The translations under genes were made by a program, and so were the position numbers. Shown here piece by piece: positions 1 through 64,000 of a DNA stretch of 64,000 nucleotides. Origin of the DNA: an uncultured Selenomonadales bacterium (GTDB taxonomy: Bacteria > Bacillota > Negativicutes > Acidaminococcales > Acidaminococcaceae); assembly GCA_900316935.1 (NCBI GenBank), contig ONEW01000006.1, forward strand, positions 1 to 64,000, written 5' to 3'. Within the stretch, counting starts at the first letter, position 1, and the number at the start of each line of letters is the position of its first letter. The notes below the pieces were generated by a model. That model saw nothing but the letters and a program-made list of their open reading frames with translations, made no database searches and was not told the origin of the DNA.

Positions 1-30
1 CTCTGAAGAGTATCTTTTGTCTCTACCCAT

Positions 31-91
31 AAAAATAACTCCCTTCATAGAATTCAGTGATTATTTATTTCACTGTTTCCTATAAAGGGAG
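31..91 (-). terminator. intrinsic terminator of the EF-G-like gene
   Basis: A 12-bp outer stem pairs positions 39-50 with 80-91 with one G-U. An inner 6-bp stem pairs 55-60 with 70-75. Read on the minus strand the structure is followed by a T-rich run (complement of 31-35). It lies just past the stop codon of the EF-G-like gene. Confidence 0.8.
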
Positions 92-128
92 CATATCACT
101 CCGCCGTACGGTTTTATCTTTTCCGTAT

Positions 129-2198
129 TTATTTTTCAGCACGTGCTTTTGCGTCAGCAATGATTTTTTCCGCCATCTTGGCCGGTACATCCTCGTAGTG
201 ATCGAACTTCATTTCGAAGGTGCCCATGCCCTGGGTCAGGGCACGCAGATCCACGGCGTATTCCGTGATTTCCGCATACGGAACCTGGGCTTCCACACGG
301 TTCAGCCCGTCATCCAGGCTCTGCATGCCGAGGATACGGCCGCGCTTGGAGTTCAGGTCGCCGATGACATCACCCATCATGCTTTCTTCACAGGTCACAT
401 ACAGGTTGTAATAGGGCTCCATGAGGACCGGCTGGGCTTCTTCCATCGCTTTCTTGAAGGCGATGCTGGAAGCCGTCTTGAAAGCCATTTCCGAAGAATC
501 GACCGGATGATAGGAACCATCGACCAGGGTGATGCGGACATCCACGACCGGATACCCTGCCAGCACGCCGTGCTGCATGCATTCGGTCATGCCTTTTTCA
601 ACGGCCGGGATATACTGGCGCGGTACAGCACCGCCGAAAATCTTGTCGACGAATTCGAAACCGCTTCCCGGAGGCAGGGGTTCCATATCGATGACGACAT
701 CGCCATACTGGCCATGGCCGCCGGATTGTTTCTTGTGCTTGCCCTGGACATGCGCCTTGCCGCGGATGGTTTCGCGGTATTCGATAATGGGCGCCTTGAG
801 GTCGGCTTCCACACCGAATTTGCGTTTCATGCGCTCCATGATGATTTCGATGTGCTGGTCGCCCATGCCGCTGATCAGGGTTTCCTTCGTCACAGGGTTG
901 CGCGTCACGATGATGGTCGGATCTTCATCCATCAGGCGGTTCAGCGCGTTCATGACCTTGTCTTCGTCACCCTTCTTCCGGGCGGTGATGGCGCGGGTGT
1001 ACATGGGCAGCGGGAATTCAATCGGGGCGAACAGGACGGGATCGTTCTTGTCGCTCAGCGTGTCACCCGTTGCGGTAAACTGCAATTTAGAGGTAACGCC
1101 GATATCGCCGGCGGTGATTTCCTTCATCGGAATCTGGGTCTTGCCGCGCATCGTGAAGACGGAGGCAATGCGCTCGTCCTTTTCACGGCTGGCATTATAG
1201 ACCGTGCTGTCGGCCTTGATGGTGCCGGAGAATACACGGATAAAGCTCAGGCGCCCGACGAACGGGTCGGACATGGTCTTGAAGACCAGGGCAGCCATGG
1301 GGGCTCCGGCGTCGCGGGTTTCTTCTTTGTCCGTCGCAACATCCGTCACCTTGAAGTCATTCAGGATGGCCGGATACGTGTAGTCGATGATGGCGTTCAT
1401 CGTACGGCCCAGGCCGATGTTCTTGGCTGCGCTGCAGCAGATCATCGGGAAGATGATGGCCTGACGGATCCCCTTGATCAGGCATTTGCGGATTTCTTCG
1501 TCGCTGACGGGTTCGCCTTCCAGGTACCGCATCATGCAGTCGTCGTCGGCTTCCACAGCCGCTTCGACCATCTTTTCGTGCATGTCGGCGGCATACTCCT
1601 TATATTCGTCCGGAATCTCGATTTCATCGGAGCCGTTGCCGTTCTTGCGGTAGGCCTTCATACGGACGCAGTCGATGATGCCTTCGAAGTCCTCTTCCTT
1701 GCCCAGGGGCAGTTCCAGCGGCAGCACCTTTTTGCCGAACTTGCTGCGCAGGTTGTCCAGGATGCTGTCGAAGTCCGCGTTTTCGCGGTCCATCTTGTTG
1801 ACCAGGATGATGCGCGGCAGATGTGCTTCTTCCGCCAGCTTCCAGCACTGTTCCGTACCGACCTGTACGCCGGCCGTCGCGCTGACGACGATCAGGGCGC
1901 TGTCCACGGCGCGGAAGGCGCCTTTCACTTCGGCCACGAAATCAGCGAAACCCGGGGTGTCGATGAAGTTGATCTTCGAATCACGCCATTCCACCGGAGC
2001 AAGGGTGGCGTTGACGGATACTTTGCGTTTGATCTCTTCCGGCTCAAAGTCCGTGGTGGTAGCTCCATCCTCCACTTTGCACATCCGGTCGATGGCTCCG
2101 GACCGGTAGAGCAGTGCTTCCGTGACGGATGTCGTTCCGGCTCCACCATGACCCACAATGGCCACGTTTCTGATCTTATCGCCTGTATACGCTTTCAT
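129..2198 (-). CDS. Elongation factor G-like translational GTPase with altered P-loop
   Basis: A 689-residue protein with full EF-G architecture: G domain (about 1-280), domain II, domain III, domain IV with the KHKKQSGGHGQYG stretch, and domain V. The family catalyses ribosome translocation or works in ribosome recycling. DTPG (G3) and NKMD (G4) are intact. The P-loop reads GHGGAGTTS (residues 16-24), so Thr22 (codon at 2133-2135) replaces the phosphate-binding Lys that EF-G normally has. No rpsL, rpsG or tuf gene adjoins it, which fits a secondary EF-G (EF-G2 type) rather than the str-operon fusA. A strong ribosome site (AGGGAGGA) precedes the ATG. The gene appears monocistronic, with its own terminator. 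Whether it still hydrolyses GTP cannot be told from sequence. Confidence 0.9.
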   Translation of the reverse strand: MKAYTGDKIRNVAIVGHGGAGTTSVTEALLYRSGAIDRMCKVEDGATTTDFEPEEIKRKVSVNATLAPVEWRDSKINFIDTPGFADFVAEVKGAFRAVDSALIVVSATAGVQVGTEQCWKLAEEAHLPRIILVNKMDRENADFDSILDNLRSKFGKKVLPLELPLGKEEDFEGIIDCVRMKAYRKNGNGSDEIEIPDEYKEYAADMHEKMVEAAVEADDDCMMRYLEGEPVSDEEIRKCLIKGIRQAIIFPMICCSAAKNIGLGRTMNAIIDYTYPAILNDFKVTDVATDKEETRDAGAPMAALVFKTMSDPFVGRLSFIRVFSGTIKADSTVYNASREKDERIASVFTMRGKTQIPMKEITAGDIGVTSKLQFTATGDTLSDKNDPVLFAPIEFPLPMYTRAITARKKGDEDKVMNALNRLMDEDPTIIVTRNPVTKETLISGMGDQHIEIIMERMKRKFGVEADLKAPIIEYRETIRGKAHVQGKHKKQSGGHGQYGDVVIDMEPLPPGSGFEFVDKIFGGAVPRQYIPAVEKGMTECMQHGVLAGYPVVDVRITLVDGSYHPVDSSEMAFKTASSIAFKKAMEEAQPVLMEPYYNLYVTCEESMMGDVIGDLNSKRGRILGMQSLDDGLNRVEAQVPYAEITEYAVDLRALTQGMGTFEMKFDHYEDVPAKMAEKIIADAKARAEK

Positions 2199-2297
2199 AA
2201 GGTGATTCCTCCCTTTTTACAGATTTTCACAATTACCCAATTCGCTATATATACGCATTTTCCTGCTTTCCACAGGCCGGAAGTTGTGGTTTTGGCA

Positions 2298-2321
2298 AAA
2301 CTGTAAACACTGTTACAGTTT
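2298..2321 (-). terminator. possible weak terminator after nudF
   Basis: A 9-bp perfect stem (2298-2306 with 2313-2321) with a 6-nt loop lies 30 nt past the nudF stop. On the minus strand only a short T run follows, so it may act as a weak terminator for the long operon or as an mRNA 3' end. The rest of 2199-2351 holds the ribosome site of the EF-G-like gene and an AT-rich TATATA stretch (2246-2253) that could be its -10. Confidence 0.45.
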
Positions 2322-2351
2322 ACCCCTTTCCTGCTGCCGCCATCCTGCGGC

Positions 2352-2915
2352 TCAAAATTTCTTCAACAGGGCCAGAAAACCCAGTGCAGCCAGGGATTTG
2401 GCATCGTACAGGGTGCCGTCCGCCACGGCCTTGCGGATTTCTTCCGGCGTCAGTGCGTCCATCTTGATGACTTCGTCCGGGTCCAGGTGCTGTGCGAACC
2501 GGTGCAGGCCCGTGGCCAGGTACAGATGGATGACTTCGTCCGTAAAGCCCGGCGTCGTGGCGATGGTCGTCAGGTACTCCCAATGGTCCGCCTTATAGCC
2601 GGTCTCTTCGGACAGTTCGCGACGCGCGCAGTGTTCCGGGTCCTCTCCCGGATCGAGTTTGCCCGCGGGAACCTCGTACATCACCGTGCCCAGGGCATAA
2701 CGGTACTGCCGCTCCAGCAGCACCCGTCCGTCCGGCAGTACGGCCACGACGGCCGCCGCACCGGGATGACGGACGAGTTCACGTGTCGACGTGCGTCCAT
2801 TCGGCAGTTTCGCCGTATCGACAAAGACCTTCAGCATGCGACCTTCAAAAGCCGGTCTGCTGTCCAGCCTGCTTTCCTCCAGTTCGGGGTCGTGCATCTT
2901 CTTCAAGTGGATCAT
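2352..2915 (-). CDS. nudF: NUDIX hydrolase, ADP-ribose pyrophosphatase
   Basis: A 187-residue protein that should hydrolyse ADP-ribose to AMP and ribose 5-phosphate. The Nudix box is complete at about residues 85-107 (GKLDPGED, then REL, then SEETGY). Upstream lies the RHPGAAAVVAVL strand typical of the ADP-ribose pyrophosphatase subgroup, and TPGFTDE follows the box. Length and motif order match Bacillus NudF. The ATG overlaps the recN stop codon (ATGA), with GGAAAGG just upstream inside recN. It is the last gene of the long minus-strand run. Confidence 0.9.
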   Translation of the reverse strand: MIHLKKMHDPELEESRLDSRPAFEGRMLKVFVDTAKLPNGRTSTRELVRHPGAAAVVAVLPDGRVLLERQYRYALGTVMYEVPAGKLDPGEDPEHCARRELSEETGYKADHWEYLTTIATTPGFTDEVIHLYLATGLHRFAQHLDPDEVIKMDALTPEEIRKAVADGTLYDAKSLAALGFLALLKKF

Positions 2916-4621
2916 CCTTTCCGTTTTCTGGCGGCGGCCCGGGCCTTGCGCTTGAAAGCCTCCGCTTCCGCCAGCAGTTCCCGCGCATTGGTTTCCGCGG
3001 ATTTGCTGACATGGGCGCCCGTGGTCATCCGCATAATCTCTTCCACACGCTCTTCCGGCGTCAGGACCTGCAGGTGCGTCACCGTGCGTCTGCCCTCCGC
3101 CTCTTTGCGGATGCGGATCTGATGATCCGCGAACGCCGCAATCTGGGGCAGGTGCGTAATGCACAGCACTTGGTTCTCCTGCGCGATAAGGGCCAGTTTT
3201 TCCGCCATCTTCTGGGCGGTCACGCCACCGACGCCCGTATCAATCTCGTCAAAGACCATCGTACGGACGCCCGTCGTATGGATCAGGACGGTCTTCAGCG
3301 CCAGGGCCAGGCGGCTCAGTTCACCGCCGGATGCCACCTGGGCCAGCGGCTGCAGCGGTTCGCCCCGGTTGGCCGAAAAAAGGAACCGCAGGGTGTCCTT
3401 CCCGTCCGGTCCGAAGTCCTCCTTCTCCGTGCATTCTATGACGAAGCGCCCTTCGGGCATGGCCAGGTCGCGCATATGTACCGTCACGGCGCCGCACAGG
3501 GCAGCAGCCTGTTTCCTGCGTACCCGGGTAAGGGCCGCGGCGGCTTCCTGCAGGACGGCCGTCACCTGTTTCAGTTCCCGGCGGGCGGCCTCGAGGCGCC
3601 TGTCCAGGTCCTGGAGCTCTGCATACTGTTCCCTGGCATCCGCCACATAGGCCAAGACGGTCTCCTCCCCCTGCCCGTACTTCTTCTGCAGCCGGTACAG
3701 CAGATCCAGCCGGTCCTGCACGCGTCCCAGCCGTTCCTCGTCAAAATCATGGCTTTCCAGGTAATCCCGAAGGCGGCTCTTGGCGTCGTCCGCCGCAATC
3801 CAGGCACTGTCGAGTCCGTCGTAGACGCCCTGCAGGGCCGTATCGAACCGCAGCGCCGTACCCGCTTCACCCCGGCAGTCCGCCAATAAATCCAGGGCTC
3901 CCTTTTCCGTGTCCAGCAGTTCGTAGGCACGGCCCAGGGCTTGTCTGACCTTATCGCCGTTCTGCAGGAGCCGGGCCTCGTCCTTCAGCCGGTCTTCCTC
4001 GCCGGGCGTGACATGGGCTTCCTCGATTTCGTTGATTTCCCATTGCAGGCGGTCCATAAGGCGTTCCCGCTCGCCGCCCCTGGCCTCCAGGCCGGCCAGG
4101 ACGCCCTGTGTCTCCACGTAGCGGGCATAGGCGGCATCGTAGGAGGCACGTACCGTCGCGCCTTCCCTGCCGCCGTAGGCATCCGTAAGATGCAGCGGCA
4201 TCTTCGGCTGCAAAAGGGACTGGTTTTCGTGCTGCCCGTGGATGTCCACCAGCAGACGGCCCACCTGTTTCAGCACGGCCAGCGGCACAGGGACGCCGTT
4301 GATGCTGCTGCGGCTTTTGCCAGCCGCCGTCAGGGTGCGTTTTAGGAAGAGGCTGTCTTCTTCGTCGATATCCTGTTCACGCAGCACGGCCGAAACCCGT
4401 TCGTCCCCTTCCGTGTCGAACACGGCCTGCACGCGGAACTCCTCCGTCCCCGAACGGATGGAGGAGGTCGAGGCGCGTCCTCCCAGCACGATGCCGAAAG
4501 CGTCAATCAGGATGGACTTGCCGGCACCCGTCTCGCCGGTAAAGATATTGAAGCCCGGCGTGAATTCCACCTGCGCGTCCTCTATTAATGCAAAATTATG
4601 AACCTGCAGCGATTGAAGCAT
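2912..4621 (-). CDS. recN: DNA repair protein RecN
   Basis: An SMC-like ATPase of about 569 residues that acts early in double-strand break repair. The Walker A motif GETGAGKS lies near residues 30-37. Two long coiled-coil arms flank the middle, and the C-terminal ATPase half carries VASGGELSRLALAL (signature) and MVFDEIDTG (Walker B). An in-frame TTG lies 9 nt upstream at 4630. The ATG at 4621 is preferred because AAAGGA sits 11 nt before it, while the TTG is almost on top of that ribosome site, and MLQSLQVHNFALI matches the usual RecN start. It follows argR, a common Firmicutes order. Confidence 0.95.
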   Translation of the reverse strand: MLQSLQVHNFALIEDAQVEFTPGFNIFTGETGAGKSILIDAFGIVLGGRASTSSIRSGTEEFRVQAVFDTEGDERVSAVLREQDIDEEDSLFLKRTLTAAGKSRSSINGVPVPLAVLKQVGRLLVDIHGQHENQSLLQPKMPLHLTDAYGGREGATVRASYDAAYARYVETQGVLAGLEARGGERERLMDRLQWEINEIEEAHVTPGEEDRLKDEARLLQNGDKVRQALGRAYELLDTEKGALDLLADCRGEAGTALRFDTALQGVYDGLDSAWIAADDAKSRLRDYLESHDFDEERLGRVQDRLDLLYRLQKKYGQGEETVLAYVADAREQYAELQDLDRRLEAARRELKQVTAVLQEAAAALTRVRRKQAAALCGAVTVHMRDLAMPEGRFVIECTEKEDFGPDGKDTLRFLFSANRGEPLQPLAQVASGGELSRLALALKTVLIHTTGVRTMVFDEIDTGVGGVTAQKMAEKLALIAQENQVLCITHLPQIAAFADHQIRIRKEAEGRRTVTHLQVLTPEERVEEIMRMTTGAHVSKSAETNARELLAEAEAFKRKARAAARKRKG

Positions 4622-4677
4622 GTAGCTCAACGTCCTTTAACTCAGTCATTCCTCCGGCCGCCGGGCCGGACGGCCGC

Positions 4678-5130
4678 TCAACGGCCCTTGAAGTTGAAAT
4701 GCGACGCGAAGGTTGCCGCGCTCTCCGGCTTGTCGAGCACGCAGAAGATGGTGTCGTCGCCGGCCACGGTCCCCAGCACTTCGGGCCACTTCATGTAGTC
4801 GATCACGTAGGCCACGGCATCCGCCGTACTGGGCATGGTGTGCAGCACGGCCATGTTGCCGCCGACCTTCAGGCTGATGACGGAATCGCGGAACGTCCGT
4901 TCCAGCCGGTCCTGCGTCATGATGTGCCCGTGTTCCTTCGGATAGGCGTAACGGTAGGTCCCCTGGGCATTCGGCACCTTCACGAGCATCATTTCCTTGA
5001 TGTCGCGGGATACCGTCGCCTGCGTGACGGAAAAGCCTTCCTTCTCCAAGGCATTGGCCAGTTCCTCCTGGGTTTCGATGTTGTTCGCTTCGATGATCTC
5101 CTTGATTTTTGCCTGTCTCAGACTCTTCAT
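4678..5130 (-). CDS. argR: Arginine repressor ArgR
   Basis: A 150-residue arginine-responsive regulator. The N-terminal winged helix (about 1-70) contains the recognition segment TQATVSRDIKEM. The C-terminal hexamerisation and arginine-binding domain carries GTVAGDDTIFCV. The family represses arginine biosynthesis and activates catabolism. The gene sits between nadK and recN, its normal place in Firmicutes, so it is probably co-transcribed with housekeeping genes rather than with its targets. No arg structural genes occur in this window. Confidence 0.95.
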   Translation of the reverse strand: MKSLRQAKIKEIIEANNIETQEELANALEKEGFSVTQATVSRDIKEMMLVKVPNAQGTYRYAYPKEHGHIMTQDRLERTFRDSVISLKVGGNMAVLHTMPSTADAVAYVIDYMKWPEVLGTVAGDDTIFCVLDKPESAATFASHFNFKGR

Positions 5131-5143
5131 GCTTATCTCCTTC

Positions 5144-6001
5144 TCACATGTTGCGGATCAGCTTTTCCTGCCACGTTTCGTAATAGTCACGGTCCGTCAG
5201 ACGGATGAGGCGCAGTGTCCGGCTGCTCCGGGTGATTTCCGCCCGTTCCCCCTGACGCAGCGGGCAAAGGGGCTGGCCGTCGGCCGAAATGACCATGTCG
5301 GACAAGTTTTCCGGCATCAGCTGCAGCTGGACCAGCTCCGAAGCCGGAATGACCAGCGGCCTCGAACTCAGGTTATGGCAGGCGATGGGCGTGATGATCA
5401 TCACGTCCAGGCCCGGTTCGACCAGTGGTCCTCCCGCGGAAAGGGAATAGGCCGTTGATCCCGTGGCCGTGGAAATGACCAGGCCGTCGGCCGCATAATG
5501 GCCCGAAGGCTTATGGTTGATCCAGAGCCCTACGTGGTTGATGGTCGACAAGTTGTCACGGGCCGCCACAAACTCATTGATGGCCAGTTCTGTGCAGCCG
5601 TCCCGTGACCCGTCGGCCCGGACGACCTCCATCTGCAGCAGATGGCGCCGTTCCTCTTTGAAGCGGCCGGCGCTCAACGACCGCAGGGATTCCTGCGCCC
5701 GGTCGGAATCAACTTCTGCCAGGAAACCCAGGTGCCCGAAATTGATACCGAAAACGGGAATGTCCCGCAGCACCATGTCTCGCGCCATACGCAGGAATGT
5801 GCCGTCGCCGCCCAGGGACACGGCAGCATCGAACGCATGCGGGCCGTCCCCCGCTTCCTCCTTGCCATAGGCGGCAGCCAGGTTCCGCGGCAGACGCACT
5901 GCGATGCCGTTGGTATCGCAGCCCCGCAGGATGGCGGGAAAGGCTTCCTTGACCTTCCCTATCTTCATGTTCGGGAACAAGCCCAGACAAATCTTCTTCA
6001 T
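5144..6001 (-). CDS. nadK: NAD kinase
   Basis: A 285-residue cytoplasmic enzyme that phosphorylates NAD to NADP using ATP or polyphosphate. The diagnostic GGDGTFLR motif (around residue 65) is followed by INFGHLGFLAEV. The NE/D segment (ELAINEFVAARD), the DGLVISTATGSTAYSLSAGGP motif and the Gly-rich C-terminal sandwich are all present. It lies 13 nt before argR and 17 nt after tlyA in the same run. Confidence 0.95.
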   Translation of the reverse strand: MKKICLGLFPNMKIGKVKEAFPAILRGCDTNGIAVRLPRNLAAAYGKEEAGDGPHAFDAAVSLGGDGTFLRMARDMVLRDIPVFGINFGHLGFLAEVDSDRAQESLRSLSAGRFKEERRHLLQMEVVRADGSRDGCTELAINEFVAARDNLSTINHVGLWINHKPSGHYAADGLVISTATGSTAYSLSAGGPLVEPGLDVMIITPIACHNLSSRPLVIPASELVQLQLMPENLSDMVISADGQPLCPLRQGERAEITRSSRTLRLIRLTDRDYYETWQEKLIRNM

Positions 6002-6018
6002 CTCAGCGTTCCTCCCCT

Positions 6019-6837
6019 TTACTTATCCAGTTCGGCATGCGACTGGGACACGAGGGCATCGATGGCATCCGGTGAAACCGCATCATCGGCGCCCGTCGTC
6101 AGATACAGCAGGTACTCGATATTCCCTTCGGGCCCTTTGACCGGGGAAAATGCCAGTCCGCCGATGCCGAATCCTTCTGCCTTGGCAAAGGCGATGACCC
6201 GGTGCAGGACGTCCCGGTGTACGGCGGGATCCCGCACCACGCCCTTTTTCCCGATGTGTTCTTTGCCCGCCTCGAACTGCGGTTTGACAAGGGCCAGGAC
6301 AAAGCCGCCCGGTGCCAGTATCTTATGGACGGCCGGCAGGATCTTGTCCAGGGAGATGAAGGCAACGTCGATGGAGACGGCCCCCACCTTTTCCGGCAGG
6401 CTCGTTTCATCAAGCAGGCGTGCGTTGGTACGTTCCTTGTTGATGACGCGCGGATCATTGCGCAGCTTCCAGGCCAGCTGGCCGTACCCCACATCGACCG
6501 CATAGACGCGGGCCGCGCCGTTCTGCAGGGCACAGTCTGTGAAGCCGCCCGTCGAGGCGCCGATATCCGCCATGATTTTGCCTTCCACGGAGATGGGAAA
6601 GACCTGCAGCGCTTTTTCCAGTTTCAGGCCGCCGCGGCTCACGTAACGGAGCTTTTCCCCGATGATGCGGACTCCGGCACCTTCCCGGACAGGCGTGCCA
6701 GGTTTGTCTATCTTCTGTTCATCCACAAGGACCTGCCCGGCCATGATGGCCGCCTGCGCTTTCGCACGGCTCTCGAACAGGCCTTGCTCCGTCAGGTAGG
6801 CATCCAGCCGGACCTTCTTCTTTTTCATTTCCGCCAT
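6019..6837 (-). CDS. tlyA: TlyA family rRNA (cytidine-2'-O)-methyltransferase
   Basis: A 272-residue protein with an N-terminal S4 RNA-binding domain (about 8-70, RLDAYLTEQGLFESRAKAQA) and a C-terminal FtsJ-type Rossmann methyltransferase domain. The SAM-binding loop is ADIGASTGGFTDCAL. The family methylates 2'-O of cytidines in 16S and/or 23S rRNA and influences capreomycin sensitivity in mycobacteria. Two in-frame ATGs (6837 and 6828) are possible. It starts 2 nt after the dxs stop and precedes nadK, the usual Firmicutes order. Confidence 0.93.
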   Translation of the reverse strand: MAEMKKKKVRLDAYLTEQGLFESRAKAQAAIMAGQVLVDEQKIDKPGTPVREGAGVRIIGEKLRYVSRGGLKLEKALQVFPISVEGKIMADIGASTGGFTDCALQNGAARVYAVDVGYGQLAWKLRNDPRVINKERTNARLLDETSLPEKVGAVSIDVAFISLDKILPAVHKILAPGGFVLALVKPQFEAGKEHIGKKGVVRDPAVHRDVLHRVIAFAKAEGFGIGGLAFSPVKGPEGNIEYLLYLTTGADDAVSPDAIDALVSQSHAELDK

Positions 6838-6839
6838 GA

Positions 6840-8753
6840 TTATTCGGACCTGCCTTCCCCTTCCTGCCCCGGCTTCACGAATGCGGCAATCCGGACCATC
6901 ATCGTGTCATCATCCATGCCGATGTCCCGGAGCAGCAGTTTCCGGTCTCCGTGGGGAACGAATGCGTCGGGGATGCCGATACGCAGCACCCGCACAATCT
7001 GCAGCAGGCCACGGGCATTCAGTGTTTCCAGGACGGCATCGCCGACACCGCCCTTCAACACACCTTCCTCCATCGTGACGATGCAGTGCGTGCGCCGTGC
7101 CTCCTTCTCCAGCAGTTCCACGTCGAGGGGCTTGGCGAAGCGCATGTTCACGACACCCGCGTCGATGCCTTGCCGGCGCAGCTGCGCCGCCACGCGTACC
7201 GCCGCGGGAACCATGCTGCCGATGGCCCACAGGGAAACGTTCCGTCCTTCAGACAGCAGTTCCGCCTTCCCGATGGGCAGCGTATGCAGCGGGCCGCTGC
7301 AATTCACGCCGACCCCATTGCCACGGGGATAGCGCATGGCGATGGGACCGTCCTGATAATCCATGGCCGTCTTCAGCATATGGCGCAGTTCGTCTTCATC
7401 CTTCGGCGCCATAATGACCATGTTCGGCAGCGGCAGCAGGTAAGCGTAGTCAAAGACGCCATGATGCGTCGGCCCGTCGTCCCCGACCAGGCCCGCCCGG
7501 TCCATGCACAACTTCACAGGCAGCTGCTGCAGGCAGACATCGTGCACAATCTGGTCATAGGCGCGCTGCATGAAGGTCGAATAGATGGCCGCCACGGGTT
7601 TCATGCCCTGCGTGGACAGCCCCGCCGCAAACGTGACAGCATGCTGCTCCGCGATACCGACGTCGAAGAAACGGTCCGGGAAGCGCTCCTTGAAGGCCTC
7701 CGTTCCGGTTCCGTCCGGCATGGCCGCCGTAATGGCGACGATGGACTTATCCTCTTCCGCCAGCTCGATCAGCGTCTTGCCGAACACGTCCGTATACTTC
7801 GGCGCCGTGCCCGATCCGGGCAGCTTGGCACCGGTGGCTATGTCGAAAGGCCCCGTGCCATGGAACTTGTTCGGACTCTTTTCCGCCGGGCTGTAGCCTT
7901 TGCCTTTGACGGTCATCACATGGACCAGGACCGGTCCCTTTTCCTTCCGGGCCGTGGACAATACATCCAGCAGGCCCTCCAGGTCGTGGCCGTCGATGGG
8001 GCCGAAATATTTGATGCCCAGGTGTTCGAAGATGGATTCCGGCGCCACCAGGTACTTGACGCCTGTCTTGACGCGGTCGATGGCCTCCAGCACGTCTTCG
8101 CCGTGCTCCAGGCCAGACAGCCAGTTTTCCAGGTCGCCCTTGAGTTTCGTATACGTGTCGCCCGTCCGCAGCTCGTACAGATAGCGCGACATGGCGCCCA
8201 CATTCTTGGAAATGGACATCTCGTTGTCGTTCAGGACGATGACCATGCGGCGCTTTGTGTCGCCCACATGGTTCAGCGCCTCGAAGGACATGCCGCCCGT
8301 CATGGCGCCATCGCCGATGACGGCGACCACGTTGAAATCCTTTCCTTGCAGGTCACGGGCGGCCGCAATGCCATCAGCAGCAGAAATGGACGTACTGGAA
8401 TGCCCTACGCCAAAGGCATCGCAGGGACTTTCCGTCAATTTCGGGAACCCGCTCAGACCCTGATACGTGCGGATGGTGTCGAACCGGTCCTTCCGTCCCG
8501 TCAGGATCTTGTGGATGTAGGCCTGATGCCCCACATCGAAGATGATTTTGTCAACCGGACAGTCGAACACCCGGTGCAGCGCCAGCGTCAGTTCCACTAC
8601 ACCCAGGTTCGGCGCCAGATGACCGCCGTTCTTGGACACGACCCGGATGAGGAACTGCCGGAGTTCCGCCGCCAGTTCCTTCAGTTCCGGAAGAGTAAGG
8701 ACCCGCAGGTCCTTCGGGCTGTTCACCCGGTCCAGAATCCTGTAATCACTCAT
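6840..8753 (-). CDS. dxs: 1-deoxy-D-xylulose-5-phosphate synthase
   Basis: A thiamine-diphosphate enzyme of about 637 residues. It condenses pyruvate and glyceraldehyde 3-phosphate to DXP, the first step of the MEP isoprenoid pathway. The TPP motif GDGAMTGGMSFEALN is present, as are the transketolase-type central domain (AEQHAVTFAAG) and C-terminal domain. The ATG at 8753 (MSDYRILDRVNSP) matches family starts. A TTG at 8774 has AGGAG 12 nt upstream and could add seven residues. It is grouped with ispA, so two isoprenoid genes are adjacent. Confidence 0.95.
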   Translation of the reverse strand: MSDYRILDRVNSPKDLRVLTLPELKELAAELRQFLIRVVSKNGGHLAPNLGVVELTLALHRVFDCPVDKIIFDVGHQAYIHKILTGRKDRFDTIRTYQGLSGFPKLTESPCDAFGVGHSSTSISAADGIAAARDLQGKDFNVVAVIGDGAMTGGMSFEALNHVGDTKRRMVIVLNDNEMSISKNVGAMSRYLYELRTGDTYTKLKGDLENWLSGLEHGEDVLEAIDRVKTGVKYLVAPESIFEHLGIKYFGPIDGHDLEGLLDVLSTARKEKGPVLVHVMTVKGKGYSPAEKSPNKFHGTGPFDIATGAKLPGSGTAPKYTDVFGKTLIELAEEDKSIVAITAAMPDGTGTEAFKERFPDRFFDVGIAEQHAVTFAAGLSTQGMKPVAAIYSTFMQRAYDQIVHDVCLQQLPVKLCMDRAGLVGDDGPTHHGVFDYAYLLPLPNMVIMAPKDEDELRHMLKTAMDYQDGPIAMRYPRGNGVGVNCSGPLHTLPIGKAELLSEGRNVSLWAIGSMVPAAVRVAAQLRRQGIDAGVVNMRFAKPLDVELLEKEARRTHCIVTMEEGVLKGGVGDAVLETLNARGLLQIVRVLRIGIPDAFVPHGDRKLLLRDIGMDDDTMMVRIAAFVKPGQEGEGRSE

Positions 8754-8852
8754 TAATCTGTATAGACGGTGCAAACGCGCCGCCTGCTCCTTTCCTTACC
8801 GACCCTTTTCCCTCTTCTCTCGCCGTTACCGTTCCGAATGCCGTTCCGGCCG

Positions 8853-9734
8853 TCAGTTCCGGCGGTGGCACATCATGTTGGCCAGCCCGCGCAGGGCTTC
8901 CGCCTTTTCCCCGAACATGTCGAGGCACCGCAGGGCTTCCTGCGTCGTTTTCTCAGACATCTCCCGCGCCTTTTCCAGACCGTAGAGGGTGACATACGTC
9001 GACTTATCGTTCTTATCGTCGCTGCCGGTAGGTTTGCCCAGCTCTTCCTGGGTCCCCGTCACATCAAGGATGTCGTCTTCAATCTGGAAGGCCAGGCCGA
9101 CCAGTTCCGCGAAGTGTGTCAGGGCCAGGAGCTGTTCGTCCGTCGCTCCGGCCAGGCGGGCACCGCCGCGGATGGCGGCGATGAACAGGGCACCGGTCTT
9201 GCCTTCATGAAGGGTCTTCAGTTCCTTGGCGGAAATCTTCTTTCCTTCCGCCTCCAGGTCCAGGGCCTGTCCGCCGACCATGCCGAAGTTGCCCGCGCAC
9301 ATGGCCGTCTCGTGAATCACTTCGACCAGCGTGGACGGTTTCACGTTGCGCTGTTCCGCCATGACCTCGAAGGCCAGCGTCAGGAGACCGTCTCCAGCCA
9401 GAAGCGCCATGGCCTCGCCGAAGACCTTGTGGTTCGTCAGGCGGCCCCGGCGGTAGTCGTCGTTGTCCATGCAGGGCAGGTCGTCGTGAATCAGCGAATA
9501 CGTATGGATCATTTCCAGGGCACAGGCCGCAGGCAGGTAATCGTACCCGTTCGCCCCCAGGGCATCGGCCGTCGCCATCAAAAGGATTGGGCGCAACCGC
9601 TTGCCACCGGCCAGCAGGCTGTACTTCATGGCATCGTCCACATTCGAGATGCCCCGCTTCTCCATCCGTTTTTCCAAAAAATTGTTGACCAGCTTTTTGC
9701 GGCTGTCATAATACTGCTCAAAGTCCAACGCCAT
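8853..9734 (-). CDS. ispA: Farnesyl/geranyl diphosphate synthase IspA
   Basis: A short-chain trans-prenyl diphosphate synthase of 293 residues that makes FPP or GPP from IPP and DMAPP. The first Asp-rich motif is DDLPCMDNDDYRRG and the second is GLAFQIEDDILD. Two ATGs lie at 9740 and 9734. The second is preferred because GGAGG abuts the first but sits 6 nt before the second. It is flanked by xseB and dxs. Confidence 0.93.
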   Translation of the reverse strand: MALDFEQYYDSRKKLVNNFLEKRMEKRGISNVDDAMKYSLLAGGKRLRPILLMATADALGANGYDYLPAACALEMIHTYSLIHDDLPCMDNDDYRRGRLTNHKVFGEAMALLAGDGLLTLAFEVMAEQRNVKPSTLVEVIHETAMCAGNFGMVGGQALDLEAEGKKISAKELKTLHEGKTGALFIAAIRGGARLAGATDEQLLALTHFAELVGLAFQIEDDILDVTGTQEELGKPTGSDDKNDKSTYVTLYGLEKAREMSEKTTQEALRCLDMFGEKAEALRGLANMMCHRRN

Positions 9735-9746
9735 CGTCATCCTCCG

Positions 9747-10031
9747 TTACTCTTCCGTCCCGTCGCCGGAAACGGTTTCCTGTTCGAAATCCCCGAACTC
9801 CTCTGTTTCCACCTGATCCTGGGCCGCCGCCTCCGTCTTCAGCTTCTCGACTTCCGCCTTGGCGCGGTTCAGTTTTTCCAGGCAGATCTGGCTCAGCTCC
9901 GTGCCGTACTTGAACTGTTCGATGGCTTCCTCCAGCGGCAGTTCGCCGCTCTCCAGCTTGTCTACCGTCGCTTCCAGGTCGGCCAGAGCTTCTTCGAATT
10001 TGATGTTCTTGGAAATCTTTTTCAACGCCAT
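9747..10031 (-). CDS. xseB: Exodeoxyribonuclease VII small subunit
   Basis: A 94-residue helical protein with the family hallmark FEEALADLEATVDKLESGEL and the IEQFKYGTELSQIC segment. Several copies bind the C-terminal helices of XseA to form exonuclease VII, a single-strand-specific exonuclease. It has an acidic C-terminal tail (EEFGDFEQETVSGDGTEE). It starts 6 nt after xseA and ends 12 nt before ispA. Confidence 0.93.
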   Translation of the reverse strand: MALKKISKNIKFEEALADLEATVDKLESGELPLEEAIEQFKYGTELSQICLEKLNRAKAEVEKLKTEAAAQDQVETEEFGDFEQETVSGDGTEE

Positions 10032-10037
10032 TCTCCA

Positions 10038-11660
10038 TTACCTCGTCTTCTTTATATCCTGTACGACGGATTCAATCACCCCGTCGCTGATTTCCGTTTG
10101 CAGGACATCGCCCCATTGGACGTCGTCCGCCGATTTCACGAGTCTTCCCCCGCCGGTCCGCGTCAGGGAATACCCGCGGCCCAGGACCGCCAGGGGGCTC
10201 ACCCCGTTCAGTCTGGCCGCCTGCAGCTGTAAGGCCTGCGTTTCGCGGGCCAGGCAATCCGCCAGGGCCCGTTCCAGCCGGTCCGTCAACGCCCCGGCCT
10301 CCCGTGCCGGCCTTTCCACCAGGCTTCCGCCTTTCGGCATACGGGCCAGCACCACGGCCAGCCGCGCCTCCAGTCCCTGCCAGATGATGTCGCTGTGACG
10401 CAGGGCCTGGCGTGCTTTCCGAAGGCGCAGGTCATAGGCATCCACCCGTTCCGGCAGGCTTTGCCGCAAGGCCATGCAGGCCCTGTCCAGCCGTTCCGCC
10501 GGGCGGTCCAGCAGTGTCTCCGGCTCCTGCAGGTATTTTGACTTCCGGCAGTTCCCGTAACGGATGCTCCCGTTGTCCAGCTGGCGCCGCACCACGCCGG
10601 CCATGCGTTTCCACAGGTTCCATACCCGGAGTGCCTGCTCCTGCCGGTCCGGCACCACGATACGGGCGGCATCCGTCGGCGTCGCCGTTTCGCGCAGGGC
10701 CACGAAATCCGACACGGTCATGTCGATGGAATGGCCGATGCAGGTGACCACAGGAATGGCCGAAGTGGCGATGGCACGGGCCACGCGCTCTTCGTTAAAG
10801 GCCCACAGGTCTTCTTTGCTGCCGCCGCCCCGTCCGACAATGAGCACATCGGCCAGGCGATGACGGTTCATGAACTCAATGGCACGGGCAATCTGTTCCG
10901 GCGCCTTGTCCCCCTGCACCTGGACAGGATACAGGAGCAGTCGCACGCCGGGCAGCCGCTCCCGGGAAATGCGGATGATGTCGCGCACCGCGGCGCTCGT
11001 CGGTGAAGTCACAATCCCGACCCGCTCCGGCAAAAGGGGCAAGTGCCACTTGCCCTCCTTGGCCTCGTCGTCCATATAGCCCTCGGCCTGAAGCTTCCGT
11101 TTCAACCGTTCCCGTGCCTCTGCCTGTGCGCCAGCTCCGCTGTAGTACAGCTTGGACACCAGCAGGCGGTACTGTCCGCCGGGGATATAGGTGCTGATGT
11201 CGCCGAAGACGATATAGCTCTTCCCGTTGACCGGCTGCTGCAAGGACCGCGTCTGATAGCGGAACGCGATGCAGTCCAGCTTGAAGAGTCCGTCAGGAGC
11301 CTGCTGCTTCAATGTGAAGAACCAGTGCCCGCTGGCGGACACCTTGAAGTTGCTCACTTCCCCCTGGACCGAAATGCGGGACAGGTCCGGATTGGCCTTC
11401 AGGGTCTGCTCCACCATCTGGTTGACCTGCCGGACCGAGTACACCTTGACCGGTGCAACTTCCTGCGGAAGCCCGTTTGCCGCCACGCCGGCGGCGTCAC
11501 CGGCCGCCAAGCCGTCCGTCCCGGATTCCGCACCCGTATCCGTTCCCAAATCCGTCCCGGACTGTCCGGGCGCAGCAGGCTGTTCCGCCGTATCTTCCGG
11601 CGGCGTGGAAAAGAGGCTGGAAAAATATTGTCCGTACCCTTTTCTGTGTTTGTTATACAT
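10038..11660 (-). CDS. xseA: Exodeoxyribonuclease VII large subunit with N-terminal extension
   Basis: A 540-residue catalytic subunit of exonuclease VII. The N-terminal OB-fold begins near residue 72 (VYSVRQVNQMVEQTL). The nuclease core follows, with VGIVTSPTSAAVRDI, GRGGGSKEDLWAFN and the GH of VVTCIGHSIDMTVSDFVALR. Residues 1-70 are a low-complexity Thr/Gly/Asp/Ala-rich extension not usual in XseA. The start at 11660 is well supported by AAGGAG 7 nt upstream and a one-base overlap with the previous stop (TGATG). Confidence 0.93.
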   Translation of the reverse strand: MYNKHRKGYGQYFSSLFSTPPEDTAEQPAAPGQSGTDLGTDTGAESGTDGLAAGDAAGVAANGLPQEVAPVKVYSVRQVNQMVEQTLKANPDLSRISVQGEVSNFKVSASGHWFFTLKQQAPDGLFKLDCIAFRYQTRSLQQPVNGKSYIVFGDISTYIPGGQYRLLVSKLYYSGAGAQAEARERLKRKLQAEGYMDDEAKEGKWHLPLLPERVGIVTSPTSAAVRDIIRISRERLPGVRLLLYPVQVQGDKAPEQIARAIEFMNRHRLADVLIVGRGGGSKEDLWAFNEERVARAIATSAIPVVTCIGHSIDMTVSDFVALRETATPTDAARIVVPDRQEQALRVWNLWKRMAGVVRRQLDNGSIRYGNCRKSKYLQEPETLLDRPAERLDRACMALRQSLPERVDAYDLRLRKARQALRHSDIIWQGLEARLAVVLARMPKGGSLVERPAREAGALTDRLERALADCLARETQALQLQAARLNGVSPLAVLGRGYSLTRTGGGRLVKSADDVQWGDVLQTEISDGVIESVVQDIKKTR

Positions 11661-12649
11661 CACTTGTCTCCTTCGCCGTGGCGCACGGCATACGCCGCGC
11701 AACCGGCAGGATTGTCCCCGCTGTAACGGGCTTCGGCGAACCAGGCACGGATTCTCCGCTTTGCCAGTTTTTCCGTCACATGGCCGCGGATCCACCCGTT
11801 GGACGCGACGCCGCCGGCCAGCAGGACCTCGTCCACACCGTACCGGTCCGCCCCGTTGCGGATCATGCGGACGAAGGTTTCGCCCAGCGCATATTGGACA
11901 CCGGCAGCCAGATCTGCCGGTGCCATGCCCTTGTCCAGGGCCCGCAGGGCCGCCGTGCAGGGACCCGAAAAACTGACTGCCGTACCGTGTACCGCCACAG
12001 GCAGCTCCGGAATTTCCCTATGCTGCGCCGCCAGCTTCTCCAGTGCCGGACCGGCCGGGAACTGCAGCCCCAGGGACACGCCGACGCGGTCCACAAACTG
12101 CCCCGCGTGCAGATCGCTGCTGGCACCGGCCGGTGTCAGCCTGTACCGGCCTTCCGCGCGCTCCGCCAACAGCAGGTCCGTTGTACCGCCCGAGGCATGT
12201 AAAAACAGGAACCGGTCCGCCCGGGGGCCGCCGGCCGACCAGAGCGCCGCTTCCAAATGATTTTCCTGATGACTGATTTCCCACAGGGGAACCCGGTACA
12301 GGGCCGCCAGGGAGCGGGCCAGACCGTGTCCGGCCAGGAAAGCCGGCATATAGGAATCCGCCAGGGGACGGGGACGGGACGACACACCGATGCCGAGCAG
12401 GCGGAACCGATGCCCCCCCACGGCCTGCTCCATAAGGTCCGGCAGATTGCGCGTATGCTGGTACACCATCTCCGACTGCTGCAGGCCGCAATGACCCGGC
12501 TTTACCTTCAGGATGCGCCGCGCCTCCGAAACGGCCCGGCCCTGGCGGTCCATGAACATGACCGACGTCGTGTAGCAGCTCGTGTCTATACCCAGGTAGA
12601 CCGCTTCCCCCACCGTGCTGTCCCTGTCTGTATCCGGATGATTCGTCAT
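11660..12649 (-). CDS. TsaD/Kae1-family paralog (peptidase M22-like)
   Basis: A 329-residue ASKHA-fold protein related to TsaD, which makes the t6A37 tRNA modification. The metal-binding HxExH motif is kept as HQENH (residues 127-131), and LLAGGVASN near the C terminus matches the family. The N-terminal segment GIDTSCYTTSV differs from the TsaD consensus GIETSCDETAV, and the protein is divergent overall, so it is probably a paralog rather than the essential TsaD. A gene of this type between nusB and xseA occurs in other Firmicutes. No enzymatic role is assigned. Confidence 0.75.
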   Translation of the reverse strand: MTNHPDTDRDSTVGEAVYLGIDTSCYTTSVMFMDRQGRAVSEARRILKVKPGHCGLQQSEMVYQHTRNLPDLMEQAVGGHRFRLLGIGVSSRPRPLADSYMPAFLAGHGLARSLAALYRVPLWEISHQENHLEAALWSAGGPRADRFLFLHASGGTTDLLLAERAEGRYRLTPAGASSDLHAGQFVDRVGVSLGLQFPAGPALEKLAAQHREIPELPVAVHGTAVSFSGPCTAALRALDKGMAPADLAAGVQYALGETFVRMIRNGADRYGVDEVLLAGGVASNGWIRGHVTEKLAKRRIRAWFAEARYSGDNPAGCAAYAVRHGEGDK

Positions 12650-12653
12650 AACG

Positions 12654-13100
12654 TCAACCCTGCTGATCCCGCATCATCTTGCCGAGGATGCCGTTCACAA
12701 AACGCGAAGAAGCGTCGGACCCAAACTCCTTCGCCAATTCCACCGCCTCATTGACGGCGATGTTGACCGGCACCTTCTCTCCGGCAAAGCACATTTCATA
12801 GATGGCCAGGCGCAAAATGTTCCGGTCGATACCGGGCATACGCTTCACATCCCAGTTGATGGCGTACTTCGCAATCAACCCGTCGATGGCTTCCAGATTG
12901 GTCTCCGTCCCTTCCAGCACCTGACGGGCGTAAGGCAGCGCCTTGGCTACCTCTGCGCGGTGTGCCGCGGGATTCTTGGCGCCTTCGTCCTCATTCTGCA
13001 CTTCCAACGCGATTTCCAGGGCTTCTTCGGGACCGGCGTCCGTAAAGTCCATCTGGAACAAACTCTGCAATACGATCTCCCTTGCTGTTCTGCGGATCAT
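12654..13100 (-). CDS. nusB: Transcription antitermination factor NusB
   Basis: A 148-residue all-helical RNA-binding protein that joins NusE (S10) on boxA to promote antitermination of rRNA operons. Recognisable are ARTVREIVLQSLFQMD-like residues at the start (RRTAREIVLQSLFQMD), INWDVKRMPGIDRNILRLAIYEM, and the C-terminal NEAVELAKEFGSDASSRFVNGIL. It lies downstream of asp23/amaP/DUF2273, a frequent Firmicutes arrangement. Confidence 0.95.
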   Translation of the reverse strand: MIRRTAREIVLQSLFQMDFTDAGPEEALEIALEVQNEDEGAKNPAAHRAEVAKALPYARQVLEGTETNLEAIDGLIAKYAINWDVKRMPGIDRNILRLAIYEMCFAGEKVPVNIAVNEAVELAKEFGSDASSRFVNGILGKMMRDQQG

Positions 13101-13113
13101 AATTCAGCCTCCC

Positions 13114-13341
13114 TTATCTGTGATACCCCGGCGGAAGCAGGCGATCCAGCCACTCCACGAGGTCTTCCTTCCTGTCGATCTTGTACCCGATGAAAAAGCC
13201 GCCGCCAACAAACAGCAGCACGAACAAGGTGGCCCAGAAGCCCAGGATCAAAAAGAGGGAACTGATGACCAGCCCCGCCAGCGAACACAGGAAACGGCCG
13301 CGGTAATTCGTCCAAATGTCATCGACTATATCTTTCCACAT
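13114..13341 (-). CDS. DUF2273 small membrane protein
   Basis: A 75-residue protein with one or two adjacent membrane segments (about 19-52) and a cytoplasmic tail ending in LPPGYHR. It matches the DUF2273 family, whose genes accompany asp23 and amaP in Firmicutes. The role is unknown; from context it is likely a membrane component associated with Asp23-family alkaline-shock proteins. It sits 17 nt after amaP. Confidence 0.75.
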   Translation of the reverse strand: MWKDIVDDIWTNYRGRFLCSLAGLVISSLFLILGFWATLFVLLFVGGGFFIGYKIDRKEDLVEWLDRLLPPGYHR

Positions 13342-13358
13342 AGCGCAGCGCCTCCTTA

Positions 13359-13895
13359 TCAGTCTTTTTCTTTCCCGCTGCTCTTGATCTTCTTAAAGTA
13401 GAGCTCGATACTCTTCACGTCGAGGCCCGTCACCTTCTTGATGGTTTCCTTGACGTTGTCCTTGACTTCTTCCGTCGTCTCAAACACGTTGACGCCAGGC
13501 TCCAGGCAGGCATGGATATTGGCATTGATCGTCGTCTTGTCTTCCATGGTGACGACGACCTTGACCCGATAAATACCGTATACTTCCTGGGCGATATCGG
13601 CGATGTAGTCCTCCAAGGCCCGTTTGGACACGAGGGTCTTGCCGTGATCCGTTTCCGCCAGTATGAGGGTACTCGTGCCGCCGAACACACCAAGGCCTGC
13701 CAGCAGCAGGCGGATGCTGATGATGAAGATGATGGCGCCTCCAATGGTGAAGCGCCAGTCGCCGGGCAGGCTGGAAATCATCTGCACCAGCGGCTCGTCG
13801 GGCAGCAGCGACACGCTCAGCCCGATCATGAGCAGGGCGAACACGGCCATCAAAAACGTATATAATGTCAAAATGATCCTGTCAGGGATTCCCAT
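13359..13895 (-). CDS. amaP: Alkaline shock response membrane anchor protein AmaP
   Basis: A 178-residue protein with two N-terminal transmembrane segments (about 7-27 and 45-65) followed by a cytoplasmic Asp23-like domain. In Staphylococcus AmaP tethers Asp23 to the membrane. The start at 13895 is supported by AAGGAGG before it. It lies between asp23 and DUF2273, the expected order. The C-terminal end is Lys-rich. Confidence 0.82.
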   Translation of the reverse strand: MGIPDRIILTLYTFLMAVFALLMIGLSVSLLPDEPLVQMISSLPGDWRFTIGGAIIFIISIRLLLAGLGVFGGTSTLILAETDHGKTLVSKRALEDYIADIAQEVYGIYRVKVVVTMEDKTTINANIHACLEPGVNVFETTEEVKDNVKETIKKVTGLDVKSIELYFKKIKSSGKEKD

Positions 13896-13950
13896 ATATG
13901 TACTCCTCCTTGTCGGATTGTTCCGCCGCAATGTGCCGGCCGGAGCTGGT

Positions 13951-14463
13951 TCAGCGGAACATCAGGTCGTTCAGGTTGTCCGGCGGATTTTCCTCCGGTG
14001 TGTCCAAGCTGAGTTCCAGGGCGCTCTTTTCGCGGCGCTTCACGCCTTCCACATGGACATCGACGTACTCCGCGTCATACTCCGTCATGTCATCCACGGC
14101 AGCCTTCACCTTCTTCTGCAGCTTCATGGCCACTTCAGGAATGTTACAGCCGTACTCTATGATCACATAGACGGCGATCCGGCATGTATGGCCTGTCACT
14201 TTCACGCGGACGCCTTTGGCGGGGCTCTTCTTGCCGAGGAAATTGCTCAGGCCTTCACGGAATCCCGTGCTCATATCCACCACGCCGGGAACATCGAGGG
14301 CCGCCAGGCTGGCCACGATGGCGATGACCTCGTCCGCCACTTCGATATAGCCGACCTCTGCCTCGCTCCCGTCGTCTGCCGGCGCCGCCGGGGCCGCCTT
14401 TTCCGCGGGTTCCCCCGTTTCCGGGGCGAATTTGTCTTTTTCCCGGGTTACATCTTCCGTCAT
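13951..14463 (-). CDS. asp23: Asp23/Gls24 family envelope stress protein
   Basis: A 170-residue Asp23/Gls24 protein. An acidic Ala/Pro-rich N-terminal tail (1-36) precedes the conserved domain starting GYIEVADEVIAIVASLAAL and containing GVVDMSTGF and AVYVIIEYGCNIPEVA. The family is abundant at the membrane and linked to envelope or alkaline stress. GGGAGG precedes the ATG, and the gene is first in the long operon below the promoter at 14578-14606. Confidence 0.88.
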   Translation of the reverse strand: MTEDVTREKDKFAPETGEPAEKAAPAAPADDGSEAEVGYIEVADEVIAIVASLAALDVPGVVDMSTGFREGLSNFLGKKSPAKGVRVKVTGHTCRIAVYVIIEYGCNIPEVAMKLQKKVKAAVDDMTEYDAEYVDVHVEGVKRREKSALELSLDTPEENPPDNLNDLMFR

Positions 14464-14577
14464 ACCACACCTCCCTGGTCACGAAGGCCACCCTTCCGCA
14501 AAGGGGGCTTCCAGAGAAAACGGCCTGCTGTCAGACAAACAGTATGCCATTATTTTTCAATATACATTCTATGAATT

Positions 14578-14606
14578 ATTATACCATGAGACAAGGGCCT
14601 TTTCCA
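14578..14606 (-). promoter_or_regulatory. promoter of the asp23-nudF gene run
   Basis: On the minus strand a perfect TATAAT (14578-14583) carries an extended TGG. It is spaced 17 bp from TGGAAA (14601-14606), a 4/6 match to TTGACA. The leader to asp23 is about 107 nt. The gene-free stretch 14464-14810 also holds the esterase terminator (14746-14785); nothing else convincing was seen there. Confidence 0.7.
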
Positions 14607-14745
14607 GCTTTTTACACGCCCCGGGAAGGACTTTCGCGAATCGTAACATTGCGATGATATCCCGCTTCCTTTTCACGGAAACGATACCTCCGTGTCACGT
14701 GGGAAACGGTATTTGTCCATGCGCAAAGGCCGTGACTTTATACAC

Positions 14746-14785
14746 AAAAAACGACAGTGAAGGAAACGCTCCGTTTCCTTCACTG
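14746..14785 (-). terminator. intrinsic terminator of the secreted esterase gene
   Basis: A perfect 14-bp stem (14755-14768 with 14772-14785) with a 3-nt loop is followed on the minus strand by GTCG and six T (complement of 14746-14751). It lies 25 nt beyond the stop of the esterase-like gene. Confidence 0.85.
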
Positions 14786-14810
14786 CCATCCCTGCCGGGA
14801 TTTTCTTTTT

Positions 14811-16160
14811 TCAGCCGTGCTGTGCGAACATCCAGTCCAAAATGAAGGGGATGTTATAGGCAAAACTCCAGGTGTAGCGGTGATTGCCGCCGGCGAACAC
14901 CGTGTAATTGATTGGCGCGCCCTGGGCTGCCAGCTCCCGGGCCTCCCGATCCAGCTGTGCCGCCGGTGCCTTCGCGTCCCAGGGCTGCTTGTTCCGGGCC
15001 ACCGCAGTGCCAAGCTTTTCCCATTCCGCCGTGGCTGCGTTCATGCCAGGATAGGCCTTTGTGTCTCCTTCGCAGACCGTAATCCACAGCTTCTTGTCTT
15101 TCAGGCCCTTCATTTCATCCACATTCCACTGGCAGGCGACCAGGTACTGTGCAGCAAACAGGTCCGGATAGCGGTCGCTCAGGGCGATGTTCGTCATGCC
15201 GCCCTGGGATTGTCCCGTGCCGTAAACCCGCGTGCGGTCCACATTGTAGTTGTCCAGCACGTGGAACAGCAGGCGGCTGACGACACCGAGTCCCTGCGTC
15301 CAGGTATAGGTGTCGTCCGTAAGCAGGCCGAGCTGCCCCACCAGGCGGTCCGTATATTGCGGGGCCAGCACGATGGCCGGGTCTTTGCGCTGCCGTTCCG
15401 GCGACGCAAAGACCGTGGCGCCGTTACCCTGGTACAGCGGGGCCGTCGTATCATTGTTGTTCACCCCCATATCAGGGACAAAGAACACAAGGGGATACTT
15501 CCTGTCCGGCTGATAGCCGGTTGGCAGATACAGGTTGTAGGGCATGGTGACTCCCGTGACCGGATCCTTGAACTGATACTGCGTAAAGACGTCCACATCG
15601 GGTTTCCGCGTTTCCGTACTGCGGTAGACGCGTTGCGACGGTCCCAGCATCCTCCCGCGGACCGTCGTCACCTCCCCGACCTGGCGTACAGCTACGGCCA
15701 GGTCCGGTTCCGTCAGGTCCGAATGATGCGAGGCATCGGGATGGAAGGCCGGTTCCTTACCCGGTTCCCCCTGGGGCTTTTCTGCCATCCCCTGTTCGTC
15801 CGCCGTGTTTTCCGTCGCCAGCTTCAGGATGACGAACCGCCCCGGCCGGCTGGAACCTGTAAAATACGGCTCGCGGTTCACCGCCACGTCCGTTACGGCA
15901 TGGCCCTCCACCGTGAAATCCCCCGTCTGCACGGAATCCGGGTCAAGGGGCCGCCGGTACTGCAGCACGGCTTCTGCCACCTTTTCCCCGTCCCCGTAGA
16001 CCCGGGCTACGGAAACCACTTTCTGTACAGCCGGACGGGCAGCCCGTGACTGTCCGCCAGAGTCCGGTGCTGCCGCCTGAGCCGCACGGTCCAATCCGAA
16101 AAAGCCCAGGCACGCCAAAGCCAGGCCCAATGCCATTCCCTTTTTCTGCAGCTTGCGCAT
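14811..16160 (-). CDS. Secreted alpha/beta-hydrolase, esterase/depolymerase-like
   Basis: A 449-residue exported protein. The signal peptide covers residues 1-29 (hydrophobic core MALGLALACLGFFGL, cleavage near AQA). A beta-rich region (about 40-210) precedes a catalytic domain starting near YNLYLPTGY. The nucleophile elbow is YGTGQSQGGM (GxSxG), and late Asp and His residues (CEGDTK, GGNHRYTW) could complete the triad. It resembles PHB-depolymerase or feruloyl-esterase-type hydrolases; the substrate is unknown. The start at 16160 has AAAGGA 9 nt upstream. It appears monocistronic, with a terminator at each end. Confidence 0.72.
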   Translation of the reverse strand: MRKLQKKGMALGLALACLGFFGLDRAAQAAAPDSGGQSRAARPAVQKVVSVARVYGDGEKVAEAVLQYRRPLDPDSVQTGDFTVEGHAVTDVAVNREPYFTGSSRPGRFVILKLATENTADEQGMAEKPQGEPGKEPAFHPDASHHSDLTEPDLAVAVRQVGEVTTVRGRMLGPSQRVYRSTETRKPDVDVFTQYQFKDPVTGVTMPYNLYLPTGYQPDRKYPLVFFVPDMGVNNNDTTAPLYQGNGATVFASPERQRKDPAIVLAPQYTDRLVGQLGLLTDDTYTWTQGLGVVSRLLFHVLDNYNVDRTRVYGTGQSQGGMTNIALSDRYPDLFAAQYLVACQWNVDEMKGLKDKKLWITVCEGDTKAYPGMNAATAEWEKLGTAVARNKQPWDAKAPAAQLDREARELAAQGAPINYTVFAGGNHRYTWSFAYNIPFILDWMFAQHG

Positions 16161-16270
16161 GATGACACATCCTTTCCTTTTTCCTGACGACATCGTAACA
16201 CATTCCGCCTGTTTGCATAAGCAAACTTTTCTTGAACATTCCGAGTTGCCACGATACCTGAAAAGACTGC

Positions 16271-16305
16271 AAAAAAGCACCCCGGAAAGATAATTTCCGG
16301 AGTGC
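16271..16305 (-). terminator. intrinsic terminator after efp
   Basis: A 12-bp stem (16277-16288 with 16294-16305, one G-U) with a 5-nt loop is followed on the minus strand by six T (complement of 16271-16276). It ends the proline dipeptidase-efp unit. Confidence 0.88.
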
Positions 16306-16320
16306 CCTGCAGGTGACTTC

Positions 16321-16878
16321 TTATGCGCGCTGGATATATTCGCCGGAGCGGGTATCGATCAGCAGATGATCCCCTTCGTTGATGAACAGGGGAACCTTTA
16401 CGACGTAACCCGTGTCCATCTTGGCCGGTTTGTTACCGCCCGTAGCGGTATCGCCGCGGATGCCCGGTTCGGTTTCAACAACGACCAGTTCAACCGTGTT
16501 CGGCAGTTCGACGCCCAGAATACGGCCTTCGAAGCTCGTTACCTTGACATCCATGTTCTCTTTCAGGAAATTGATGCCGTTGCCCAGCTGTTCCTTGCTC
16601 AGTTCCAGCTGTTCGTAGGTCTCGTTGTCCATGAACACATAGCTGTCGCCTTCCTGATACAGATACTGCATGGCGCGGCGGTCAATCGTCGCGTTCGGGA
16701 GACGTTCGCCTGCGTTGAAAGTGCGTTCTACGACGGCGCCCGTTGCCAGGTTGCGCATCTTGGCACGGACGAAGGCGGCGCCCTTGCCCGGTTTTACATG
16801 CTGGAATTCTACAACTTGCCAGGGATCGTTGTCGATGGTGACCGTCAGACCCGTTTTGAATTCGTTGGTGGATACCAT
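16321..16878 (-). CDS. efp: Translation elongation factor P
   Basis: A 185-residue three-domain (KOW-like, OB, OB) factor that relieves ribosome stalling at polyproline. The domain I loop [13 protein letters not shown] carries the modifiable Lys, and the C-terminal signature [19 protein letters not shown] is present. AGGAGG precedes the ATG by 8 nt. It lies 75 nt after a proline peptidase gene, a pairing common in Firmicutes. No epm modification genes are seen here. Confidence 0.96.
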
Positions 16879-16952
16879 ACAAAAAACCTCCTAAAGTTTC
16901 CTAAGTGGATATATTGAAAATTTTAAAGATAACGATGTAACGGAAAGGAGCG

Positions 16953-18023
16953 TCAGACAATCTCCAGGAGGTTGTCCTTCAGCCCCGTCAGGCTCCTGGC
17001 GCCCTCGTCGGTCAGTACGACCGTGTCCTCAATGCGCACGCCGCCCTTCCCCGGTATGTAGATGCCGGGCTCGATGCTGAAGACCATGCCCGGTTCCAGC
17101 ACAATGTCGCCGCGCGTATTGATGTTCGGCAGTTCATGGATTTCCAGGCCCACGCCGTGGCCCAGACCATGGTTGAAGTACTTGCCGTAACCCCGTGATG
17201 CGATATAGTCACGGATCAGGGCGTCCAGTTCCTTCCCGGTCATGCCCGGTTTGGCACTCTTGATGCCCCGGTAATGGGCTTCTTCCACCACCGCGTAGAT
17301 TTCGCGGTGCCACGAATTGGCCATCCCCATGACGACCGTGCGGGTCGTGTCGGAATGGTACCCGTCGTACGTCGCGCCGTAATCGAACGTGACGAAATCC
17401 CCGACTTCCAGCGCCTTGTCGGACGGAGCACCATGCGGCAGTGCGGAACGGTAACCAGACGCCACGATGGTGTCAAAGGAAACGCCTTCCGAACCCAGGC
17501 TGCGCATATAGTACTCCAGCCGGGCCGCCGCTTCCTTTTCCGACATGCCGCTGTGCAGTTCCTTGAGCAGGCGCTCAAGCGCTGCATCGGCAATCTTGAA
17601 GGCCTGCCAGAGACTCTTCAATTCCCGTTCGTCCTTGACCATGCGCATGGGGCGCAGATCCAGGCTGACCAGTTCGGCAGATGCCGGCAACAGGCTCTTC
17701 AGGAGCGTTCCCTCCGTAAAGGAATAGAAATCGCCGTCGAACCCTATCCGCCGTTTGTCCCCGATGAGGGCGACCGCGGCATCCCAGATGGCATGCGCCG
17801 AAACCGCCTTGTACTCCTGTACATGGCAGAGCTTCAGCTGCTGGCGCGCCTGTTCCGTGTAACGTCCGTCCGTCACAAGGACGGCGACCCGTTCATCCAC
17901 GTACAGCAGGCTGGAATCTCCGGTGAACCCGGTCAGGTAGCGGATGGTCGGTACATCCTTGACCAGGGCGCAGTCGAGTTCCCGGCCACGCAGGAATTTG
18001 TAGATCTTGCCCAAGCGTTCCAT
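16953..18023 (-). CDS. M24B family Xaa-Pro peptidase
   Basis: A 356-residue metallopeptidase that should cleave Xaa-Pro bonds. The N-terminal creatinase-like domain (about 1-125) precedes the pita-bread catalytic domain. Metal ligands are visible: FDYGATYDGYHSDTTR (two Asp), GHGVGLEIHE (His), SIEPGIY and VRIEDTVVL (two Glu). The ATG at 18023 is preferred over 18053 because GGGG lies 6 nt upstream and the longer form has no ribosome site. It is co-transcribed with efp. Confidence 0.88.
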   Translation of the reverse strand: MERLGKIYKFLRGRELDCALVKDVPTIRYLTGFTGDSSLLYVDERVAVLVTDGRYTEQARQQLKLCHVQEYKAVSAHAIWDAAVALIGDKRRIGFDGDFYSFTEGTLLKSLLPASAELVSLDLRPMRMVKDERELKSLWQAFKIADAALERLLKELHSGMSEKEAAARLEYYMRSLGSEGVSFDTIVASGYRSALPHGAPSDKALEVGDFVTFDYGATYDGYHSDTTRTVVMGMANSWHREIYAVVEEAHYRGIKSAKPGMTGKELDALIRDYIASRGYGKYFNHGLGHGVGLEIHELPNINTRGDIVLEPGMVFSIEPGIYIPGKGGVRIEDTVVLTDEGARSLTGLKDNLLEIV

Positions 18024-18088
18024 TGCATTCCCCAACTTTCTGTATGCAAACATAATGCCGTTTCAGCCAATATAAATTGCACGGCAAC

Positions 18089-18117
18089 ATTCTACCATAA
18101 AAAGGAGGTTTGCGCAA
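18089..18117 (-). promoter_or_regulatory. promoter of the Xaa-Pro peptidase-efp unit
   Basis: On the minus strand TTGCGC (18112-18117) lies 17 bp from TAGAAT (18089-18094), which carries an extended TGG. It sits just past the stop of the U32 gene and about 60 nt before the peptidase start. Confidence 0.6.
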
Positions 18118-18125
18118 AAACATTC

Positions 18126-19346
18126 TCAAATTTTTCGACGCAGAACCGTGTACGGCGGCAGCTCTTCGCTGCAGGCACAGGTGAAGACCTGCTGCGCATG
18201 GGGTGTGCTGCCGATCGACAGGCCATCCGCATTGCGCAAGTCCCGCAGGGTAAGCGAAGACAACGATCCGTCCGGGCGGAAAATTTCCAGTTCCTCGCCG
18301 GCGGACATCTTGTTGCGCTGCTCCACCGTCAGGCGGCCGTCCTTCCAGCCACGCACCAGGCCCGTGAACTCTTCGCTCTGCATGTATCTGGATGTGGCAT
18401 ATTCCTGGGCGGAGGCATCGGGCTGCCGGACTGCAAACCCCGTAGTATAGGGGCGGTGGGACACCTTTTCCAACTCTTCCGTCCAAGCCGGATCGACCTG
18501 ATAATGGCCGGGGTCCTTCCAGTAGGCATCGATGGCCCGCCGGTAGACACTGACGACGGAAGCGGCATAATGGGCGCTCTTCATGCGGCCTTCAATTTTA
18601 AAGCTGCCCACGCCGGCACGGATCAGATCCGGCAGATACGGCAGCAGGCACAGGTCCCGGGAATTCAGGATATACGTGCCGTGTTCGTCCTCCGCGGTTT
18701 CAAACACTTCGCCGGGATGATCCTTATGGACCAGGCCGAACTCCCAGCGGCAGATCTGGGCACAGGCACCGCGGTTCCCGTCCCGGCCCGTCAGATAGCT
18801 GCTCAGCCAGCAGCGGCCCGAATAGGAGATGCACATGGCGCCATGGACGAAGACTTCCAGTTCCGCCGTGGTCCGCGCTCCGATTTCGGCAATTTCCTGC
18901 AGGGACAGTTCCCGGGCCAGGACGACGCGGCTTGCGCCAAGCCCTTCCCAGGCCCGTACGGCGGCCCAATTCGTCGTGTTCGCCTGGGTGCTCACGTGGA
19001 GCGGCATCTCCGGCACGGCTTGCCGGGCCACGGACCAGACACCCAAATCGGAAATCAGGAGGGCATCGACGCCGCACTCCTGCAGGCCCGTCAGATAATC
19101 CGGCAGCGCTTCCAGATCTCCGTTGTGGGCGAAAATGTTCACTGTCACATAGACCTTGCGTCCCAGGGAGTGGACCAGGCGCACGGCTTCCTGCAGCTCC
19201 TCCTGCGTAAAGTTGGACGCAAAAGCGCGCAGGCCGAAGGCCTTGCCGCCCAGATAGACCGCATCCGCTCCGTAAAGCAGGGCCATCTTCAGTTTCTCCA
19301 TGCTGCCGGCCGGTGCCAGCAGTTCCGGTTTCACAATCTTCCGCAT
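18126..19346 (-). CDS. Peptidase U32 family protein (tRNA/rRNA hydroxylation type)
   Basis: A 406-residue TIM-barrel-like U32 protein. The family signature EVFVHGAMCISYSGRCWLS is intact, followed by RGACAQICRWEF with further Cys that may hold an Fe-S cluster. Relatives TrhP and RlhA hydroxylate tRNA U34 or 23S rRNA with prephenate as cofactor; others are annotated as collagenase-like proteases. RNA hydroxylation is the more likely role by homology, but the target is not resolved. AAGGAG abuts an upstream ATG (19352) and lies 6 nt before the ATG at 19346, so the latter is chosen. It is last in the ireB-ruvX-mltG run. Confidence 0.85.
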   Translation of the reverse strand: MRKIVKPELLAPAGSMEKLKMALLYGADAVYLGGKAFGLRAFASNFTQEELQEAVRLVHSLGRKVYVTVNIFAHNGDLEALPDYLTGLQECGVDALLISDLGVWSVARQAVPEMPLHVSTQANTTNWAAVRAWEGLGASRVVLARELSLQEIAEIGARTTAELEVFVHGAMCISYSGRCWLSSYLTGRDGNRGACAQICRWEFGLVHKDHPGEVFETAEDEHGTYILNSRDLCLLPYLPDLIRAGVGSFKIEGRMKSAHYAASVVSVYRRAIDAYWKDPGHYQVDPAWTEELEKVSHRPYTTGFAVRQPDASAQEYATSRYMQSEEFTGLVRGWKDGRLTVEQRNKMSAGEELEIFRPDGSLSSLTLRDLRNADGLSIGSTPHAQQVFTCACSEELPPYTVLRRKI

Positions 19347-19411
19347 AAGCATCTCCTTGCCGCACGGCCGGAATCCCTGCCCTCGGTCCGGGCGGGACGG
19401 GTACGGCGTAT

Positions 19412-19468
19412 AAAGAGCTCCCCGGCACAGGACGACCGGTTGCTGTCGTTCCGGCTGCGGGGAGCCTC
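19412..19468 (-). terminator. possible compound terminator/attenuator between mltG and U32
   Basis: An 8-bp GC-rich outer stem (19417-19424 with 19458-19465) encloses an inner stem (19431-19436 with 19445-19450). On the minus strand TCTTTA follows. It may partly terminate transcription after mltG. The T run is short, so this is tentative. Confidence 0.4.
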
Positions 19469-19478
19469 CTCGTTCCGT

Positions 19479-20594
19479 TTAATTCTTGTTCTGCTTGCCG
19501 TGGATGTCTTCAATAGCCTGCAGATGTTCCTGGTAGGTACGGGTGAAACGATGGTGTCCGTCCTTTTCCGCCACAAAATACAAGTACTCCGAATTCTCCG
19601 GATGGAGCACGGCCTGGATGGCGCTCATGCTCGGCGACCCGATAGGTCCCGGCGGCAGGCCCGGATAAATGTAGGTGTTGTAGGGATTGCGGATTTCCGT
19701 GTCCGCAATGGTGACTTCTTCCTTCTGCGTCCCCAGGATATACTGGATGGTCGTATCCGACTGAATCGGCATGAAGATATGCAGCCGGCGCAGGAAGACG
19801 CCCGCAATCCGCGGCTGTTCGTCCTTGAATACGGCTTCCAGTTCCACCATGGAAGCAAGCGTCACCACATCCCGCAGGTTCATGTTCTGGGCCTTCACCG
19901 TTTCCGGCACGTCCGCCTTGTTCATCTCGCCGTTAAAGGTCTGCACCATCTCTGCCAGGATATCCTTTTCCGACATGCCGGGCTGCAGACTGTACGTGGC
20001 TGGATAAATGAAGCCTTCCGCCTTATAGACGACGTTCGGGTTATTTGTCTCCATATAGGGATACGGCGTGTAGTTCCGGGCTGCCTCCATGAACTTGTCG
20101 GCGCTGCCCAGCCCTTCCGCCTCGAGCTTCTTCGCCGTCTTCGCTACATTGAACCCTTCGGGGACGGTGAACTTCACCACATAGGTCTGGCCCTTGGAAA
20201 GGATGCTGACGATTTCGCGATTGGACATGCCGCCCTCGATTTCGTACTGCCCCGCCTCCAGCTTGCCGGCCAGTCCGCGCAGACGCGCCTCCATGCGGAA
20301 CGCTTCCGGCGTCTTCACCAGATGCTTTTTATGAAGCAGGTCCGCAATGTCGGACGTGGTCATCCCCGGCTTAATCGTTACCAGATAGCGGTGGCCCTTC
20401 GCGTATTCCGTGTTGTTGCCCGTAAAGTACAGCAGCCAGTAAAAGAACAGGGCCAGTGCCAAAACGGACGCAACAGCGAGCGGCAGCAGCCTTTTGCGCT
20501 GGCCGCCTCCGCCCGACTGGCCGCCCTTTTGCGGTCCGCCCCCGTCCAGCCGCTCCTTCCGGAACGGAAACCAAGGCAATTTAAAGTTGAACAC
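19479..20594 (-). CDS. mltG: Endolytic transglycosylase MltG
   Basis: A 371-residue inner-membrane enzyme that cuts nascent peptidoglycan strands. A cytoplasmic tail (1-35) is followed by one transmembrane helix (about 36-57), a LysM-like subdomain (65-120) and the YceG catalytic domain. The catalytic Glu is E251 in LASMVELEAVF. The conserved SDTTIQYIL and NTYIYPGLPPGPI motifs are present. GTG is the start codon, with GGGAGG 7 nt upstream. It belongs to the conserved ireB-ruvX-DUF1292-mltG group. Confidence 0.93.
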   Translation of the reverse strand: MFNFKLPWFPFRKERLDGGGPQKGGQSGGGGQRKRLLPLAVASVLALALFFYWLLYFTGNNTEYAKGHRYLVTIKPGMTTSDIADLLHKKHLVKTPEAFRMEARLRGLAGKLEAGQYEIEGGMSNREIVSILSKGQTYVVKFTVPEGFNVAKTAKKLEAEGLGSADKFMEAARNYTPYPYMETNNPNVVYKAEGFIYPATYSLQPGMSEKDILAEMVQTFNGEMNKADVPETVKAQNMNLRDVVTLASMVELEAVFKDEQPRIAGVFLRRLHIFMPIQSDTTIQYILGTQKEEVTIADTEIRNPYNTYIYPGLPPGPIGSPSMSAIQAVLHPENSEYLYFVAEKDGHHRFTRTYQEHLQAIEDIHGKQNKN

Positions 20595-20623
20595 CTGAAA
20601 GCCTCCCGTGATTGAACGGTTCT

Positions 20624-21040
20624 TCAGTCGGCGTCTTCGCCGCCGGCCAGTTTTTCATACACTGCCTTCGCTTTGGCGAATTCTTCGTCTGTCGGAACAT
20701 CGATATCCACACTGCCATCTTCGGTTTCCACCATTTTGGCGATGATCACGTTATCCGGGTCGAATTCCTCTTCCGGTCCATGGTGGTGGTCATGGCCGCA
20801 GCCACACGGTTCCGCACCTTCCCCGTGCTGATGAGGATGCCCGTGTTCCTCCCCGTCTTCGGCAAAGAACACGGCGGGGTCGATTTCAAACATGGCAACG
20901 AAGACATCGCTGCCGACGTTGAACTTCTCTTCCACTACGAAGCAATGGTCCTTGCCCTTCTCATCCGTGTATTCCAGCGTTTCGATTGCGCCGTCGTCCT
21001 CTTCCTCGACAATGTCCAGGATTTCTTTGTCTGTTGCCAT
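20624..21040 (-). CDS. DUF1292 protein with His/Cys-rich insertion
   Basis: A 138-residue acidic protein. The N-terminal half (ILDIVEEEDDGAIETLEYTDEKGKDHCFVVEEKF) matches DUF1292, whose gene typically accompanies ireB and ruvX in Firmicutes. Residues 65-88 form an unusual His/Cys-rich insertion: H66, H68, H70, H72, C79, C81, H83, H85, H86 and H87. Metal binding is plausible but unproven. The ATG at 21040 follows GAGGTGG. No molecular function is known for the family. Confidence 0.78.
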   Translation of the reverse strand: MATDKEILDIVEEEDDGAIETLEYTDEKGKDHCFVVEEKFNVGSDVFVAMFEIDPAVFFAEDGEEHGHPHQHGEGAEPCGCGHDHHHGPEEEFDPDNVIIAKMVETEDGSVDIDVPTDEEFAKAKAVYEKLAGGEDAD

Positions 21041-21150
21041 TTTTTCCACCTCGTCGTCCTGATTTTCCCTTGCAGGGAACAAATACCTGTCAATTTTAAT
21101 ACAAGTGCCCTGCCCTGTCAACCGCGTCCGGTACCGCCCCGTTCAGCTGG

Positions 21151-22776
21151 TCAGAACCAAGAGGAGCTGATTACGTCGCCGAGGCGGATTTCCGCATAGG
21201 AATCGTCATGAGGAACCACCTCAATGGCGTATTTGCTGCGGTCCAGCTTCATCTGGGCATTGCGTGTCGTCATGACGGCGTCCTTGACAAGGATGTCGCC
21301 CTCCAGCAGGCGCACTTCGCCGCTGGCTTCCCGGCCATCGGATTCATAAAAAAACCGTCCCTTTGCAGGCAGTGAGAAGAACCCTGCCCCTTCGCAGGAA
21401 TCCGCCCTGTTGCGGCCCAGCAGGTTGACGCGGATGGTCAGGAGGCCGGTCAGCTTGTTCTGTGTCAGCATGGCCGCATCGACCTGGAACGCGCGGACGC
21501 GGAACCGGTAATCCCGGTTCTCCATACCCACGAATCCGTCAACGGACACGTTGCCGCCGGCCAGTTTCGCTTCCGCATCCTTCAGGACCAGTTTGCCCGC
21601 ATTGAGTTCGAAGCCGCCCTTGACCTGCGTCAACGGCAGTATGCCGGCCTGCACCTTGTCTGCTGTAAAGGAACCGTCCAGTTTCGGTTCCAGGGCACTG
21701 CCGCTCACACGGCCCACGACCTTCAGGGCCGCGTCATGGAGGGCCATACCTTCGCTGACGGCCTGCGTGCGGAACGCATCCGATTTGAAGGTCAGGTCGA
21801 ACCCGGGCGGCAGCGGTGTCCCACGCCCGCTCGTGATTTTACCCTGTGTCGAGACCGGCATGCCGTTCACTTTGGCATCCATTGTACGGATCAGCGCCTC
21901 GTCGCGGGTGGCCGTAAACTCCGCCACCCCTTCCGTCAGGTCCCAGCCGAACACCTTGCCGGCCAGTTTTTCCGCCCGGCCGTCCATCTGCATGTGCCAG
22001 CCCTTGTCGTCCTTCGACGCCGCCAGCTTCATGCTCGGAACGGATCCCCCCGTCAGGGTGATCTGCTTGAGGTCCGGATAGAGGGCCAGCAGGTCCGCTG
22101 CCGCCGTATTCTTCGCTTCGCCCGTGACCTTGGCCGCGCCGTCCTTGTAGTCCATGTTGACCACCAGGTCGCAGTCGTCCTTGCGGGCCGTCGCGCTCGA
22201 CCGGATCAGCGGATATTGCTTAAAAGCACTCTGGGTGCTGATTTTCGTCAAATTCACCTTTTTGCCGTTGGACTCCAAATCCAGCAGGCCGTCCTTAATT
22301 TCCACCAGGCCGCGGAACTTCGTGGGTACGATGGTGCCTTCCCGTTCGTTCGGCACACCTTTGCGGTGGGCGAAACGGACCAGGTCGAGGATATCCAGGC
22401 CCTTGCCTTCCTCATAAACCCCATAGAAATGGGGCTTGTTGAGGACGACATTGGACACGGAACCCGTACCGGCCCCCTTGCGCAGGACATCAAAGAAGTT
22501 GACGGTCAGCGTGACCAAAGGCACTTCCGCCTTGACCGCTCCGTTCGGTGCCTTCCAGGTCAGGTCGCGGATTTCCACGTCGCCCGCCATGCCGGAGCCG
22601 ATGTGGTCGTACGTAATCTGCCCGTCCACGATATTCTGATGTGCCAGCATCTGTTCCGCCAGTTTGGCAGCCGCGCTGCCGCCAACCTTGATGAGCAGCG
22701 CGATGCCGATGAGGACCACCAGGGCGATGCCCATGACGATCTTCTTTTTGCTAGAAATTCCTTCCAATCCGATCAC
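21151..22776 (-). CDS. AsmA-like inner-membrane-anchored periplasmic protein (copy 1)
   Basis: A 541-residue protein with one N-terminal membrane helix (about 12-31) and a long beta-rich extracytoplasmic region. It is typical of the AsmA/TamB group, which is implicated in outer-membrane biogenesis and phospholipid transport. After the anchor, NIVDGQITYDHIGSGMAGDVEIRD resembles the equivalent stretch of the second copy at 30187-31647. The start is a GTG whose nearest ribosome site (GAGGA) is 13 nt away, so a start a few codons later is possible. It lies between ruvX and DUF1292. Confidence 0.7.
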   Translation of the reverse strand: MIGLEGISSKKKIVMGIALVVLIGIALLIKVGGSAAAKLAEQMLAHQNIVDGQITYDHIGSGMAGDVEIRDLTWKAPNGAVKAEVPLVTLTVNFFDVLRKGAGTGSVSNVVLNKPHFYGVYEEGKGLDILDLVRFAHRKGVPNEREGTIVPTKFRGLVEIKDGLLDLESNGKKVNLTKISTQSAFKQYPLIRSSATARKDDCDLVVNMDYKDGAAKVTGEAKNTAAADLLALYPDLKQITLTGGSVPSMKLAASKDDKGWHMQMDGRAEKLAGKVFGWDLTEGVAEFTATRDEALIRTMDAKVNGMPVSTQGKITSGRGTPLPPGFDLTFKSDAFRTQAVSEGMALHDAALKVVGRVSGSALEPKLDGSFTADKVQAGILPLTQVKGGFELNAGKLVLKDAEAKLAGGNVSVDGFVGMENRDYRFRVRAFQVDAAMLTQNKLTGLLTIRVNLLGRNRADSCEGAGFFSLPAKGRFFYESDGREASGEVRLLEGDILVKDAVMTTRNAQMKLDRSKYAIEVVPHDDSYAEIRLGDVISSSWF

Positions 22777-22792
22777 CTGTCATGTCAATTCC

Positions 22793-23218
22793 TCATACCC
22801 GGACGTGGCTCCGGCTGTCCAGGTAATTTTGCAGGATGACGACCGCCGCCATCATGTCGATGACCTTGCGGCGTTTTTTACGGCGCAGGTCCGCGTCAAT
22901 CAGGACGCGTTCCGCCGCCACCGTCGAAAGCCGCTCATCCCACAGCACGACGGACACATCAGAAAAGCGGGTTCGCAGTTCTTCCGCAAATGCTTCCGAA
23001 AGTTTCGCCCGCTCCCCGATGGTACCATTCATATTTTTGGGATACCCCAGGACGATTTCCCCGGCCCCGTATTCCCGGATCAGTTCCCCAATCCGCTGGA
23101 AATCCCGTTCCGGCGATGTCCGCCGGATGGTTCCGACGCCGTTGGCGATGGTTTCCGTCAAATCACTGACGGCCACACCGATCGTCCTGCTTCCCAAATC
23201 CAGTGCCATAATCCTCAT
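22793..23218 (-). CDS. ruvX: RuvX/YqgF family Holliday junction resolvase-like nuclease
   Basis: A 141-residue RNase H-fold protein. Active-site acidic residues lie in MALDLGSRTIGVAVSD, VLGYPKNMNGTIGERA and VVLWDERLSTVAAERVL. The family is linked to Holliday junction resolution and to 5' maturation of 16S rRNA. It overlaps the end of ireB by 4 nt (ATGA), the conserved Firmicutes arrangement. Confidence 0.92.
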   Translation of the reverse strand: MRIMALDLGSRTIGVAVSDLTETIANGVGTIRRTSPERDFQRIGELIREYGAGEIVLGYPKNMNGTIGERAKLSEAFAEELRTRFSDVSVVLWDERLSTVAAERVLIDADLRRKKRRKVIDMMAAVVILQNYLDSRSHVRV

Positions 23219-23478
23219 TTTTTCGGCCGGATGGCTGCCAGGTAATGGTCCAGCAGCGCTTCTACCAGTTCATACCGCTCATACTGGCGGATCTTGTTCC
23301 TGGCATCCTGGTAACTGGTGATATAGGTGGGATCGCCGGACAGCAGATACCCTGCCAGCTGGTCCTTCGGATCATATCCACGGGCCTCCAGCGCTTCGCA
23401 CACTTCGACGATGGTCTGCGCCACCGGTGCCTTTTCCCGTTTCTTTTTAAACATCATCGTTTCATCCGATACGCTCAT
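23215..23478 (-). CDS. ireB: IreB family regulatory phosphoprotein
   Basis: An 87-residue protein of the IreB (UPF0297) family. Conserved are TIVEVCEALEARGYDPKDQLAGYLLSGDP-type residues and YITSYQDARNKIRQYERYELVEALL. In Enterococcus IreB is a substrate of the Ser/Thr kinase IreK and modulates cephalosporin resistance. The start at 23478 has AAGGAG 9 nt upstream, and the Thr-rich N terminus is kept. It is first in the operon. Confidence 0.9.
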   Translation of the reverse strand: MSVSDETMMFKKKREKAPVAQTIVEVCEALEARGYDPKDQLAGYLLSGDPTYITSYQDARNKIRQYERYELVEALLDHYLAAIRPKK

Positions 23479-23509
23479 CGTTCTCAACTCCTTACATTTA
23501 TGCAGATTC

Positions 23510-23518
23510 ATTGTACCA
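23510..23518 (-). promoter_or_regulatory. extended -10 promoter of the ireB operon
   Basis: On the minus strand TGG precedes TACAAT (23510-23515), an extended -10 element. The -35 region (TGTACC at 17 bp) is poor. It lies between the addA stop and ireB, with a leader of about 25 nt. Confidence 0.5.
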
Positions 23519-23545
23519 TATTTAGGAAAAGAGGTACAGGTTTTC

Positions 23546-26500
23546 TCACGACTCCCGGCACATGTACCGGAAAGGACAATGCAGGCAGGCGCGCTCCTTG
23601 TCCGTCCGGCGGAAATCCTGTTCCGTCCGTTTCGCGTAAATCTCGCGGCACAGCCGGCGCACTTCGTCCAGCCAGGCGTCCTTCTTTACTTCCGAATCCA
23701 AGACTGCCTCTTCGGCGGTCCGGATGTAGTGCAGCGATGCTTTGACAACCTTGTGCGGGGAACCAGACTTCCCGCCGCACCGGGCGGATTGCTGCCGCAG
23801 CAGCGTATCCGCGGCAAACCAGTACAGGGCGAGCTGCCAGGCGTAGCCCGGCTTGAGGGGCGCGTCCCCGTCATCCTGCGGCGGCTCCCCCGTCTTATAG
23901 TCGACGATTTCCACGTTCCCGTCCGCCGTTTCAGCCACGGCATCCATGACGCCCGTCACATAGAACGTGTGGCCGTTTTCCTTGAAGAAAGGCAGGCGGA
24001 AAGGATATTCCGCCCGCACCTGCCGGCCGGCAAAGGACTGATACAGGTTCCCAGCAAGATACTGCCGCAGCATCTCCGGCACCCCGGCGGCAGCGGCAGC
24101 TTTCAATTTGTCCGGGAAGCTGTCACCGGAAGCACATTCCAGCACAGCCTGCCGGTACAGTTCCCTGCGTTCCGCCTCGCCCGGGGCTTGGTGCCCGTCC
24201 ATCCAGGCCCGGGCAATCAGCTCCAGCGTGCGGTGCACCACATGGCCCAGGTCCACGGGCTTCAGGAACGAAGGAGCACGGCTCCCGTTACTGCCGTCCG
24301 GCGGCACTGCTGCGGTCTCTGCAGCCTCCTCCTCCAGCGGAACGACGCGGGCGATGTTTCTGTAATAGTACTGCCTCTGGCAATATCCATAATCCTGCAG
24401 GGAGGACGGAGTGAACTCCGTCATGGCCGTCTCCTCGTAACCGGGCAACGGCGCCAGGACGGCCTCCGGCGGCTGGGTACCAGCCGGAGCGGCTTCTGCC
24501 GCTGCTTCCGCCGCGGCGGCCTGCTCTGCCTGCAGTTCCTGATTCCAGGCCTCCCAATCTTTTTCTTCCACCCGGGCGACCGGGTTCCCGCCATCCTGCC
24601 ATACCCGGGCCGTTTCACCCAATCCGTGCAGCTGCTCCACCCAGCGCGGCTGTTTGGCGGGTTCCCCTTTGCTCTTCAATTTAAAGAACCCGGTCAGGAT
24701 CAACCGCTTTTCCGCCCGGGTCATCGCCACGTACAGAAGGCGGTCCGCCTCGGCGGCAGACCGGGCCTCTTCCTCCTCGCAAAGGGTCTCCATGACAGCC
24801 GTTTTTTCCGGATTTTTGGCAGCCGGATCCGCTTTATATTCAAACCCGAAGCCTTTGCCGTGCCGATAGGCAGCAAAATCTCCCTCATGCTGCAACTTGG
24901 TTTCCAGGAACGGGATGACCACGACAGGGAACTCCAGTCCTTTGGATTTATGGATCGTCATGATGGATACAGCGTCCCCGGCCGTTGCCGTGGCAGACGC
25001 TTCCTTGTCATAATTGTCGCGCAGGAAGCGGAGCCGTTCGGCATATTCGGCGGCGGCGCCCGCCTGTTCCTCTGCAAAGGCAAACGCCAGGCTGCGGAAT
25101 TTCCGATAGTTCGCCAGTTTTTCCGCCCCATTTTCCTGGGAAGCCAGCTCCCGTTCCGGCTGCAGCTCCCGTTCCACCAGCTCCATGAACTGCGGCAGGT
25201 TCAACAGCGTGCCTCCGGTCTGCAGCCGTGCCAGTTTCCGCACTGACGCCGCCAGGCTTTCTCCGCGGCGGATTCCGCCGTTTTCCCGCGCTCCGGTAAG
25301 GAAATCCCACAAACTGCCGCTGCCGCCGTCTTTACTGTGACCATGCCAGTCCAGACACAATGCGGTCAGGACATCGTCATCCACAGCAAAATAAGGAGAC
25401 CGGAACAGTCCGAGCAGCGGTCCCTCTGCATGGGGATCTGCCACAAAGAAGAACAGGTTCATCAGGTCGCGCACATCCTGGCGGTCATAGAAATTACGGC
25501 CGTCAACCACTTTGACCGGCACGCCGGCATCACGCAGCGTTTCCGCCAGCATGCCGGAATTCGTCATTTTGCGCAGCAGGATGGCCATATCTTCATAAGG
25601 AACCTGCTCCTCCCCGTGGAGCCTCTTCAGTTCCCGGGCCACCAGGCCGGCTTCGCACTGCTGGGCCACAGCCGGCTTCACGTTGCCCTTGACCCAGAAA
25701 AACTGCGGAGCCTTCGGAAGGAAGGATTCCTTCCCCGCCCCGTCCCGCGCGGCCGGAAGCAGCTGCTCCTCAAAAGGGATGAAATCTGCGCCCGCATCAT
25801 CAGCTTGTCCGAAGACTTCCCGGAAAAAGGTATTGCAGAAACGCAAAACGGGTGCGCCGGAACGGAAGTTCACCGCCAGGGAGATGCGTTCCCCCTGCAG
25901 CCGCTTCTCCGCTGGCTGCGGCTTTTTTCCCGGGTCCTCCGGCGCCACGATATCCTTCTGGACTTTCGCAAAGACGGATACATCGGCGCCGCGGAAACGG
26001 TAAATGGACTGTTTGGCATCGCCCACGACGAATAACCGGTTTCCCTCCAGTTTATCCGCTCTGCCGCCAGCCAGCAGGTAAATGAGGGATTTCTGCCAGT
26101 GGTTCGTATCCTGGAATTCATCGACCATGATATACCTGTATTTGCGGGCATAACGGCGGCACAGGGCCTCCCTGCCTTCCAACAGGCGGACCGCTTCCCG
26201 CTCCAAATCGTTGAAGGTCAGGACATGGAGGTCCCGCTTCTGCTGTACCATGTAGGCATGAAAATGCTCCAGCAGCCTTTTCCATGCCAGGAAAAGTTCC
26301 TTTTCCCTGCCCTGGGCCCCGCTGAGACCGTCCTCCCACTCAGTTTCGCCGGGCAGGTCGCCGTCGGCAAACTCCCCGGCCAGAAGGTCCGTCAATCTGG
26401 CTGCCCCGTATTCGGCAGTCAGCAGTTCCGGCCGGTAGTCCGGATCCTTCCGGGTTCCCGCCAGTTCCGTCCGCAGGAAATCACGGGACGACTCTGCCAG

Positions 26501-26938
26501 AAACCGTTCCAAATCGGGGCTCGTCAAAATCCGGAACGCCGGATCCACGCCGCTTTCCAGGGGATTCATGCGGAGAATGGAGCTGCAAAGACTGTGGATG
26601 GTGCCGATCTGGGTCTGGGGCAGTTCCTGCAGCCGTTCCCTCCAGAATCCGGATTCTTCCGGGCTCCCGGCATTCTGAACCCGTTCCTTCAGCAGCTGGC
26701 GGATACGCTCCCGCATTTCCGCCGCAGCCTTTTCCGTAAAGGTAATGGCCAGGATCTGATGGGTGGAAATCCGTTTCCCCGCATCCTCCAGCCCAGATTC
26801 CAAGGTATGGACGAACCGCCTGGTCAGCACCTGCGTCTTGCCGCTTCCCGCCCCGGCCGATACCGCCACATTCCGGTCCAGGATATCGACGGCTTTCTGC
26901 TGTTCTTCCGTCAGTCGGGGCTTTTCAGTCTGTGCCAT
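23546..26938 (-). CDS. addA: ATP-dependent helicase/nuclease subunit AddA
   Basis: A UvrD-like helicase fused to a RecB-type nuclease, 1130 residues. It forms AddAB, which resects double-strand breaks up to a Chi site. Walker A is AGAGSGKTQVLTRRF and Walker B is MVDEFQDTN. The nuclease core reads EIVDYKTGEPP. The protein ends in CLHCPFRYMC, and a Cys in QDYGYCQRQYYY lies upstream, an arrangement like the AddB-type 4Fe-4S nuclease. The ATG at 26938 has a G-rich ribosome site at better spacing than the ATG at 26944. It overlaps addB by 14 nt. Confidence 0.93.
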   Translation of the reverse strand: MAQTEKPRLTEEQQKAVDILDRNVAVSAGAGSGKTQVLTRRFVHTLESGLEDAGKRISTHQILAITFTEKAAAEMRERIRQLLKERVQNAGSPEESGFWRERLQELPQTQIGTIHSLCSSILRMNPLESGVDPAFRILTSPDLERFLAESSRDFLRTELAGTRKDPDYRPELLTAEYGAARLTDLLAGEFADGDLPGETEWEDGLSGAQGREKELFLAWKRLLEHFHAYMVQQKRDLHVLTFNDLEREAVRLLEGREALCRRYARKYRYIMVDEFQDTNHWQKSLIYLLAGGRADKLEGNRLFVVGDAKQSIYRFRGADVSVFAKVQKDIVAPEDPGKKPQPAEKRLQGERISLAVNFRSGAPVLRFCNTFFREVFGQADDAGADFIPFEEQLLPAARDGAGKESFLPKAPQFFWVKGNVKPAVAQQCEAGLVARELKRLHGEEQVPYEDMAILLRKMTNSGMLAETLRDAGVPVKVVDGRNFYDRQDVRDLMNLFFFVADPHAEGPLLGLFRSPYFAVDDDVLTALCLDWHGHSKDGGSGSLWDFLTGARENGGIRRGESLAASVRKLARLQTGGTLLNLPQFMELVERELQPERELASQENGAEKLANYRKFRSLAFAFAEEQAGAAAEYAERLRFLRDNYDKEASATATAGDAVSIMTIHKSKGLEFPVVVIPFLETKLQHEGDFAAYRHGKGFGFEYKADPAAKNPEKTAVMETLCEEEEARSAAEADRLLYVAMTRAEKRLILTGFFKLKSKGEPAKQPRWVEQLHGLGETARVWQDGGNPVARVEEKDWEAWNQELQAEQAAAAEAAAEAAPAGTQPPEAVLAPLPGYEETAMTEFTPSSLQDYGYCQRQYYYRNIARVVPLEEEAAETAAVPPDGSNGSRAPSFLKPVDLGHVVHRTLELIARAWMDGHQAPGEAERRELYRQAVLECASGDSFPDKLKAAAAAGVPEMLRQYLAGNLYQSFAGRQVRAEYPFRLPFFKENGHTFYVTGVMDAVAETADGNVEIVDYKTGEPPQDDGDAPLKPGYAWQLALYWFAADTLLRQQSARCGGKSGSPHKVVKASLHYIRTAEEAVLDSEVKKDAWLDEVRRLCREIYAKRTEQDFRRTDKERACLHCPFRYMCRES

Positions 26939-29900
26939 CGTCATTCCCCCCTTTTCCGTACACTTTGAAACGGCAGATATCCGCTGCAGGGCAATACCTG
27001 TCACACCGGCTCTGCGGCGCAGGTCGGAACAAGCCGTCCCCCATCGCTTTCAGGATATTGCCAACCGATTTGGCGAGCTCTTTTTCCAAGGTATCATAAT
27101 CAGCGACGAGGACGGCTTCCTCTGTCCCTTCCGCCGACCAGACAGTCCCCGTGCTTTTGGCGCTGCCGGGATTGATGTCCTGGCAGTTTCCGAAACGGAA
27201 ATGGTTGGTGCGTCTGCTCTCCTTCGCCTTCACCTCGTAATACCCGCCGCCGCAGATATCGGGCTGATCGGTTCCGGTCATCTTCCTTGCGGCTTTGTAA
27301 AGGCCTTTTGCCGTATCTTTCAGCAAAACCCTTGTCGCATACAGGTAGATCGGCATTTGCAGATTCCTATTCAGAAAATCCGCCGTCTTCGGTGCGGAAC
27401 CAGTCTTGTAATCCGTCAGGTAGATCATTTTCGGCACCGGCCTTCCTGCGTCCAGCGGAACCGTCACATCAGCCCGGTCAATCTTGCCTTCCAGTTCGAT
27501 GTCACCGGCCTCCGTCGACAAGGGGATCCGTTGCTTCTTAAAGTCAATTTCCGTACCGACAGGCACAAGATAAAAGTTGGAAGGATCCTTTTTGGTCGGT
27601 TTGCGGAGCCCCTTCACGCGGTACTGCAGTTCTGCGTGAAGCCAGGTTTGCAGAACCTGGCGCCGCCCTTCCTTCTGGGCTTTCCAAAAGGGCCCGTCAT
27701 GAACCTTGCCCTTGCATTCCAACGCGTCGCACTGTTCCGTGAAAATGCCGTCCAGCTCCTGCCACAGCGCTTCTTCCTGCGTAACGTCCAACCCTCTGCC
27801 TTCGGCATCCAGGTTCAGTTCCCCCAGGTGTTTGCCGACGAAAAGCTGCAACGACTTATGGATGAGGGAACCGACCGCCAGCGCATCCAGTTCCTCGTCG
27901 ACCGCCGTTTCTTCCGGCAGCTGCCAGACATAACGGGCCAGGAAATGGAAGGGGCACTTGACATACGTTTCAAGTTTCGTAGCGCTGAAAACGTTGCCAA
28001 TGACAGCCTTCACACAATCGCGCAATGCCTTGTTCAAAAGGGTCCCCCGTGCAGGATCCAGATCCGGTACGGGGAGGCGGTGCAAGGCTTCCGCCAACGC
28101 GAGTTCCGCAGGACACAAAGCAGCATCCGGCGTATCCGGAACCTCCATTTCTCCACCGGGGTTCGGGAAATCCGTGAAAAGGTCACGCACTTCGGCCAGG
28201 TAAGGGGACGCAGGCTGCCGGTCGTCCTGGTAATACATAAAGGTCAGTTCCTTGCGCGCCGCCGCGCAGGCTGACAGAAAGAAATGGACATCGTCGTGAT
28301 AGGATTGGGCCGTACCGGGCAGATCGATGCCCATCGCCTTCAGGTCCAGCCGTTCCTGGTCGCTGTAGATCCAATTTTCCTGCTTTGTGTAAGGAAACAC
28401 GCCTTCCAGCATGCCCAGGACATAGACCTTGTCATAGGCCTGTTCTTCCAGGTTCGATGCCTCCAGGATGACGACGCCGTCCTTTTTCCCGCTTTGCAGC
28501 GTGATCTGCAGTTCGGTCGCCGTTTCTGCCAGCAAAGCCGAAAATTCCGCTGGCGCCATCTTCCGCTGTATGCTTCCGCAGCTGTCGTAATCGTTCCGGA
28601 TATGGTCCAGCGCCTCCCCTATGGCCCGGCATCCGCCGGTCAGGTTCTGGAACGCTTCCAGTGTGATTCCGCCTTCTTTATATAACCGGCCGGCCCGGGG
28701 CAGCCAGCGTCGCTCGTCGCACAGTCTGCGGATCAGGTCGCAGTATGCTTCCACCGTCCGGACAGACTGCCCATCCTGCCAGCAGGTACGGAGCCATTCC
28801 GCCTCGTCCGGCAGCACCGCGGCAGCAAATAAGGCGGCGGCATCCGTTTCGTAGCGGGTCCGGAGGCTCTCTTTCACAGTTTCCGTGTTAACATTCCACA
28901 TCAATTTTTGAACAGGCAGGAGCAGGAACCGTGCCAAGGCCTCCGCCTGTCTGCGCCCCGTACCATCCAGGCCGGCCAGAAATGCCTTGGCGTAATTCAG
29001 GACAGGAGAGGCCGCCAGAGCCGCTGTTTCCGGAAAACGCGCCGGAATACCGTAGGCATCGCACCCCCGGCGCAAGCCGCCGTACGCCGCCAGCCGGCGT
29101 ACGACGATGGCAATCTGCCGCGGTTCCGTGCCGGCCAGAATGGACCGCTTCACATCACGCAGCACCAGCCGCAGTTCCGTCAGGGCGTCGGCAGCCTTCC
29201 AGATCCGGAGAACACCGCCGCCGGGAACCTTTTCGCTGTCCCGGAGAGGGCGGCGGAAATTCCGCAGCAGAAAATCCAGGGCCGGTTCACGACCGCCCTG
29301 GAGCGCCGTCACGTATTCCAGAAAATCGCTTTTGCCGCTCAGATCCGCAAAGGTGTCCTCTGCAGCTGCAAAGACGCTGCGGCGATAGTCTTCACCGGCC
29401 GCCACCCGTTCGCCCGGAAGGGCGACAACGACGTTGCACCACCGCCGAAGGGCCAGGATGATCTCCCGGGAAAGGCCGTCGAACTGATAGAACCCGGCAA
29501 AGCAGATATCTTTCCAGGGCAGCTTCTCCGCTGCTTCCGCTTCCGTCAACGACCGGAGCACGGCGAGCGCTTCCCCGTAAAGCATTTCCAGGTCATACAG
29601 GCGCATTTCCCCGTGCTTGCCATGTTTTCCCTCCATGTACGCGCAGTACGCCTCATAAACGGCGCAGACGGCGTCATCCTTGCTGCGCAGTTCCCGGGGC
29701 CGCGGCAAGCCTGTTCCGCCCTTCGCATCCCAGTTCCCGAAGGCAGCCTGCAACTGTTCCCGCGTCACATGGGCCCGCCCCAATTGGCTGATCAGGGACA
29801 CCAGGGCCGCCAGAAAGCTCTTTTCCCCGGCCAGGGCCTTGAAACAGGCTGCTTTTCCATCCTCCTGCCGCAGCAGCTCCGCCAGCAGTTTTTCCACAAT

Positions 29901-30146
29901 CAGTTCCTGCGTCTTGCGGCTGATCAGCTGCCGCTGTCCCTTTTCCGGCCCCAGGCGCCGCAGCACCTCGTTGACCAAGTATTCGAAATTGGCTGCGTTG
30001 ACATGGTGTTCGCGCGCCTTGTTGACCAGTTCGCGGGACGAGGCCACGAACAAGGTGGTACCATACTCTTTCCGGGCAGCCTCCGCCAGCAGCAGGTCCG
30101 TGCCGCTGCCACCGGCAGGGATGCAGTACAGAACCAGTTTTCCCAT
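26925..30146 (-). CDS. addB: ATP-dependent nuclease subunit AddB
   Basis: A 1073-residue subunit of AddAB. The helicase-like N-terminal part has a degenerate P-loop (IPAGGSGTDLLLAEA) without the phosphate-binding Lys. VYVLGMLEGVFPY and the C-terminal nuclease motif LTDYKTGSAP are present. Cys residues in ETYVKCPFHFLARY and CDRYCPAADIC fit the AddB iron-sulfur cluster. AAGGAGG precedes the ATG. It lies 40 nt after the AsmA-like gene and overlaps addA. Confidence 0.92.
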   Translation of the reverse strand: MGKLVLYCIPAGGSGTDLLLAEAARKEYGTTLFVASSRELVNKAREHHVNAANFEYLVNEVLRRLGPEKGQRQLISRKTQELIVEKLLAELLRQEDGKAACFKALAGEKSFLAALVSLISQLGRAHVTREQLQAAFGNWDAKGGTGLPRPRELRSKDDAVCAVYEAYCAYMEGKHGKHGEMRLYDLEMLYGEALAVLRSLTEAEAAEKLPWKDICFAGFYQFDGLSREIILALRRWCNVVVALPGERVAAGEDYRRSVFAAAEDTFADLSGKSDFLEYVTALQGGREPALDFLLRNFRRPLRDSEKVPGGGVLRIWKAADALTELRLVLRDVKRSILAGTEPRQIAIVVRRLAAYGGLRRGCDAYGIPARFPETAALAASPVLNYAKAFLAGLDGTGRRQAEALARFLLLPVQKLMWNVNTETVKESLRTRYETDAAALFAAAVLPDEAEWLRTCWQDGQSVRTVEAYCDLIRRLCDERRWLPRAGRLYKEGGITLEAFQNLTGGCRAIGEALDHIRNDYDSCGSIQRKMAPAEFSALLAETATELQITLQSGKKDGVVILEASNLEEQAYDKVYVLGMLEGVFPYTKQENWIYSDQERLDLKAMGIDLPGTAQSYHDDVHFFLSACAAARKELTFMYYQDDRQPASPYLAEVRDLFTDFPNPGGEMEVPDTPDAALCPAELALAEALHRLPVPDLDPARGTLLNKALRDCVKAVIGNVFSATKLETYVKCPFHFLARYVWQLPEETAVDEELDALAVGSLIHKSLQLFVGKHLGELNLDAEGRGLDVTQEEALWQELDGIFTEQCDALECKGKVHDGPFWKAQKEGRRQVLQTWLHAELQYRVKGLRKPTKKDPSNFYLVPVGTEIDFKKQRIPLSTEAGDIELEGKIDRADVTVPLDAGRPVPKMIYLTDYKTGSAPKTADFLNRNLQMPIYLYATRVLLKDTAKGLYKAARKMTGTDQPDICGGGYYEVKAKESRRTNHFRFGNCQDINPGSAKSTGTVWSAEGTEEAVLVADYDTLEKELAKSVGNILKAMGDGLFRPAPQSRCDRYCPAADICRFKVYGKGGNDDGTD

Positions 30147-30186
30147 TCCTTTCCTCCTTAAAATTCCCGCTGCTTCCGCAGCTCCT

Positions 30187-31647
30187 TCAGGCTTCCCCCT
30201 TCATGTATTTCAGCGATTTCCTGATGCGTTCGATGTTCTCCCTGATGCCGGCCGGATTGCCTTCCTGCATATCCCGGCGGACGACTTCCGATTTGCGTCC
30301 CGTTGTCGGATCCACCAGGGTCACATAGTCCAGCATCATTTTGCCGTTGTGGATGCGCAGGACATCGGTCTTAACCTGTCCCAAGGGCATGGCGATGACG
30401 ACATCGTAAAAATCGAGCTTGCGGTGCTGGTTGCTGAAACGGCCCGACAGATATTCAAAGGGCACGACGGAATAGCGGCCCGGCCCCGATTTGAAGATGC
30501 CGTAGGTTAATGTGTTGCGCGGATTGCCGTCGCATTCGAGTGCCATGTCCAGTGCGACGAGGCAATAGAAGTTGATGTCCTTCAGGGCGATGCGCGTATC
30601 CAGATCCGTCCCGTGGCCGTAGATCTTGTACTTCCGCGTATCCACATCGTACCAGCCGCGGGCCTTCAAAGCGCCGTTGAAGACATTGGCCGTCACGTTG
30701 GTGAAGGTCACTTCGCCGCTTTGATAGCTGATATCGCCGATGACGTTCCGGAATTCCATGGGCGGAATATTGAGTTCGTCCATACGCACCGTGCCCGTCG
30801 CCGTCGGCCGCGTGACCGGACCCAGGGCCTTGGCCACCAGGGTCATCTTATCGTGGATGTTCATGCCGAACCCCAGGGAGGAGGGATCGACGCCGCGAAC
30901 CGCGAAATCGATGTCCATCTCGGGAATCTCGGGAGCGAAGTCCACTATGCCGTCGATGGTCATGCCGCCGCCGACCATGGTGCCGCCGAACTCGCCGCAC
31001 GTGAGGGTCAGCTTCGTCTTGTCCGCCGTATCGATGTCCATCTCCAGATTGACATTGTTGAGCACATAATCCCGGCGCAGATACCTCACTTCGACCTCGC
31101 AGTCGTCCAGGACGACATTCGCGCGGATTTTGCGGTTGTCCCGGTTGAAGTTGCGTACGCGCTGTTCGAAGGTCTTGCGTTCCTTCTTCTTTTTCGGGCC
31201 GGACGCCTCATCCGGATCTTTGATGCGCACGAAATCGACATCCATATCCCGTGTGAAACGTACGGCGACACGGGCCCTGTTCAGCGTCAGCTGCTGCACC
31301 GTCGTCGATTTGAAGTTCCGCGTCACCACATCCCACAGACGCAGCTTGAAGCTGCCATCAGGGGCCTCCAAAATGGTTTCCCCGTTCGTGTCTTTCCAGA
31401 CCAGGCCCACGAATTTGACGTGGCCCAGCAGGTCCATGTAGACCTGTTCCACTGTCACAGTGCCGCGCAGCATATCCTGTTTCGCCATCTGCTGGTTGAA
31501 GATGAAGGCAATGCCGCGGCTCGCCAGCTCGACCAGAATGAAGAACGCGATGGCGAAGGCCACGGCAGCGCAAAACAGCACCTTGAGGCCGTTCCGCATA
31601 CCGCGGCCCCGGAAAAAATCACGGATTTTATGATGGAACCATACCAT
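30187..31647 (-). CDS. AsmA-like inner-membrane-anchored periplasmic protein (copy 2)
   Basis: A 486-residue protein with one N-terminal membrane helix (about 22-43) and a long beta-rich region. The stretch after the anchor (DMLRGTVTVEQVYMDLLGHV) parallels that of the AsmA-like protein at 21151-22776, so the two look like paralogs. A charged linker (PKKKKERKTFEQR) interrupts the fold. A role in outer-membrane assembly or lipid transfer is inferred from the AsmA/TamB family. It is first in a unit with addB and addA; GGAAGGA precedes the ATG. Confidence 0.65.
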   Translation of the reverse strand: MVWFHHKIRDFFRGRGMRNGLKVLFCAAVAFAIAFFILVELASRGIAFIFNQQMAKQDMLRGTVTVEQVYMDLLGHVKFVGLVWKDTNGETILEAPDGSFKLRLWDVVTRNFKSTTVQQLTLNRARVAVRFTRDMDVDFVRIKDPDEASGPKKKKERKTFEQRVRNFNRDNRKIRANVVLDDCEVEVRYLRRDYVLNNVNLEMDIDTADKTKLTLTCGEFGGTMVGGGMTIDGIVDFAPEIPEMDIDFAVRGVDPSSLGFGMNIHDKMTLVAKALGPVTRPTATGTVRMDELNIPPMEFRNVIGDISYQSGEVTFTNVTANVFNGALKARGWYDVDTRKYKIYGHGTDLDTRIALKDINFYCLVALDMALECDGNPRNTLTYGIFKSGPGRYSVVPFEYLSGRFSNQHRKLDFYDVVIAMPLGQVKTDVLRIHNGKMMLDYVTLVDPTTGRKSEVVRRDMQEGNPAGIRENIERIRKSLKYMKGEA

Positions 31648-31711
31648 ACTATATTCCTTCCTATAGACAGGACGGAAGGTCCGTCCTCAAGACAGCGCGT
31701 GGACACGCCGG

Positions 31712-31729
31712 TTTAATCAGGCGATTAAA
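31712..31729. promoter_or_regulatory. 18-bp palindrome upstream of AsmA-like gene and addBA
   Basis: A perfect inverted repeat with arms TTTAATC and GATTAAA and a 4-nt centre. It lies 65 bp upstream of the AsmA-like start. An 8-bp hairpin (AGGACGGA arms) follows in the presumed leader. It could be a repressor operator; no regulator is known. Confidence 0.35.
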
Positions 31730-31745
31730 TCATATCTTGATTGTA

Positions 31746-32603
31746 TTACTTTTGGGGCAAAGCCGCAATATGTGCCGTAGTCATAAATTCCGTCAAATAC
31801 TTCCAATAGCGCTTCGGCATGTGGGTCATGCGGCACGCCTCATTATGCCGCGGACGGATTTCGATGGCCTCGTAATACTGTTTCCACAGGGAGCGGTAAT
31901 GGACTTCTTCCGGTCCCGAATCCGCCATACGGAAGCGGTCCATGGGGACGATGGCCGCCTCGCCCGGCCGGTACACCAGGGCCATATGATGTACCTCGTC
32001 GAAAATCAGGAACCGCTCGTTAGGGTAACGGTCACAGAAATGGGGCGCCAGAAAGGGCAGCAGGCAGTTTTTCGGCCCGATGACGGACACCAGGACGCCG
32101 TGGATGTCGCTGAAGCGCACAAAGCCCCACCACTTGTCGATCTCGCTGCCGAGCCGCGTCAGGGCGCCGCGGAGCCGGTGCACCGCCTCGTCGTCCTCGT
32201 AATACAGCACCTGCGTGCCATAGCGGAACGCCTTGCGGACCACGAGCAGCATATACCATTCCCGGTCCGTCAGACAGGTCAGAAAGGCCCGCTGCAAGGT
32301 CTGCACGAAGGACGCGCCCAGTTTCTCCTGCATCCCGGTCAGGACACGGGACGCCTGTGCCGCATCCGTTCCGATTTCCCGGCTGCCGAACAGCCCGGTA
32401 CCGTCCGTCCGGCCGGGTCCCGTAATCCGTTCGGGAATCTCGCTGTCCACATAACTGTGGAACACGCAGCAGAGCCACCCCTCCCAGGTCCCGTCGTAGA
32501 CATAGTGCAGTCCGGGGACGCAGGGCGGCAGCGGCGCCTGCCGGTTCCTGCGCACAGCCTGCGTCTTATCATGTTCCTTTAATATGAAGCTGCGGTCCGA
32601 CAT
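31746..32603 (-). CDS. DUF4130-type partner of DNA-modification radical SAM protein
   Basis: A 285-residue protein matching the TIGR03915/DUF4130 type (probable DNA metabolism protein): LHYVYDGTWEGWLCCVFHSY near the start, YYEDDEAVHRLRGALTRLGSEIDKWWGFVRF in the middle, and YWKYLTEF near the end. Such proteins are encoded beside a radical SAM enzyme with an HhH motif, as here (24-nt gap). The role is presumed DNA repair or modification but is not established. GGGAGG lies 5 nt before the ATG at 32603. Confidence 0.82.
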   Translation of the reverse strand: MSDRSFILKEHDKTQAVRRNRQAPLPPCVPGLHYVYDGTWEGWLCCVFHSYVDSEIPERITGPGRTDGTGLFGSREIGTDAAQASRVLTGMQEKLGASFVQTLQRAFLTCLTDREWYMLLVVRKAFRYGTQVLYYEDDEAVHRLRGALTRLGSEIDKWWGFVRFSDIHGVLVSVIGPKNCLLPFLAPHFCDRYPNERFLIFDEVHHMALVYRPGEAAIVPMDRFRMADSGPEEVHYRSLWKQYYEAIEIRPRHNEACRMTHMPKRYWKYLTEFMTTAHIAALPQK

Positions 32604-32626
32604 CGCATCCTCCCAAAATCTTCGTT

Positions 32627-34099
32627 TCAATCCCATAGGGGAATCGGCAAGGCGGCCAATTCCTCCTTCTGAGGGTCCGTGAGGCGTGGCACGGACCCAT
32701 CCGCCGGGAGACCGGTCTCGTCGAACAGCGACGGCTGGAAGATGTCCTTCTCCCGTTTCTGGAAAAGGATTCGCTCCCGGGCGGACATCATATCGGCCAG
32801 GAACCCTTCCCGGTCCCGTGACAAATGCGGATACCGCTTCCCGTTGCAGACGAGGAAGTAGCGCGCCCGTTTCAGCACGATGCCGATGTTCTTCAACCCG
32901 TCCCAGGACAGGGCTGCGAACTTGCGGGCCCGCACGATGCGCAACGCGCTTTCCACCCCCAGGCCCGGTACACGCAGAAGGGCATCGTACGCTGCCCGGT
33001 TCACTTCGAGCGGGAAGAACTCCGGGTGGCGGAGGGCCCAGCGGCACTTGGGATCCAGGTAGGGATGGAGCTGCGGGTCCGTTTCGGTCAGCAGCTCGTC
33101 GGCCCGGAAGCCGTAAAAGCGCAGGAGCCAGTTCGCCTGGTACAGGCGGTGTTCGCGCCATAACGGCGGCGGTGTGTCTGCAGCGGGCAGCAGGTCGCTG
33201 TCCAAGACCGGCACGTAGGCGGAATAAAAGACGCGTTTCAGGTCGTAGGCATGATACAGCTGTTCCGTCAGCCGCAGGATCTGCCGGTCCGATTCGGGGC
33301 TCGCGCCGATGATCATCTGCGTGCTCTGTCCCGCCGGGGCGAACTGCGGCGCCTTGCCGCGCCGGCGCCGCGTCCGCGCGGGCAGGGTGACGCCCTGTAC
33401 GGGCACCGCACCGCCTTGGCCGGTCCGCTTGCCGTGCAGAAGGCCTGCCGCATTGTTTCCTACGGGCTGGATGCCCCGGAAGCGGCCGTATCCGCTCTGG
33501 TTTTCCGCCACCAGGTTGCGGATCTGCCGCATGGGCCCCAACAGGTTTTCCTTGTGCTTGTCCGGTGCCAGCTTCTGCAGGCTGGCCGCCGACGGCAGCT
33601 CGATATTGACGCTGATGCGGTCCGCCAGGAAACCCATCTTTTCAATAAGCAGCGGATCCGCACCGGGAATGACTTTGACGTGGATATAGCCGCCGAACCC
33701 GTACCCGCGGCGCAGCAATTCCAGGACGTGCAGCATCTGCTCGCACGTATGGTCCGGCGAACGCCATACGGCGGAGCTGAGGAACAGGCCCTCGATGTAG
33801 TTGCGCCGGTAGAACTGCCAGGTCAGGTCCGCCAGTTCCCGCGGTTCGAAGGCTGCCCGTTCCACCACGTGGGAGCGGCGGTTTACGCAATATTCGCAAT
33901 CGTAACAGCAGCGGTTGGTCAGCAGAACCTTGAGGAGGCTGATGCAGCGGCCGTCCCCGGCAAAACTGTGACAGATGCCGCAAGCCCGTGACGAACCCAT
34001 GGCGGTTCCGCCTCCCTTGCGGTCGACGCCGCTGGACGTGCACGCCGCATCGTATTTCGCCGCGTCCGCCAGAATCTTCAGCTTCTCCATCACATCCAT
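32627..34099 (-). CDS. Putative DNA modification/repair radical SAM protein
   Basis: A 490-residue radical SAM enzyme of the TIGR03916 type. The CX3CX2C cluster is C64, C68 and C71, preceded by extra Cys (C40, C43, C52). A C-terminal helix-hairpin-helix (RVPGLGVESALRIVRARKFAAL) suggests DNA binding. A basic Arg-rich loop (LPARTRRRRGKAPQF) lies near residues 255-270. It is paired with the DUF4130-type gene downstream. The substrate is unknown. The start at 34099 is chosen for the GGGAGGG 6 nt upstream. Confidence 0.85.
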   Translation of the reverse strand: MDVMEKLKILADAAKYDAACTSSGVDRKGGGTAMGSSRACGICHSFAGDGRCISLLKVLLTNRCCYDCEYCVNRRSHVVERAAFEPRELADLTWQFYRRNYIEGLFLSSAVWRSPDHTCEQMLHVLELLRRGYGFGGYIHVKVIPGADPLLIEKMGFLADRISVNIELPSAASLQKLAPDKHKENLLGPMRQIRNLVAENQSGYGRFRGIQPVGNNAAGLLHGKRTGQGGAVPVQGVTLPARTRRRRGKAPQFAPAGQSTQMIIGASPESDRQILRLTEQLYHAYDLKRVFYSAYVPVLDSDLLPAADTPPPLWREHRLYQANWLLRFYGFRADELLTETDPQLHPYLDPKCRWALRHPEFFPLEVNRAAYDALLRVPGLGVESALRIVRARKFAALSWDGLKNIGIVLKRARYFLVCNGKRYPHLSRDREGFLADMMSARERILFQKREKDIFQPSLFDETGLPADGSVPRLTDPQKEELAALPIPLWD

Positions 34100-34140
34100 A
34101 ACGTTCCCTCCCTGCCTGCCGGTTTCCCGCATCTGTTTCC

Positions 34141-34169
34141 ATTATAACACGAACATATGTTTCCGTAAA
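34141..34169 (-). promoter_or_regulatory. promoter of the radical SAM/DUF4130 pair
   Basis: On the minus strand TTTACG (34164-34169) lies 17 bp from TATAAT (34141-34146), with an extended TGT. The leader is about 35 nt. Confidence 0.6.
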
Positions 34170-34285
34170 CGTTTTTCCGTTTTGCCGCAGCATCCCCCCC
34201 GCCTCGCTCCCGGCGTTTTTCCAACGGCATGGCCCGCCCTTTTTCCTGCCGCCAAAAAAGTCTGGCGGAGAAGACGTTCCGGTGC

Positions 34286-34353
34286 TATAATTGCTTCTGT
34301 AATTTTCACAGTTTTACACAAACAGTTGACATATTTTACGTGAATTTTATAGA
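34286..34353 (+). promoter_or_regulatory. candidate promoters of the glycerophosphodiesterase gene
   Basis: Two candidates exist. One is an extended -10 (TGC TATAAT, 34283-34291) with a poor -35. The other is TTGACA (34326-34331), 16 bp, then TATAGA (34348-34353), which would give a leader of only about 15 nt ending at AGGAGG. Confidence 0.55.
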
Positions 34354-34374
34354 AGAGGAACAGGAGGAAACTTT

Positions 34375-35100
34375 ATGCTGAACTACGGGCACAGGGGCTT
34401 CAGCGGCCGGTATCCGGAAAACACCATGGCCGCTTTCTGCAAAGCCCTGGAAGCGGGGGCGGACGGCGTAGAACTCGACGTCCAGCTCACGCGGGACGGC
34501 GAAATGGTCGTCATCCACGACGAACGGGTGGACCGCACAACGGACGGAACGGGATTTGTACGGGACTTTTCGCTGGCGGAAATCAGGCAGCTCGATGCAT
34601 CGTACCAATTCAAGGAAGCCGGGCAGGTACACCGCATCCCCAGTTTTGAGGAGTATTGCGAATGGGCCGCTGAACAGCCGGCGGGCACCAACATCGAATT
34701 GAAGAACGGGGTCTATGACTACCCGGACCTGGAACACAAGGTCCTCGGCCTCATCCGCAAATACCATCTGGAACAGAAAGTCATCATTTCCAGCTTCAAC
34801 CATTACAGTGTCAAACGCATGCAGTCACTGGCGCCGGACCTGGTGTACGGCCTGCTCGAAGAATCCTGGGTATACAGCCCGGGCGCTTATGCGGAGGGAC
34901 TCGGCGTGCAGTGCTACCATCCCTACTGGGGCAGCCTGAGCGATGCCGTGGTGGCCGACCTGAAGGCCCACCACCTGCGCATCAACACCTTTACGGTCAA
35001 CACAGAAGAAGCAGCGCGCGACATGCTGCAAAAGGGAATCGACATCGTCATCGGCAACTTTCCCGACATGGTCACCCGCGTATTGAAAGGAGAAGCATAA
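34375..35100 (+). CDS. Glycerophosphodiester phosphodiesterase
   Basis: A 241-residue cytoplasmic (no signal peptide) TIM-barrel GDPD. It hydrolyses glycerophosphodiesters to glycerol 3-phosphate and an alcohol. Conserved are GHRGFSGRYPENTMAAF (catalytic His6 region), GADGVELDVQLTRDGEMVVIHD and the late WTVN-like LRINTFTVNTEE. AGGAGG is 7 nt before the ATG. Its stop overlaps the start of the symporter gene by one base (TAATG). Confidence 0.92.
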   Translation: MLNYGHRGFSGRYPENTMAAFCKALEAGADGVELDVQLTRDGEMVVIHDERVDRTTDGTGFVRDFSLAEIRQLDASYQFKEAGQVHRIPSFEEYCEWAAEQPAGTNIELKNGVYDYPDLEHKVLGLIRKYHLEQKVIISSFNHYSVKRMQSLAPDLVYGLLEESWVYSPGAYAEGLGVQCYHPYWGSLSDAVVADLKAHHLRINTFTVNTEEAARDMLQKGIDIVIGNFPDMVTRVLKGEA

Positions 35101-36470
35101 TGTTAGATTCACTGGAACAAATCCTTGCCTTCATCAACTCCTGGCTCTGGGGCCGCTGGCTTGTCTTCGTACTGCTCGCCCTGGGTATCCTGTACACCGT
35201 CACGAACGGATTCATCCAGATCCGCCACTTCAAATTCATCATGAAACGGACCCTGGTGGACGCCTTCAAGACCCGCAAGGTCGATAAGGGCAGCGGCTCC
35301 ATTTCGACCTTCAAGGCCATGATGGTCACCCTGGCCGGCAACGTGGGCGGCGGCAACGTCGTCGGTGTCGCCACGGCCATCGTCTCCGGCGGCATGGGCG
35401 CCGTCTTCTGGATGTGGGTCGCCGCCTTCTTCGGCGAAGCCCTGAAATACGGCGAAATCGTCCTGTCGCAGCTGTACCGTGGCAAAGACGGGCAGGGCAA
35501 CCTGCTCTCCGGTCCCATGTACTACATCCGCGACGGTCTGAAGCTTCCCTGGCTGGGCGTGGTCATCGCCATCCTCATGTGCATCAAGATGATGGGCGCC
35601 AACCTGGTCCAGTCCAACACCATCGCCGGCATCCTGAACAGCAACTACGGCGTACCGACCTACCTGACGGGCATCGTGCTCATCGTGCTGCTCATGTCCA
35701 TCACCCTGGGCGGCCTGAAACGCCTGGCCAACATCGCCATGAATCTGGTTCCTGCCATGTCGATCTTCTACATCGTCATCGGCATCATCGTCATCCTGCT
35801 CAACATCACGGAACTGCCGAACGTCATCTACACCATCTTCACACAGGCCTGGTCCTTTGACGCCGCGGCCGGCGGCACCGGCGGTTATGTCATCGCCAAA
35901 GCCATGCAGTACGGCATTTCCCGCGGCATGTACTCCAATGAAGCCGGCGAAGGCACGGCACCGTTCGCACACGGCTGCTCCATCGTGCCGCACCCCGTCG
36001 ACGAAGGCATCACAGGCGTTGCCGAAGTCTTTATCGACACCATCATCATCTGCTCCATCACGGCCCTGGTCGTCGGCACCACGGGGATGTACACCTCCGG
36101 CCATCCGGCAACGGTCATGGCGCTGGAATCCTTCGGTACGGTCTGGGCGCCGCTGAAACATGCCGGCACCTTCGCCCTCCTGATCTTCTGCTTCACGACC
36201 CTTATGGGCCAGTGGTGGAACGCCGCCAAGAGCTTCACCTACGCCTTCGGGGAATCTGTCACGAGCAAGGTCCGCTACATCTTCCCGTTCCTGTGCATCG
36301 TCGGCGCCACCACAAAGATCACCGTCGTCTGGAGCCTGCAGGACGTAGCCATGGGCCTCGTCGTCATCCCGAACATGATTGCCCTCGCTATCCTCTGGCC
36401 ACAGGTCCGTGCCAAGACGAAGGAATATTTCAGTGACCCGAAATGGTATAACCACGAATCGGAAAAATAA
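35100..36470 (+). CDS. Alanine/glycine:cation symporter (AGCS family)
   Basis: A 456-residue sodium (or proton)-coupled amino acid importer with about ten membrane helices. Family motifs are SGSISTFKAMMVTLAGNVGGGNVVGVA and SNEAGEGTAPFAHG. Relatives (AlsT, DagA) carry alanine or glycine. The start at 35100 is set by AGGAG 7 nt upstream and the one-base overlap with the GDPD stop. A bidirectional terminator follows. Confidence 0.9.
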   Translation: MLDSLEQILAFINSWLWGRWLVFVLLALGILYTVTNGFIQIRHFKFIMKRTLVDAFKTRKVDKGSGSISTFKAMMVTLAGNVGGGNVVGVATAIVSGGMGAVFWMWVAAFFGEALKYGEIVLSQLYRGKDGQGNLLSGPMYYIRDGLKLPWLGVVIAILMCIKMMGANLVQSNTIAGILNSNYGVPTYLTGIVLIVLLMSITLGGLKRLANIAMNLVPAMSIFYIVIGIIVILLNITELPNVIYTIFTQAWSFDAAAGGTGGYVIAKAMQYGISRGMYSNEAGEGTAPFAHGCSIVPHPVDEGITGVAEVFIDTIIICSITALVVGTTGMYTSGHPATVMALESFGTVWAPLKHAGTFALLIFCFTTLMGQWWNAAKSFTYAFGESVTSKVRYIFPFLCIVGATTKITVVWSLQDVAMGLVVIPNMIALAILWPQVRAKTKEYFSDPKWYNHESEK

Positions 36471-36491
36471 GCCCTCCGGCGCAAACAAAAA

Positions 36492-36525
36492 GCCTGTCCC
36501 AACTAAATGGGACAGGCAGTTTTTT
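36492..36525. terminator. bidirectional terminator between symporter and metQ
   Basis: A perfect 9-bp stem (GCCTGTCCC, 36492-36500, with 36509-36517) has an 8-nt loop. T6 follows on the plus strand and a T-rich run on the minus strand, so it serves both convergent genes. Confidence 0.9.
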
Positions 36526-36530
36526 ATACC

Positions 36531-37361
36531 TCAGAACGCCGGCACAACGGCACCTTTGTACTTGTCTTCGATAAATTTCTTCACTTCCGGAGTCGTCAGG
36601 GCCTTCGCCAGTTTCTGCAGTTCCGGACGCTTGTCATCGCCTTCGCGGATGGCTACGACGTTGGCATACGGCGAATCCTTTTCAATGAACAGGGAGTCCT
36701 TGACGGGATTCAGCTTGGCTTCCATGGCGAAGTTGGAGTTGATGACGGCGATGTCGCAATCATCCAGGGAACGGGGCAGCATAGCCGCTTCGGCTTCCAC
36801 GATGTCCAGGTGTTTCGGATTGGAAACGATATCCTGTTTCGTCGCCGTAATGTCCTTGCCCTCCTTCAGCTTCAGGAGACCGGCCTTTTCCAGGAGTACC
36901 AGCGCGCGGCCGCCGTTGGTCGGGTCATTCGGGATGCCGACCCTGGCTCCGTCCTTGACATCCTTCAAGTCCTTGATCTTGCGGGAATACACGCCCATGG
37001 GCTCAATGTGGACCTTGGTCAGGACCACCAGCTTCATGTTGCGGTCCTTGGCGAACTTCTCCAGATACGGAATATGCTGGAAATAGTTGGCGTCCAGCTC
37101 CTTGTCTGCCAGGGACAGGTTCGGCTTCACGTAATCCGTGAACTCCACAATCTGCAGGTCCACGCCCTCCTTGGCGAGCTGCGGTTTGACGAAGTTCAGG
37201 ATTTCCGCATGGGGCACCGGCGTCGCGCCGACCTTCAGGACGACCTTCTTGCCATTGTCCTTCGGCGCCTCCGCCTTTTTGTCCCCGCCGCCGCATCCGG
37301 CGACGCCCAGGGCGAGAAGAGACAGTGCTGCGAGAGATACGATTGCCTTTTTGAATTGCAT
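36531..37361 (-). CDS. metQ: MetQ/NlpA-family methionine-binding lipoprotein (copy 1)
   Basis: A 276-residue ABC transporter substrate-binding lipoprotein. The lipobox LGVAGC places the lipidated Cys near residue 23. The Lipoprotein_9 fold carries VKVGATPVPHAEIL-type residues and GIPNDPTNGGRALVLLEKAGLL. Relatives bind D/L-methionine for MetNI. No metN or metI adjoins it, so it must work with components encoded elsewhere. It is a paralog of the protein at 56923-57753, with a homologous leader. AAGGAGG precedes the ATG. Confidence 0.9.
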   Translation of the reverse strand: MQFKKAIVSLAALSLLALGVAGCGGGDKKAEAPKDNGKKVVLKVGATPVPHAEILNFVKPQLAKEGVDLQIVEFTDYVKPNLSLADKELDANYFQHIPYLEKFAKDRNMKLVVLTKVHIEPMGVYSRKIKDLKDVKDGARVGIPNDPTNGGRALVLLEKAGLLKLKEGKDITATKQDIVSNPKHLDIVEAEAAMLPRSLDDCDIAVINSNFAMEAKLNPVKDSLFIEKDSPYANVVAIREGDDKRPELQKLAKALTTPEVKKFIEDKYKGAVVPAF

Positions 37362-37528
37362 GATGTGTTTCCTCCTTGTTAGTAGGTATAAAAATTGGTT
37401 GGTAATTCCCGCAGATCCGTCCGTTTTGCACCACAACAAGGCAAAATATAGCAAACCGGATTAAGTCTGCTGAATTACAGTGATGAGTAACTTGTTACAA
37501 TGTTAAGGCCTATTCCGGGAAATGTCAA
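37362..37528 (-). promoter_or_regulatory. promoter and conserved leader of metQ copy 1
   Basis: On the minus strand TTGACA (37523-37528) lies 17 bp from TAACAT (37500-37505). A leader of about 135 nt follows that closely resembles the leader of the second metQ (56758-56922). A predicted stem pairs 37451-37459 with 37421-37429 and encloses the shared loop sequence GCCTTGTTGTGG. The rest of 37362-37668 holds only the terminator at 37609-37635. Confidence 0.6.
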
Positions 37529-37608
37529 AGGGTTTTACAAAAAAGATATGCATTCATGAAACATACGCCGATTTCCCTCTTTTTCTGTTCAAAACATAAC
37601 AGAACCGG

Positions 37609-37635
37609 GGTGGATTTCCCATTGGAAAATCCACC
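37609..37635 (-). terminator. likely terminator after the 3D-domain gene
   Basis: A 9-bp stem (GGTGGATTT arms, 37609-37617 with 37627-37635) with a 9-nt loop lies 34 nt past the stop. The following minus-strand sequence is moderately T-rich. Confidence 0.5.
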
Positions 37636-37668
37636 GGCAATGTGCCATTCCGTTCCTCCCGCCGCGCC

Positions 37669-37983
37669 TCAGGGCGTAATGACCTGCACTTCGGCCTGGA
37701 ACCGGCCGAACTCCAGTGCCCGCGCATGGGATTCCATAAAGATGTCCACGTGGCGGTTGTGGGACGGGTTCATCCGGTCCTGCACATGGTACGTGACGCC
37801 GTTGTAGATGATCAGGCTGCCGATGGGCACGAAATTGGCCGCGCACGTATAGCCCTCCACTGCGTCCGCGCCGCTCGCCGTCCGGCGGCTGCCCGTCTCA
37901 TAAGGCGTATAGGCCGACATGGTCACGGTCGTCCAGAACACGGCCGCCAGTGCCAGCACTTTCCAACACCTCTTCATATACAT
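37669..37983 (-). CDS. Secreted 3D-domain protein
   Basis: A 104-residue exported protein. The signal peptide covers residues 1-24 (ends near TMSA), leaving little more than one 3D domain: AYTPYETGSRRTASGADAVEG, PIGSLIIYNG, and VQDRMNPSHNRHVDIFM with acidic residues in the expected places. 3D domains occur in resuscitation-promoting or lytic-transglycosylase-like wall enzymes. The start at 37983 has GGAGG 6 nt upstream. A role in wall remodelling is inferred. Confidence 0.75.
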   Translation of the reverse strand: MYMKRCWKVLALAAVFWTTVTMSAYTPYETGSRRTASGADAVEGYTCAANFVPIGSLIIYNGVTYHVQDRMNPSHNRHVDIFMESHARALEFGRFQAEVQVITP

Positions 37984-38016
37984 ACAATTCCTCCGTTTCA
38001 CCAGGCCGATGTACCC

Positions 38017-38817
38017 TTACCGGGAGTTCCGCAAAGGATAGGCCGCCTCAAAATCCGCCACGATGCGCCGCATCTCCGTGTCCAGGTACGGCAGGACCGC
38101 CTGCCGTACCGCTTCGGGCACGCCGTAGTACGCCTCGGCCACACTGCCCGCGATGGCCGCGATGGTGTCGCTGTCGCCGCCGATGGAGATAGCATTGCGG
38201 ATGGTGTCCTCGAAGCCGGTTCCCTCAAAAAAGGCCTCCAGCGCCTGGGGCACGGACCCCTGGCAGGTTTCGTCAAACTGATAGGAGTCCCGGATATCGT
38301 CCAGTTTGAAATCCAGCTTGTAATACCCGTCTTCGACAGCCTTGCGGATTTCCTCCTTCGGCTTCCCTTCCCGGGCCAGGAAGATGGCAACGGTAACGGC
38401 TTCCGCCCCCTTCATCCCCTCCGGATGGTTGTGTGTCACAGCGGTCACGTCCGCCGCCAGCTGCTTTGCCTCCGCCAGGGACGCTGCCGCCTGGGCACAG
38501 GCGCTGATCCGCATGGCGGCCCCGTTGCCGTAACTGTTGTACGGTTTGGGATCCCGTGCATCGAGCCACTGCCCGAAACGGGCCCCGTAGCCCGCGTTCG
38601 GATAGCGGCGGCCCATGTGCTGCATCTGCCGGATGACGCAGGGTACCAGCCGCGAACGGTCTTCCCGCGTTTCCAGCAGGGCCCTGGCCACCGCCAGCGT
38701 CATGATGCTGTCATCCGTCGGCTCACACCCGAAAGCAAACAATTCGAACTCTTTGTCACGGTGGTTGTCCCACTCAAAGCGGGACCCTGCCACATCACCG
38801 ATTATCGCCCCTAACAA
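38017..38817 (-). CDS. ADP-ribosylglycohydrolase family protein
   Basis: A 266-residue DraG-type hydrolase that removes ADP-ribose from proteins or small molecules. Magnesium-binding motifs are EPTDDSIMT, YGNGAAMR and IGGDSDTIAAI. A TTG at 38817 is chosen as the start: GGAGG lies 8 nt upstream and LLGAIIGDVAGSRFEW is the usual N terminus, whereas the upstream GTG at 38826 abuts the ribosome site. No ADP-ribosyltransferase is seen nearby. Confidence 0.85.
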   Translation of the reverse strand: MLGAIIGDVAGSRFEWDNHRDKEFELFAFGCEPTDDSIMTLAVARALLETREDRSRLVPCVIRQMQHMGRRYPNAGYGARFGQWLDARDPKPYNSYGNGAAMRISACAQAAASLAEAKQLAADVTAVTHNHPEGMKGAEAVTVAIFLAREGKPKEEIRKAVEDGYYKLDFKLDDIRDSYQFDETCQGSVPQALEAFFEGTGFEDTIRNAISIGGDSDTIAAIAGSVAEAYYGVPEAVRQAVLPYLDTEMRRIVADFEAAYPLRNSR

Positions 38818-38909
38818 ACAGGCCACCTCCCGACACAGGGACCTCCGGAACGGGTCCCAAAGCTTGATTTTCCTGCATATTTACTTTCCCTACATATTTA
38901 CTATGATAA

Positions 38910-38918
38910 ATCATACCA
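38910..38918 (-). promoter_or_regulatory. possible extended -10 promoter of the ADP-ribosylglycohydrolase gene
   Basis: On the minus strand TGG TATGAT (38910-38918) forms an extended -10 with no clear -35. It lies between the preceding gene's terminator and the gene start. Confidence 0.4.
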
Positions 38919-38931
38919 TATTTCCAGCCAT

Positions 38932-38976
38932 AAAAAAAGACCGTCCACCGTGCAATAGCAGGCACAGCAGCCGGCC
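38932..38976 (-). terminator. intrinsic terminator of the small secreted protein gene
   Basis: A 15-bp imperfect stem (38939-38953 with 38962-38976, several G-U pairs and one mismatch) is followed on the minus strand by seven T (complement of 38932-38938). Confidence 0.75.
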
Positions 38977-38996
38977 TTCTTGTCTTGCGCAAAAAA

Positions 38997-39551
38997 TCAA
39001 GGTCCCTTTGCAGGAGTTGCCGCAGCAGCCCGGGCACAAATCTCCAACATCGCTTCGGCGAAAGAATTTTCCGGTACAGGCAGCCATTTCCCTTCGCCTT
39101 CCTTCGTATCCAGCAAAGTCCCTTTGCTGCCGTATACATCCATTTGCTGAACCGTATAGGTCTTTTCCGCCAAGTGGAATTCCATCTGCAACAGGCAGTA
39201 CTGGGTCTTCTCCTTTGTTACCAGCTTTTTAGCGAACTTTTTGTCCATCTTCCTGACCAGGTCTTTATTGGTAAAGACCGTCTTCACCGTAGTCTGTACC
39301 AGGTTCCGGTCTTCCCTGCCGTTGCCCGCCCCAAAGGCAAGGGATCCCATATCGTATGCGTAGATTCCGATATCGTTTTCCAGGATGAGGGACCATTGCG
39401 GCCCTTGAGGGGCCTGATCCGCTCCATCGGCATTCATGCTGATGCTCCAGTCCACCGGTTTTTCCGGGACCGGTTCCGTTTTCTGTGCCGCAGCAGCCGG
39501 ATTCATATAAAACAGAGTGCACAAAATCAGTAACGATAAAACTTTTTTCAC
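38997..39551 (-). CDS. Small secreted protein of unknown function
   Basis: A 184-residue exported protein. The signal peptide covers residues 1-22 (LSLLILCTLFYMN, then AAA/AQ). The mature part has beta-strand-like stretches with WSLILENDIGIYAYDMGSLAFG and YCLLQMEFHLAEKTYTVQQMDVY. It recalls surface-adhesin E-like or other DUF periplasmic proteins of Negativicutes, but identity is unsure. A GTG start at 39551 is chosen because AGGAGG is 6 nt upstream and a clean signal peptide begins there. Confidence 0.55.
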   Translation of the reverse strand: MKKVLSLLILCTLFYMNPAAAAQKTEPVPEKPVDWSISMNADGADQAPQGPQWSLILENDIGIYAYDMGSLAFGAGNGREDRNLVQTTVKTVFTNKDLVRKMDKKFAKKLVTKEKTQYCLLQMEFHLAEKTYTVQQMDVYGSKGTLLDTKEGEGKWLPVPENSFAEAMLEICARAAAATPAKGP

Positions 39552-39625
39552 AACGTCCTCCTGAAAATCCACTAAAATTCCTGCGTATTTCATGATGATG
39601 TATCCGCCTTACTGTGATTTCCTCT

Positions 39626-41014
39626 TCACCAATTCCACAGATGCAACCGATAGGCGCCAAGAATGCGTCCCTCCGGTGTCAGGGCCGGTGCCTCGACGGC
39701 AGCCATCTGCCGGCCGTCGGCGCTGATACCCACCGCTTCACAAGGCCCTTCCGTCGTAAAGGAGGCAAGCACTTTCCCATCCCGCAGGCGGAGGATCTGC
39801 GCGCCATGGACCTTGTAATCACGGGTCCGCACGTTGCGGCCGATGGCAACGGCAGCCACGCCCTGGGCAAAGGCCAGGGCAGCCATGGTTCCTCCGGCCC
39901 GGACCTGATACAGGAACCTGCCTTCCGGGGAAAAAGCAAACAGGCTGTTGTCGCTGGGATGGGTGACCGGCGTCGGCAGCTGCCAGTTTTCCCGGTTAAA
40001 TGTGTTGATGGTCGTAAAGAACACGCCTTCCGGCAGAATGTAGCCGTCCCGTCCGGACGCATTGAGCCAGGATCCGTCCACCTTGGCAGGTTTTGACAAA
40101 AACCGCCCCCAGAGGACCTTGCCCGTATCATCCAGATAGAAGGCACGGCCATCACTGGCCATGCCGGCCAGGTGCTTCCCGTCCGCACCAAAGTTCGGGC
40201 TGCAGCGCATCACCGTGTTGTCAAAAGGGGGAACCGGCTCGATAAACACTGAATCCAACAACCGTCCCGTCTTCTTGTCCAGAAAATACAGCGTGTCCTT
40301 ATACTTCATTTCCGGCCGGAAATCGTAGGCCGACGTCGCCAGCACAACGCGCTCCCCTGCGGGACTGACATCGCACCAGTTGATCCAGCTGTCTATGGCT
40401 TCCTGCTCCGGAAATGCCCAGCGCTGCCGGCCGGACTTGTCCAGGGAAACCATGCGGCCCGTATAACTGCGGTTTCCGGCGCTGTCGATAAGGAAACGGT
40501 AGAAATTGACGTACTGGTTTTCCTCGCCATCCACTGCAATATGTACCGCGGCCGGAAACGACCGGTTGGAAGGGTCGGTTCCAATCAGGTCCGCCCCTTT
40601 ATACCGGTACCGGATATCTCCCGTCCGAACGGAGAGGGCGTAATAAAAGCCGTCTGCGCTGGATTCCCCGACGTATGCCGTATCCCCTTCCGGAGAAACA
40701 GTCAGGGAGACAAGCCGCCCGCTACCCAGGGAACGCTTCCAGCGCTGCCGGCCCTGCCGGTCGAACAGAAGCAGCTCGCCCCGGTCCGTTCCGACAAGCC
40801 AGGCGTCCGCTTTTTTTGCATAGGCAATCCGGGCTCCGGTGAATCCCATGCGGTTGTAGTTCTGCACCGGAACATCGCCCAGGTAGGCCGTAATTCCGTC
40901 TTCCTTGCCGTTGTCCCGCAATACCCAGGGTGTACGGTTCCCCGTCAGCCAGAAAAGACAGAGGCACGAAGCCAGAAAAGCGGTGGCCAGGATGATGTCT
41001 TTCATATGCTTCAT
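39626..41014 (-). CDS. Exported beta-propeller (PQQ/WD-like) protein of the ECF locus
   Basis: A 462-residue protein anchored or lipidated at its N terminus: hydrophobic residues 7-24 contain LASC, a possible lipobox. About seven propeller-like repeats follow, such as LLLFDRQGRQRWKRSLG, MVSLDKSGRQRWAFP, FYLDDTGKVLWGRFL and SLFAFSPEGRFLYQV. It lies 19 nt after EcfT. Eight consecutive G at 41023-41030 serve as its ribosome site, 8 nt before the ATG. A role as extracytoplasmic partner of the transporter is inferred; no ligand is known. Confidence 0.65.
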   Translation of the reverse strand: MKHMKDIILATAFLASCLCLFWLTGNRTPWVLRDNGKEDGITAYLGDVPVQNYNRMGFTGARIAYAKKADAWLVGTDRGELLLFDRQGRQRWKRSLGSGRLVSLTVSPEGDTAYVGESSADGFYYALSVRTGDIRYRYKGADLIGTDPSNRSFPAAVHIAVDGEENQYVNFYRFLIDSAGNRSYTGRMVSLDKSGRQRWAFPEQEAIDSWINWCDVSPAGERVVLATSAYDFRPEMKYKDTLYFLDKKTGRLLDSVFIEPVPPFDNTVMRCSPNFGADGKHLAGMASDGRAFYLDDTGKVLWGRFLSKPAKVDGSWLNASGRDGYILPEGVFFTTINTFNRENWQLPTPVTHPSDNSLFAFSPEGRFLYQVRAGGTMAALAFAQGVAAVAIGRNVRTRDYKVHGAQILRLRDGKVLASFTTEGPCEAVGISADGRQMAAVEAPALTPEGRILGAYRLHLWNW

Positions 41015-41022
41015 GGATGGCA

Positions 41023-41030
41023 CCCCCCCC
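41023..41030 (-). repeat. G8 homopolymer acting as ribosome-binding site
   Basis: A run of eight C on the plus strand (G8 in the mRNA) lies between the EcfT stop and the propeller-protein ATG. It is the only Shine-Dalgarno-like sequence for that gene. Homopolymers of this length can slip, so expression could vary. Confidence 0.6.
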
Positions 41031-41033
41031 GCC

Positions 41034-41909
41034 TTACAGATAGAGACTCGAAAAATCATAAAAACCGCGCAGCGGACCGGCGTACAGTCCCTGCTCGGAC
41101 AAAAGGAAACTGATTTTGCTGAAGACGACGGCCAGCGTGGCCAGAAGGAACAGCAGGCAGAGCCAGCGTTCCCTTCCATCCCACTGCTGGCGCCGCCGGG
41201 CCGCCTTTTCCGAAAAGGAACCCCGGCTTACGACAGAAAGAGCCAGTGTCTGGGAGCGGCGCAGGCAGCGGGCCAAAAGCGGCTTGGCCACATAGGGAAG
41301 ATGACGGATTCCTGTAAAGGGGCCCTTTGCCTTCTGGTCACGCAGCCGCAGGGCAATCAGGATCTCCTCTGTTTCCGATGCCAGGACAGGCAGAAACCGG
41401 ATGGCCGTCACAAGCATGAAAGCAATCTGGGGAGACAGGTGCCAGGCCAGCAGTCCGTTCAGGAGCTGCCGCGGGTCACTGGTCCAGCAGACCAGCATTC
41501 CCAGGGAAAGCATGCTGACGGTACGCAACCCTTGGACGGCGCCGTAAAGGATGCCTTCGCGGTAAACAGAAAGCCCCCCTGTCAGCGTCCCTAAAAACGG
41601 TGTCCCCGGCGCAATCAGGACGAGGAGGGGCGTCCTCGGCGTCCTGGCGAAGAACAGGGCCTGACTCAGCATGGAACCCCAAAGGCCCAGTAAAATCAGG
41701 AGGATGAGGACCCGCCACTTGGAAAGGGAGGTGCCGGCCAGGCCATGGAGCAGGAGTGTAAAAAGGAACAGGATGTACAACGTGCGGGGATTGTCAATGG
41801 TGATCATCAGGACGGCATAAAGAAACAAAAAGACCAGTTTCGTGCGGCCGTTCAGATTCCGGATCCACGGTTTGGCATCAGTTCCTTCCCAGAGTTGCCG
41901 GACCGACAC
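41034..41909 (-). CDS. ECF transporter T component (EcfT)
   Basis: A 291-residue transmembrane scaffold of an energy-coupling factor transporter, with membrane segments clustered at about 25-105 and a final one near 250-270. The two coupling-helix Ala-Arg-Gly motifs of the CbiQ/EcfT family appear as ALRLRDQ and SVVSRGSF near the C-terminal part. The start is a GTG at 41909 with AGGAGG 9 nt upstream, overlapping the ATPase gene by 32 nt. It should couple the double ATPase to the S-like protein encoded in the same run. Confidence 0.85.
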   Translation of the reverse strand: MSVRQLWEGTDAKPWIRNLNGRTKLVFLFLYAVLMITIDNPRTLYILFLFTLLLHGLAGTSLSKWRVLILLILLGLWGSMLSQALFFARTPRTPLLVLIAPGTPFLGTLTGGLSVYREGILYGAVQGLRTVSMLSLGMLVCWTSDPRQLLNGLLAWHLSPQIAFMLVTAIRFLPVLASETEEILIALRLRDQKAKGPFTGIRHLPYVAKPLLARCLRRSQTLALSVVSRGSFSEKAARRRQQWDGRERWLCLLFLLATLAVVFSKISFLLSEQGLYAGPLRGFYDFSSLYL

Positions 41910-43656
41910 AATGACACACCTCCTCCACGGTAATGCAGGGCGGAATCCCCAAGGCCCCGGACACGGCGAGAACCGGCGGCGCCACGAGTCCGCCTGCCGC
42001 AAGCAGGTCCCGCCGCGACAGGACGTCGAAAACCGTACCGTAGGCCAGCACACGCCCCTGGTTCAAAAGCAGGACATGATCCGCCAGACAGGATGCAAGC
42101 TCCACGTCGTGGGTGCACAGCAGCACCGTGCCGCCATGATCCCTGTAGTGGCTGAGCAGGGCCGCAATTTCCTGCAGGCTGGCTTCGTCCTGCCCTGTCG
42201 TCGGCTCGTCCAAAAGGAGCAGCTTCGGCCGCCAGGCAAAAAAGGAACCCAGCACGGTGCGCAACCGCTGTCCCTTGCTGAGCGCCAGCGGAAAATCATC
42301 CCGACATGGCTCCAGATGAAGCCGCTGCAGCAGGGCTTCCGCTTCCGCATCCGTCAGCGTATCGTTTTTCCATTTCAGCTCTTCCCAAACAGTACCGGCG
42401 AGAAGCATCAGGTCCGGTTCCTGCAGCAGATAGCCTGTGGAACCCCGCTGCCGGGCCAGGGGCCCCCCTTCGAACAACAGCCGCCCTGCCGAGGGTCCGG
42501 TCAATCCCCCCAGCAGGTTGAGCAACGTGGATTTGCCTGCCCCGTTGCAACCCATCAACGCAATGATTTCCCCTGCGTTCAGGGAAAAGGAAACCTCTTT
42601 CAACACATCTTCCGTCGTTCCCGGATACCGGAAGCAGACTTTCTCTGCCTCCACCAGGGGTCTCCCGTTCCGGCCCGTCTCTCCCGTTTTCCCGCCCGGG
42701 CGGGAGGAAGACTGGTGTTTTCCTGCACCCCCTGACCGCTCCGCTTCCACCGCCGGCACCGGACGGCAGTACGTCTTGATTTGCAGCACGGTCTGTGCCA
42801 CATCCGAGGAAAGTTCCGGCAGCCCCAGGACCCGCCCCAGCTTGACGCACTGCGGCTCCCGGAGACCTAGGTTTTCGCGGCCGGTCAGGAACGCCCAGGC
42901 AGCCTGAAGAGGACCGTCGTACACAATGCGCCCTTCCCTCATGATTGCCAGGCGGTGGAAATAGCAGGCCAGCTCGTTGACGCGGTGCTCTATCATCAGG
43001 ATGGCGATTCCCTCTTCCCGGTTAAGACGGAGCAAAAGTTCCATAAAGTCCTGAACGCCCCGGGGATCCATCTGGCTTACCGGTTCATCCAAAATGAGCA
43101 GACGCGGTTTGCCGATCAAGACGGAAGCCAGGGCCATCCGTTGGCGTTGGCCGCCGGAAAGCTGGTGAATCCCCCGCTTTTCCAGACCCGCCAGGCCTGT
43201 CAGTCCGAGAATCTCTTCCACCTGGTCGTGGACGGCCTCTGGCGCCTCTCCCTGATTTTCCAAGGCAAAGCCTGCCTCATCCTCTACCGTCATGGCAAAA
43301 AGCTGGTCATCCGGGGTCTGGTAGACCGTACCGGCCAACAGGCCGATCTTTTCCGGAGGCCAGTCCGCCATATCCTCGCCATTCCAAAGGACGGTCCCTT
43401 CCCGACGTTCCTGTCCCTCTCCCGACACAAGGCCGCTGATGACCTTGATGAGGGTCGATTTGCCACAGCCGCTGCGGCCGGCCAGGAGGAGCATTTCCCC
43501 GGATTCCAGAGACAGGCCGACATGGCGCAACGTATCGCTATGCCGCCCTTTGTAACGGAACGAGACGTCGCGTAATTCCAGCATCGGGCGCCTTTCGGCA
43601 GTACACGGATGATGCATTTGTTGCATTTCCTGATTCCTCTTTTCCACTATGCTCAT
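41878..43656 (-). CDS. ECF-type double ATPase (EcfA-EcfA' fusion)
   Basis: A 592-residue protein with two ABC ATPase domains. Domain 1 has GRSGCGKSTL, LSGGQRQR and LLILDEPVSQMDP with EHR as H-loop. Domain 2 has GCNGAGKSTLL, a variant signature LSKGQRLR and LLLLDEPTTGQDE with THD. A Gly/Ser/Arg-rich linker (about 310-340) joins them. It should energise EcfT and the S-like protein. The ATG at 43656 overlaps the upstream stop (ATGA); starts at 43626 or 43584 (AAAGG 6 nt upstream) are also possible. Confidence 0.88.
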   Translation of the reverse strand: MSIVEKRNQEMQQMHHPCTAERRPMLELRDVSFRYKGRHSDTLRHVGLSLESGEMLLLAGRSGCGKSTLIKVISGLVSGEGQERREGTVLWNGEDMADWPPEKIGLLAGTVYQTPDDQLFAMTVEDEAGFALENQGEAPEAVHDQVEEILGLTGLAGLEKRGIHQLSGGQRQRMALASVLIGKPRLLILDEPVSQMDPRGVQDFMELLLRLNREEGIAILMIEHRVNELACYFHRLAIMREGRIVYDGPLQAAWAFLTGRENLGLREPQCVKLGRVLGLPELSSDVAQTVLQIKTYCRPVPAVEAERSGGAGKHQSSSRPGGKTGETGRNGRPLVEAEKVCFRYPGTTEDVLKEVSFSLNAGEIIALMGCNGAGKSTLLNLLGGLTGPSAGRLLFEGGPLARQRGSTGYLLQEPDLMLLAGTVWEELKWKNDTLTDAEAEALLQRLHLEPCRDDFPLALSKGQRLRTVLGSFFAWRPKLLLLDEPTTGQDEASLQEIAALLSHYRDHGGTVLLCTHDVELASCLADHVLLLNQGRVLAYGTVFDVLSRRDLLAAGGLVAPPVLAVSGALGIPPCITVEEVCHCVGPATLGRN

Positions 43657-45362
43657 TCCCCGGCAATCTGCTGCAATTTTTCCCCGGTACGGTATCCCAG
43701 CCAGCCGCCGATGCTGCTGTACAGCACACCGTTGACAAGCATATAGAGGATGATGTACCAATCCGCATAATACAAGCGGTAAAAGAACATCATCTGTTCC
43801 AGATTGATAAACCCGATGAGGGCATCGCCCATCCCTAAAAGGATGACCACCGCCAGCATATGTCCCCTGTCCATCCTTTCCGTACGGTAGAAACCGCTGC
43901 AGCGCAGCACCGTTTCCAAGACAGCGATGTAGACGGCCGTGCTCAGGATCCCCAGCGGGGTAAAGCGGCCGAAAAAGATTCCGTTCAAAAAGAACTTCAG
44001 CAGAAACAGCAGGGCCGTCACGCCTGGTTTCCGATACAGCATCAGGAGTGCCAGCAGCAGGAGATATTGCATCACGCCGCTCAGAAGGCCGGTAAAAAAC
44101 GTGGAAAAAGGGCCCAGCAGGGCATGGACGACATCCCCTAAAAGCGTCGCCGGCACCGTGACTCCGCCGAACGATACGGCGGCAAACAAGGCAGCCGTAA
44201 TGGCACCTCTGGCGCCGATGGTCCGGATGCAATCCATCATATCCCGCAGATAAAGAATGGCCAGCAACAGGCAGGCAAAGGAAACTCCGACAGACAGCAG
44301 GCCCAGGCTGTGTTCTTTATCCAGGATCACGGGAATTTCCATCCCCTTTTGTTGTCCATTGCCTTCGACCGTCAGCCGCAGGCGGTACTCCCCTTCCAGC
44401 GCCTGCAGGGGATCGACATACAAGGGCAGGATGAAGGCCTGCATTTTACGGCCGTCCAGGGAAATGAGCGCCGCCGTCCCCTCCCCGGTTCCGGTTTCAC
44501 CGGCCCAGCCTTCACCGGATTCGTGATCCGAACGCCCCGCCGTCACCAGCCCCGGAACCGGACGCCCGTCTTTATCAAACAAACGGGCACGGACCCGGAG
44601 CAGCCGGACATCCTGCTGTGGATTCCGCATATCCAGCAGGAAATAGGCCGCCGGATGGGAAAAAATGACGCCATAGCCATTGTTCCTTTCCCCCGTCATA
44701 CGGTTGCGGAAATTCTCCCATAACGTATCCCGGACATACAGAACGCCTTCCGGCGAACGGTCGTCCCGGTTTCCCTGATTGTCCACCGGCAGTGTGACAG
44801 ACTGGATATACCAGTGGAAGCGGTCCCCCTTCCTTGTTCCGGTTCCAGGTGCCGCTGTACGCCTTTCCGCCAAGGAGGAGGCACCACCGGCCGCCGACGT
44901 TTCCCCGGATTCTTCTTTCCCACCATCCGGCAAGTATCGGAACGGCACTGTACGGCTTGTCCCTGCCGGTCCGGTTCCTGTCAGGGAAAGATGGACCTGG
45001 ATTTCCTTATTCCCCGCCGCCGTCCCTTCCAATGCCCTGACATACAGCAAATCGAAAGCGCGGCCATACCCGGCAGCCATGTGCCAGATACACCGGCCCC
45101 TGCGCCGGTCCGGGGCAATCCGCCATCCTTCTTTGGGAAGCAGCTCGAATCCTTCCGGCACCGTAACCGAAAGGGCGGCGGTCTGCTCTTCCGGATCATC
45201 CGTACAGACCAGATCCAGATAGAGCGGCACCGTACCCAGCCCCTGTACCTGTTCGATTTTCCGATGCTCCATGCTGTAAGGGAAGACTGCATTCAGTCTG
45301 CAGGCTGCCAACGCAGGCCGGACAAGAAACAGTACCGCAAACAGGATACACACGAAACGCAT
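43653..45362 (-). CDS. ECF S-component-like membrane protein with large extracytoplasmic domain
   Basis: A 569-residue protein. A signal peptide or first anchor (1-19, ends ALA-A) is followed by about 330 residues predicted outside the membrane: beta-rich, with Cys near the start (CRLNAVF, LVCTDD, GRCIWHM) and a Thr/Gly/Ser-rich linker. Residues about 351-569 hold six or seven membrane helices and end in VNGVLYSSIGGWLGYRTGEK, like the last helix of ECF substrate-binding S components. The 4-nt overlap with the ECF ATPase gene supports the role. The ligand is unknown. The start at 45362 has AGGTGG upstream. Confidence 0.65.
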   Translation of the reverse strand: MRFVCILFAVLFLVRPALAACRLNAVFPYSMEHRKIEQVQGLGTVPLYLDLVCTDDPEEQTAALSVTVPEGFELLPKEGWRIAPDRRRGRCIWHMAAGYGRAFDLLYVRALEGTAAGNKEIQVHLSLTGTGPAGTSRTVPFRYLPDGGKEESGETSAAGGASSLAERRTAAPGTGTRKGDRFHWYIQSVTLPVDNQGNRDDRSPEGVLYVRDTLWENFRNRMTGERNNGYGVIFSHPAAYFLLDMRNPQQDVRLLRVRARLFDKDGRPVPGLVTAGRSDHESGEGWAGETGTGEGTAALISLDGRKMQAFILPLYVDPLQALEGEYRLRLTVEGNGQQKGMEIPVILDKEHSLGLLSVGVSFACLLLAILYLRDMMDCIRTIGARGAITAALFAAVSFGGVTVPATLLGDVVHALLGPFSTFFTGLLSGVMQYLLLLALLMLYRKPGVTALLFLLKFFLNGIFFGRFTPLGILSTAVYIAVLETVLRCSGFYRTERMDRGHMLAVVILLGMGDALIGFINLEQMMFFYRLYYADWYIILYMLVNGVLYSSIGGWLGYRTGEKLQQIAGE

Positions 45363-45411
45363 TGAACCACCTGAAAAACCCATACCCCTATGACGCAGAA
45401 AAACCACAAAA

Positions 45412-45434
45412 GGGGAGAGATATTCTTTCTCCCC
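45412..45434 (-). terminator. partial terminator between the TonB receptor and S-like genes
   Basis: A 7-bp stem (GGGGAGA arms, 45412-45418 with 45428-45434) with a 9-nt loop is followed on the minus strand by TTTTGTGG and T5. It could reduce rather than stop transcription into the ECF genes, since no clear new promoter was seen in the 95-nt gap. Confidence 0.55.
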
Positions 45435-45457
45435 CCTCATCAATAATTGGCGAAACA

Positions 45458-47452
45458 TCAGAATCTGTATTTGTATTCCAGAAGGAAGTTGCAAGGCGTT
45501 GCGTAGTATGCTGACGAGCTGTGGCTGATGACATCGTCGCGGTTCAGCAGGTTATCAATCACCAGGCTGATATCGTTATGCTTGTCTGGTTTGTAGTTTG
45601 CAGTCAGCGTCGTCAGGAAATAAGGCCGCTCATCATAAGAATGCGCAGACGACGGGGTACGGACGCGGTCGCCCAGGAAGCTGCCGCTGAGATTGGCGTC
45701 AAATTTGCCCATGGTGTAACCCACCCCGCCGGTCAGCTGATATTTGCCGAACTTGCTGTCCCAGTATTCCTTCGATGTACTCTTGCTCTTGGGATTCTGC
45801 AGGTTCACCGCCCAGTTGTAGGACCAGGCGCCTTTGGCTTTCACCGTATCCCCGAATTCAAACCCGTAGTTTTTAAAATCCTCGTTCTTGTACTGATATT
45901 CATCATTTGTCCACGTGGCTGTGATGTTGTCCTTGATCCGCACCCGGTACAGGGCGGCCTTCCAGTTGTGGGCGCCGGCGATGCGTTTCCAGCCGATTTC
46001 GTAGTTGATGCCTTTCTGCGGTTTCAAGGCCGGATTGGCGATTGCCTGGTAACTGGAAGAATACATCTGTGCAAACGTGGGAAGGATGAAGGACTGGGCA
46101 ACACTGGCATACAGACTGTCATCTTCATCCAGCTTATGGATGAACTGACCGGCGGCACTGAAATTACTGTAGTTCATGCCGTTGTCGGCATCGGTCGTCC
46201 AGGTTTCACGGCCGCTGAGGATGAAGGAGTTTTTGTCGTCAAACTGCTGGTCCCATTGCCCGAAAACACCGAAAACGTTGCGGGAATAGTCGGAATCCGT
46301 TTTTGTGGTATGCGTATAAAGGCTCTGGTAATTTTCCCGTTTGTAGTCAAAGCCCAGAATCGCCTTTGCCTTCTCCCCCACCTTCCAGTTGCGCTGGATG
46401 TCGGCCCCGATGGTGCGGTTCTTTTCGCGGGTATTGTAAAAGTAGGAGGAACTGGTCGGTTTCACAACAGAGCCCGCCGAAGTAAAGTAGGTGTTGCCCC
46501 GGGACTCTACCGTTCCTGTTACGAAATACAGGCTTCCTTTATAATCCTTATCATTGTACAGCATTTCCGCCATGTGCTGTTTTGTAGTGTATTCCCGGTT
46601 ATTAAAGTCGGCACCGGCCTGCATGGTATTCTTTGCGGATTCAATCACCTGGCGCAGATAATTGGCTTTCGTTTCAAAATAATGATAATTGAAACTCAGG
46701 TTATCATTCGCATTATAATTGAGCCCGACATTCTGCCGGCGGATATTGTTCGCCTTGGTCTGCGTCTTGCCGATTTCCTTATTCCTTGAAGTAAGCGTGG
46801 AAACAGAGATGCGGTTCAGTGTATTATCCCATTTCTCTTCATCATAGGATACTTGGAATTTATTTGTCCCGACGTTGGCGCCAAACGTCTTCCGTCCGAA
46901 ATTGCCGATGCCGGCCTTGACATAATTATCCGCAACCTTCTTCGTAATGATGTTGATGACACCGCCCATCCCCTCGGATCCGTAGAGTACAGAGCCGCCG
47001 CCCTTCACCATTTCAATACGTTCAATGTCGTCGGCGCTGATGGCTTCCAGGTTATATTTGCCGCGCCAGTTGACCGGGTTGCCGTTGACGAGGACCAGCG
47101 TACCGTTATCCACACCGCGGATGATGGCTTCGTTGATCATGGTGCCCATGGAGGCACCGGCCGGGCCGAAAGATTTATAAGTTACGCCAGGCAGCTTCTG
47201 CAGTACCATGGCAAGGTTTTTGCCTCCGGTCTTGCGGATGTCTTCCCGGTTCAGCACCTCCGTGCTGGCAGGGACATCCACGTCGCGGCGCTCGTCACGG
47301 GTTGCCGTAACCACGACCTGGTCAAGCGTGAACTGCTGCAGGGCATCGGTGCCCTGGGCAGCCGTTTCTGCCGGAGCTGCGGCTGCCGAACCTGCAATCA
47401 ACAGCGTCATGAGTGTACTGACGGATACAGTTTTTGCGGAACGTTTCATCAT
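45458..47452 (-). CDS. TonB-dependent outer-membrane receptor
   Basis: A 664-residue outer-membrane gated porin. The signal peptide ends near residue 26 (AGSAAAA). A TonB-box-like stretch (FTLDQVVVTATR) precedes the plug domain (about 55-165: EVLNREDIRKTGGKN, IIRGVDNGTLVLVNG, EMVKGGGSVLYGSEGMGGVINIITKK). The 22-strand barrel ends in EYKYRF with terminal Phe. It is downstream of exbB-exbD-tonB and upstream of an ECF transporter set. The substrate (siderophore, haem, cobalamin or other) cannot be read from sequence. Confidence 0.93.
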   Translation of the reverse strand: MMKRSAKTVSVSTLMTLLIAGSAAAAPAETAAQGTDALQQFTLDQVVVTATRDERRDVDVPASTEVLNREDIRKTGGKNLAMVLQKLPGVTYKSFGPAGASMGTMINEAIIRGVDNGTLVLVNGNPVNWRGKYNLEAISADDIERIEMVKGGGSVLYGSEGMGGVINIITKKVADNYVKAGIGNFGRKTFGANVGTNKFQVSYDEEKWDNTLNRISVSTLTSRNKEIGKTQTKANNIRRQNVGLNYNANDNLSFNYHYFETKANYLRQVIESAKNTMQAGADFNNREYTTKQHMAEMLYNDKDYKGSLYFVTGTVESRGNTYFTSAGSVVKPTSSSYFYNTREKNRTIGADIQRNWKVGEKAKAILGFDYKRENYQSLYTHTTKTDSDYSRNVFGVFGQWDQQFDDKNSFILSGRETWTTDADNGMNYSNFSAAGQFIHKLDEDDSLYASVAQSFILPTFAQMYSSSYQAIANPALKPQKGINYEIGWKRIAGAHNWKAALYRVRIKDNITATWTNDEYQYKNEDFKNYGFEFGDTVKAKGAWSYNWAVNLQNPKSKSTSKEYWDSKFGKYQLTGGVGYTMGKFDANLSGSFLGDRVRTPSSAHSYDERPYFLTTLTANYKPDKHNDISLVIDNLLNRDDVISHSSSAYYATPCNFLLEYKYRF

Positions 47453-47545
47453 CTCAAACCCCTTTCAAAAAACAAATGATCCTGTCTTCCATCCCTATAC
47501 TTCATCCTTCCCGGTTTCCCCATTCTGCACTACAAGGAAATCCTG

Positions 47546-48232
47546 TCAGCGCAGCCGGAACGCGAAGGGCTGATAGGCATAACAACGTACCGGTCTGCCG
47601 TACCCGTCCAGGCCGGGGCGGAAACGGAATCCTCGTGCCGCACCCAATGCAGCCTGATCCAGGGCACCGTTTCCGGAAGAACGCGCCAGGGTCAGATCTT
47701 CGACGCCGCCGTCCTTCCCAATCAAAAAGCGTACCACCGCCGTACCTTCAATTCCGTTGTTACGGGCGGAAGACGGATATTCCGGAGAACGGGAACGTGT
47801 TACCCGGGGAGCTACGGCCGGCGCCTGAATGGAATCGCCGGCCGGTCCCACCCCTGCACCTTCTCCGCCGCCGGACCCGCCCGAGCCAAGCCCTTCGCCG
47901 GTCCCACTGCCCGTACCGCCTGCAGTACGGTGAATCGAGGCTTGTGATTGTTTGGCTGCTTTATGATGCTCCCGCCGAACAATGGTTCTTTCTTCTACAA
48001 GATCGTCCGGCCGGGGTTGGACCTCTTCTTCCTCTTCATCCGGTTTTTCCGGATTTGCCCGGTCTTCCAAAGGAGCCGCGTCACCACCGCCACTCATGAG
48101 AGCCACATCATAAATGGTTTCTTTTGCAGGCGGGCGGCAGGAATATAAGGCCACAGCCCCGGCCAGGGCAAAACAGATAATGTGGAAGACGAGGGAAATG
48201 ACAAGGCCCTTTTTTCCATCTTCATGTATCAT
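47546..48232 (-). CDS. tonB: TonB family energy transducer
   Basis: A 228-residue protein with an N-terminal membrane helix (about 9-30), an acidic stretch (EKPDEEEEEVQPRPDD), a Gly/Ser-rich linker (about 103-132) in place of the usual Pro-rich spacer, and a C-terminal TonB domain (about 145-228: YPSSARNNGIEGTAVVRFLIGKDG, ALDQAALGAARGFRFRPG). It transmits proton-motive force from ExbBD to the receptor. It overlaps exbD by 4 nt and lies 93 nt before the receptor gene. Confidence 0.9.
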   Translation of the reverse strand: MIHEDGKKGLVISLVFHIICFALAGAVALYSCRPPAKETIYDVALMSGGGDAAPLEDRANPEKPDEEEEEVQPRPDDLVEERTIVRREHHKAAKQSQASIHRTAGGTGSGTGEGLGSGGSGGGEGAGVGPAGDSIQAPAVAPRVTRSRSPEYPSSARNNGIEGTAVVRFLIGKDGGVEDLTLARSSGNGALDQAALGAARGFRFRPGLDGYGRPVRCYAYQPFAFRLR

Positions 48233-48642
48233 TTCTTTGCTTCCTTATCCGTTGCCAGTCCGACACGGGAAATGCCGGCTTTCTTGAACTCATCCAAAAG
48301 GTGGATGACTGCTTTATAAGGAACATTTTCATCAGCACGGATGACGACGGCGAAATCCTTGTCCTCTTGCATTTCCTTGCGCGCCTGATGGAGGAGCTGT
48401 GCTTCCCCGATCACTTTGTCGCCCAGCCAATAGGCGCCATCGTCCTTGATGGTGACACTGAACTTGACGGCGCTCTGTGTGACAGTCTGCGCCGCCACCG
48501 GCAGTTTGACAGGAATCGTCCGCAGTTCGCTCATGTACATGGTACTGACAATGAAGAAGATCAGGAGCAGGAACATCATGTCAATCATGGGACTCAGCAT
48601 GATTTCCGGCGGCCTCTTTCCCCTTTTCCGCAACTTAATCAT
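48229..48642 (-). CDS. exbD: ExbD/TolR family biopolymer transport protein
   Basis: A 137-residue protein with one transmembrane helix (about 20-38) carrying the essential Asp in SPMIDMMFLLLIFFIVS, and a periplasmic domain. It pairs with ExbB as the proton-driven motor of TonB. The ATG at 48642 overlaps the exbB end by 8 nt, with AGGGCGG upstream. It could be TolR, but the tonB and receptor context favours ExbD. Confidence 0.9.
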   Translation of the reverse strand: MIKLRKRGKRPPEIMLSPMIDMMFLLLIFFIVSTMYMSELRTIPVKLPVAAQTVTQSAVKFSVTIKDDGAYWLGDKVIGEAQLLHQARKEMQEDKDFAVVIRADENVPYKAVIHLLDEFKKAGISRVGLATDKEAKK

Positions 48643-49282
48643 GGCTGATCCGCCCTTCCCGTACCGTATCCAGGTTTTTGGCAATGGCTTCGAGCAACGT
48701 GTTGCTCATCTCTTCCAAATCCATCGAAATGCCTTTCAGGCGCCGTTCAAAATAGGCGTACATCAAGATGGCGACAATGGAGATGCACAGACCGAAGACC
48801 GTCGTAATCAGGGCTTCCCCGATACCGGCCGTCACAGCCAGCGGATTGTCCAGCCGCTGGTTGAAATTATTGAAGGACCCGATCATGCCCGTAACGGTAC
48901 CCAGCAGGCCCAGAACCGGAGCAAGGGTGACAATGACATTCAAATAGTTAAGGTGGTTTTCAAACTTGTCCAGGGCCCGTTCTGCCCGGGCGGAGATGAA
49001 GCCTTCCAGGCGTTCGAATTTGCCGTGGCGGTCCATAACGATGGTTGCCAGTTTGGCGATTTCCCCCTGTGTCTGATCAGCCAGGTCCTTAGCGGAAAGC
49101 CAGTCATCGTTCTCAATGTCGCGGCAGAAGGATTTGGTGAAACCGTGCCCGCTGTCTGCTTTCTTAAAAAACAGATACCGCTCCACGGAAATCGCAATGG
49201 CGGCAATGGAACACAGCAGCAGGGGATACATGACGGGACCGCCCTTGATGAAATAATCCAATCCGGCAGCAAAAACATTCAT
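48635..49282 (-). CDS. exbB: ExbB/TolQ/MotA family proton channel protein
   Basis: A 215-residue inner-membrane protein with three membrane helices (about 10-30, 115-137 and 155-175). Conserved are LNVIVTLAPVLGLLGTVTGMIGSF and ALITTVFGLCISIVAILMYAYF. It forms the pentameric channel around ExbD. AGGAGG lies 8 nt before the ATG. It is the first gene of the exbB-exbD-tonB-receptor run. Confidence 0.93.
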   Translation of the reverse strand: MNVFAAGLDYFIKGGPVMYPLLLCSIAAIAISVERYLFFKKADSGHGFTKSFCRDIENDDWLSAKDLADQTQGEIAKLATIVMDRHGKFERLEGFISARAERALDKFENHLNYLNVIVTLAPVLGLLGTVTGMIGSFNNFNQRLDNPLAVTAGIGEALITTVFGLCISIVAILMYAYFERRLKGISMDLEEMSNTLLEAIAKNLDTVREGRISHD

Positions 49283-49336
49283 TTAAAACGCCTCCTGAAA
49301 AAAGGTACGGTAATTGTTTGATTTTAACTTTATAAG

Positions 49337-49374
49337 TATTAAGATTTAAAAATCATTATATTACTATTAAGATT
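49337..49374 (-). promoter_or_regulatory. exbB promoter region with 10-bp direct repeat
   Basis: A minus-strand TATAAT (49355-49360) without a good -35 is flanked by two identical TATTAAGATT copies (plus-strand 49337-49346 and 49365-49374), 28 bp apart. The whole region 49320-49393 is very AT-rich compared with its surroundings. It is likely the regulated promoter of the TonB-ECF locus. Confidence 0.5.
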
Positions 49375-49393
49375 AATTATTATTAATATTAAC

Positions 49394-49427
49394 AAAAAAA
49401 GGGGCGGATGTCAAGAAACACCCGCCC
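49394..49427 (-). terminator. intrinsic terminator of the feo-ZIP operon
   Basis: A 10-bp stem (49402-49411 with 49418-49427, one G-U) with a 6-nt loop is followed on the minus strand by C and seven T (complement of 49394-49400). It separates the ferrous iron locus from exbB. Confidence 0.88.
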
Positions 49428-49442
49428 AAACAAGGAGTTAGT

Positions 49443-50231
49443 TCAACCCAACATGACATCCAGTGCCATCATCAGGGAGAAACCTGCAGCAAAGGCCATT
49501 GTTCCGATATCGGAATGCTCCCCTTCCGACATTTCGGGGATGAGCTCTTCCACGACCACGTAGAGCATGGCTCCCGCCGCGAAACTTAAAAAATACGGCA
49601 GCAGCGGCAGCATATACTCGATGGCCGCAATCATGAACAAGGCACCGATAGGTTCGACGATGCCCGAAAGGACACCGTACGTGAAGGCTTTCAAACGACC
49701 GTCCCCTTCCCCTTTGAGTGGCAGCGAAATAATGGCCCCTTCCGGGAAGTTCTGGATGGCGATGCCCAGGGACAGGGCCATAGCCGCTGCCCCGGAAATC
49801 GTCACACTGTCATGTACATAGCCTGCGTAGACTACGCCGACGGCCATGCCTTCGGGAATATTATGAAGCGTCACGGCGAGGACCAGTTTGGCTGTCCGGG
49901 AAATCCGTACGGCCGGTCCTTCAGCGTGTTCGCTGTTCATATGGAGATGAGGAATGATATGGTCCAGCAGCAGCAGGAAGAGCACACCGGCCCAGAACCC
50001 CGCTACAGCGGGGACAAAAGCCGGCTGCCCTGAAGCTTCCGCCTGATCCATGGCGGGAATCAGCAAGCTCCAGACGGAAGCTGCCACCATGACACCGGCA
50101 GCGAATCCCGTAAAGGCACGCTGCACCGGTTTGTGCAGGCTGCCCCGCACGAAGAAGACGCAGGCGGCGCCCAGCGCCGTTCCTGCAAAAGGGATCAGAA
50201 TACCACGGATTACTTCCAAGGGCAGATACAT
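49443..50231 (-). CDS. ZIP family divalent metal transporter
   Basis: A 262-residue membrane protein with about eight helices. The metal-binding signatures are VTLHNIPEGMAVG in helix IV and NFPEGAIISLPL in helix V, with EELIPEMSEGEHSD near the end. A His-containing loop (HIIPHLHMNSEHAEG) lies between helices III and IV. It resembles ZupT/GufA-type importers of zinc, iron or manganese. It follows feoB and the FeoB-associated gene on the same strand, which suggests shared metal control. Confidence 0.9.
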   Translation of the reverse strand: MYLPLEVIRGILIPFAGTALGAACVFFVRGSLHKPVQRAFTGFAAGVMVAASVWSLLIPAMDQAEASGQPAFVPAVAGFWAGVLFLLLLDHIIPHLHMNSEHAEGPAVRISRTAKLVLAVTLHNIPEGMAVGVVYAGYVHDSVTISGAAAMALSLGIAIQNFPEGAIISLPLKGEGDGRLKAFTYGVLSGIVEPIGALFMIAAIEYMLPLLPYFLSFAAGAMLYVVVEELIPEMSEGEHSDIGTMAFAAGFSLMMALDVMLG

Positions 50232-50255
50232 GGCGATGTCAACCTTTCAAACAGG

Positions 50256-50444
50256 TCAGGCATTGCCGGTCTTCCCTTTCTTGTCATAGGACGCGGCCCC
50301 ACACTTGGGGCAGGCTCCAGCGCAGCCGGAACACCCGGAGCAATGGGCGCAGGAGCCGGATGAAAGGTTCTTGACGACATGACGCAATGCCATGATGAAG
50401 CAAATGATGACAGCCGCCAGCACGACGGCAGATAGAAAGTTCAT
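50256..50444 (-). CDS. FeoB-associated Cys-rich membrane protein
   Basis: A 62-residue protein: one membrane helix (about 4-22), then a Cys-rich tail with CAHCSGCSGCAGACPKCG (seven Cys). It matches the FeoB-associated Cys-rich family. It lies 70 nt after feoB, and AAAGGAG precedes the ATG. It may assist ferrous iron transfer; the mechanism is not known. Confidence 0.85.
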   Translation of the reverse strand: MNFLSAVVLAAVIICFIMALRHVVKNLSSGSCAHCSGCSGCAGACPKCGAASYDKKGKTGNA

Positions 50445-50472
50445 ACAGACTCCTTTCTACTGTTTCAGTTTA

Positions 50473-50509
50473 CCATACCCTGCCGGTTGCGGCAACCGGC
50501 AGGGTATGG
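50473..50509. repeat. perfect intercistronic hairpin after feoB
   Basis: An 18-bp perfect inverted repeat (50473-50490 with 50492-50509). The T5 run lies on the plus-strand side (50511-50515), not after the hairpin in the feoB mRNA, so it is not a classical feoB terminator. It may stabilise or separate feoB mRNA from the downstream messages. Confidence 0.6.
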
Positions 50510-50514
50510 GTTTT

Positions 50515-52659
50515 TCAGTCAGTCCCCTGTGCCGCCGCCACCGTCTTGCGGTACGGTGCAGCCGGGCGCAAGATGAAGTACAGGGCCACGGCAACCAGGA
50601 CACAGGCAATGCCCTGCATAATGCCGAACGGCGTGCCATAGAAGGCCCAGCCGCCCAGGTTGTAGACCACGAAGGCCAGACCATAACCGATCATGCACTG
50701 GAAGCCGATGGCCAGGGCCGCCCATTTCTTGTCGCCCATTTCACGGGCCGTCGTAGCCATAGCGACCAGGCAGGGCGGGTCAAACAGGTTCAGGACCATG
50801 TAGGTGAAAGCCGTGAGCGGGGTGAACATGGCGGCAATACCTTTGAACACGGCTTCTTCGTTTTCCGGATCGGCGCCGGCCAGGATCCCCAGCGTACCGA
50901 CGGCCTGTTCCTTCGCCATGAAGGCGGAAATGACGGCGACGGTGTTCTTCCAGTCACCCAGGCCAAGGGGCGAGAAGATCCATGCGAAGGTGTTGCCGAC
51001 GCCGGCCAGCATGGACTGTTCGACATCCTCCACCATCTCCAGGCTCGTGTTGAAGGCCTGCAGGAACCAAATGATGACGCAGACCGTGAAGATGATCGTG
51101 CCGGCCTTGACGATGAAGCCGCGGGCACGTTCCCACATGTGGATCAGGACACCTTTGAAGGAAGGAATATGGTAGGCCGGCAGTTCCATAACGAAGGGAG
51201 CCGGTTCGCCGGCAAAGAATTTCGTCTTTTTCAGGGCGATGCCGCCGAGAATGATGATGGCGATGCCCAGGAAGTACATGGCCGGTGCCACGAAGACCGA
51301 ATCAGGGAAGAAGACCGACGTCACCATGCCGATGATTTCCGTCTTGGCAGAGCACGGAATGAACGTGGCCAGCATAATCGTCATACGGCGGTCGCGCTGT
51401 TCCTCAATCGTGCGGGCCGCCATGATGGCCGGCACACCGCAGCCCGTACCGATCAGTACGGGGATGAAGGATTTGCCGGACAGGCCGAATTTGCGGAAAA
51501 TGCGGTCCATGATGAAGGCGACGCGCGCCATGTAGCCCGAGTCTTCCAGCAGGGACATGAAGAAGAAGATCAAGAGGATCTGCGGCACGAAACCCAGCAC
51601 CGTGCCGACGCCGCCGATGATGCCATCGACGATGAGGCTGCTCAGCCAGTCCGGCGCCGCGATGCTTTCCAGGAACCCGTTGGCCGCGTCCGTCACGATT
51701 TCGCCGAAGAACACGTCGTTCGTCCAGTCCGTGGCCCAGCCGCCGACGGTCGTCACGGAAATGTAATACATGACCGTCATGACGGCCACGAAAATCGGCA
51801 GGGCCAGAAAGCGGTTCGTCACGATACGGTCGATTTTGTCCGACGTAGTAAGCGCATGTTTCGCCTCTTTTTTGTGAACCGCTTCTGCAACCAGTTTTTC
51901 AATGTATTCATACCGCTGATTGATGATGATGCTTTCCGCGTCATCGTCCATCTCCTGCTCGCAATCCTGGATGTGCATGTCCAGATGCCGCAAAAGTTCC
52001 GGCGGAATGGCCATACCATCCGTTATGTCCTTATCCCGTTCGAAGACCTTGACGCTGTACCAGCGCAGGTTGCGCGGCTCGACCAGGTCCGCGATGGACT
52101 CCTCGATGTGGGCCAGCGTATGTTCCACGCTGCCGGTGAACACATGAGGCGGCTCTTTCGGAGGCTTGCGGGCCTGGGCAATGCGCAGGGCCGCTTCGGC
52201 TGCCGCAAGGCAGCCCTCCCCCTTCAGGGCGCTGATTTTGTAGATCGGGCACCCCAAGGCTGCCGACAGTTTGCTCAAGTCTATTTCGTCTCCCCAGGCG
52301 TCGACCAAATCCATCATGTTGATGGCCAGGACGACCGGAATCCCGACTTCAATGAGCTGTGTCGTCAAATACAGGTTCCGTTCGATGTTGGTGCCGTCGA
52401 TGATGTTCAAAATGACATCCGGTTGTTCCTGTACCAGATACCGGCGGGAAACTTTTTCCTCCAGCGTGTATGGCGACAGTGAATAGATACCGGGCAGGTC
52501 CTGGATGATGACATCCTTATGGCCCTTCAGCAGCCCGTCCTTCTTCTCCACCGTGACACCGGGCCAGTTGCCTACATACTGGGTACTGCCCGTCAATTCA
52601 TTGAACAACGTGGTTTTCCCGCAATTGGGATTGCCAGCCAGCGCAATCTTGATTTCCAT
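50515..52659 (-). CDS. feoB: Ferrous iron transporter FeoB
   Basis: A 714-residue ferrous iron importer. The N-terminal G domain has GNPNCGKTT (G1), DLPGIYSLSPYTLEE (G3 and switch) and NMMDLVD (G4). A helical GDI domain (about 170-270) is followed by a membrane domain with two Gate motifs (IGTGCGVPAIMAART and PCLVAMATTAREMG). It is encoded downstream of two feoA genes. AAAGGATAGG precedes the ATG. Confidence 0.96.
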   Translation of the reverse strand: MEIKIALAGNPNCGKTTLFNELTGSTQYVGNWPGVTVEKKDGLLKGHKDVIIQDLPGIYSLSPYTLEEKVSRRYLVQEQPDVILNIIDGTNIERNLYLTTQLIEVGIPVVLAINMMDLVDAWGDEIDLSKLSAALGCPIYKISALKGEGCLAAAEAALRIAQARKPPKEPPHVFTGSVEHTLAHIEESIADLVEPRNLRWYSVKVFERDKDITDGMAIPPELLRHLDMHIQDCEQEMDDDAESIIINQRYEYIEKLVAEAVHKKEAKHALTTSDKIDRIVTNRFLALPIFVAVMTVMYYISVTTVGGWATDWTNDVFFGEIVTDAANGFLESIAAPDWLSSLIVDGIIGGVGTVLGFVPQILLIFFFMSLLEDSGYMARVAFIMDRIFRKFGLSGKSFIPVLIGTGCGVPAIMAARTIEEQRDRRMTIMLATFIPCSAKTEIIGMVTSVFFPDSVFVAPAMYFLGIAIIILGGIALKKTKFFAGEPAPFVMELPAYHIPSFKGVLIHMWERARGFIVKAGTIIFTVCVIIWFLQAFNTSLEMVEDVEQSMLAGVGNTFAWIFSPLGLGDWKNTVAVISAFMAKEQAVGTLGILAGADPENEEAVFKGIAAMFTPLTAFTYMVLNLFDPPCLVAMATTAREMGDKKWAALAIGFQCMIGYGLAFVVYNLGGWAFYGTPFGIMQGIACVLVAVALYFILRPAAPYRKTVAAAQGTD

Positions 52660-52740
52660 TTACCTATCCTTTCTACTTGCCGGGAAGGATGTTCCCTGTG
52701 TTTCTACCGCAAATGATGACATCCAGCGCAGCAGACCCTC

Positions 52741-52965
52741 TTACAGCGGTTCCACTTCCACCGTCGCTGCTTCATTTTTCCGCACGGAGAGGTCATAGCC
52801 CCGCACATTCAGTTCCATGGGGTCGCCCAGGGGAGCGATTTTCACTACCTTGATTTCCGTTCCCTTCGTAATGCCCATATCCATGATGCGCCGTTTCAAC
52901 GCACCGCTCCCGGTCAGCCGGGTCACTTTGCAGAGGCTGCCGATTGCCACTTCATTCAGTGTCAT
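52741..52965 (-). CDS. feoA: FeoA family protein (second feoA, adjacent to feoB)
   Basis: A 74-residue SH3-like FeoA protein: GSLCKVTRLTGSGALKRRIMDMGITKGTEIKVV and DPMELNVRGYDLSVRKNEA. FeoA is thought to bind cytosolic FeoB and tune its activity. It lies 81 nt before feoB and follows another feoA. The two FeoA proteins are clearly different in sequence. Confidence 0.92.
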   Translation of the reverse strand: MTLNEVAIGSLCKVTRLTGSGALKRRIMDMGITKGTEIKVVKIAPLGDPMELNVRGYDLSVRKNEAATVEVEPL

Positions 52966-53018
52966 GTTCTAACTCCTTCTTTCCTTGTTTTCTATAGCAG
53001 GGGAAAAACCCCGGCGCT

Positions 53019-53231
53019 TCAGTACAGGATACGGCGGGCCATCGCCTCGCCGATGCCGACGCGGCTTCCCCGGACATTGAGGATCAGGCTGCCCGCCAAA
53101 TGGCTGACGACCGTAATCCGGGCGTCCACCGTAAATCCCATTTCGGCCAGATGCTGCCGCACCTGGTCATTCCCGGTGATTTTGCGGATGGTGACCGTAT
53201 CACCTACCTCCGCCATGACCAAAGGTACCAA
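53019..53231 (-). CDS. feoA: FeoA family protein (first gene of feo operon)
   Basis: A 70-residue FeoA-like SH3 protein: MAEVGDTVTIRKITGNDQVRQHLAEMGF and SLILNVRGSRVGIGEAMARRIL. A TTG start at 53231 is chosen because GGAGGTG lies 6-9 nt upstream and VPLVMAEVGDT is the usual family N terminus; a start at the internal ATG (53216) is possible. It is the first gene below the feo promoter and the palindrome array. Confidence 0.88.
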   Translation of the reverse strand: MVPLVMAEVGDTVTIRKITGNDQVRQHLAEMGFTVDARITVVSHLAGSLILNVRGSRVGIGEAMARRILY

Positions 53232-53260
53232 GGATTTCACCTCCCCCGGCATACAAACCA

Positions 53261-53353
53261 TTAGCATTTGCTAACTCAATGTTTTAAAAAATAGGGTTAG
53301 CTTTCTCTAACCCAAAGTCTTTAAAGAACCGGTTAGTATTACCTAACCGGTTC
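53261..53353 (-). promoter_or_regulatory. three TTAG-N6-CTAA palindromes in the feo leader
   Basis: Palindromes are centred at 53267.5, 53303.5 and 53339.5, exactly 36 bp apart. All share TTAG-N6-CTAA; arms extend to 7 bp in the second (53294-53313) and 11 bp in the third (53326-53353). The third covers the predicted start of transcription. The second, read on the minus strand, is followed by TATTTTTT and could also fold as an attenuator. Confidence 0.7.
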
Positions 53354-53359
53354 GTTTTT

Positions 53360-53388
53360 AATGTACCACCCTGTATAAAGTTTGTCAA
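53360..53388 (-). promoter_or_regulatory. feo operon promoter
   Basis: On the minus strand TTGACA (53383-53388) lies 17 bp from TACATT (53360-53365) with an extended TGG. Transcription would start near 53353, at the edge of the first palindrome encountered. Confidence 0.72.
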
Positions 53389-53432
53389 TAAAAAAATTAC
53401 AGGAATTTTAAAACGGAAAGCGCATCCGATGC

Positions 53433-53870
53433 TTATTTTCCCGTCAAATCGCTGGTGCAGTGCGGGCAGCGCGTAGCGTCATCGGGGATTTCGGTCTTGC
53501 AGAAGGGGCACAGGCGCGCTGCTTTCGCCGGCGGCTTGGGAACCAGGCGGTTGATCTGCTTGATGACCAGGAAGACGGCGAAGGCCACCAGTATGAAGTC
53601 GATGACCGTATTGATGAAACTGCCGTAGGCGATGACGGCGGCGCCGGCCTTTTTGGCTTCGGCCAGGGTCGTCACATCCTTGTCGGACAGGTTGATGAAC
53701 AGGTTGGAAAAGTCCACGTCGCCCATCAGTTTGCCCAAAGGCGGCATAATGATGTCGTTGACGAGGCTTGTCACGATTTTACCGAAGGCGCCGCCAATGA
53801 CGACACCGACGGCCATGTCCACCACATTGCCGCGCATCGCGAAATCTTTGAATTCCTTTAACATTCCCAT
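53433..53870 (-). CDS. mscL: Large-conductance mechanosensitive channel MscL with zinc ribbon
   Basis: A 145-residue osmotic safety valve. It has the N-terminal amphipathic helix and TM1 ([28 protein letters not shown]), a periplasmic loop, and TM2 (about 86-104, [20 protein letters not shown]). The cytoplasmic C terminus carries a zinc-ribbon-like module with C121, C124, C135 and C138, an addition absent from E. coli MscL. AGGAGG precedes the ATG. Confidence 0.94.
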
Positions 53871-53928
53871 GTACAGTTTCCTCCTGGAATAACTCCGCCC
53901 GCGCCGCTGGAAAACGGGTTCCGTGCAG

Positions 53929-53986
53929 ACTGACGGTCAGTTGTGATATCTGTCACTATTAAATCATCTATATCCGGCGGTGTCAA
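53929..53986 (-). promoter_or_regulatory. mscL promoter with two palindromes
   Basis: On the minus strand TTGACA (53981-53986) lies 17 bp from TTTAAT (53958-53963) with an extended TGA. Two palindromes follow: GTGA-N6-TCAC (53943-53956) and the 13-bp ACTGAC-N-GTCAGT (53929-53941). They could be operators. Confidence 0.65.
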
Positions 53987-54015
53987 TAAAATTCCTTGAA
54001 AAAGCGAAGCGCCCC

Positions 54016-54354
54016 TCATCCGGCGAACACGGTCTGTACCAGCACCATGTAGAGGATGGTGCCGGCCGCCATGGACAGGAACATCTGCCGCCGCCAGACA
54101 TGGAGGACGCCGGTCACGACCAGGGCCAGGGCCTCCGGAATGCCGTGGAGTTCCGCCGTCAGGGAAACGTCCTTGAGGCAGTAGACCACGAGCAGGGCGA
54201 AGACGGCCGAAGGCAGCACTTTGCCCAGGTACTGCACGTACGGCGGCGTCTGTTTGCCCGGCGGGAACAGGAGGAACGGGATATAGCGTGTCGCCATGGT
54301 TCCGAGGACGCACATGGCGATGGTGACCAGTTGCTGCATAAGCGTCATGTCCAT
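54016..54354 (-). CDS. azlD: Branched-chain amino acid export subunit AzlD
   Basis: A 112-residue protein with four membrane helices. With AzlC it forms an exporter of branched-chain amino acids (and analogues such as 4-azaleucine). Recognisable are [33 protein letters not shown] and [25 protein letters not shown]. The ATG at 54354 overlaps the azlC stop by one base (TGATG). Confidence 0.85.
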
Positions 54355-55091
54355 CAGAACTGCCCCCTTCCTCCCTGCCGCTGCAGGGGTTTCCGCAGTA
54401 TCGTCAGCACGGCCAGGATGATGACGAGGGCAGGGATCATGAAGCGCTGGGCGCCGAAAACGGCGAGACAGCCCAGGCTCGCCGCAAAGCCGACGCTGGC
54501 GCTGACATGCTGGTCTTCCTTCAGCCACTGCTCCAGGAAGATGACGGCGAACAGGGTCGTCATGATGAAGCCCAGGCCTTTCAGGTTAAACTGCAGCAGG
54601 GTGCTGAACTGGCTGCCCAGGAACGACCCGGTGACCCAGTACGAATAGTTGAGGAGGGAAATCCAGAGCAGGAACCAGCCCTTGTCGATGCCGGCAGGAA
54701 CTTCCGCCGTGTAATTGATGGCGAAGCTTTCATCGCACATCAAGTGGATCAGGAAGACCTTCTTCCAGCCCGTCCCCTTGTATTTATCCAGCATGGAGAT
54801 ACCGTAGAACAGGTGCCGTGCCTGGATGACCAGGGACAGGATCAGTGCCTGCACGGGGTTGAACGGCGCCAGAAGCAGCGTCACGGCAATAAATTCCAGG
54901 GAGCCGCCGAAAATGGTAGCCGCCATGAAGGGGGCCAGCCATTTGGGCAAGCCCATGCTGTGGGCGAAAATGCCGTACCCGATGCCGAGAAACAGGAACC
55001 CCGTCAAAATCGGCACTGTATAGGGAAACGCTGCCCGAAGGGCAGGCCACGCCTTTTCCCACCCCTTCTCCATTGCAGTTCCTTTCTCCAT
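54354..55091 (-). CDS. azlC: Branched-chain amino acid export subunit AzlC
   Basis: A 245-residue membrane protein with six or seven helices. AzlC family motifs include [57 protein letters not shown] and DESFAINY. It works with AzlD to export leucine, isoleucine and valine. AAAGGGAG precedes the ATG. A divergent promoter lies upstream, back to back with that of a sodium symporter. Confidence 0.88.
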
Positions 55092-55158
55092 AGGACAACT
55101 CCCTTTCCTTCGCTTTTTTCCCGCCTTTCTATTTCTCTGTGGCAGGAATGTAATCTTT

Positions 55159-55188
55159 ATTTTACCGTTGCCGCTGAAACCTTGTCAA
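55159..55188 (-). promoter_or_regulatory. azlCD promoter
   Basis: On the minus strand TTGACA (55183-55188) lies 18 bp from TAAAAT (55159-55164). The leader to azlC is about 60 nt. It is divergent from the symporter promoter 13 bp away. Confidence 0.65.
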
Positions 55189-55201
55189 CTCCCTGAAAAA
55201 G

Positions 55202-55230
55202 TTGAATAAGCAGGCAGCCTGGCGTATAAT
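55202..55230 (+). promoter_or_regulatory. promoter of the sodium symporter gene
   Basis: TTGAAT (55202-55207) lies 17 bp from TATAAT (55225-55230), giving a short leader of about 26 nt. A second TATAAT at 55241-55246 lacks a -35. AAGGAG is 6 nt before the ATG. Confidence 0.65.
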
Positions 55231-55262
55231 GGATTTACATTATAATAGTAAAGGAGTCAATC

Positions 55263-56633
55263 ATGGGAAACAGCAGTTTTTCAACCCGTCTGGGCTTCAT
55301 CCTCGTATCGGCGGGCTGTGCCATCGGTCTCGGCAACGTATGGCGCTTTCCATTCATAACGGGCAAATACGGCGGCGCGTCCTTCGTTTTGCTCTACCTC
55401 GTCTTTCTGGCCATCCTCGGGCTGCCGATCATGGTGTCCGAATTCGCAGTCGGCCGTGCCAGCGTGCACAGTGCGGCCAAATCCTTCGACATCCTGGAAC
55501 CGGAAGGGACCAAATGGCATTTGTATAAGTACGGTTGCATCATCGGCAACATCATGCTCATGATGTACTACACCATGATTTCCGGCTGGATGTTCTATTA
55601 CCTCTACAAAATGGCGGCAGGCGCCTTCATCGGCCTCGACCCCAAGCAGGTCGGCGCCATCCTGGGCGGCCTCGTCAGCGACCCGGTCACCATGACGGCC
55701 TATACCTGCGTCGTCTGCATCCTGGGCGGCGCCGTCTGCTACCTGGGCGTACAGTCCGGCGTGGAACGCATCACGAAGATCATGATGACGGCCCTGCTTT
55801 TCCTCATGGTCGCCCTGGCCATCAACTCCGTGCTGCTGCCTGGCAGTGAAGCCGGCCTGGAGTACTATCTGAAGCCGGACTTCAGCAAGCTCTCCCATTA
55901 CAGTCTCAACGAGGTCGTCTTTGCGGCCATGGGGCAGGCCTTCTTCACCCTGAGCCTTGGCATCGGTGCCCTGGCCATCTTCGGCAGCTACATCGGCAAG
56001 GAAAAACGCCTCACGGGCGAGGCCGTCTGGATCATCGTCCTCGATACCTCCGTCGCCCTCATGGCAGGCCTCATCATCTTCCCGGCCTGCTTCAGCTACG
56101 GCATCAACCCCGGTGCGGGGCCGAACCTGCTCTTCGTCACGCTGCCCAATGTGTTCAACCACATGCCCGGCGGCCGTTTCTGGGGATCCCTGTTCTTCCT
56201 GTTCATGATTTTCGCATCCATGTCGACGGTCATCGCAGTCTTCGAAAACCTGATTGCCTGCTTCATCGACCTGACGGGGCTCGACCGCAAGACCATCGTG
56301 CGCCGCGGCGTACCCGCCATGATCTTCCTTTCCCTGCCCTGCATCCTGGGCTTCAACGTGTGGAGCGGCTTCCAGCCCTTCGGACCCGGTACAGGCATCC
56401 TGGACCTGGAAGACTTCGTCGTCAGCAACAACCTGCTCCCCCTGGGCAGCCTGGTCTACCTGGCCTTCTGCACGAGCCGTTACGGCTGGGGCTGGAATCA
56501 CTTCATCAAGGAAGCAGACACGGGCAAAGGCCTCAAGTTCCCGAAGTCCATCCGTTTCTACGTCACGTATATTTTACCGGTCATCGTACTCTACATCTTC
56601 GTCAACGGGTACATCGCCATCTTCGGCCACTGA
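55263..56633 (+). CDS. Sodium-dependent transporter, NSS (SNF) family
   Basis: A 456-residue LeuT-fold symporter with about eleven to twelve helices. The TM1 signature is GCAIGLGNVWRFPFITGKYGG-type, and the TM6-like segment reads FFTLSLGIGALAIFGSYIG. Bacterial relatives carry amino acids such as tryptophan, tyrosine or leucine; the substrate here is unknown. A strong terminator follows. Confidence 0.9.
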   Translation: MGNSSFSTRLGFILVSAGCAIGLGNVWRFPFITGKYGGASFVLLYLVFLAILGLPIMVSEFAVGRASVHSAAKSFDILEPEGTKWHLYKYGCIIGNIMLMMYYTMISGWMFYYLYKMAAGAFIGLDPKQVGAILGGLVSDPVTMTAYTCVVCILGGAVCYLGVQSGVERITKIMMTALLFLMVALAINSVLLPGSEAGLEYYLKPDFSKLSHYSLNEVVFAAMGQAFFTLSLGIGALAIFGSYIGKEKRLTGEAVWIIVLDTSVALMAGLIIFPACFSYGINPGAGPNLLFVTLPNVFNHMPGGRFWGSLFFLFMIFASMSTVIAVFENLIACFIDLTGLDRKTIVRRGVPAMIFLSLPCILGFNVWSGFQPFGPGTGILDLEDFVVSNNLLPLGSLVYLAFCTSRYGWGWNHFIKEADTGKGLKFPKSIRFYVTYILPVIVLYIFVNGYIAIFGH

Positions 56634-56670
56634 GCCCTTTTCAGGGCGATGTCCCGCCCGGCCGGCCGCA

Positions 56671-56720
56671 AAATCCCCGCTTTCTGTTTCAATCTGAACA
56701 GAAGGTCCGGGGATTTTTTT
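56671..56720 (+). terminator. intrinsic terminator of the sodium symporter gene
   Basis: An 8-bp outer stem (AAATCCCC, 56671-56678, with 56709-56716) encloses an inner TTCTGTT/AACAGAA stem. T7 ends at 56720, then CTTTTT. Confidence 0.88.
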
Positions 56721-56757
56721 CTTTTTACCTCATTGCGCTGCAAAAAGGAAAAACACT

Positions 56758-56922
56758 TTGACAGGACGGGAAAAAGCGATTACGATAGGAACAAGTTCTC
56801 AAATCACAGTGATTCAGTAGGTATAACCGCTTTTGCCATATTTCGCCTTGTTGTGGAGCAGAGCGGTGCCTGCGGGAATTGCAAAATTCAATGTCTGACA
56901 CACTAACAAGGAGGAATGTCAA
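56758..56922 (+). promoter_or_regulatory. promoter and conserved leader of metQ copy 2
   Basis: TTGACA (56758-56763) lies 17 bp from TACGAT (56781-56786). The leader of about 130 nt aligns nearly end to end with that of metQ copy 1. A predicted stem pairs 56827-56836 with 56858-56866, enclosing the shared GCCTTGTTGTGG. ATCACAGTGAT (56808-56818) is a perfect palindrome. Confidence 0.6.
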
Positions 56923-57753
56923 ATGCAATTCAAGAAAGCCATCGTATCGCTCGTAGCCCTGTCCCTCATCGCCCTTGGTGCCGCCGGCTGTGGCGGTAGT
57001 GACAAGAAGGCCGCCGCCCCCGACAAGGGCGGCAAGGTCATCAAGATCGGTGCCACGGCAGGCCCGCACGCACAGGTCGCCGAGGCCGTCGCCCAGGAAG
57101 CGAAGAAGCAGGGGCTCAACGTCAAAGTCGTGGAGTTTTCCGACTATGTGACGCCGGACAAGGCCCTCGCCGAAGGCGAACTGGACCTGGCCAGCTACCA
57201 GCACAAGCCCTTTATGGAAAACTTCAATAAGAACAACAACGCCCACCTCGTCGCCATCGGGCCGACCATCCTGATGCGCATGGGCATCTACAGCGACAAG
57301 GTCAGGGACCTGAAAGCCGTACCCGACGGCGCCACCGTCGCCATCCCCAATGACCCGACCAACGGCGGCCGCGGCCTCATGCTCCTGCAAAAGGCCGGTC
57401 TCCTGAAACTCAGGGACGGCGTCGGCTTCAAGGCCACGCCGAAAGATGTCGTGGACAATCCCCACAAACTCGTCTTCAAGGAACTGGAAGCGGCCCAGCT
57501 GCCCCGCAGCCTGAAGGACGTCGACCTGGCGGTCATCACCATGAACTACGTCATGAGCGGCGGCCTGGACGTCAAGAAACAGGGCCTGTTCTGGGAAGAC
57601 AAGAACGAACCCCTGGCCGTCATGATCCTGGCTGTCGACGGCAAGAACAAGGATAACGCCGATTACCAGAAGATTGCCAGCCTGTTCCACTCCGACAGCG
57701 TCAAGAAGTATATTGCCGACACCTTCAAGGGCACCATTGTACCGGCGGAATGA
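56923..57753 (+). CDS. metQ: MetQ/NlpA-family lipoprotein (copy 2)
   Basis: A 276-residue substrate-binding lipoprotein with lipobox LGAAGC (Cys near residue 23). Features match the family: KIGATAGPHAQVAEAVAQEA, VEFSDYVTPDKALAEGELD and AIPNDPTNGGRGLMLLQKAGLL. Its N terminus is nearly identical to that of copy 1 (MQFKKAIVSL), but the binding regions differ, so the ligands may not be the same. No metN or metI adjoins it. AAGGAGG precedes the ATG. hydE follows after 16 nt. Confidence 0.9.
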   Translation: MQFKKAIVSLVALSLIALGAAGCGGSDKKAAAPDKGGKVIKIGATAGPHAQVAEAVAQEAKKQGLNVKVVEFSDYVTPDKALAEGELDLASYQHKPFMENFNKNNNAHLVAIGPTILMRMGIYSDKVRDLKAVPDGATVAIPNDPTNGGRGLMLLQKAGLLKLRDGVGFKATPKDVVDNPHKLVFKELEAAQLPRSLKDVDLAVITMNYVMSGGLDVKKQGLFWEDKNEPLAVMILAVDGKNKDNADYQKIASLFHSDSVKKYIADTFKGTIVPAE

Positions 57754-57769
57754 CTGTCCCCTCCCGCTT

Positions 57770-58876
57770 ATGGATCTGCAAACCGTTTTACACAAAGACA
57801 AACTGAATAAGGAAGACCTGGTCTTCCTCCTGGGCCTGACGGACCCCCAGGACCTGCAGGCGTTCTATGCCGCAGCCTACGCCGTCAAGCTGAAATACAT
57901 CGGCAATGTGGACTTTTACCGCGGCCTGCTGGAATTCTCCAACCGCTGCATCAAGAACTGCCGCTACTGCGGCATCCGGCGCGGCAATACGGAGGTCGTG
58001 CGCTTTGATACGCCGCGGGAAGATATCCTCCACATGGCGCGCTGGTGCTATGAGAACCACTACGGGTCCCTGTGCCTCCAGTCCGGCGAACGGCAGGACG
58101 AAGCATTCATCGCCTGCGTCGAAGGGCTGATCCGCGACATCAAGCGGATCGGCGGCGGGGCCCTGGGCCTCACGCTGTGCTGCGGCGAACAGACGGAGGA
58201 AACCTACCGCCGCTGGTTCGAAGCTGGCGCCCACCGCTACCTGCTGCGCATCGAGACCAGCAATCCCGCGCTGTATGCCACCCTCCACCCCCAGGACGGG
58301 CACCACGAATGGCAGGTCCGCAAAGACTGCCTCGACGCCCTGGCCCGCACGGGCTGGCAGGTCGGTACGGGGGTCATGATCGGCCTGCCCGGCCAGACGC
58401 TGGAAGACCTGGCCGGCGACATCCTGTTTTATGAAGACCGGAACATCGCCATGATCGGCATGGGTCCCTACGTGGTACACCACAACACACCCGTCGGCAA
58501 CGAAGTCGTGGCAGCCGGCAAAGACACGCCGGCCGACAGGGAACGCCGGCTGCGCCTCGGTCTCAACATGGTCGCCGCCACGCGGCTTTACCTGAAAGAT
58601 GTCAACATCGCCGCCACGACGGCTCTGCAGGCCCTCCATCCCCTGGGGCGCGAAATGGCACTCAAGGCCGGGGCCAACATCCTCATGCCCCTCGTGACCC
58701 TGCCCCGTTTCCGCACCCAGTACCAGCTTTACGACAACAAACCCTGCCTCGAGGACGGACAGGAGGAGTGCAAAAACTGCCTCGCCAGCCGCGTCGCCTC
58801 CATCGGCGACCGCGTGGGCTGGGACGAATGGGGTGACTCGCCGCACTTCTTCAACAACCTCGACAGACAGCCCTGA
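57770..58876 (+). CDS. hydE: [FeFe]-hydrogenase maturase HydE (radical SAM)
   Basis: A 368-residue radical SAM enzyme of the HydE type, which builds part of the H-cluster. The cluster motif CIKNCRYC gives C60, C64 and C67 and is followed by GIRRGNTEVVRF. GVMIGLPGQTLEDLAGDILF and a C-terminal Cys set (CLEDGQEECKNC) follow. BioB- or PylB-like alternatives are less likely. The ATG at 57770 has no good ribosome site, which suggests coupling to metQ. No hydF, hydG or hydrogenase gene is in the window. Confidence 0.85.
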   Translation: MDLQTVLHKDKLNKEDLVFLLGLTDPQDLQAFYAAAYAVKLKYIGNVDFYRGLLEFSNRCIKNCRYCGIRRGNTEVVRFDTPREDILHMARWCYENHYGSLCLQSGERQDEAFIACVEGLIRDIKRIGGGALGLTLCCGEQTEETYRRWFEAGAHRYLLRIETSNPALYATLHPQDGHHEWQVRKDCLDALARTGWQVGTGVMIGLPGQTLEDLAGDILFYEDRNIAMIGMGPYVVHHNTPVGNEVVAAGKDTPADRERRLRLGLNMVAATRLYLKDVNIAATTALQALHPLGREMALKAGANILMPLVTLPRFRTQYQLYDNKPCLEDGQEECKNCLASRVASIGDRVGWDEWGDSPHFFNNLDRQP

Positions 58877-58891
58877 CAACGGAATAAGGAC

Positions 58892-58952
58892 AAAAAAAGC
58901 CCCGGCGCCTTGCGGACTTGCAGCTTGTACAGTTCCGGAAGACGGCCGGGGC
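58892..58952. terminator. terminator between hydE and the YitT gene
   Basis: An 8-bp GC stem (GCCCCGGC, 58899-58906, with 58945-58952) with a long structured loop. On the minus strand seven T follow (complement of 58892-58898), so it mainly ends the YitT gene. ATTTTCT on the plus strand may serve hydE. Confidence 0.65.
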
Positions 58953-58966
58953 CATTTTCTGCCTGG

Positions 58967-59932
58967 TTACGGAATGCGTTTCACCACACGGCCTCCCTGG
59001 ACCTCCTGGACGTCGAACACGGAGAGGAACGCCTGCGGGTCGATGCTGTGGACCGTGGATTTCAGTTTGGACACCTCCAGACGGCTCACCACGCAGTAGA
59101 GGATATCCTTGTCATCCTTCAGGAAACCACCCTGCCCGTGAAGGAGCGTCACGGCGCGGTGCATGTCGTGAACAATGGCATCGGACACTTCGTTGTAGTC
59201 CGACGTGACAATGAACACGCCCTTCGAAGAGTCGATTCCTTCGGACACGGTATCGATCATGCGGGAACAGATGAAGTACGCCACCAGCGAATAGAGGGCG
59301 CTGTTCCAGTCAAAAACCAGGCCGGCGCAGCTCATGATGAAGATGTTCATGAACAGGACCAGTTCGCCGACGGAAAAGGACGTTTTGCTGTCCAGGACGA
59401 TGGCCAGGATTTCGGACCCGTCCGTAGACCCGCCGCTGCGGATGACGACGCCGACACCGACACCCATGATGATGCCGCCGTAGATGGTCGCCAGGAAGGG
59501 GTCGCGCGTAAAGGGCTGCATGGTGGCGAAGACATGGCTGCAGAACGCCACGATGACGATGGCGTATGTCGCGCATACCGCCAGCCCGGCGCCAAGGCGC
59601 TTATACCCGATGTAGAAGAAGGGCAGGTTCAGCAAAACGACGAGCACGCTGAAAGGGATGCCCAGCACTTGCTGCAGCATCAGCGAAATACCAACGACGC
59701 CGCCGTCGATGACATTGTTCGGCACCAGGAACAGGTCCAGGCCGGCGGAATAGACGATGGCGCCGATGGTCAGGCCGAGCCAGCGCAGCATCAGGTTTTT
59801 CACGGGGGTCTTCCCTTCCCGGTCCGTCTCTGCGTGTGCCGCGGCCTGCGCTGCCGCATTGAGGGTGCCGGAAACGTCTTTGATTTCTCCATCGGCAGCA
59901 GTCTGTGCCGCTTTATTCGTAACAGGATCCAT
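58967..59932 (-). CDS. YitT family membrane protein
   Basis: A 321-residue protein: a polar Ala-rich N-terminal extension (1-48), five or six membrane helices (about 50-215, LVPNNVIDGGVVGISLML and GGSTDGSEILAIVLD), and a C-terminal DUF2179 domain (about 225-315). YitT proteins have no assigned biochemical function. GGGAAGAG precedes the ATG. It is transcribed alone, away from nrdJ. Confidence 0.87.
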   Translation of the reverse strand: MDPVTNKAAQTAADGEIKDVSGTLNAAAQAAAHAETDREGKTPVKNLMLRWLGLTIGAIVYSAGLDLFLVPNNVIDGGVVGISLMLQQVLGIPFSVLVVLLNLPFFYIGYKRLGAGLAVCATYAIVIVAFCSHVFATMQPFTRDPFLATIYGGIIMGVGVGVVIRSGGSTDGSEILAIVLDSKTSFSVGELVLFMNIFIMSCAGLVFDWNSALYSLVAYFICSRMIDTVSEGIDSSKGVFIVTSDYNEVSDAIVHDMHRAVTLLHGQGGFLKDDKDILYCVVSRLEVSKLKSTVHSIDPQAFLSVFDVQEVQGGRVVKRIP

Positions 59933-59979
59933 AATCTCTTCCCTTTTCTTTCCGTTTCTTTGTATATCCGAATAAAGTC

Positions 59980-59988
59980 AGTATATCA
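59980..59988 (-). promoter_or_regulatory. possible extended -10 promoter of the YitT gene
   Basis: On the minus strand TGA TATACT (59980-59988) forms an extended -10; no convincing -35 is seen 17 bp upstream. Confidence 0.4.
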
Positions 59989-60041
59989 GATATTTGCATT
60001 TCTGTTGTGAAAAAACAGAAAAAAAGTATCTGCCTTTGCCA

Positions 60042-60070
60042 TTGACGAAATCCGATTTGACTCCTATAAT
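60042..60070 (+). promoter_or_regulatory. nrdJ promoter
   Basis: TTGACG (60042-60047) lies 17 bp from a perfect TATAAT (60065-60070). Transcription should start near 60077, giving a leader of about 75 nt. Confidence 0.75.
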
Positions 60071-60083
60071 TAATATCGTAGTA

Positions 60084-60131
60084 GCCCTATAGATTGTGGT
60101 TGTTCCTGTTTTTATACACTATATACGGAAA
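60084..60131 (+). promoter_or_regulatory. two NrdR-type boxes
   Basis: Two sequences resemble the NrdR consensus ACACWATATATWGTGT: 60084-60099 (13 of 16 by my alignment) and 60116-60131 (11 of 16). They are offset by 32 bp, about three helical turns, as is typical for paired NrdR boxes. They sit just downstream of the predicted transcription start. Confidence 0.65.
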
Positions 60132-60151
60132 TTAAAGAAGGAGTGTTTTGC

Positions 60152-62413
60152 ATGAGCAGTACGGCAGAAGCAGTAAAGGCAGTGGCAAAGGAAGAGACGA
60201 CGGCCAACATCACCACGTCGGAAAAGTGGTATGAAAATCCCCTGAGCCAGACGCTGCTGGATAAAAAATATTATCACGACGGCGAAGATTTCGAAGGCTT
60301 CGTCAACCGCGTCACAGGCATCTTCAGCCCCGGACTGGCGCCGAAATTCCGCCAGTGCCTGCTCCATGGCGAATTCTTCCCGGCCGGCCGCAGCCTCTAC
60401 GGCGCAGGCAGCAAGGGCAAGTTCCGTGCCTCCATGAGCAACTGCTACATCCTGCCCTGCCCGGAAGACAACATCGAATCCATCTTCGACGTCAATAAGA
60501 AGATGGCCCGCATCTTCAGCTACGGCGGCGGCTGCGGTGTCAATATCTCCAACCTCCGTCCGAAGGATTCAAAAGTCAATAACAGCGCCCGCACTTCGTC
60601 CGGCGCCGTCTCCTTCCTGACTTTGTTCAATGCGACGGGCAGCGTCATCGGCGTGCACGGACGGCGGGCCGCGGAAATGGTCGCCCTCTCCTGCGAGCAC
60701 CCTGACATCGAGGAATTCCTGAAAATCAAGCAGACCGACCACAAACTGGAAGCCATGAACATCTCCATGCTCATCACGGGCAAATTCATGGAAGCCGTCA
60801 AGGCCAACAAGCCCTTCGATCTGCACTTCGACGTGCCCGAAAGCAACGAGCACATCCGCAAGTCCCTCGACACACGCAAATTCTACCGTGAATTCTGCCA
60901 GACCCAGTGGGATTACGGCGATCCCGGCTCCATCTTCATCGACCGCGTCCGCAGCTACAACCTGCTGAGCGGCTATCCGGAATACCGGATCGACGTGTCC
61001 AATCCCTGCGCTGAATTTTACGGCAACGCCTATAACAGCTGCAACCTGGGCAGCATCAACCTGTACCACATGGTGGATGACAAGTTCTCTCCCAGCGCGG
61101 CCGTCAATTATGCCAAACTGAACCAGACCGTCGACACGGCTGTCCGCTCCCTCGATGAAATCCTGGACTACGGCTACGATATGCAGCCCCTGGACGAGAA
61201 CCGCAAATGCATCGACGACTGGCGTTCCATCGGCCTGGGCATCATGGGCCTGGCCGACATGTTCGTCGCCCTGGGCGTCAAATACGGGTCCCCCGAAAGC
61301 CGCAAAATTGCCGGCGACCTGATGAAGGCCATCTTCAAACAGGCCCTCATTACGAGCTGCGACCTGGCACGCACCAAAGGCACCTTCGGCAAGTTCGACT
61401 GGACCAAGACGGCCAAATCGCCGCTGATCCAGCTCTTCCCTGAACTGCACGACCGCATCAGGAAATACGGCCTGCGCAACGGCACGCTGCTCTCCATCGC
61501 CCCGACGGGTTCCCTGTCCTTGCTGGCAGGCGGCTTCAGCGGCGGCGTGGAACCCATCTACCAGATTTCCATGCAGCGTACCACCCACAGCCTGGAAAAG
61601 GAACACAAATCCTTCCGCGTCTTCGCACGCAGCATCCAAGACCTGCTCTTGTACCACAACCTGCCGCTGGATACCCCCGATGAAGAAGTCAAGGCCCGCT
61701 TCCCCTTCGTCATCGAATCCCACGACGTGGATCCCGCGGACCGCGTGGAAATGCAGAGCGTCCTGCAGACCTACGTCGATAACGCCATCAGCTCCACGGT
61801 CAACCTGAAGGAATCAGCCACGGTGGAAGAGATTGAACGGATCTACATGCTGGCCTATGAAAAAGGCTGCAAAGGCCTGACGGTCTTCCGCGACAACTGC
61901 AAGCGCGGTTCCATCCTGGACGCCACGGAAACAAACGAGATCGTCCTCGACTCCATCGTTCCGTCCAAACGCCACAACATCCGCCGCATTGACGGCTCCA
62001 CATACCGCCAGAGCTCGGCCTGCATCAAGAACTTCTACATCACGGTCAACAAGACTGAATCCGGTCAGATCTTCGAAGTGTTCACGAACTTCTCCGGCGG
62101 CTGCACGGCCAACGTCGACACCATGACGCGCCTCATTTCCCTGTTACTGCGCTGCGGCGTCAAAGTCGACACCATCATCAGCGAGCTGCGCGAAGCGAAA
62201 TGCCGCGGCTGCCAGGAACTGCGCAAACAGGGCCAGGATGTCTCCCTGTCCTGCGGCAACGCCATTGCCGATGCCATCGAGGCCGCTTACCACGGCACCA
62301 CGAAGAAAAGCGTCGTCGGCGGCCTGGTCTGCCCTGAATGCGGTGCCCGCCTCGTGTCCGAAGGACGTTGCTTCAGCTGCCCGAACTGCGGCTTCTCCAA
62401 GTGCAACAACTAA
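60152..62413 (+). CDS. nrdJ: Adenosylcobalamin-dependent (class II) ribonucleotide reductase
   Basis: A 753-residue class II reductase that makes deoxyribonucleotides using adenosylcobalamin and needs no small subunit. Cys98 (SNCYILPC) and the radical-site motif NPCAE (N284, C286, E288) are present, with APTGSLSLLAGG near residue 450. The C terminus carries a Cys-rich redox/zinc module (CRGCQEL, CPECG, CPNCG). The ATG at 60152 follows AAGGAG by 8 nt. It is monocistronic, with NrdR-type boxes upstream. Confidence 0.93.
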   Translation: MSSTAEAVKAVAKEETTANITTSEKWYENPLSQTLLDKKYYHDGEDFEGFVNRVTGIFSPGLAPKFRQCLLHGEFFPAGRSLYGAGSKGKFRASMSNCYILPCPEDNIESIFDVNKKMARIFSYGGGCGVNISNLRPKDSKVNNSARTSSGAVSFLTLFNATGSVIGVHGRRAAEMVALSCEHPDIEEFLKIKQTDHKLEAMNISMLITGKFMEAVKANKPFDLHFDVPESNEHIRKSLDTRKFYREFCQTQWDYGDPGSIFIDRVRSYNLLSGYPEYRIDVSNPCAEFYGNAYNSCNLGSINLYHMVDDKFSPSAAVNYAKLNQTVDTAVRSLDEILDYGYDMQPLDENRKCIDDWRSIGLGIMGLADMFVALGVKYGSPESRKIAGDLMKAIFKQALITSCDLARTKGTFGKFDWTKTAKSPLIQLFPELHDRIRKYGLRNGTLLSIAPTGSLSLLAGGFSGGVEPIYQISMQRTTHSLEKEHKSFRVFARSIQDLLLYHNLPLDTPDEEVKARFPFVIESHDVDPADRVEMQSVLQTYVDNAISSTVNLKESATVEEIERIYMLAYEKGCKGLTVFRDNCKRGSILDATETNEIVLDSIVPSKRHNIRRIDGSTYRQSSACIKNFYITVNKTESGQIFEVFTNFSGGCTANVDTMTRLISLLLRCGVKVDTIISELREAKCRGCQELRKQGQDVSLSCGNAIADAIEAAYHGTTKKSVVGGLVCPECGARLVSEGRCFSCPNCGFSKCNN

Positions 62414-62431
62414 AGAACGGGAATTAAGACA

Positions 62432-62466
62432 GCGGCCGCGCCCCTTCCGGTGACGCGGCCGCCTTT
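62432..62466 (+). terminator. terminator of nrdJ
   Basis: A perfect 9-bp GC stem (GCGGCCGCG, 62432-62440, with 62454-62462) with a 13-nt loop. Only three T follow, so it is probably a weaker terminator. Confidence 0.65.
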
Positions 62467-62535
62467 CATAGTTCACGCTTTTTTTACTGTTTTCCTCCAC
62501 TCTTTGCGCTACAATTACATTCGGTGAATTTTTCC

Positions 62536-63495
62536 ATGAAAAAATTTTTTAAGTACCTCTCCCTCGTCCTTGTGCTCCTTCTGGCGGCATTCTTATGCGT
62601 GGACAGCTTCATCGCCCAGCCGCTGGTGAACTACGCGCTGAAACGGGGAACCCAGGCCGACCCCCTGTCCCCGCCGGCGGCTTTCGAAGACGTCTACCCC
62701 TACCCCAACAAATACGAGGCCATGCAGCCCCGGCCGCCGAAACAGTTCCGGCGCGCCGTCTGGACCATCACCTCGTTCGACGGGTTCAAACTGGATGCGA
62801 CGCATTTCGTCCCCAATGTCAATCCGGCCAGCCACAAATGGGCCATACTGGTCCACGGATACGGCTGTAACCAGCGGTTCATGTACATCATGGCCACTTA
62901 CTACCTGGCCCGCGGGTACCAGGTCCTGACGCCGGATATGCGTGCCTCCGGCAAGAGCGAAGGCAAGTACCTGACCATGGGCGTCTTTGAAGGACGCGAC
63001 GTGGCCCAGTGGGCCCGCACGATTGCCAAAGAGGATCCCCAGGCCCGCATCGTGCTCCACGGTGTCTCCATGGGCGCCGCCGATGTCATGCTCTCCCTCA
63101 ACGACAATTTACCGGACCAGGTCAAGGCCATCGTCGAGGACAGCGGCTACAGCAGCCTGAAGGAACTGCTGGCCATCCGCCTCGTCGATACGGTCCGTTA
63201 CCCAAAGCCCGTGCTGCTGGGGGCCAGTTTGTTCATGCGGGAATACGCCGGGGTCTTCCTGGAGGACGTGGACCCGCTCCAGGCCGTTTCCCAGTCCCAT
63301 CTGCCAATCTTGTTCATCCACGGCACGGCGGACCAGCTCATCCCCCTGTCCATGATGAAGGACCTGTATAACGCCAGCCCCTCCAAAGACAAGGCCGCCC
63401 TCACCGTGCAGGACGCCACCCACGCCATGAACGACGCTGTGGGCGAACCGTATTACAAGTACGTGTTCCAGTTCCTGGACCATCATGTCGGATAG
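62536..63495 (+). CDS. Membrane-anchored alpha/beta hydrolase
   Basis: A 319-residue protein with an N-terminal hydrophobic segment (about 6-25, YLSLVLVLLLAAFLCVD) acting as anchor or uncleaved signal. An alpha/beta-hydrolase domain follows: WAILVHGYGCNQRFM (oxyanion region), HGVSMGAADVML (nucleophile Ser in GxSxG), LFIHGTADQLIP (Asp) and DATHAMND (His). It resembles YkfD/BEM46-type serine hydrolases; the substrate is unknown. The ATG at 62536 is chosen over a GTG 12 nt earlier. Confidence 0.83.
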   Translation: MKKFFKYLSLVLVLLLAAFLCVDSFIAQPLVNYALKRGTQADPLSPPAAFEDVYPYPNKYEAMQPRPPKQFRRAVWTITSFDGFKLDATHFVPNVNPASHKWAILVHGYGCNQRFMYIMATYYLARGYQVLTPDMRASGKSEGKYLTMGVFEGRDVAQWARTIAKEDPQARIVLHGVSMGAADVMLSLNDNLPDQVKAIVEDSGYSSLKELLAIRLVDTVRYPKPVLLGASLFMREYAGVFLEDVDPLQAVSQSHLPILFIHGTADQLIPLSMMKDLYNASPSKDKAALTVQDATHAMNDAVGEPYYKYVFQFLDHHVG

Positions 63496-63518
63496 GACGG
63501 AACAACAAAAAACCGAGA

Positions 63519-63554
63519 CCGCACTGCCTGCTTCCAGACAGTGCGGCCTTTTGC
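63519..63554. terminator. bidirectional terminator
   Basis: A 12-bp stem with one mismatch (63519-63530 with 63535-63546) and loop CTTC. TTTT follows on the plus strand and T6 on the minus strand (complement of 63507-63512), so it can serve both convergent genes. Confidence 0.82.
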
Positions 63555-63583
63555 GTTACAACCACCGGATTGTCAATTTCCTG

Positions 63584-64000
63584 TCACTTTCCCGTGAACC
63601 TGGCCGGACGTTTCTCCAGGAAGGCCGTAATGCCTTCACGGAAATCGGCCGTGCCGGCACAGTCCGCCTGCAGGGTGACTTCGGCGTCGCGGAACTTGTA
63701 CATTTCGTCGTACATGCTCACGAACATCATCTTCTTCATGGCGGCATAGGCGTGGGTCGGGCCTTTGGCGAGCCATTTCGCGAAGGCCATGACCTTCGGC
63801 ATCAGTTCGTCTTTCGGTACGACTTCCTTCACGAAGCCCAGGTCCAGCGCCTCCTGTGCCGTCACGGGGCGTCCCGTCACGAACATATCCATGGCGCGGT
63901 GCAGTCCGGCCATGCGCGGTACCAGATAGCCGCCCATGGTGTCCGGCATGAGGGCGATGCCCACAAAGGCCTGCAGGAATCTGGCATCCTCTGCGGCAAA
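63584..64000 (-). CDS. Enoyl-CoA hydratase/isomerase family protein, C-terminal part
   Basis: The C-terminal 138 residues of a crotonase-fold protein; the 5' end lies beyond the window. Visible are FAAEDARFLQAFVGIALMPD, RAMDMFVTGRPVTAQEALDLGFVKEVVP and EGITAFLEKRPARFTGK. Where crotonase has the catalytic Glu of QPE, this protein has QAF, a pattern seen in PaaG-like isomerases, so hydratase activity is doubtful. The function could be isomerase or another acyl-CoA reaction. Confidence 0.85.
   Translation of the reverse strand, partial: FAAEDARFLQAFVGIALMPDTMGGYLVPRMAGLHRAMDMFVTGRPVTAQEALDLGFVKEVVPKDELMPKVMAFAKWLAKGPTHAYAAMKKMMFVSMYDEMYKFRDAEVTLQADCAGTADFREGITAFLEKRPARFTGK

Follow-up and report, generated by a model that had tools for sequence, protein, structure and literature searches.

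A TonB-linked ECF transporter operon in Negativicutes as a candidate two-membrane corrinoid uptake system

Corrinoid makers and corrinoid users both occur among the gut Negativicutes and, to our knowledge, the inner-membrane B12 transporters of many bacteria are unassigned. The fold of BtuG, a protein tied to B12 uptake, is a propeller. Among the described systems, BtuB-BtuG complexes are found in Bacteroides (PMC10404256), CbrT is the cobalamin ECF transporter of Lactobacillus (PMC5997447), and BtuM, an S-component homologue present mostly in Gram-negative bacteria, was predicted from its co-localisation with btuB (PMC6072759). For the locus studied here, described in a preliminary form before, S-type transport behind an outer membrane thus has precedents, in BtuM (PMC6072759) and in the cobalt receptors of TonB type that were predicted earlier (PMC7689651).

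The window (the whole 64,000-nucleotide stretch of DNA that was analysed) carries eight open reading frames on the minus strand that run from 49282 to 39626 as a single operon. These are listed below, followed by two features located upstream.

48635..49282, minus strand: exbB, 215 aa (PF01618, MotA_ExbB, E=7e-27)
48229..48642, minus strand: exbD, ATG at 48642 (PF02472, E=3e-29)
47546..48232, minus strand: tonB, 228 aa, one N-terminal membrane helix (PF03544, TonB_C, E=3e-20)
45458..47452, minus strand: TonB-dependent receptor (TBDR), 664 aa (plug PF07715 and barrel PF00593, TonB_dep_Rec)
43653..45362, minus strand: S-like subunit, 569 aa, ATG at 45362 (alignment, AlphaFold2 and hydropathy)
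41878..43656, minus strand: fused double ECF ATPase, ATG at 43656 (two ABC_tran domains; ECF_ATPase_1, 299 bits)
41034..41909, minus strand: EcfT transmembrane coupling subunit, 291 aa, GTG at 41909 (PF02361, CbiQ/EcfT, E=3e-25; TIGR02454)
39626..41014, minus strand: beta-propeller protein (AlphaFold2 pLDDT 90; PQQ/BamB/WD40-type repeats)
49394..49427, minus strand: GC-rich hairpin and T-run 5' of exbB (sequence and alignment with locus L025)
49443..50231, minus strand: ZIP-family (ZupT-like) metal importer, directly upstream, a possible functional neighbour (PF02535)

The exbB and exbD genes overlap by 8 nt and exbD and tonB by 4 nt, while the TBDR gene is flanked by gaps of 93 nt after tonB and 95 nt before the S-like gene. 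The latter overlaps the double ATPase gene by 4 nt, which in turn overlaps the EcfT gene by 32 nt; the gap from EcfT to the propeller is about 19 nt or more, with the propeller starting at ATG 41014 or 41005. These ORF coordinates bear out the order, overlaps and gaps first reported for the eight same-strand genes. According to the profile matches, the TonB system is complete (ExbB, ExbD, TonB and a plug-barrel receptor), and the ECF transporter is recognisable by its CbiQ-type EcfT and by two ECF-type ATPase domains, both with intact Walker A, signature, Walker B and H-loop motifs. The length and start region of EcfT match those of its relatives, and the N-terminus of the TBDR bears a TonB-box-like DQVVVTATR motif.

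The hairpin upstream of exbB is either the zupT terminator or an operon leader/attenuator. Together with the 15 nt before it, the hairpin/T-run is conserved 5' of exbB in L025 (1-260), the sequence further upstream being dissimilar. The adjoining ZupT-like gene may encode a linked importer of cobalt or zinc, and a homologue with 54% identity lies directly upstream of a riboswitch-TBDR-S cassette in another family (L044, 6261-7076). On the other side of the operon, positions 38997-39593 of the window encode a small secreted protein with weak Adhesin_E similarity, which recurs by the cassette in Acidaminococcaceae (L025, L031, L033, L034 and L039).

Among 380 Negativicutes genomes, 49, from 15 families, have the S domain, and the named records with close relatives belong mostly to the Acidaminococcaceae (Negativicutes). 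The order S, double ATPase, EcfT, propeller (hereafter the cassette) is kept in 26 of 27 mapped loci, the exception being L050, where the propeller precedes S. In 19 loci a TBDR gene is found no more than about 10 kb from the cassette, and fewer loci have ExbBD/TonB genes close to it. The complete set of eight components also occurs, differently arranged, in L031, L044, L047 and L050. Since the same components recur in different orders and in different families, their grouping is not due to chance. The TonB-ECF linkage is therefore recurrent across loci, with a variable gene order. The preliminary description had treated the TonB and ECF parts as one locus, which agrees with the TBDR and/or ExbBD-TonB genes found beside the ECF core in other families; a consistent splitting of the two parts in related genomes was looked for and is not the case. 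It had proposed to look for the eight-gene order across Negativicutes; the components recur there, but the exact order is common only to the window and its close relative G008 (locus L025, 73-95% identity).

Two further observations were made on these loci. Many Acidaminococcaceae carry an ABC exporter gene (ABC_membrane and ABC_tran) directly 3' of the propeller gene (L026:11670-13379, L029, L031 and L037). Moreover, a GenBank contig labelled Acholeplasmataceae carries the present Negativicutes locus (L036/L042) and agrees in gene layout and length with a contig from a genome of the window's family, and this label is probably wrong.

The S-like protein, encoded by a single-copy gene in the window's own genome (G000), consists of a signal peptide, beta-sandwich periplasmic domains of about 330 residues (~21-349) and a polytopic membrane domain (~352-568). 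Its AlphaFold2 model (mean pLDDT 82) is a beta-sandwich up to residue 349 and all-helical from residue 352. An alignment of 32 homologues displayed the signal peptide and a linker that varies, whereas the membrane domain is strongly conserved and carries LGPF and Y-R-x-Y-Y-A-x-W motifs, as well as an [AS]LF[AG][AT] small-residue pattern in the first core helix. The membrane domain contains one near-invariant His, no conserved Cys and no conserved set of metal ligands.

The S-like protein had no Pfam or NCBIfam family match, and scanning the family and its isolated domains against Pfam gave no significant match to known S families, with one weak exception: one of ten isolated S domains tested, from a relative, matched PF09819 (ABC_cobalt permease component, which we take to be an ECF S family) at E=0.0018. 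HHalign comparison with the PF12822 S components gave non-significant E-values of 0.03-0.05 with two larger sets (probability about 2% or less), four control membrane families having higher values (E=0.09-0.68). The search of solved structures with the S-like profile returned no real match, and the fold search with the whole model listed only Ig-like folds, which came from the periplasmic part. Profile comparison did not establish the S-component identity proposed earlier for this membrane domain. We infer from gene context and exclusion, not from homology, that the protein is the S component, since the core, from which the ATPase, EcfT and the propeller are never missing, has no other polytopic membrane protein besides EcfT.

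The propeller gene was present in all 27 related loci analysed. Its product has no convincing Pfam family and is predicted to have one N-terminal membrane helix or signal and to face the periplasm. The lack of a significant S-family profile match and the purely Ig-like fold matches would also suit a scheme where the S-like and propeller proteins act in envelope assembly or sensing, and where the S component used by EcfT and the ECF ATPase is encoded at another site. However, the S-like membrane domain is the only other multi-helix integral membrane subunit of the conserved core and is never absent from it, its size and helix content fit an S component, and it carries the [AS]LF[AG][AT] pattern. 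We therefore regard this scheme as improbable and retain the S-component reading.

The cargo was approached through regulation, receptor affinities and genome context. In relatives of several families, the TBDR, exbB or S gene is directly preceded by a cobalamin riboswitch. Same-strand cobalamin riboswitches were found within 5.5 kb upstream of S in at least 17 of 42 genomes (0.36 expected) and within 1 kb in at least 5 of the 42 (0.07 expected), these genomes being related and not phylogenetically independent, so that Poisson p-values for the counts overstate their independence. The best NCBIfam match of the TBDR was TonB-B12, with 137.9 bits, below the BtuB equivalog cut-off of 599.7 bits; the haem-receptor model TIGR01785 also scored. 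In the receptor tree, the window TBDR grouped (support 98/96) with that of L040, the latter being located 108 nt downstream of a cobalamin riboswitch and followed, as in the window, by S, ATPase, EcfT and propeller genes. These two receptors next join a set including the Phascolarctobacterium faecium TBDR, likewise preceded by a riboswitch, while E. coli BtuB is distant.

The window itself gave no Rfam match. A cobalamin riboswitch in it was rejected, as none was detected around the operon even at relaxed thresholds, and near-upstream riboswitches were absent in all eight cassette-bearing genomes of the window's genus. The operon has either lost riboswitch control or never had it, so the cargo in the window species is deduced from its relatives. 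Three cobalamin riboswitches occur elsewhere in G000: the first adjoins a BtuR/CobS-like region, the second precedes a CbiD/G/J/E/A-like operon (adjacent genes being named from sequence inspection, except CbiD) and the third, a weak match (35 bits), precedes a giant adhesin-like ORF of 3548 aa (L081 2158-13031, C27).

The missing riboswitch, the FeoB and ZupT-like genes nearby, the TIGR01785 score and the precedent of a haem ECF transporter in Staphylococcus lugdunensis (PMC7299338) could indicate that the operon of the window's genus imports haem, iron-siderophores or other metal chelates, its cargo having diverged from that of the relatives. Nevertheless, the closest outgroup of the TBDR is preceded by a riboswitch and has the same gene order, and the genome contains CbiZ and cbi genes. 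A Fur box was rejected too: upstream of exbB, only AT-rich 10/14 matches to one were detected, no better than several other sites of the window. The iron hint of the preliminary description was accordingly not borne out, and a haem or iron-chelate cargo seems very unlikely.

CbiZ is a corrinoid-salvage amidohydrolase acting on imported corrinoids. Its gene was present in 38 of the 49 genomes with the cassette versus 71 of 331 without (Fisher p=2e-14), in 15/20 versus 3/39 within the window's family and in 6/8 versus 1/6 within the genus, these counts not being phylogenetically independent. In G096 it closely precedes S, and in G057 it is found about 1-2 kb upstream. Other recurrent neighbours of the cassette in relatives encode CobN, a ChlI/ChlD-type chelatase, BtuF-like and BtuD-like proteins and a CbiK-family protein, the latter with an apparent signal peptide in several relatives. 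In Phascolarctobacterium, a CbiD/G/H/J-like operon neighbours the cassette. Moreover, a DUF4198 protein gene in a genome of the same genus (L037:18567-19379) adjoins a TBDR gene near the cassette; the mature N-terminus of its product may be a histidine, and it is a possible metal-binding partner.

CbiD was found in all 35 high-quality cassette-bearing genomes and in 214 of the 234 high-quality genomes of the class. These 35 bacteria thus make the corrin ring, and none is an auxotroph that needs scavenging. The occurrence of the cassette in auxotrophs, as a proof of scavenging, was therefore rejected, no high-quality cassette-bearing genome being without cbiD. G000 also keeps three FecCD permeases, one of them adjoining a binding-protein-like gene, and the earlier statement that the ECF importer replaces a binding-protein ABC importer was too strong.

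Several of these features are shared with the main rival reading, according to which the operon imports cobalt or a cobalt chelate for de novo B12 synthesis, the TonB receptor delivering it to the periplasm and the ECF complex to the cytoplasm, in place of CbiMNQO. Cobalt importers are also found under cobalamin riboswitches (PMC7689651), so that such a riboswitch would suit corrinoid and cobalt alike. The constant presence of cbiD, the DUF4198 protein and the chelatases (CbiK and CobN) near the cassette in relatives, and the cbi genes of the window's genus, which is without CbiM (PF01891 had no match in the operon or in G000), also favour cobalt. On the other hand, CbiM, a separate cobalt S component, is also encoded by 23 of the 42 genomes with the cassette, which implies that the cassette is not simply the sole cobalt importer. 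The absence of CbiM from the genus is independent of the cassette, and a role of the cassette as CbiM substitute was rejected, no anti-correlation being seen within the family. The S-like membrane domain has no conserved metal-ligand set, a ZIP metal importer already adjoins the operon, and the cassette tracks CbiZ. Because CbiM coexists with the cassette, CbiM loss in the genus is not tied to it and CbiZ tracks it strongly, corrinoids are favoured over cobalt, which we consider an unlikely cargo.

Taken together, these comparisons suggest, with somewhat better than even confidence, that the operon encodes a system which carries corrinoids (cobalamin, other cobamides or cobinamide-type precursors) inward across both membranes. 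Corrinoids, already among the candidate cargoes first proposed, have strong comparative support from the riboswitches, the receptor tree, the nearby B12 genes and cbiZ in relatives, and are the best-supported cargo as judged from sequence. Counting against this reading are the lack of a riboswitch in the window and its genus, a TBDR score well below the BtuB cut-off, an S domain that had no significant S-family match and the absence of auxotrophs among the 35 high-quality genomes. In the proposed mechanism, the TBDR would bind the corrinoid outside the cell, and ExbB-ExbD-TonB and the proton gradient would drive its passage into the periplasm. There, it would be received or presented by the anchored propeller together with the beta-sandwich portion of the S-like protein. 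The S-like membrane domain would bind the corrinoid and dock on the double ATPase and EcfT, its release into the cytoplasm being powered by ATP. The roles of the periplasmic domain and of the propeller, like the cargo in the window genome, are those that we infer.

The operon could tentatively represent a new family of ECF transporters, so far confined to diderm Firmicutes of the class Negativicutes (380 genomes of the single class searched), in which a corrinoid S component is fused to a periplasmic receiving domain, accompanied by an obligate anchored beta-propeller and wired to a TonB receptor, leading from the outside to the cytoplasm in one operon, and used by B12 producers to recapture and remodel corrinoids with CbiZ; on balance we lean slightly against so complete a picture. 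No description of an ECF-TonB-propeller system in Negativicutes was found in the open-access literature, a scope outside which most subscription journals fall. If the corrinoid reading is right, a candidate corrinoid importer can be named for Negativicutes, an ECF system is genetically linked to its own outer-membrane step, and the fused architecture suggests how an S component might accept cargo handed over by a TonB receptor.

Like BtuB-BtuCDF, the system combines a TonB receptor with an ATP-driven inner-membrane step, often under cobalamin riboswitches, but its core has an ECF module instead of a binding protein and a FecCD permease. It resembles CbiMNQO in its CbiQ-type T subunit, its ECF ATPases and its occurrence in cobalamin-riboswitch regulons, whereas the operon contains no CbiM family match and its S-like subunit is unrelated. 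With BtuM it would share the import of B12 by an S-type protein after a TonB-driven passage of the outer membrane; BtuM, however, is a solitary 22-kDa protein without ECF module, and no sequence family common to it and the S-like protein was found. BtuG is likewise a propeller protein tied to a B12 TonB system, but it is a surface lipoprotein on BtuB, whereas the window propeller is predicted to be anchored and to face the periplasm; the resemblance is one of fold type. Finally, ECF-CbrT also has an ECF module with T subunit and ATPases and the corrinoid cargo predicted for the window operon; CbrT is a bare S component of a monoderm, in contrast to the fused periplasmic domain, constant propeller and linked TonB genes described here. 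What appears to be new is thus that, in Negativicutes, an ECF module and a fused periplasmic domain are combined with a TonB receptor and with a propeller that is both anchored and obligate.

Follow-up and report, generated by a model that had tools for sequence, protein, structure and literature searches.

Palindromes in the feo leader of an uncultured Acidaminococcaceae bacterium as probable operators of a DtxR-family iron repressor with a possible role in transcription termination

Introduction

The leader of the feo operon in this genome carries three palindromes with the core TTAG-N6-CTAA, which raises the question of what reads them and why they are placed in a row behind the promoter. 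A preliminary description based on the letters of the DNA proposed cooperative binding of a metal-responsive repressor, saw no agreement with either the Fur box or the DtxR box, and offered an RNA attenuator as the alternative. We addressed these proposals by comparison with feo loci and other targets in related and more distant bacteria. The term window denotes the whole 64-kb stretch of DNA that was analyzed.

Results

A position search of the window returned three copies of TTAG-N6-CTAA, all in the feo leader (Table 1), with a spacing of exactly 36 bp and arms of 6, 7 and 11 bp, as had been described. By chance, 0.04 copies would be expected, and none of 100 shuffles reached three. In the whole genome the motif occurs 11 times, including these three, and is without excess, since the backwards control has 18 sites; genome-wide over-representation was thus rejected, and the signal lies in the position of the sites rather than in their number. 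The gene order on the minus strand is mscL (53870–53433), promoter, three palindromes, ribosome-binding site and feoA-feoA-feoB. The promoter is sigma-70-like, its two hexamers being separated by 17 nt, and from the position of the -10 hexamer transcription is expected to start near 53353, which would place all three palindromes at or downstream of the start. The ATG of the listed feoA open reading frame (from 53267) falls inside palindrome 1; the start of the first feoA is probably the TTG at 53231 behind GGAGGTG, both of which are kept in two relatives.

Table 1. Features of the feo leader and operon in the window
Feature	Position	Strand	Basis
-35 hexamer of the feo promoter, TTGACA	53383..53388	-	Sequence search
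-10 hexamer, TACATT, with TG in front	53360..53365	-	Kept in G008
Palindrome 3, predicted first operator (core 53333-53346; about +1 to +28; 11-bp RNA stem)	53326..53353	-	Position of promoter-proximal sites (class P) in relatives
T-rich stretch TTCTTT, ending 12 nt before palindrome 2	53323..53328	-	Sequence
Palindrome 2, predicted second operator (core 53297-53310; 7-bp terminator-like stem)	53294..53313	-	Ordinary terminator instead in G009
T-run TATTTTTT, ending 11 nt before palindrome 1	53286..53293	-	Sequence
Palindrome 1, TTAGCAAATGCTAA, predicted third operator, nearest the ribosome-binding site	53261..53274	-	Sequence
Ribosome-binding site of the first feoA, GGAGGTG	53238..53244	-	Read from the sequence; kept in two relatives
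feoA (first), probable TTG start	53019..53231	-	Pfam FeoA (5.3e-16); start conserved
feoA (second)	52741..52965	-	Pfam FeoA (1.4e-22)
feoB	50515..52659	-	NCBIfam TIGR00437, over cut-off

The sequence confirms the T-rich run that had been reported for the transcribed strand behind palindrome 2. Palindrome 2 forms seven pairs in a GC-containing stem that is directly followed by TATTTTTT, i.e., the arrangement of an intrinsic terminator, which alone is weak (-10.2 kcal/mol) and of a kind expected by chance in the region (mean 1.7 sites). The TTCTTT before palindrome 2 is a weak U-tract. The leader as a whole folds strongly (-44.4 kcal/mol; z = -5.4) and has no match to any curated RNA family of Rfam at gathering score.

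Sites in feo leaders share the consensus RGTTAG-N6-CTAACY. Its core, TTAG-N6-CTAA, corresponds to the half of the 19-bp DtxR/IdeR box that takes a single dimer (PMC10317159). The geometry and spacing of that half recur exactly at all three sites of the window, so that the earlier statement that the pattern does not match the DtxR box was mistaken. Relative to TTAGG-N4-CCTAA, palindrome 3 differs at one position and palindromes 1 and 2 at two each. The full box for two dimers (TTAGGTTAGSCTAACCTAA) is not present in the leader, where its best match has four mismatches; neither is the 7-1-7 Fur box (TGATAATNATTATCA), with five mismatches at best. An 18-bp MntR-like array, built with the weak midway palindromes TTTTAAAA and TCTTTAAAGA, was rejected, as 28 related arrays lack a middle palindrome.

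The absence of the motif before feo in relatives had been named as evidence against the proposal, and the search found the motif to be present. In a first retrieval of 30 FeoB loci (29 from relatives and that of the window), the motif lies upstream in 29, and the remaining locus is at a contig end. From a further 80 named loci, fetched by FeoB similarity alone and including Ruminiclostridium, Clostridium, Gemmiger, Oscillibacter and Lachnospiraceae, 67 contain it within 1.2 kb upstream (147 sites, versus one in the backwards control). In many Clostridia and Negativicutes, feo operons are preceded by such sites.

Other sites in the same genome are located just upstream of genes for a TonB-dependent receptor (hutW downstream), a flavodoxin, ahpC, a P-type ATPase and an SLH-domain porin; in the first four, a -10-like TATACT or TATAAT precedes TTAG by about 9–13 nt. 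Upstream of the porin gene (L008 3535-3614, G000:C40) there are two sites 66 bp apart, one of them 9 nt behind the T-run of the terminator of the preceding gene and the next behind a TTGACA promoter. In Clostridia, the targets of GTTAG-N6-CTAAC, as read from sequence, comprise ECF and ABC transporters behind TetR genes, a siderophore-type binding protein, ZIP transporters, flavodoxins and dtxR genes. One flavodoxin leader (L288) has a first site after the promoter, then a hairpin with T-run, and a second site before the gene. A NifH-like gene (nitrogenase iron protein; L315) has two sites upstream. An enolase-like gene follows the motif in two Clostridia (L275, L296), which is unexpected for an iron repressor.

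The genome encodes a single DtxR-family protein of 126 aa (G000:C29:1394-1774, minus strand), with DNA-binding and metal-binding/dimerization domains that both exceed the Pfam cut-off. Both E. coli MntR and DtxR can be aligned with it; in the stretch Ala-Cys-Arg-x-Glu-His it agrees with DtxR, whereas E. coli MntR reads Ala-Glu-Gly-Met-Glu-His there. This protein is the likely reader of the palindromes, and from the shared residues and the nature of the targets we infer that iron would be its effector. Directly downstream of its gene is a gene resembling a periplasmic CbiK-type chelatase (L010 159-1316).

In five genomes (G017, G020, G026, G033, G039) dtxR adjoins feoB with the motif in between, and at many loci in Clostridia feo has a DtxR-family gene upstream that is oriented away from it; counts of dtxR near feo may be low, the profile having been built from only 4 of 30 DtxR sequences. 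Twelve members of the class without a DtxR hit lack the motif in the feo leader that was fetched, and many of them have good Fur boxes, one of which is perfect. Within the family, four genomes with dtxR (G022, G023, G030, G035) have no motif at the first feoB fetched, two of the four having it at a second feoB. In five genomes further removed, whose DtxR/MntR-like protein is also more distant, Fur boxes take the place of the motif or both are missing. Conversely, G034 (73% complete) has the motif and no dtxR hit. It looks like the regulator at feo has changed within the class, judging by a co-occurrence of dtxR and motif that is uncorrected for relatedness. Among the feo leaders of class members without a close dtxR (L180–L195), good Fur boxes replace the TTAG motif, and L191 has a perfect one, TGATAATGATTATCA, at position 704. 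In one genome (G053), 22 TTAGC-N4-GCTAA sites (versus none in the control) are found, yet there is neither a DtxR-family hit nor a motif in the feo leader.

Two classes of site, newly observed here, can be distinguished: promoter-proximal sites with -35 and -10 elements, and downstream sites with a T-run 8–12 nt upstream, often behind a hairpin. TTGACA is at the right distance from 65% of the first leader sites versus 7% in shuffles, and from 6% of feoB-proximal sites, the same as in shuffles (6%), so that the latter were rejected as promoter-operators. A T-run ends 8–12 nt upstream of 41 of the 51 feoB-proximal sites versus 9 of the 81 first sites, and for later leader sites the corresponding figure is 32/63, against 9/63 on the opposite strand. 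The T profile before the sites is sharp, with 75–86% T at -16 to -12 and 2% at -9. Many T-runs follow a hairpin (mean folding z -1.3) and some feoB-proximal ones are without a good hairpin; approximately half of the later leader sites, and likewise of the Clostridia arrays at 32–36 bp, have no T-run by the rule used. The layout of a roadblock terminator, with the site about 9–13 nt behind a U-tract that follows a hairpin, is present as a layout only. Many Clostridia (L091–L170) have an intercistronic element some 30–60 nt upstream of feoB, in which hairpin, T-run, 9–11 nt, GTTAG-N6-CTAAC and ribosome-binding site follow each other with no -35. Between feoA and feoB of the window, this element is absent.

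Both classes were sought outside feo with GTTAG-N6-CTAAC in two sets of eight Clostridia genomes, known feo regions being mostly left out. Upstream of genes, a -35 accompanied 30 of 77 sites (about 12% at random upstream positions) and a T-run at 8–13 nt 25 of 77 (about 13% at random). Because the first eight genomes had been chosen partly with T-run results in view, the second eight were drawn at random; in these, the T-run excess outside feo is modest, weaker but present (12/42 versus 14%; p = 0.01).

Adjacent sites, in pairs at 24–60 bp, are mostly 32–36 bp apart (28/38). Within the genus, the 36/36 spacing is kept in G008 and other members have 45, 55–56, 63–64 or 72 bp, while the coding-strand T-run ends about 9–12 nt before the next TTAG and is more constant than the spacing of sites. 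Since the spacing varies and this distance holds, cooperative phasing, as first proposed, is unlikely to be what chiefly sets the 36-bp spacing. In the close relative G009, a GC-rich hairpin, GAGGCCCCTGTGGGCCTG, stands in place of palindrome 2, with eight T behind it and then, after 10 nt, the last site; the distance from first to last site is 72, as between palindromes 3 and 1 of the window. Thus, G009 retains terminator, T-run and last site despite the loss of palindrome 2. Palindromes with a second site after them have longer complementary arms (mean 6.6, versus 5.2 for others), and against partner shuffles z is 4.1 when a site follows and 1.8 for leader sites not followed. The stem of palindrome 3 is maintained in G008 through G-U pairs. 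In seven genus members a further stem pairs part of site 1 with a later stretch just before the T-run (63 of 63 cells pair), and its covariation in these leaders is not significant (176 of 500 shuffles reach the score).

Discussion

The palindromes are very probably operators of a DtxR-family iron repressor. The original suggestion of a metal-responsive repressor acting downstream of the promoter is well supported by conservation of the motif before feo, by its presence at other iron-linked genes and by its tracking of the DtxR-family gene. We propose that, with iron, the repressor on palindrome 3 would cover the transcription start and block initiation. Palindromes 2 and 1 would fall within the transcribed region, each preceded by a hairpin and then a T-rich stretch, which ends 12 and 11 nt before them, respectively; the repressor bound there would halt an RNA polymerase that had already started, its active center in the U-tract, whereupon the hairpin would terminate transcription. 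When iron is scarce, the repressor would leave, initiation would resume, and the hairpins would be read through at least in part. To this combined explanation, i.e., single-dimer operators, an initiation block and roadblock-assisted termination, we assign a probability of roughly 0.6, because the operators, which make up most of it, would hold even if the termination step did not. That the downstream sites act by roadblock-assisted intrinsic termination has, by itself, about an even chance.

The likeness to IdeR and DtxR comprises TTAG...CTAA, the half-site geometry, one dimer per site, iron-uptake targets and, in repressed genes, a box that overlaps the start or the -10 (PMC10317159). As differences, the present sites are single-dimer sites, often arrayed in transcribed DNA, and their fifth base is mostly C, T or A rather than G. 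In addition, the 126-aa protein leaves no room for the SH3-like domain and has an arginine in place of Gln43 of DtxR. The 6-6-6 arrays of SloR at sloABC of Streptococcus mutans (PMC12096823) likewise have three tandem palindromes with 6-bp spacers before a metal-uptake operon, read by a DtxR-family protein; the SREs, however, are of AATTAA type, 4 bp apart, and overlap the -35/-10 (PMC12096823), unlike the sites described here, which are 36 bp apart from center to center, downstream of the start and have T-runs between them. At mneP of Bacillus subtilis, dimers of the small DtxR-family protein MntR also bind in an array, but there the 18-bp sites are 1 bp apart and serve activation (PMC11275975).

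The proposed termination step has its nearest layout elsewhere. In RNA polymerase I termination, a roadblock halts the enzyme within a T-rich run, 15 bp before the roadblock site, and the upstream RNA hairpin then releases the transcript; terminators with Reb1, Nsi1 or TTF1 share with the feo leader the succession of hairpin, T-rich run and roadblock site about 15 bp on (PMC12366685). As the T-runs span about -18 to -10 relative to TTAG, which is a comparable offset, the DtxR-family protein is proposed to hold the polymerase in the U-tract. The eukaryotic system is constitutive, while the bacterial one would be iron-dependent, and we refer to a likeness of layout without claiming homology. Among bacterial roadblocks, CodY, CcpA and PurR also stop elongating polymerase from a site downstream of the start (PMC10310618, PMC4132739), termination of the stalled polymerase being credited to Mfd or Rho (PMC4132739); in contrast, the literature searched did not describe, for them, any coupling to an intrinsic terminator in a set position. 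The open-license literature also gave no report, in bacteria, of a repressor whose site is set behind an intrinsic terminator to bring about termination.

Two of the other explanations concern what the palindromes are. A Fur-family protein as reader is very improbable and ranks last among the explanations considered; it would agree with the two Fur-family genes in the genome and with ahpC among the targets, a gene regulated by PerR elsewhere, but the five mismatches of the best 7-1-7 match in the leader, and the Fur boxes without the TTAG motif at feo in class members lacking DtxR, argue against it. Nearly as improbable is an attenuator or protective 5' structure in which the palindromes matter as RNA hairpins only. 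The strong fold of the leader, the terminator-like palindrome 2 and the stem of palindrome 3 held by G-U pairs would all be accounted for, and yet distant genera keep the letters TTAG and CTAA even as arms and loops differ, a constancy that pairing alone would not demand. Moreover, the motif is flexible in position, precedes unrelated genes and tracks dtxR, and there is no Rfam match. The attenuator of the preliminary description nevertheless probably holds as well, coupled to the operators rather than as an alternative to them.

A more serious contender, which we still consider unlikely, accepts plain DtxR operators that would block initiation and, by simple obstruction, elongation, with dimers cooperating along the array as in SloR or MntR and T-runs that are merely uncoupled AT-rich or terminator DNA. 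The predominance of pairs at 32–36 bp is in its favor, as is the cooperative binding of tandem sites by SloR and B. subtilis MntR (PMC12096823, PMC11275975). Known arrays, however, have periods of 22 and 19 bp rather than 36, the spacing varies in the genus where the T-run distance does not, and the T-runs are strand-specific and sharply placed. We thus prefer operators coupled to termination.

A wider proposal is more tentative, and we hold it with slightly more doubt than belief: that Clostridia and Negativicutes possess metal-gated intrinsic terminators, at feo leaders and feoA-feoB junctions, in which hairpin and U-tract are followed, at a fixed distance, by a bound DtxR-family repressor that would hold the polymerase in the U-tract and make termination iron-dependent, as a bacterial counterpart of RNA polymerase I termination. 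For much of the anaerobic gut bacteria, where the literature found names no iron operator of feo, the motif provides a candidate. It also bears on the question, left open for IdeR, of whether other species have single-dimer half-sites and, if so, to what effect (PMC10317159). If the coupling to terminators is true, one repressor would control termination as well as initiation.
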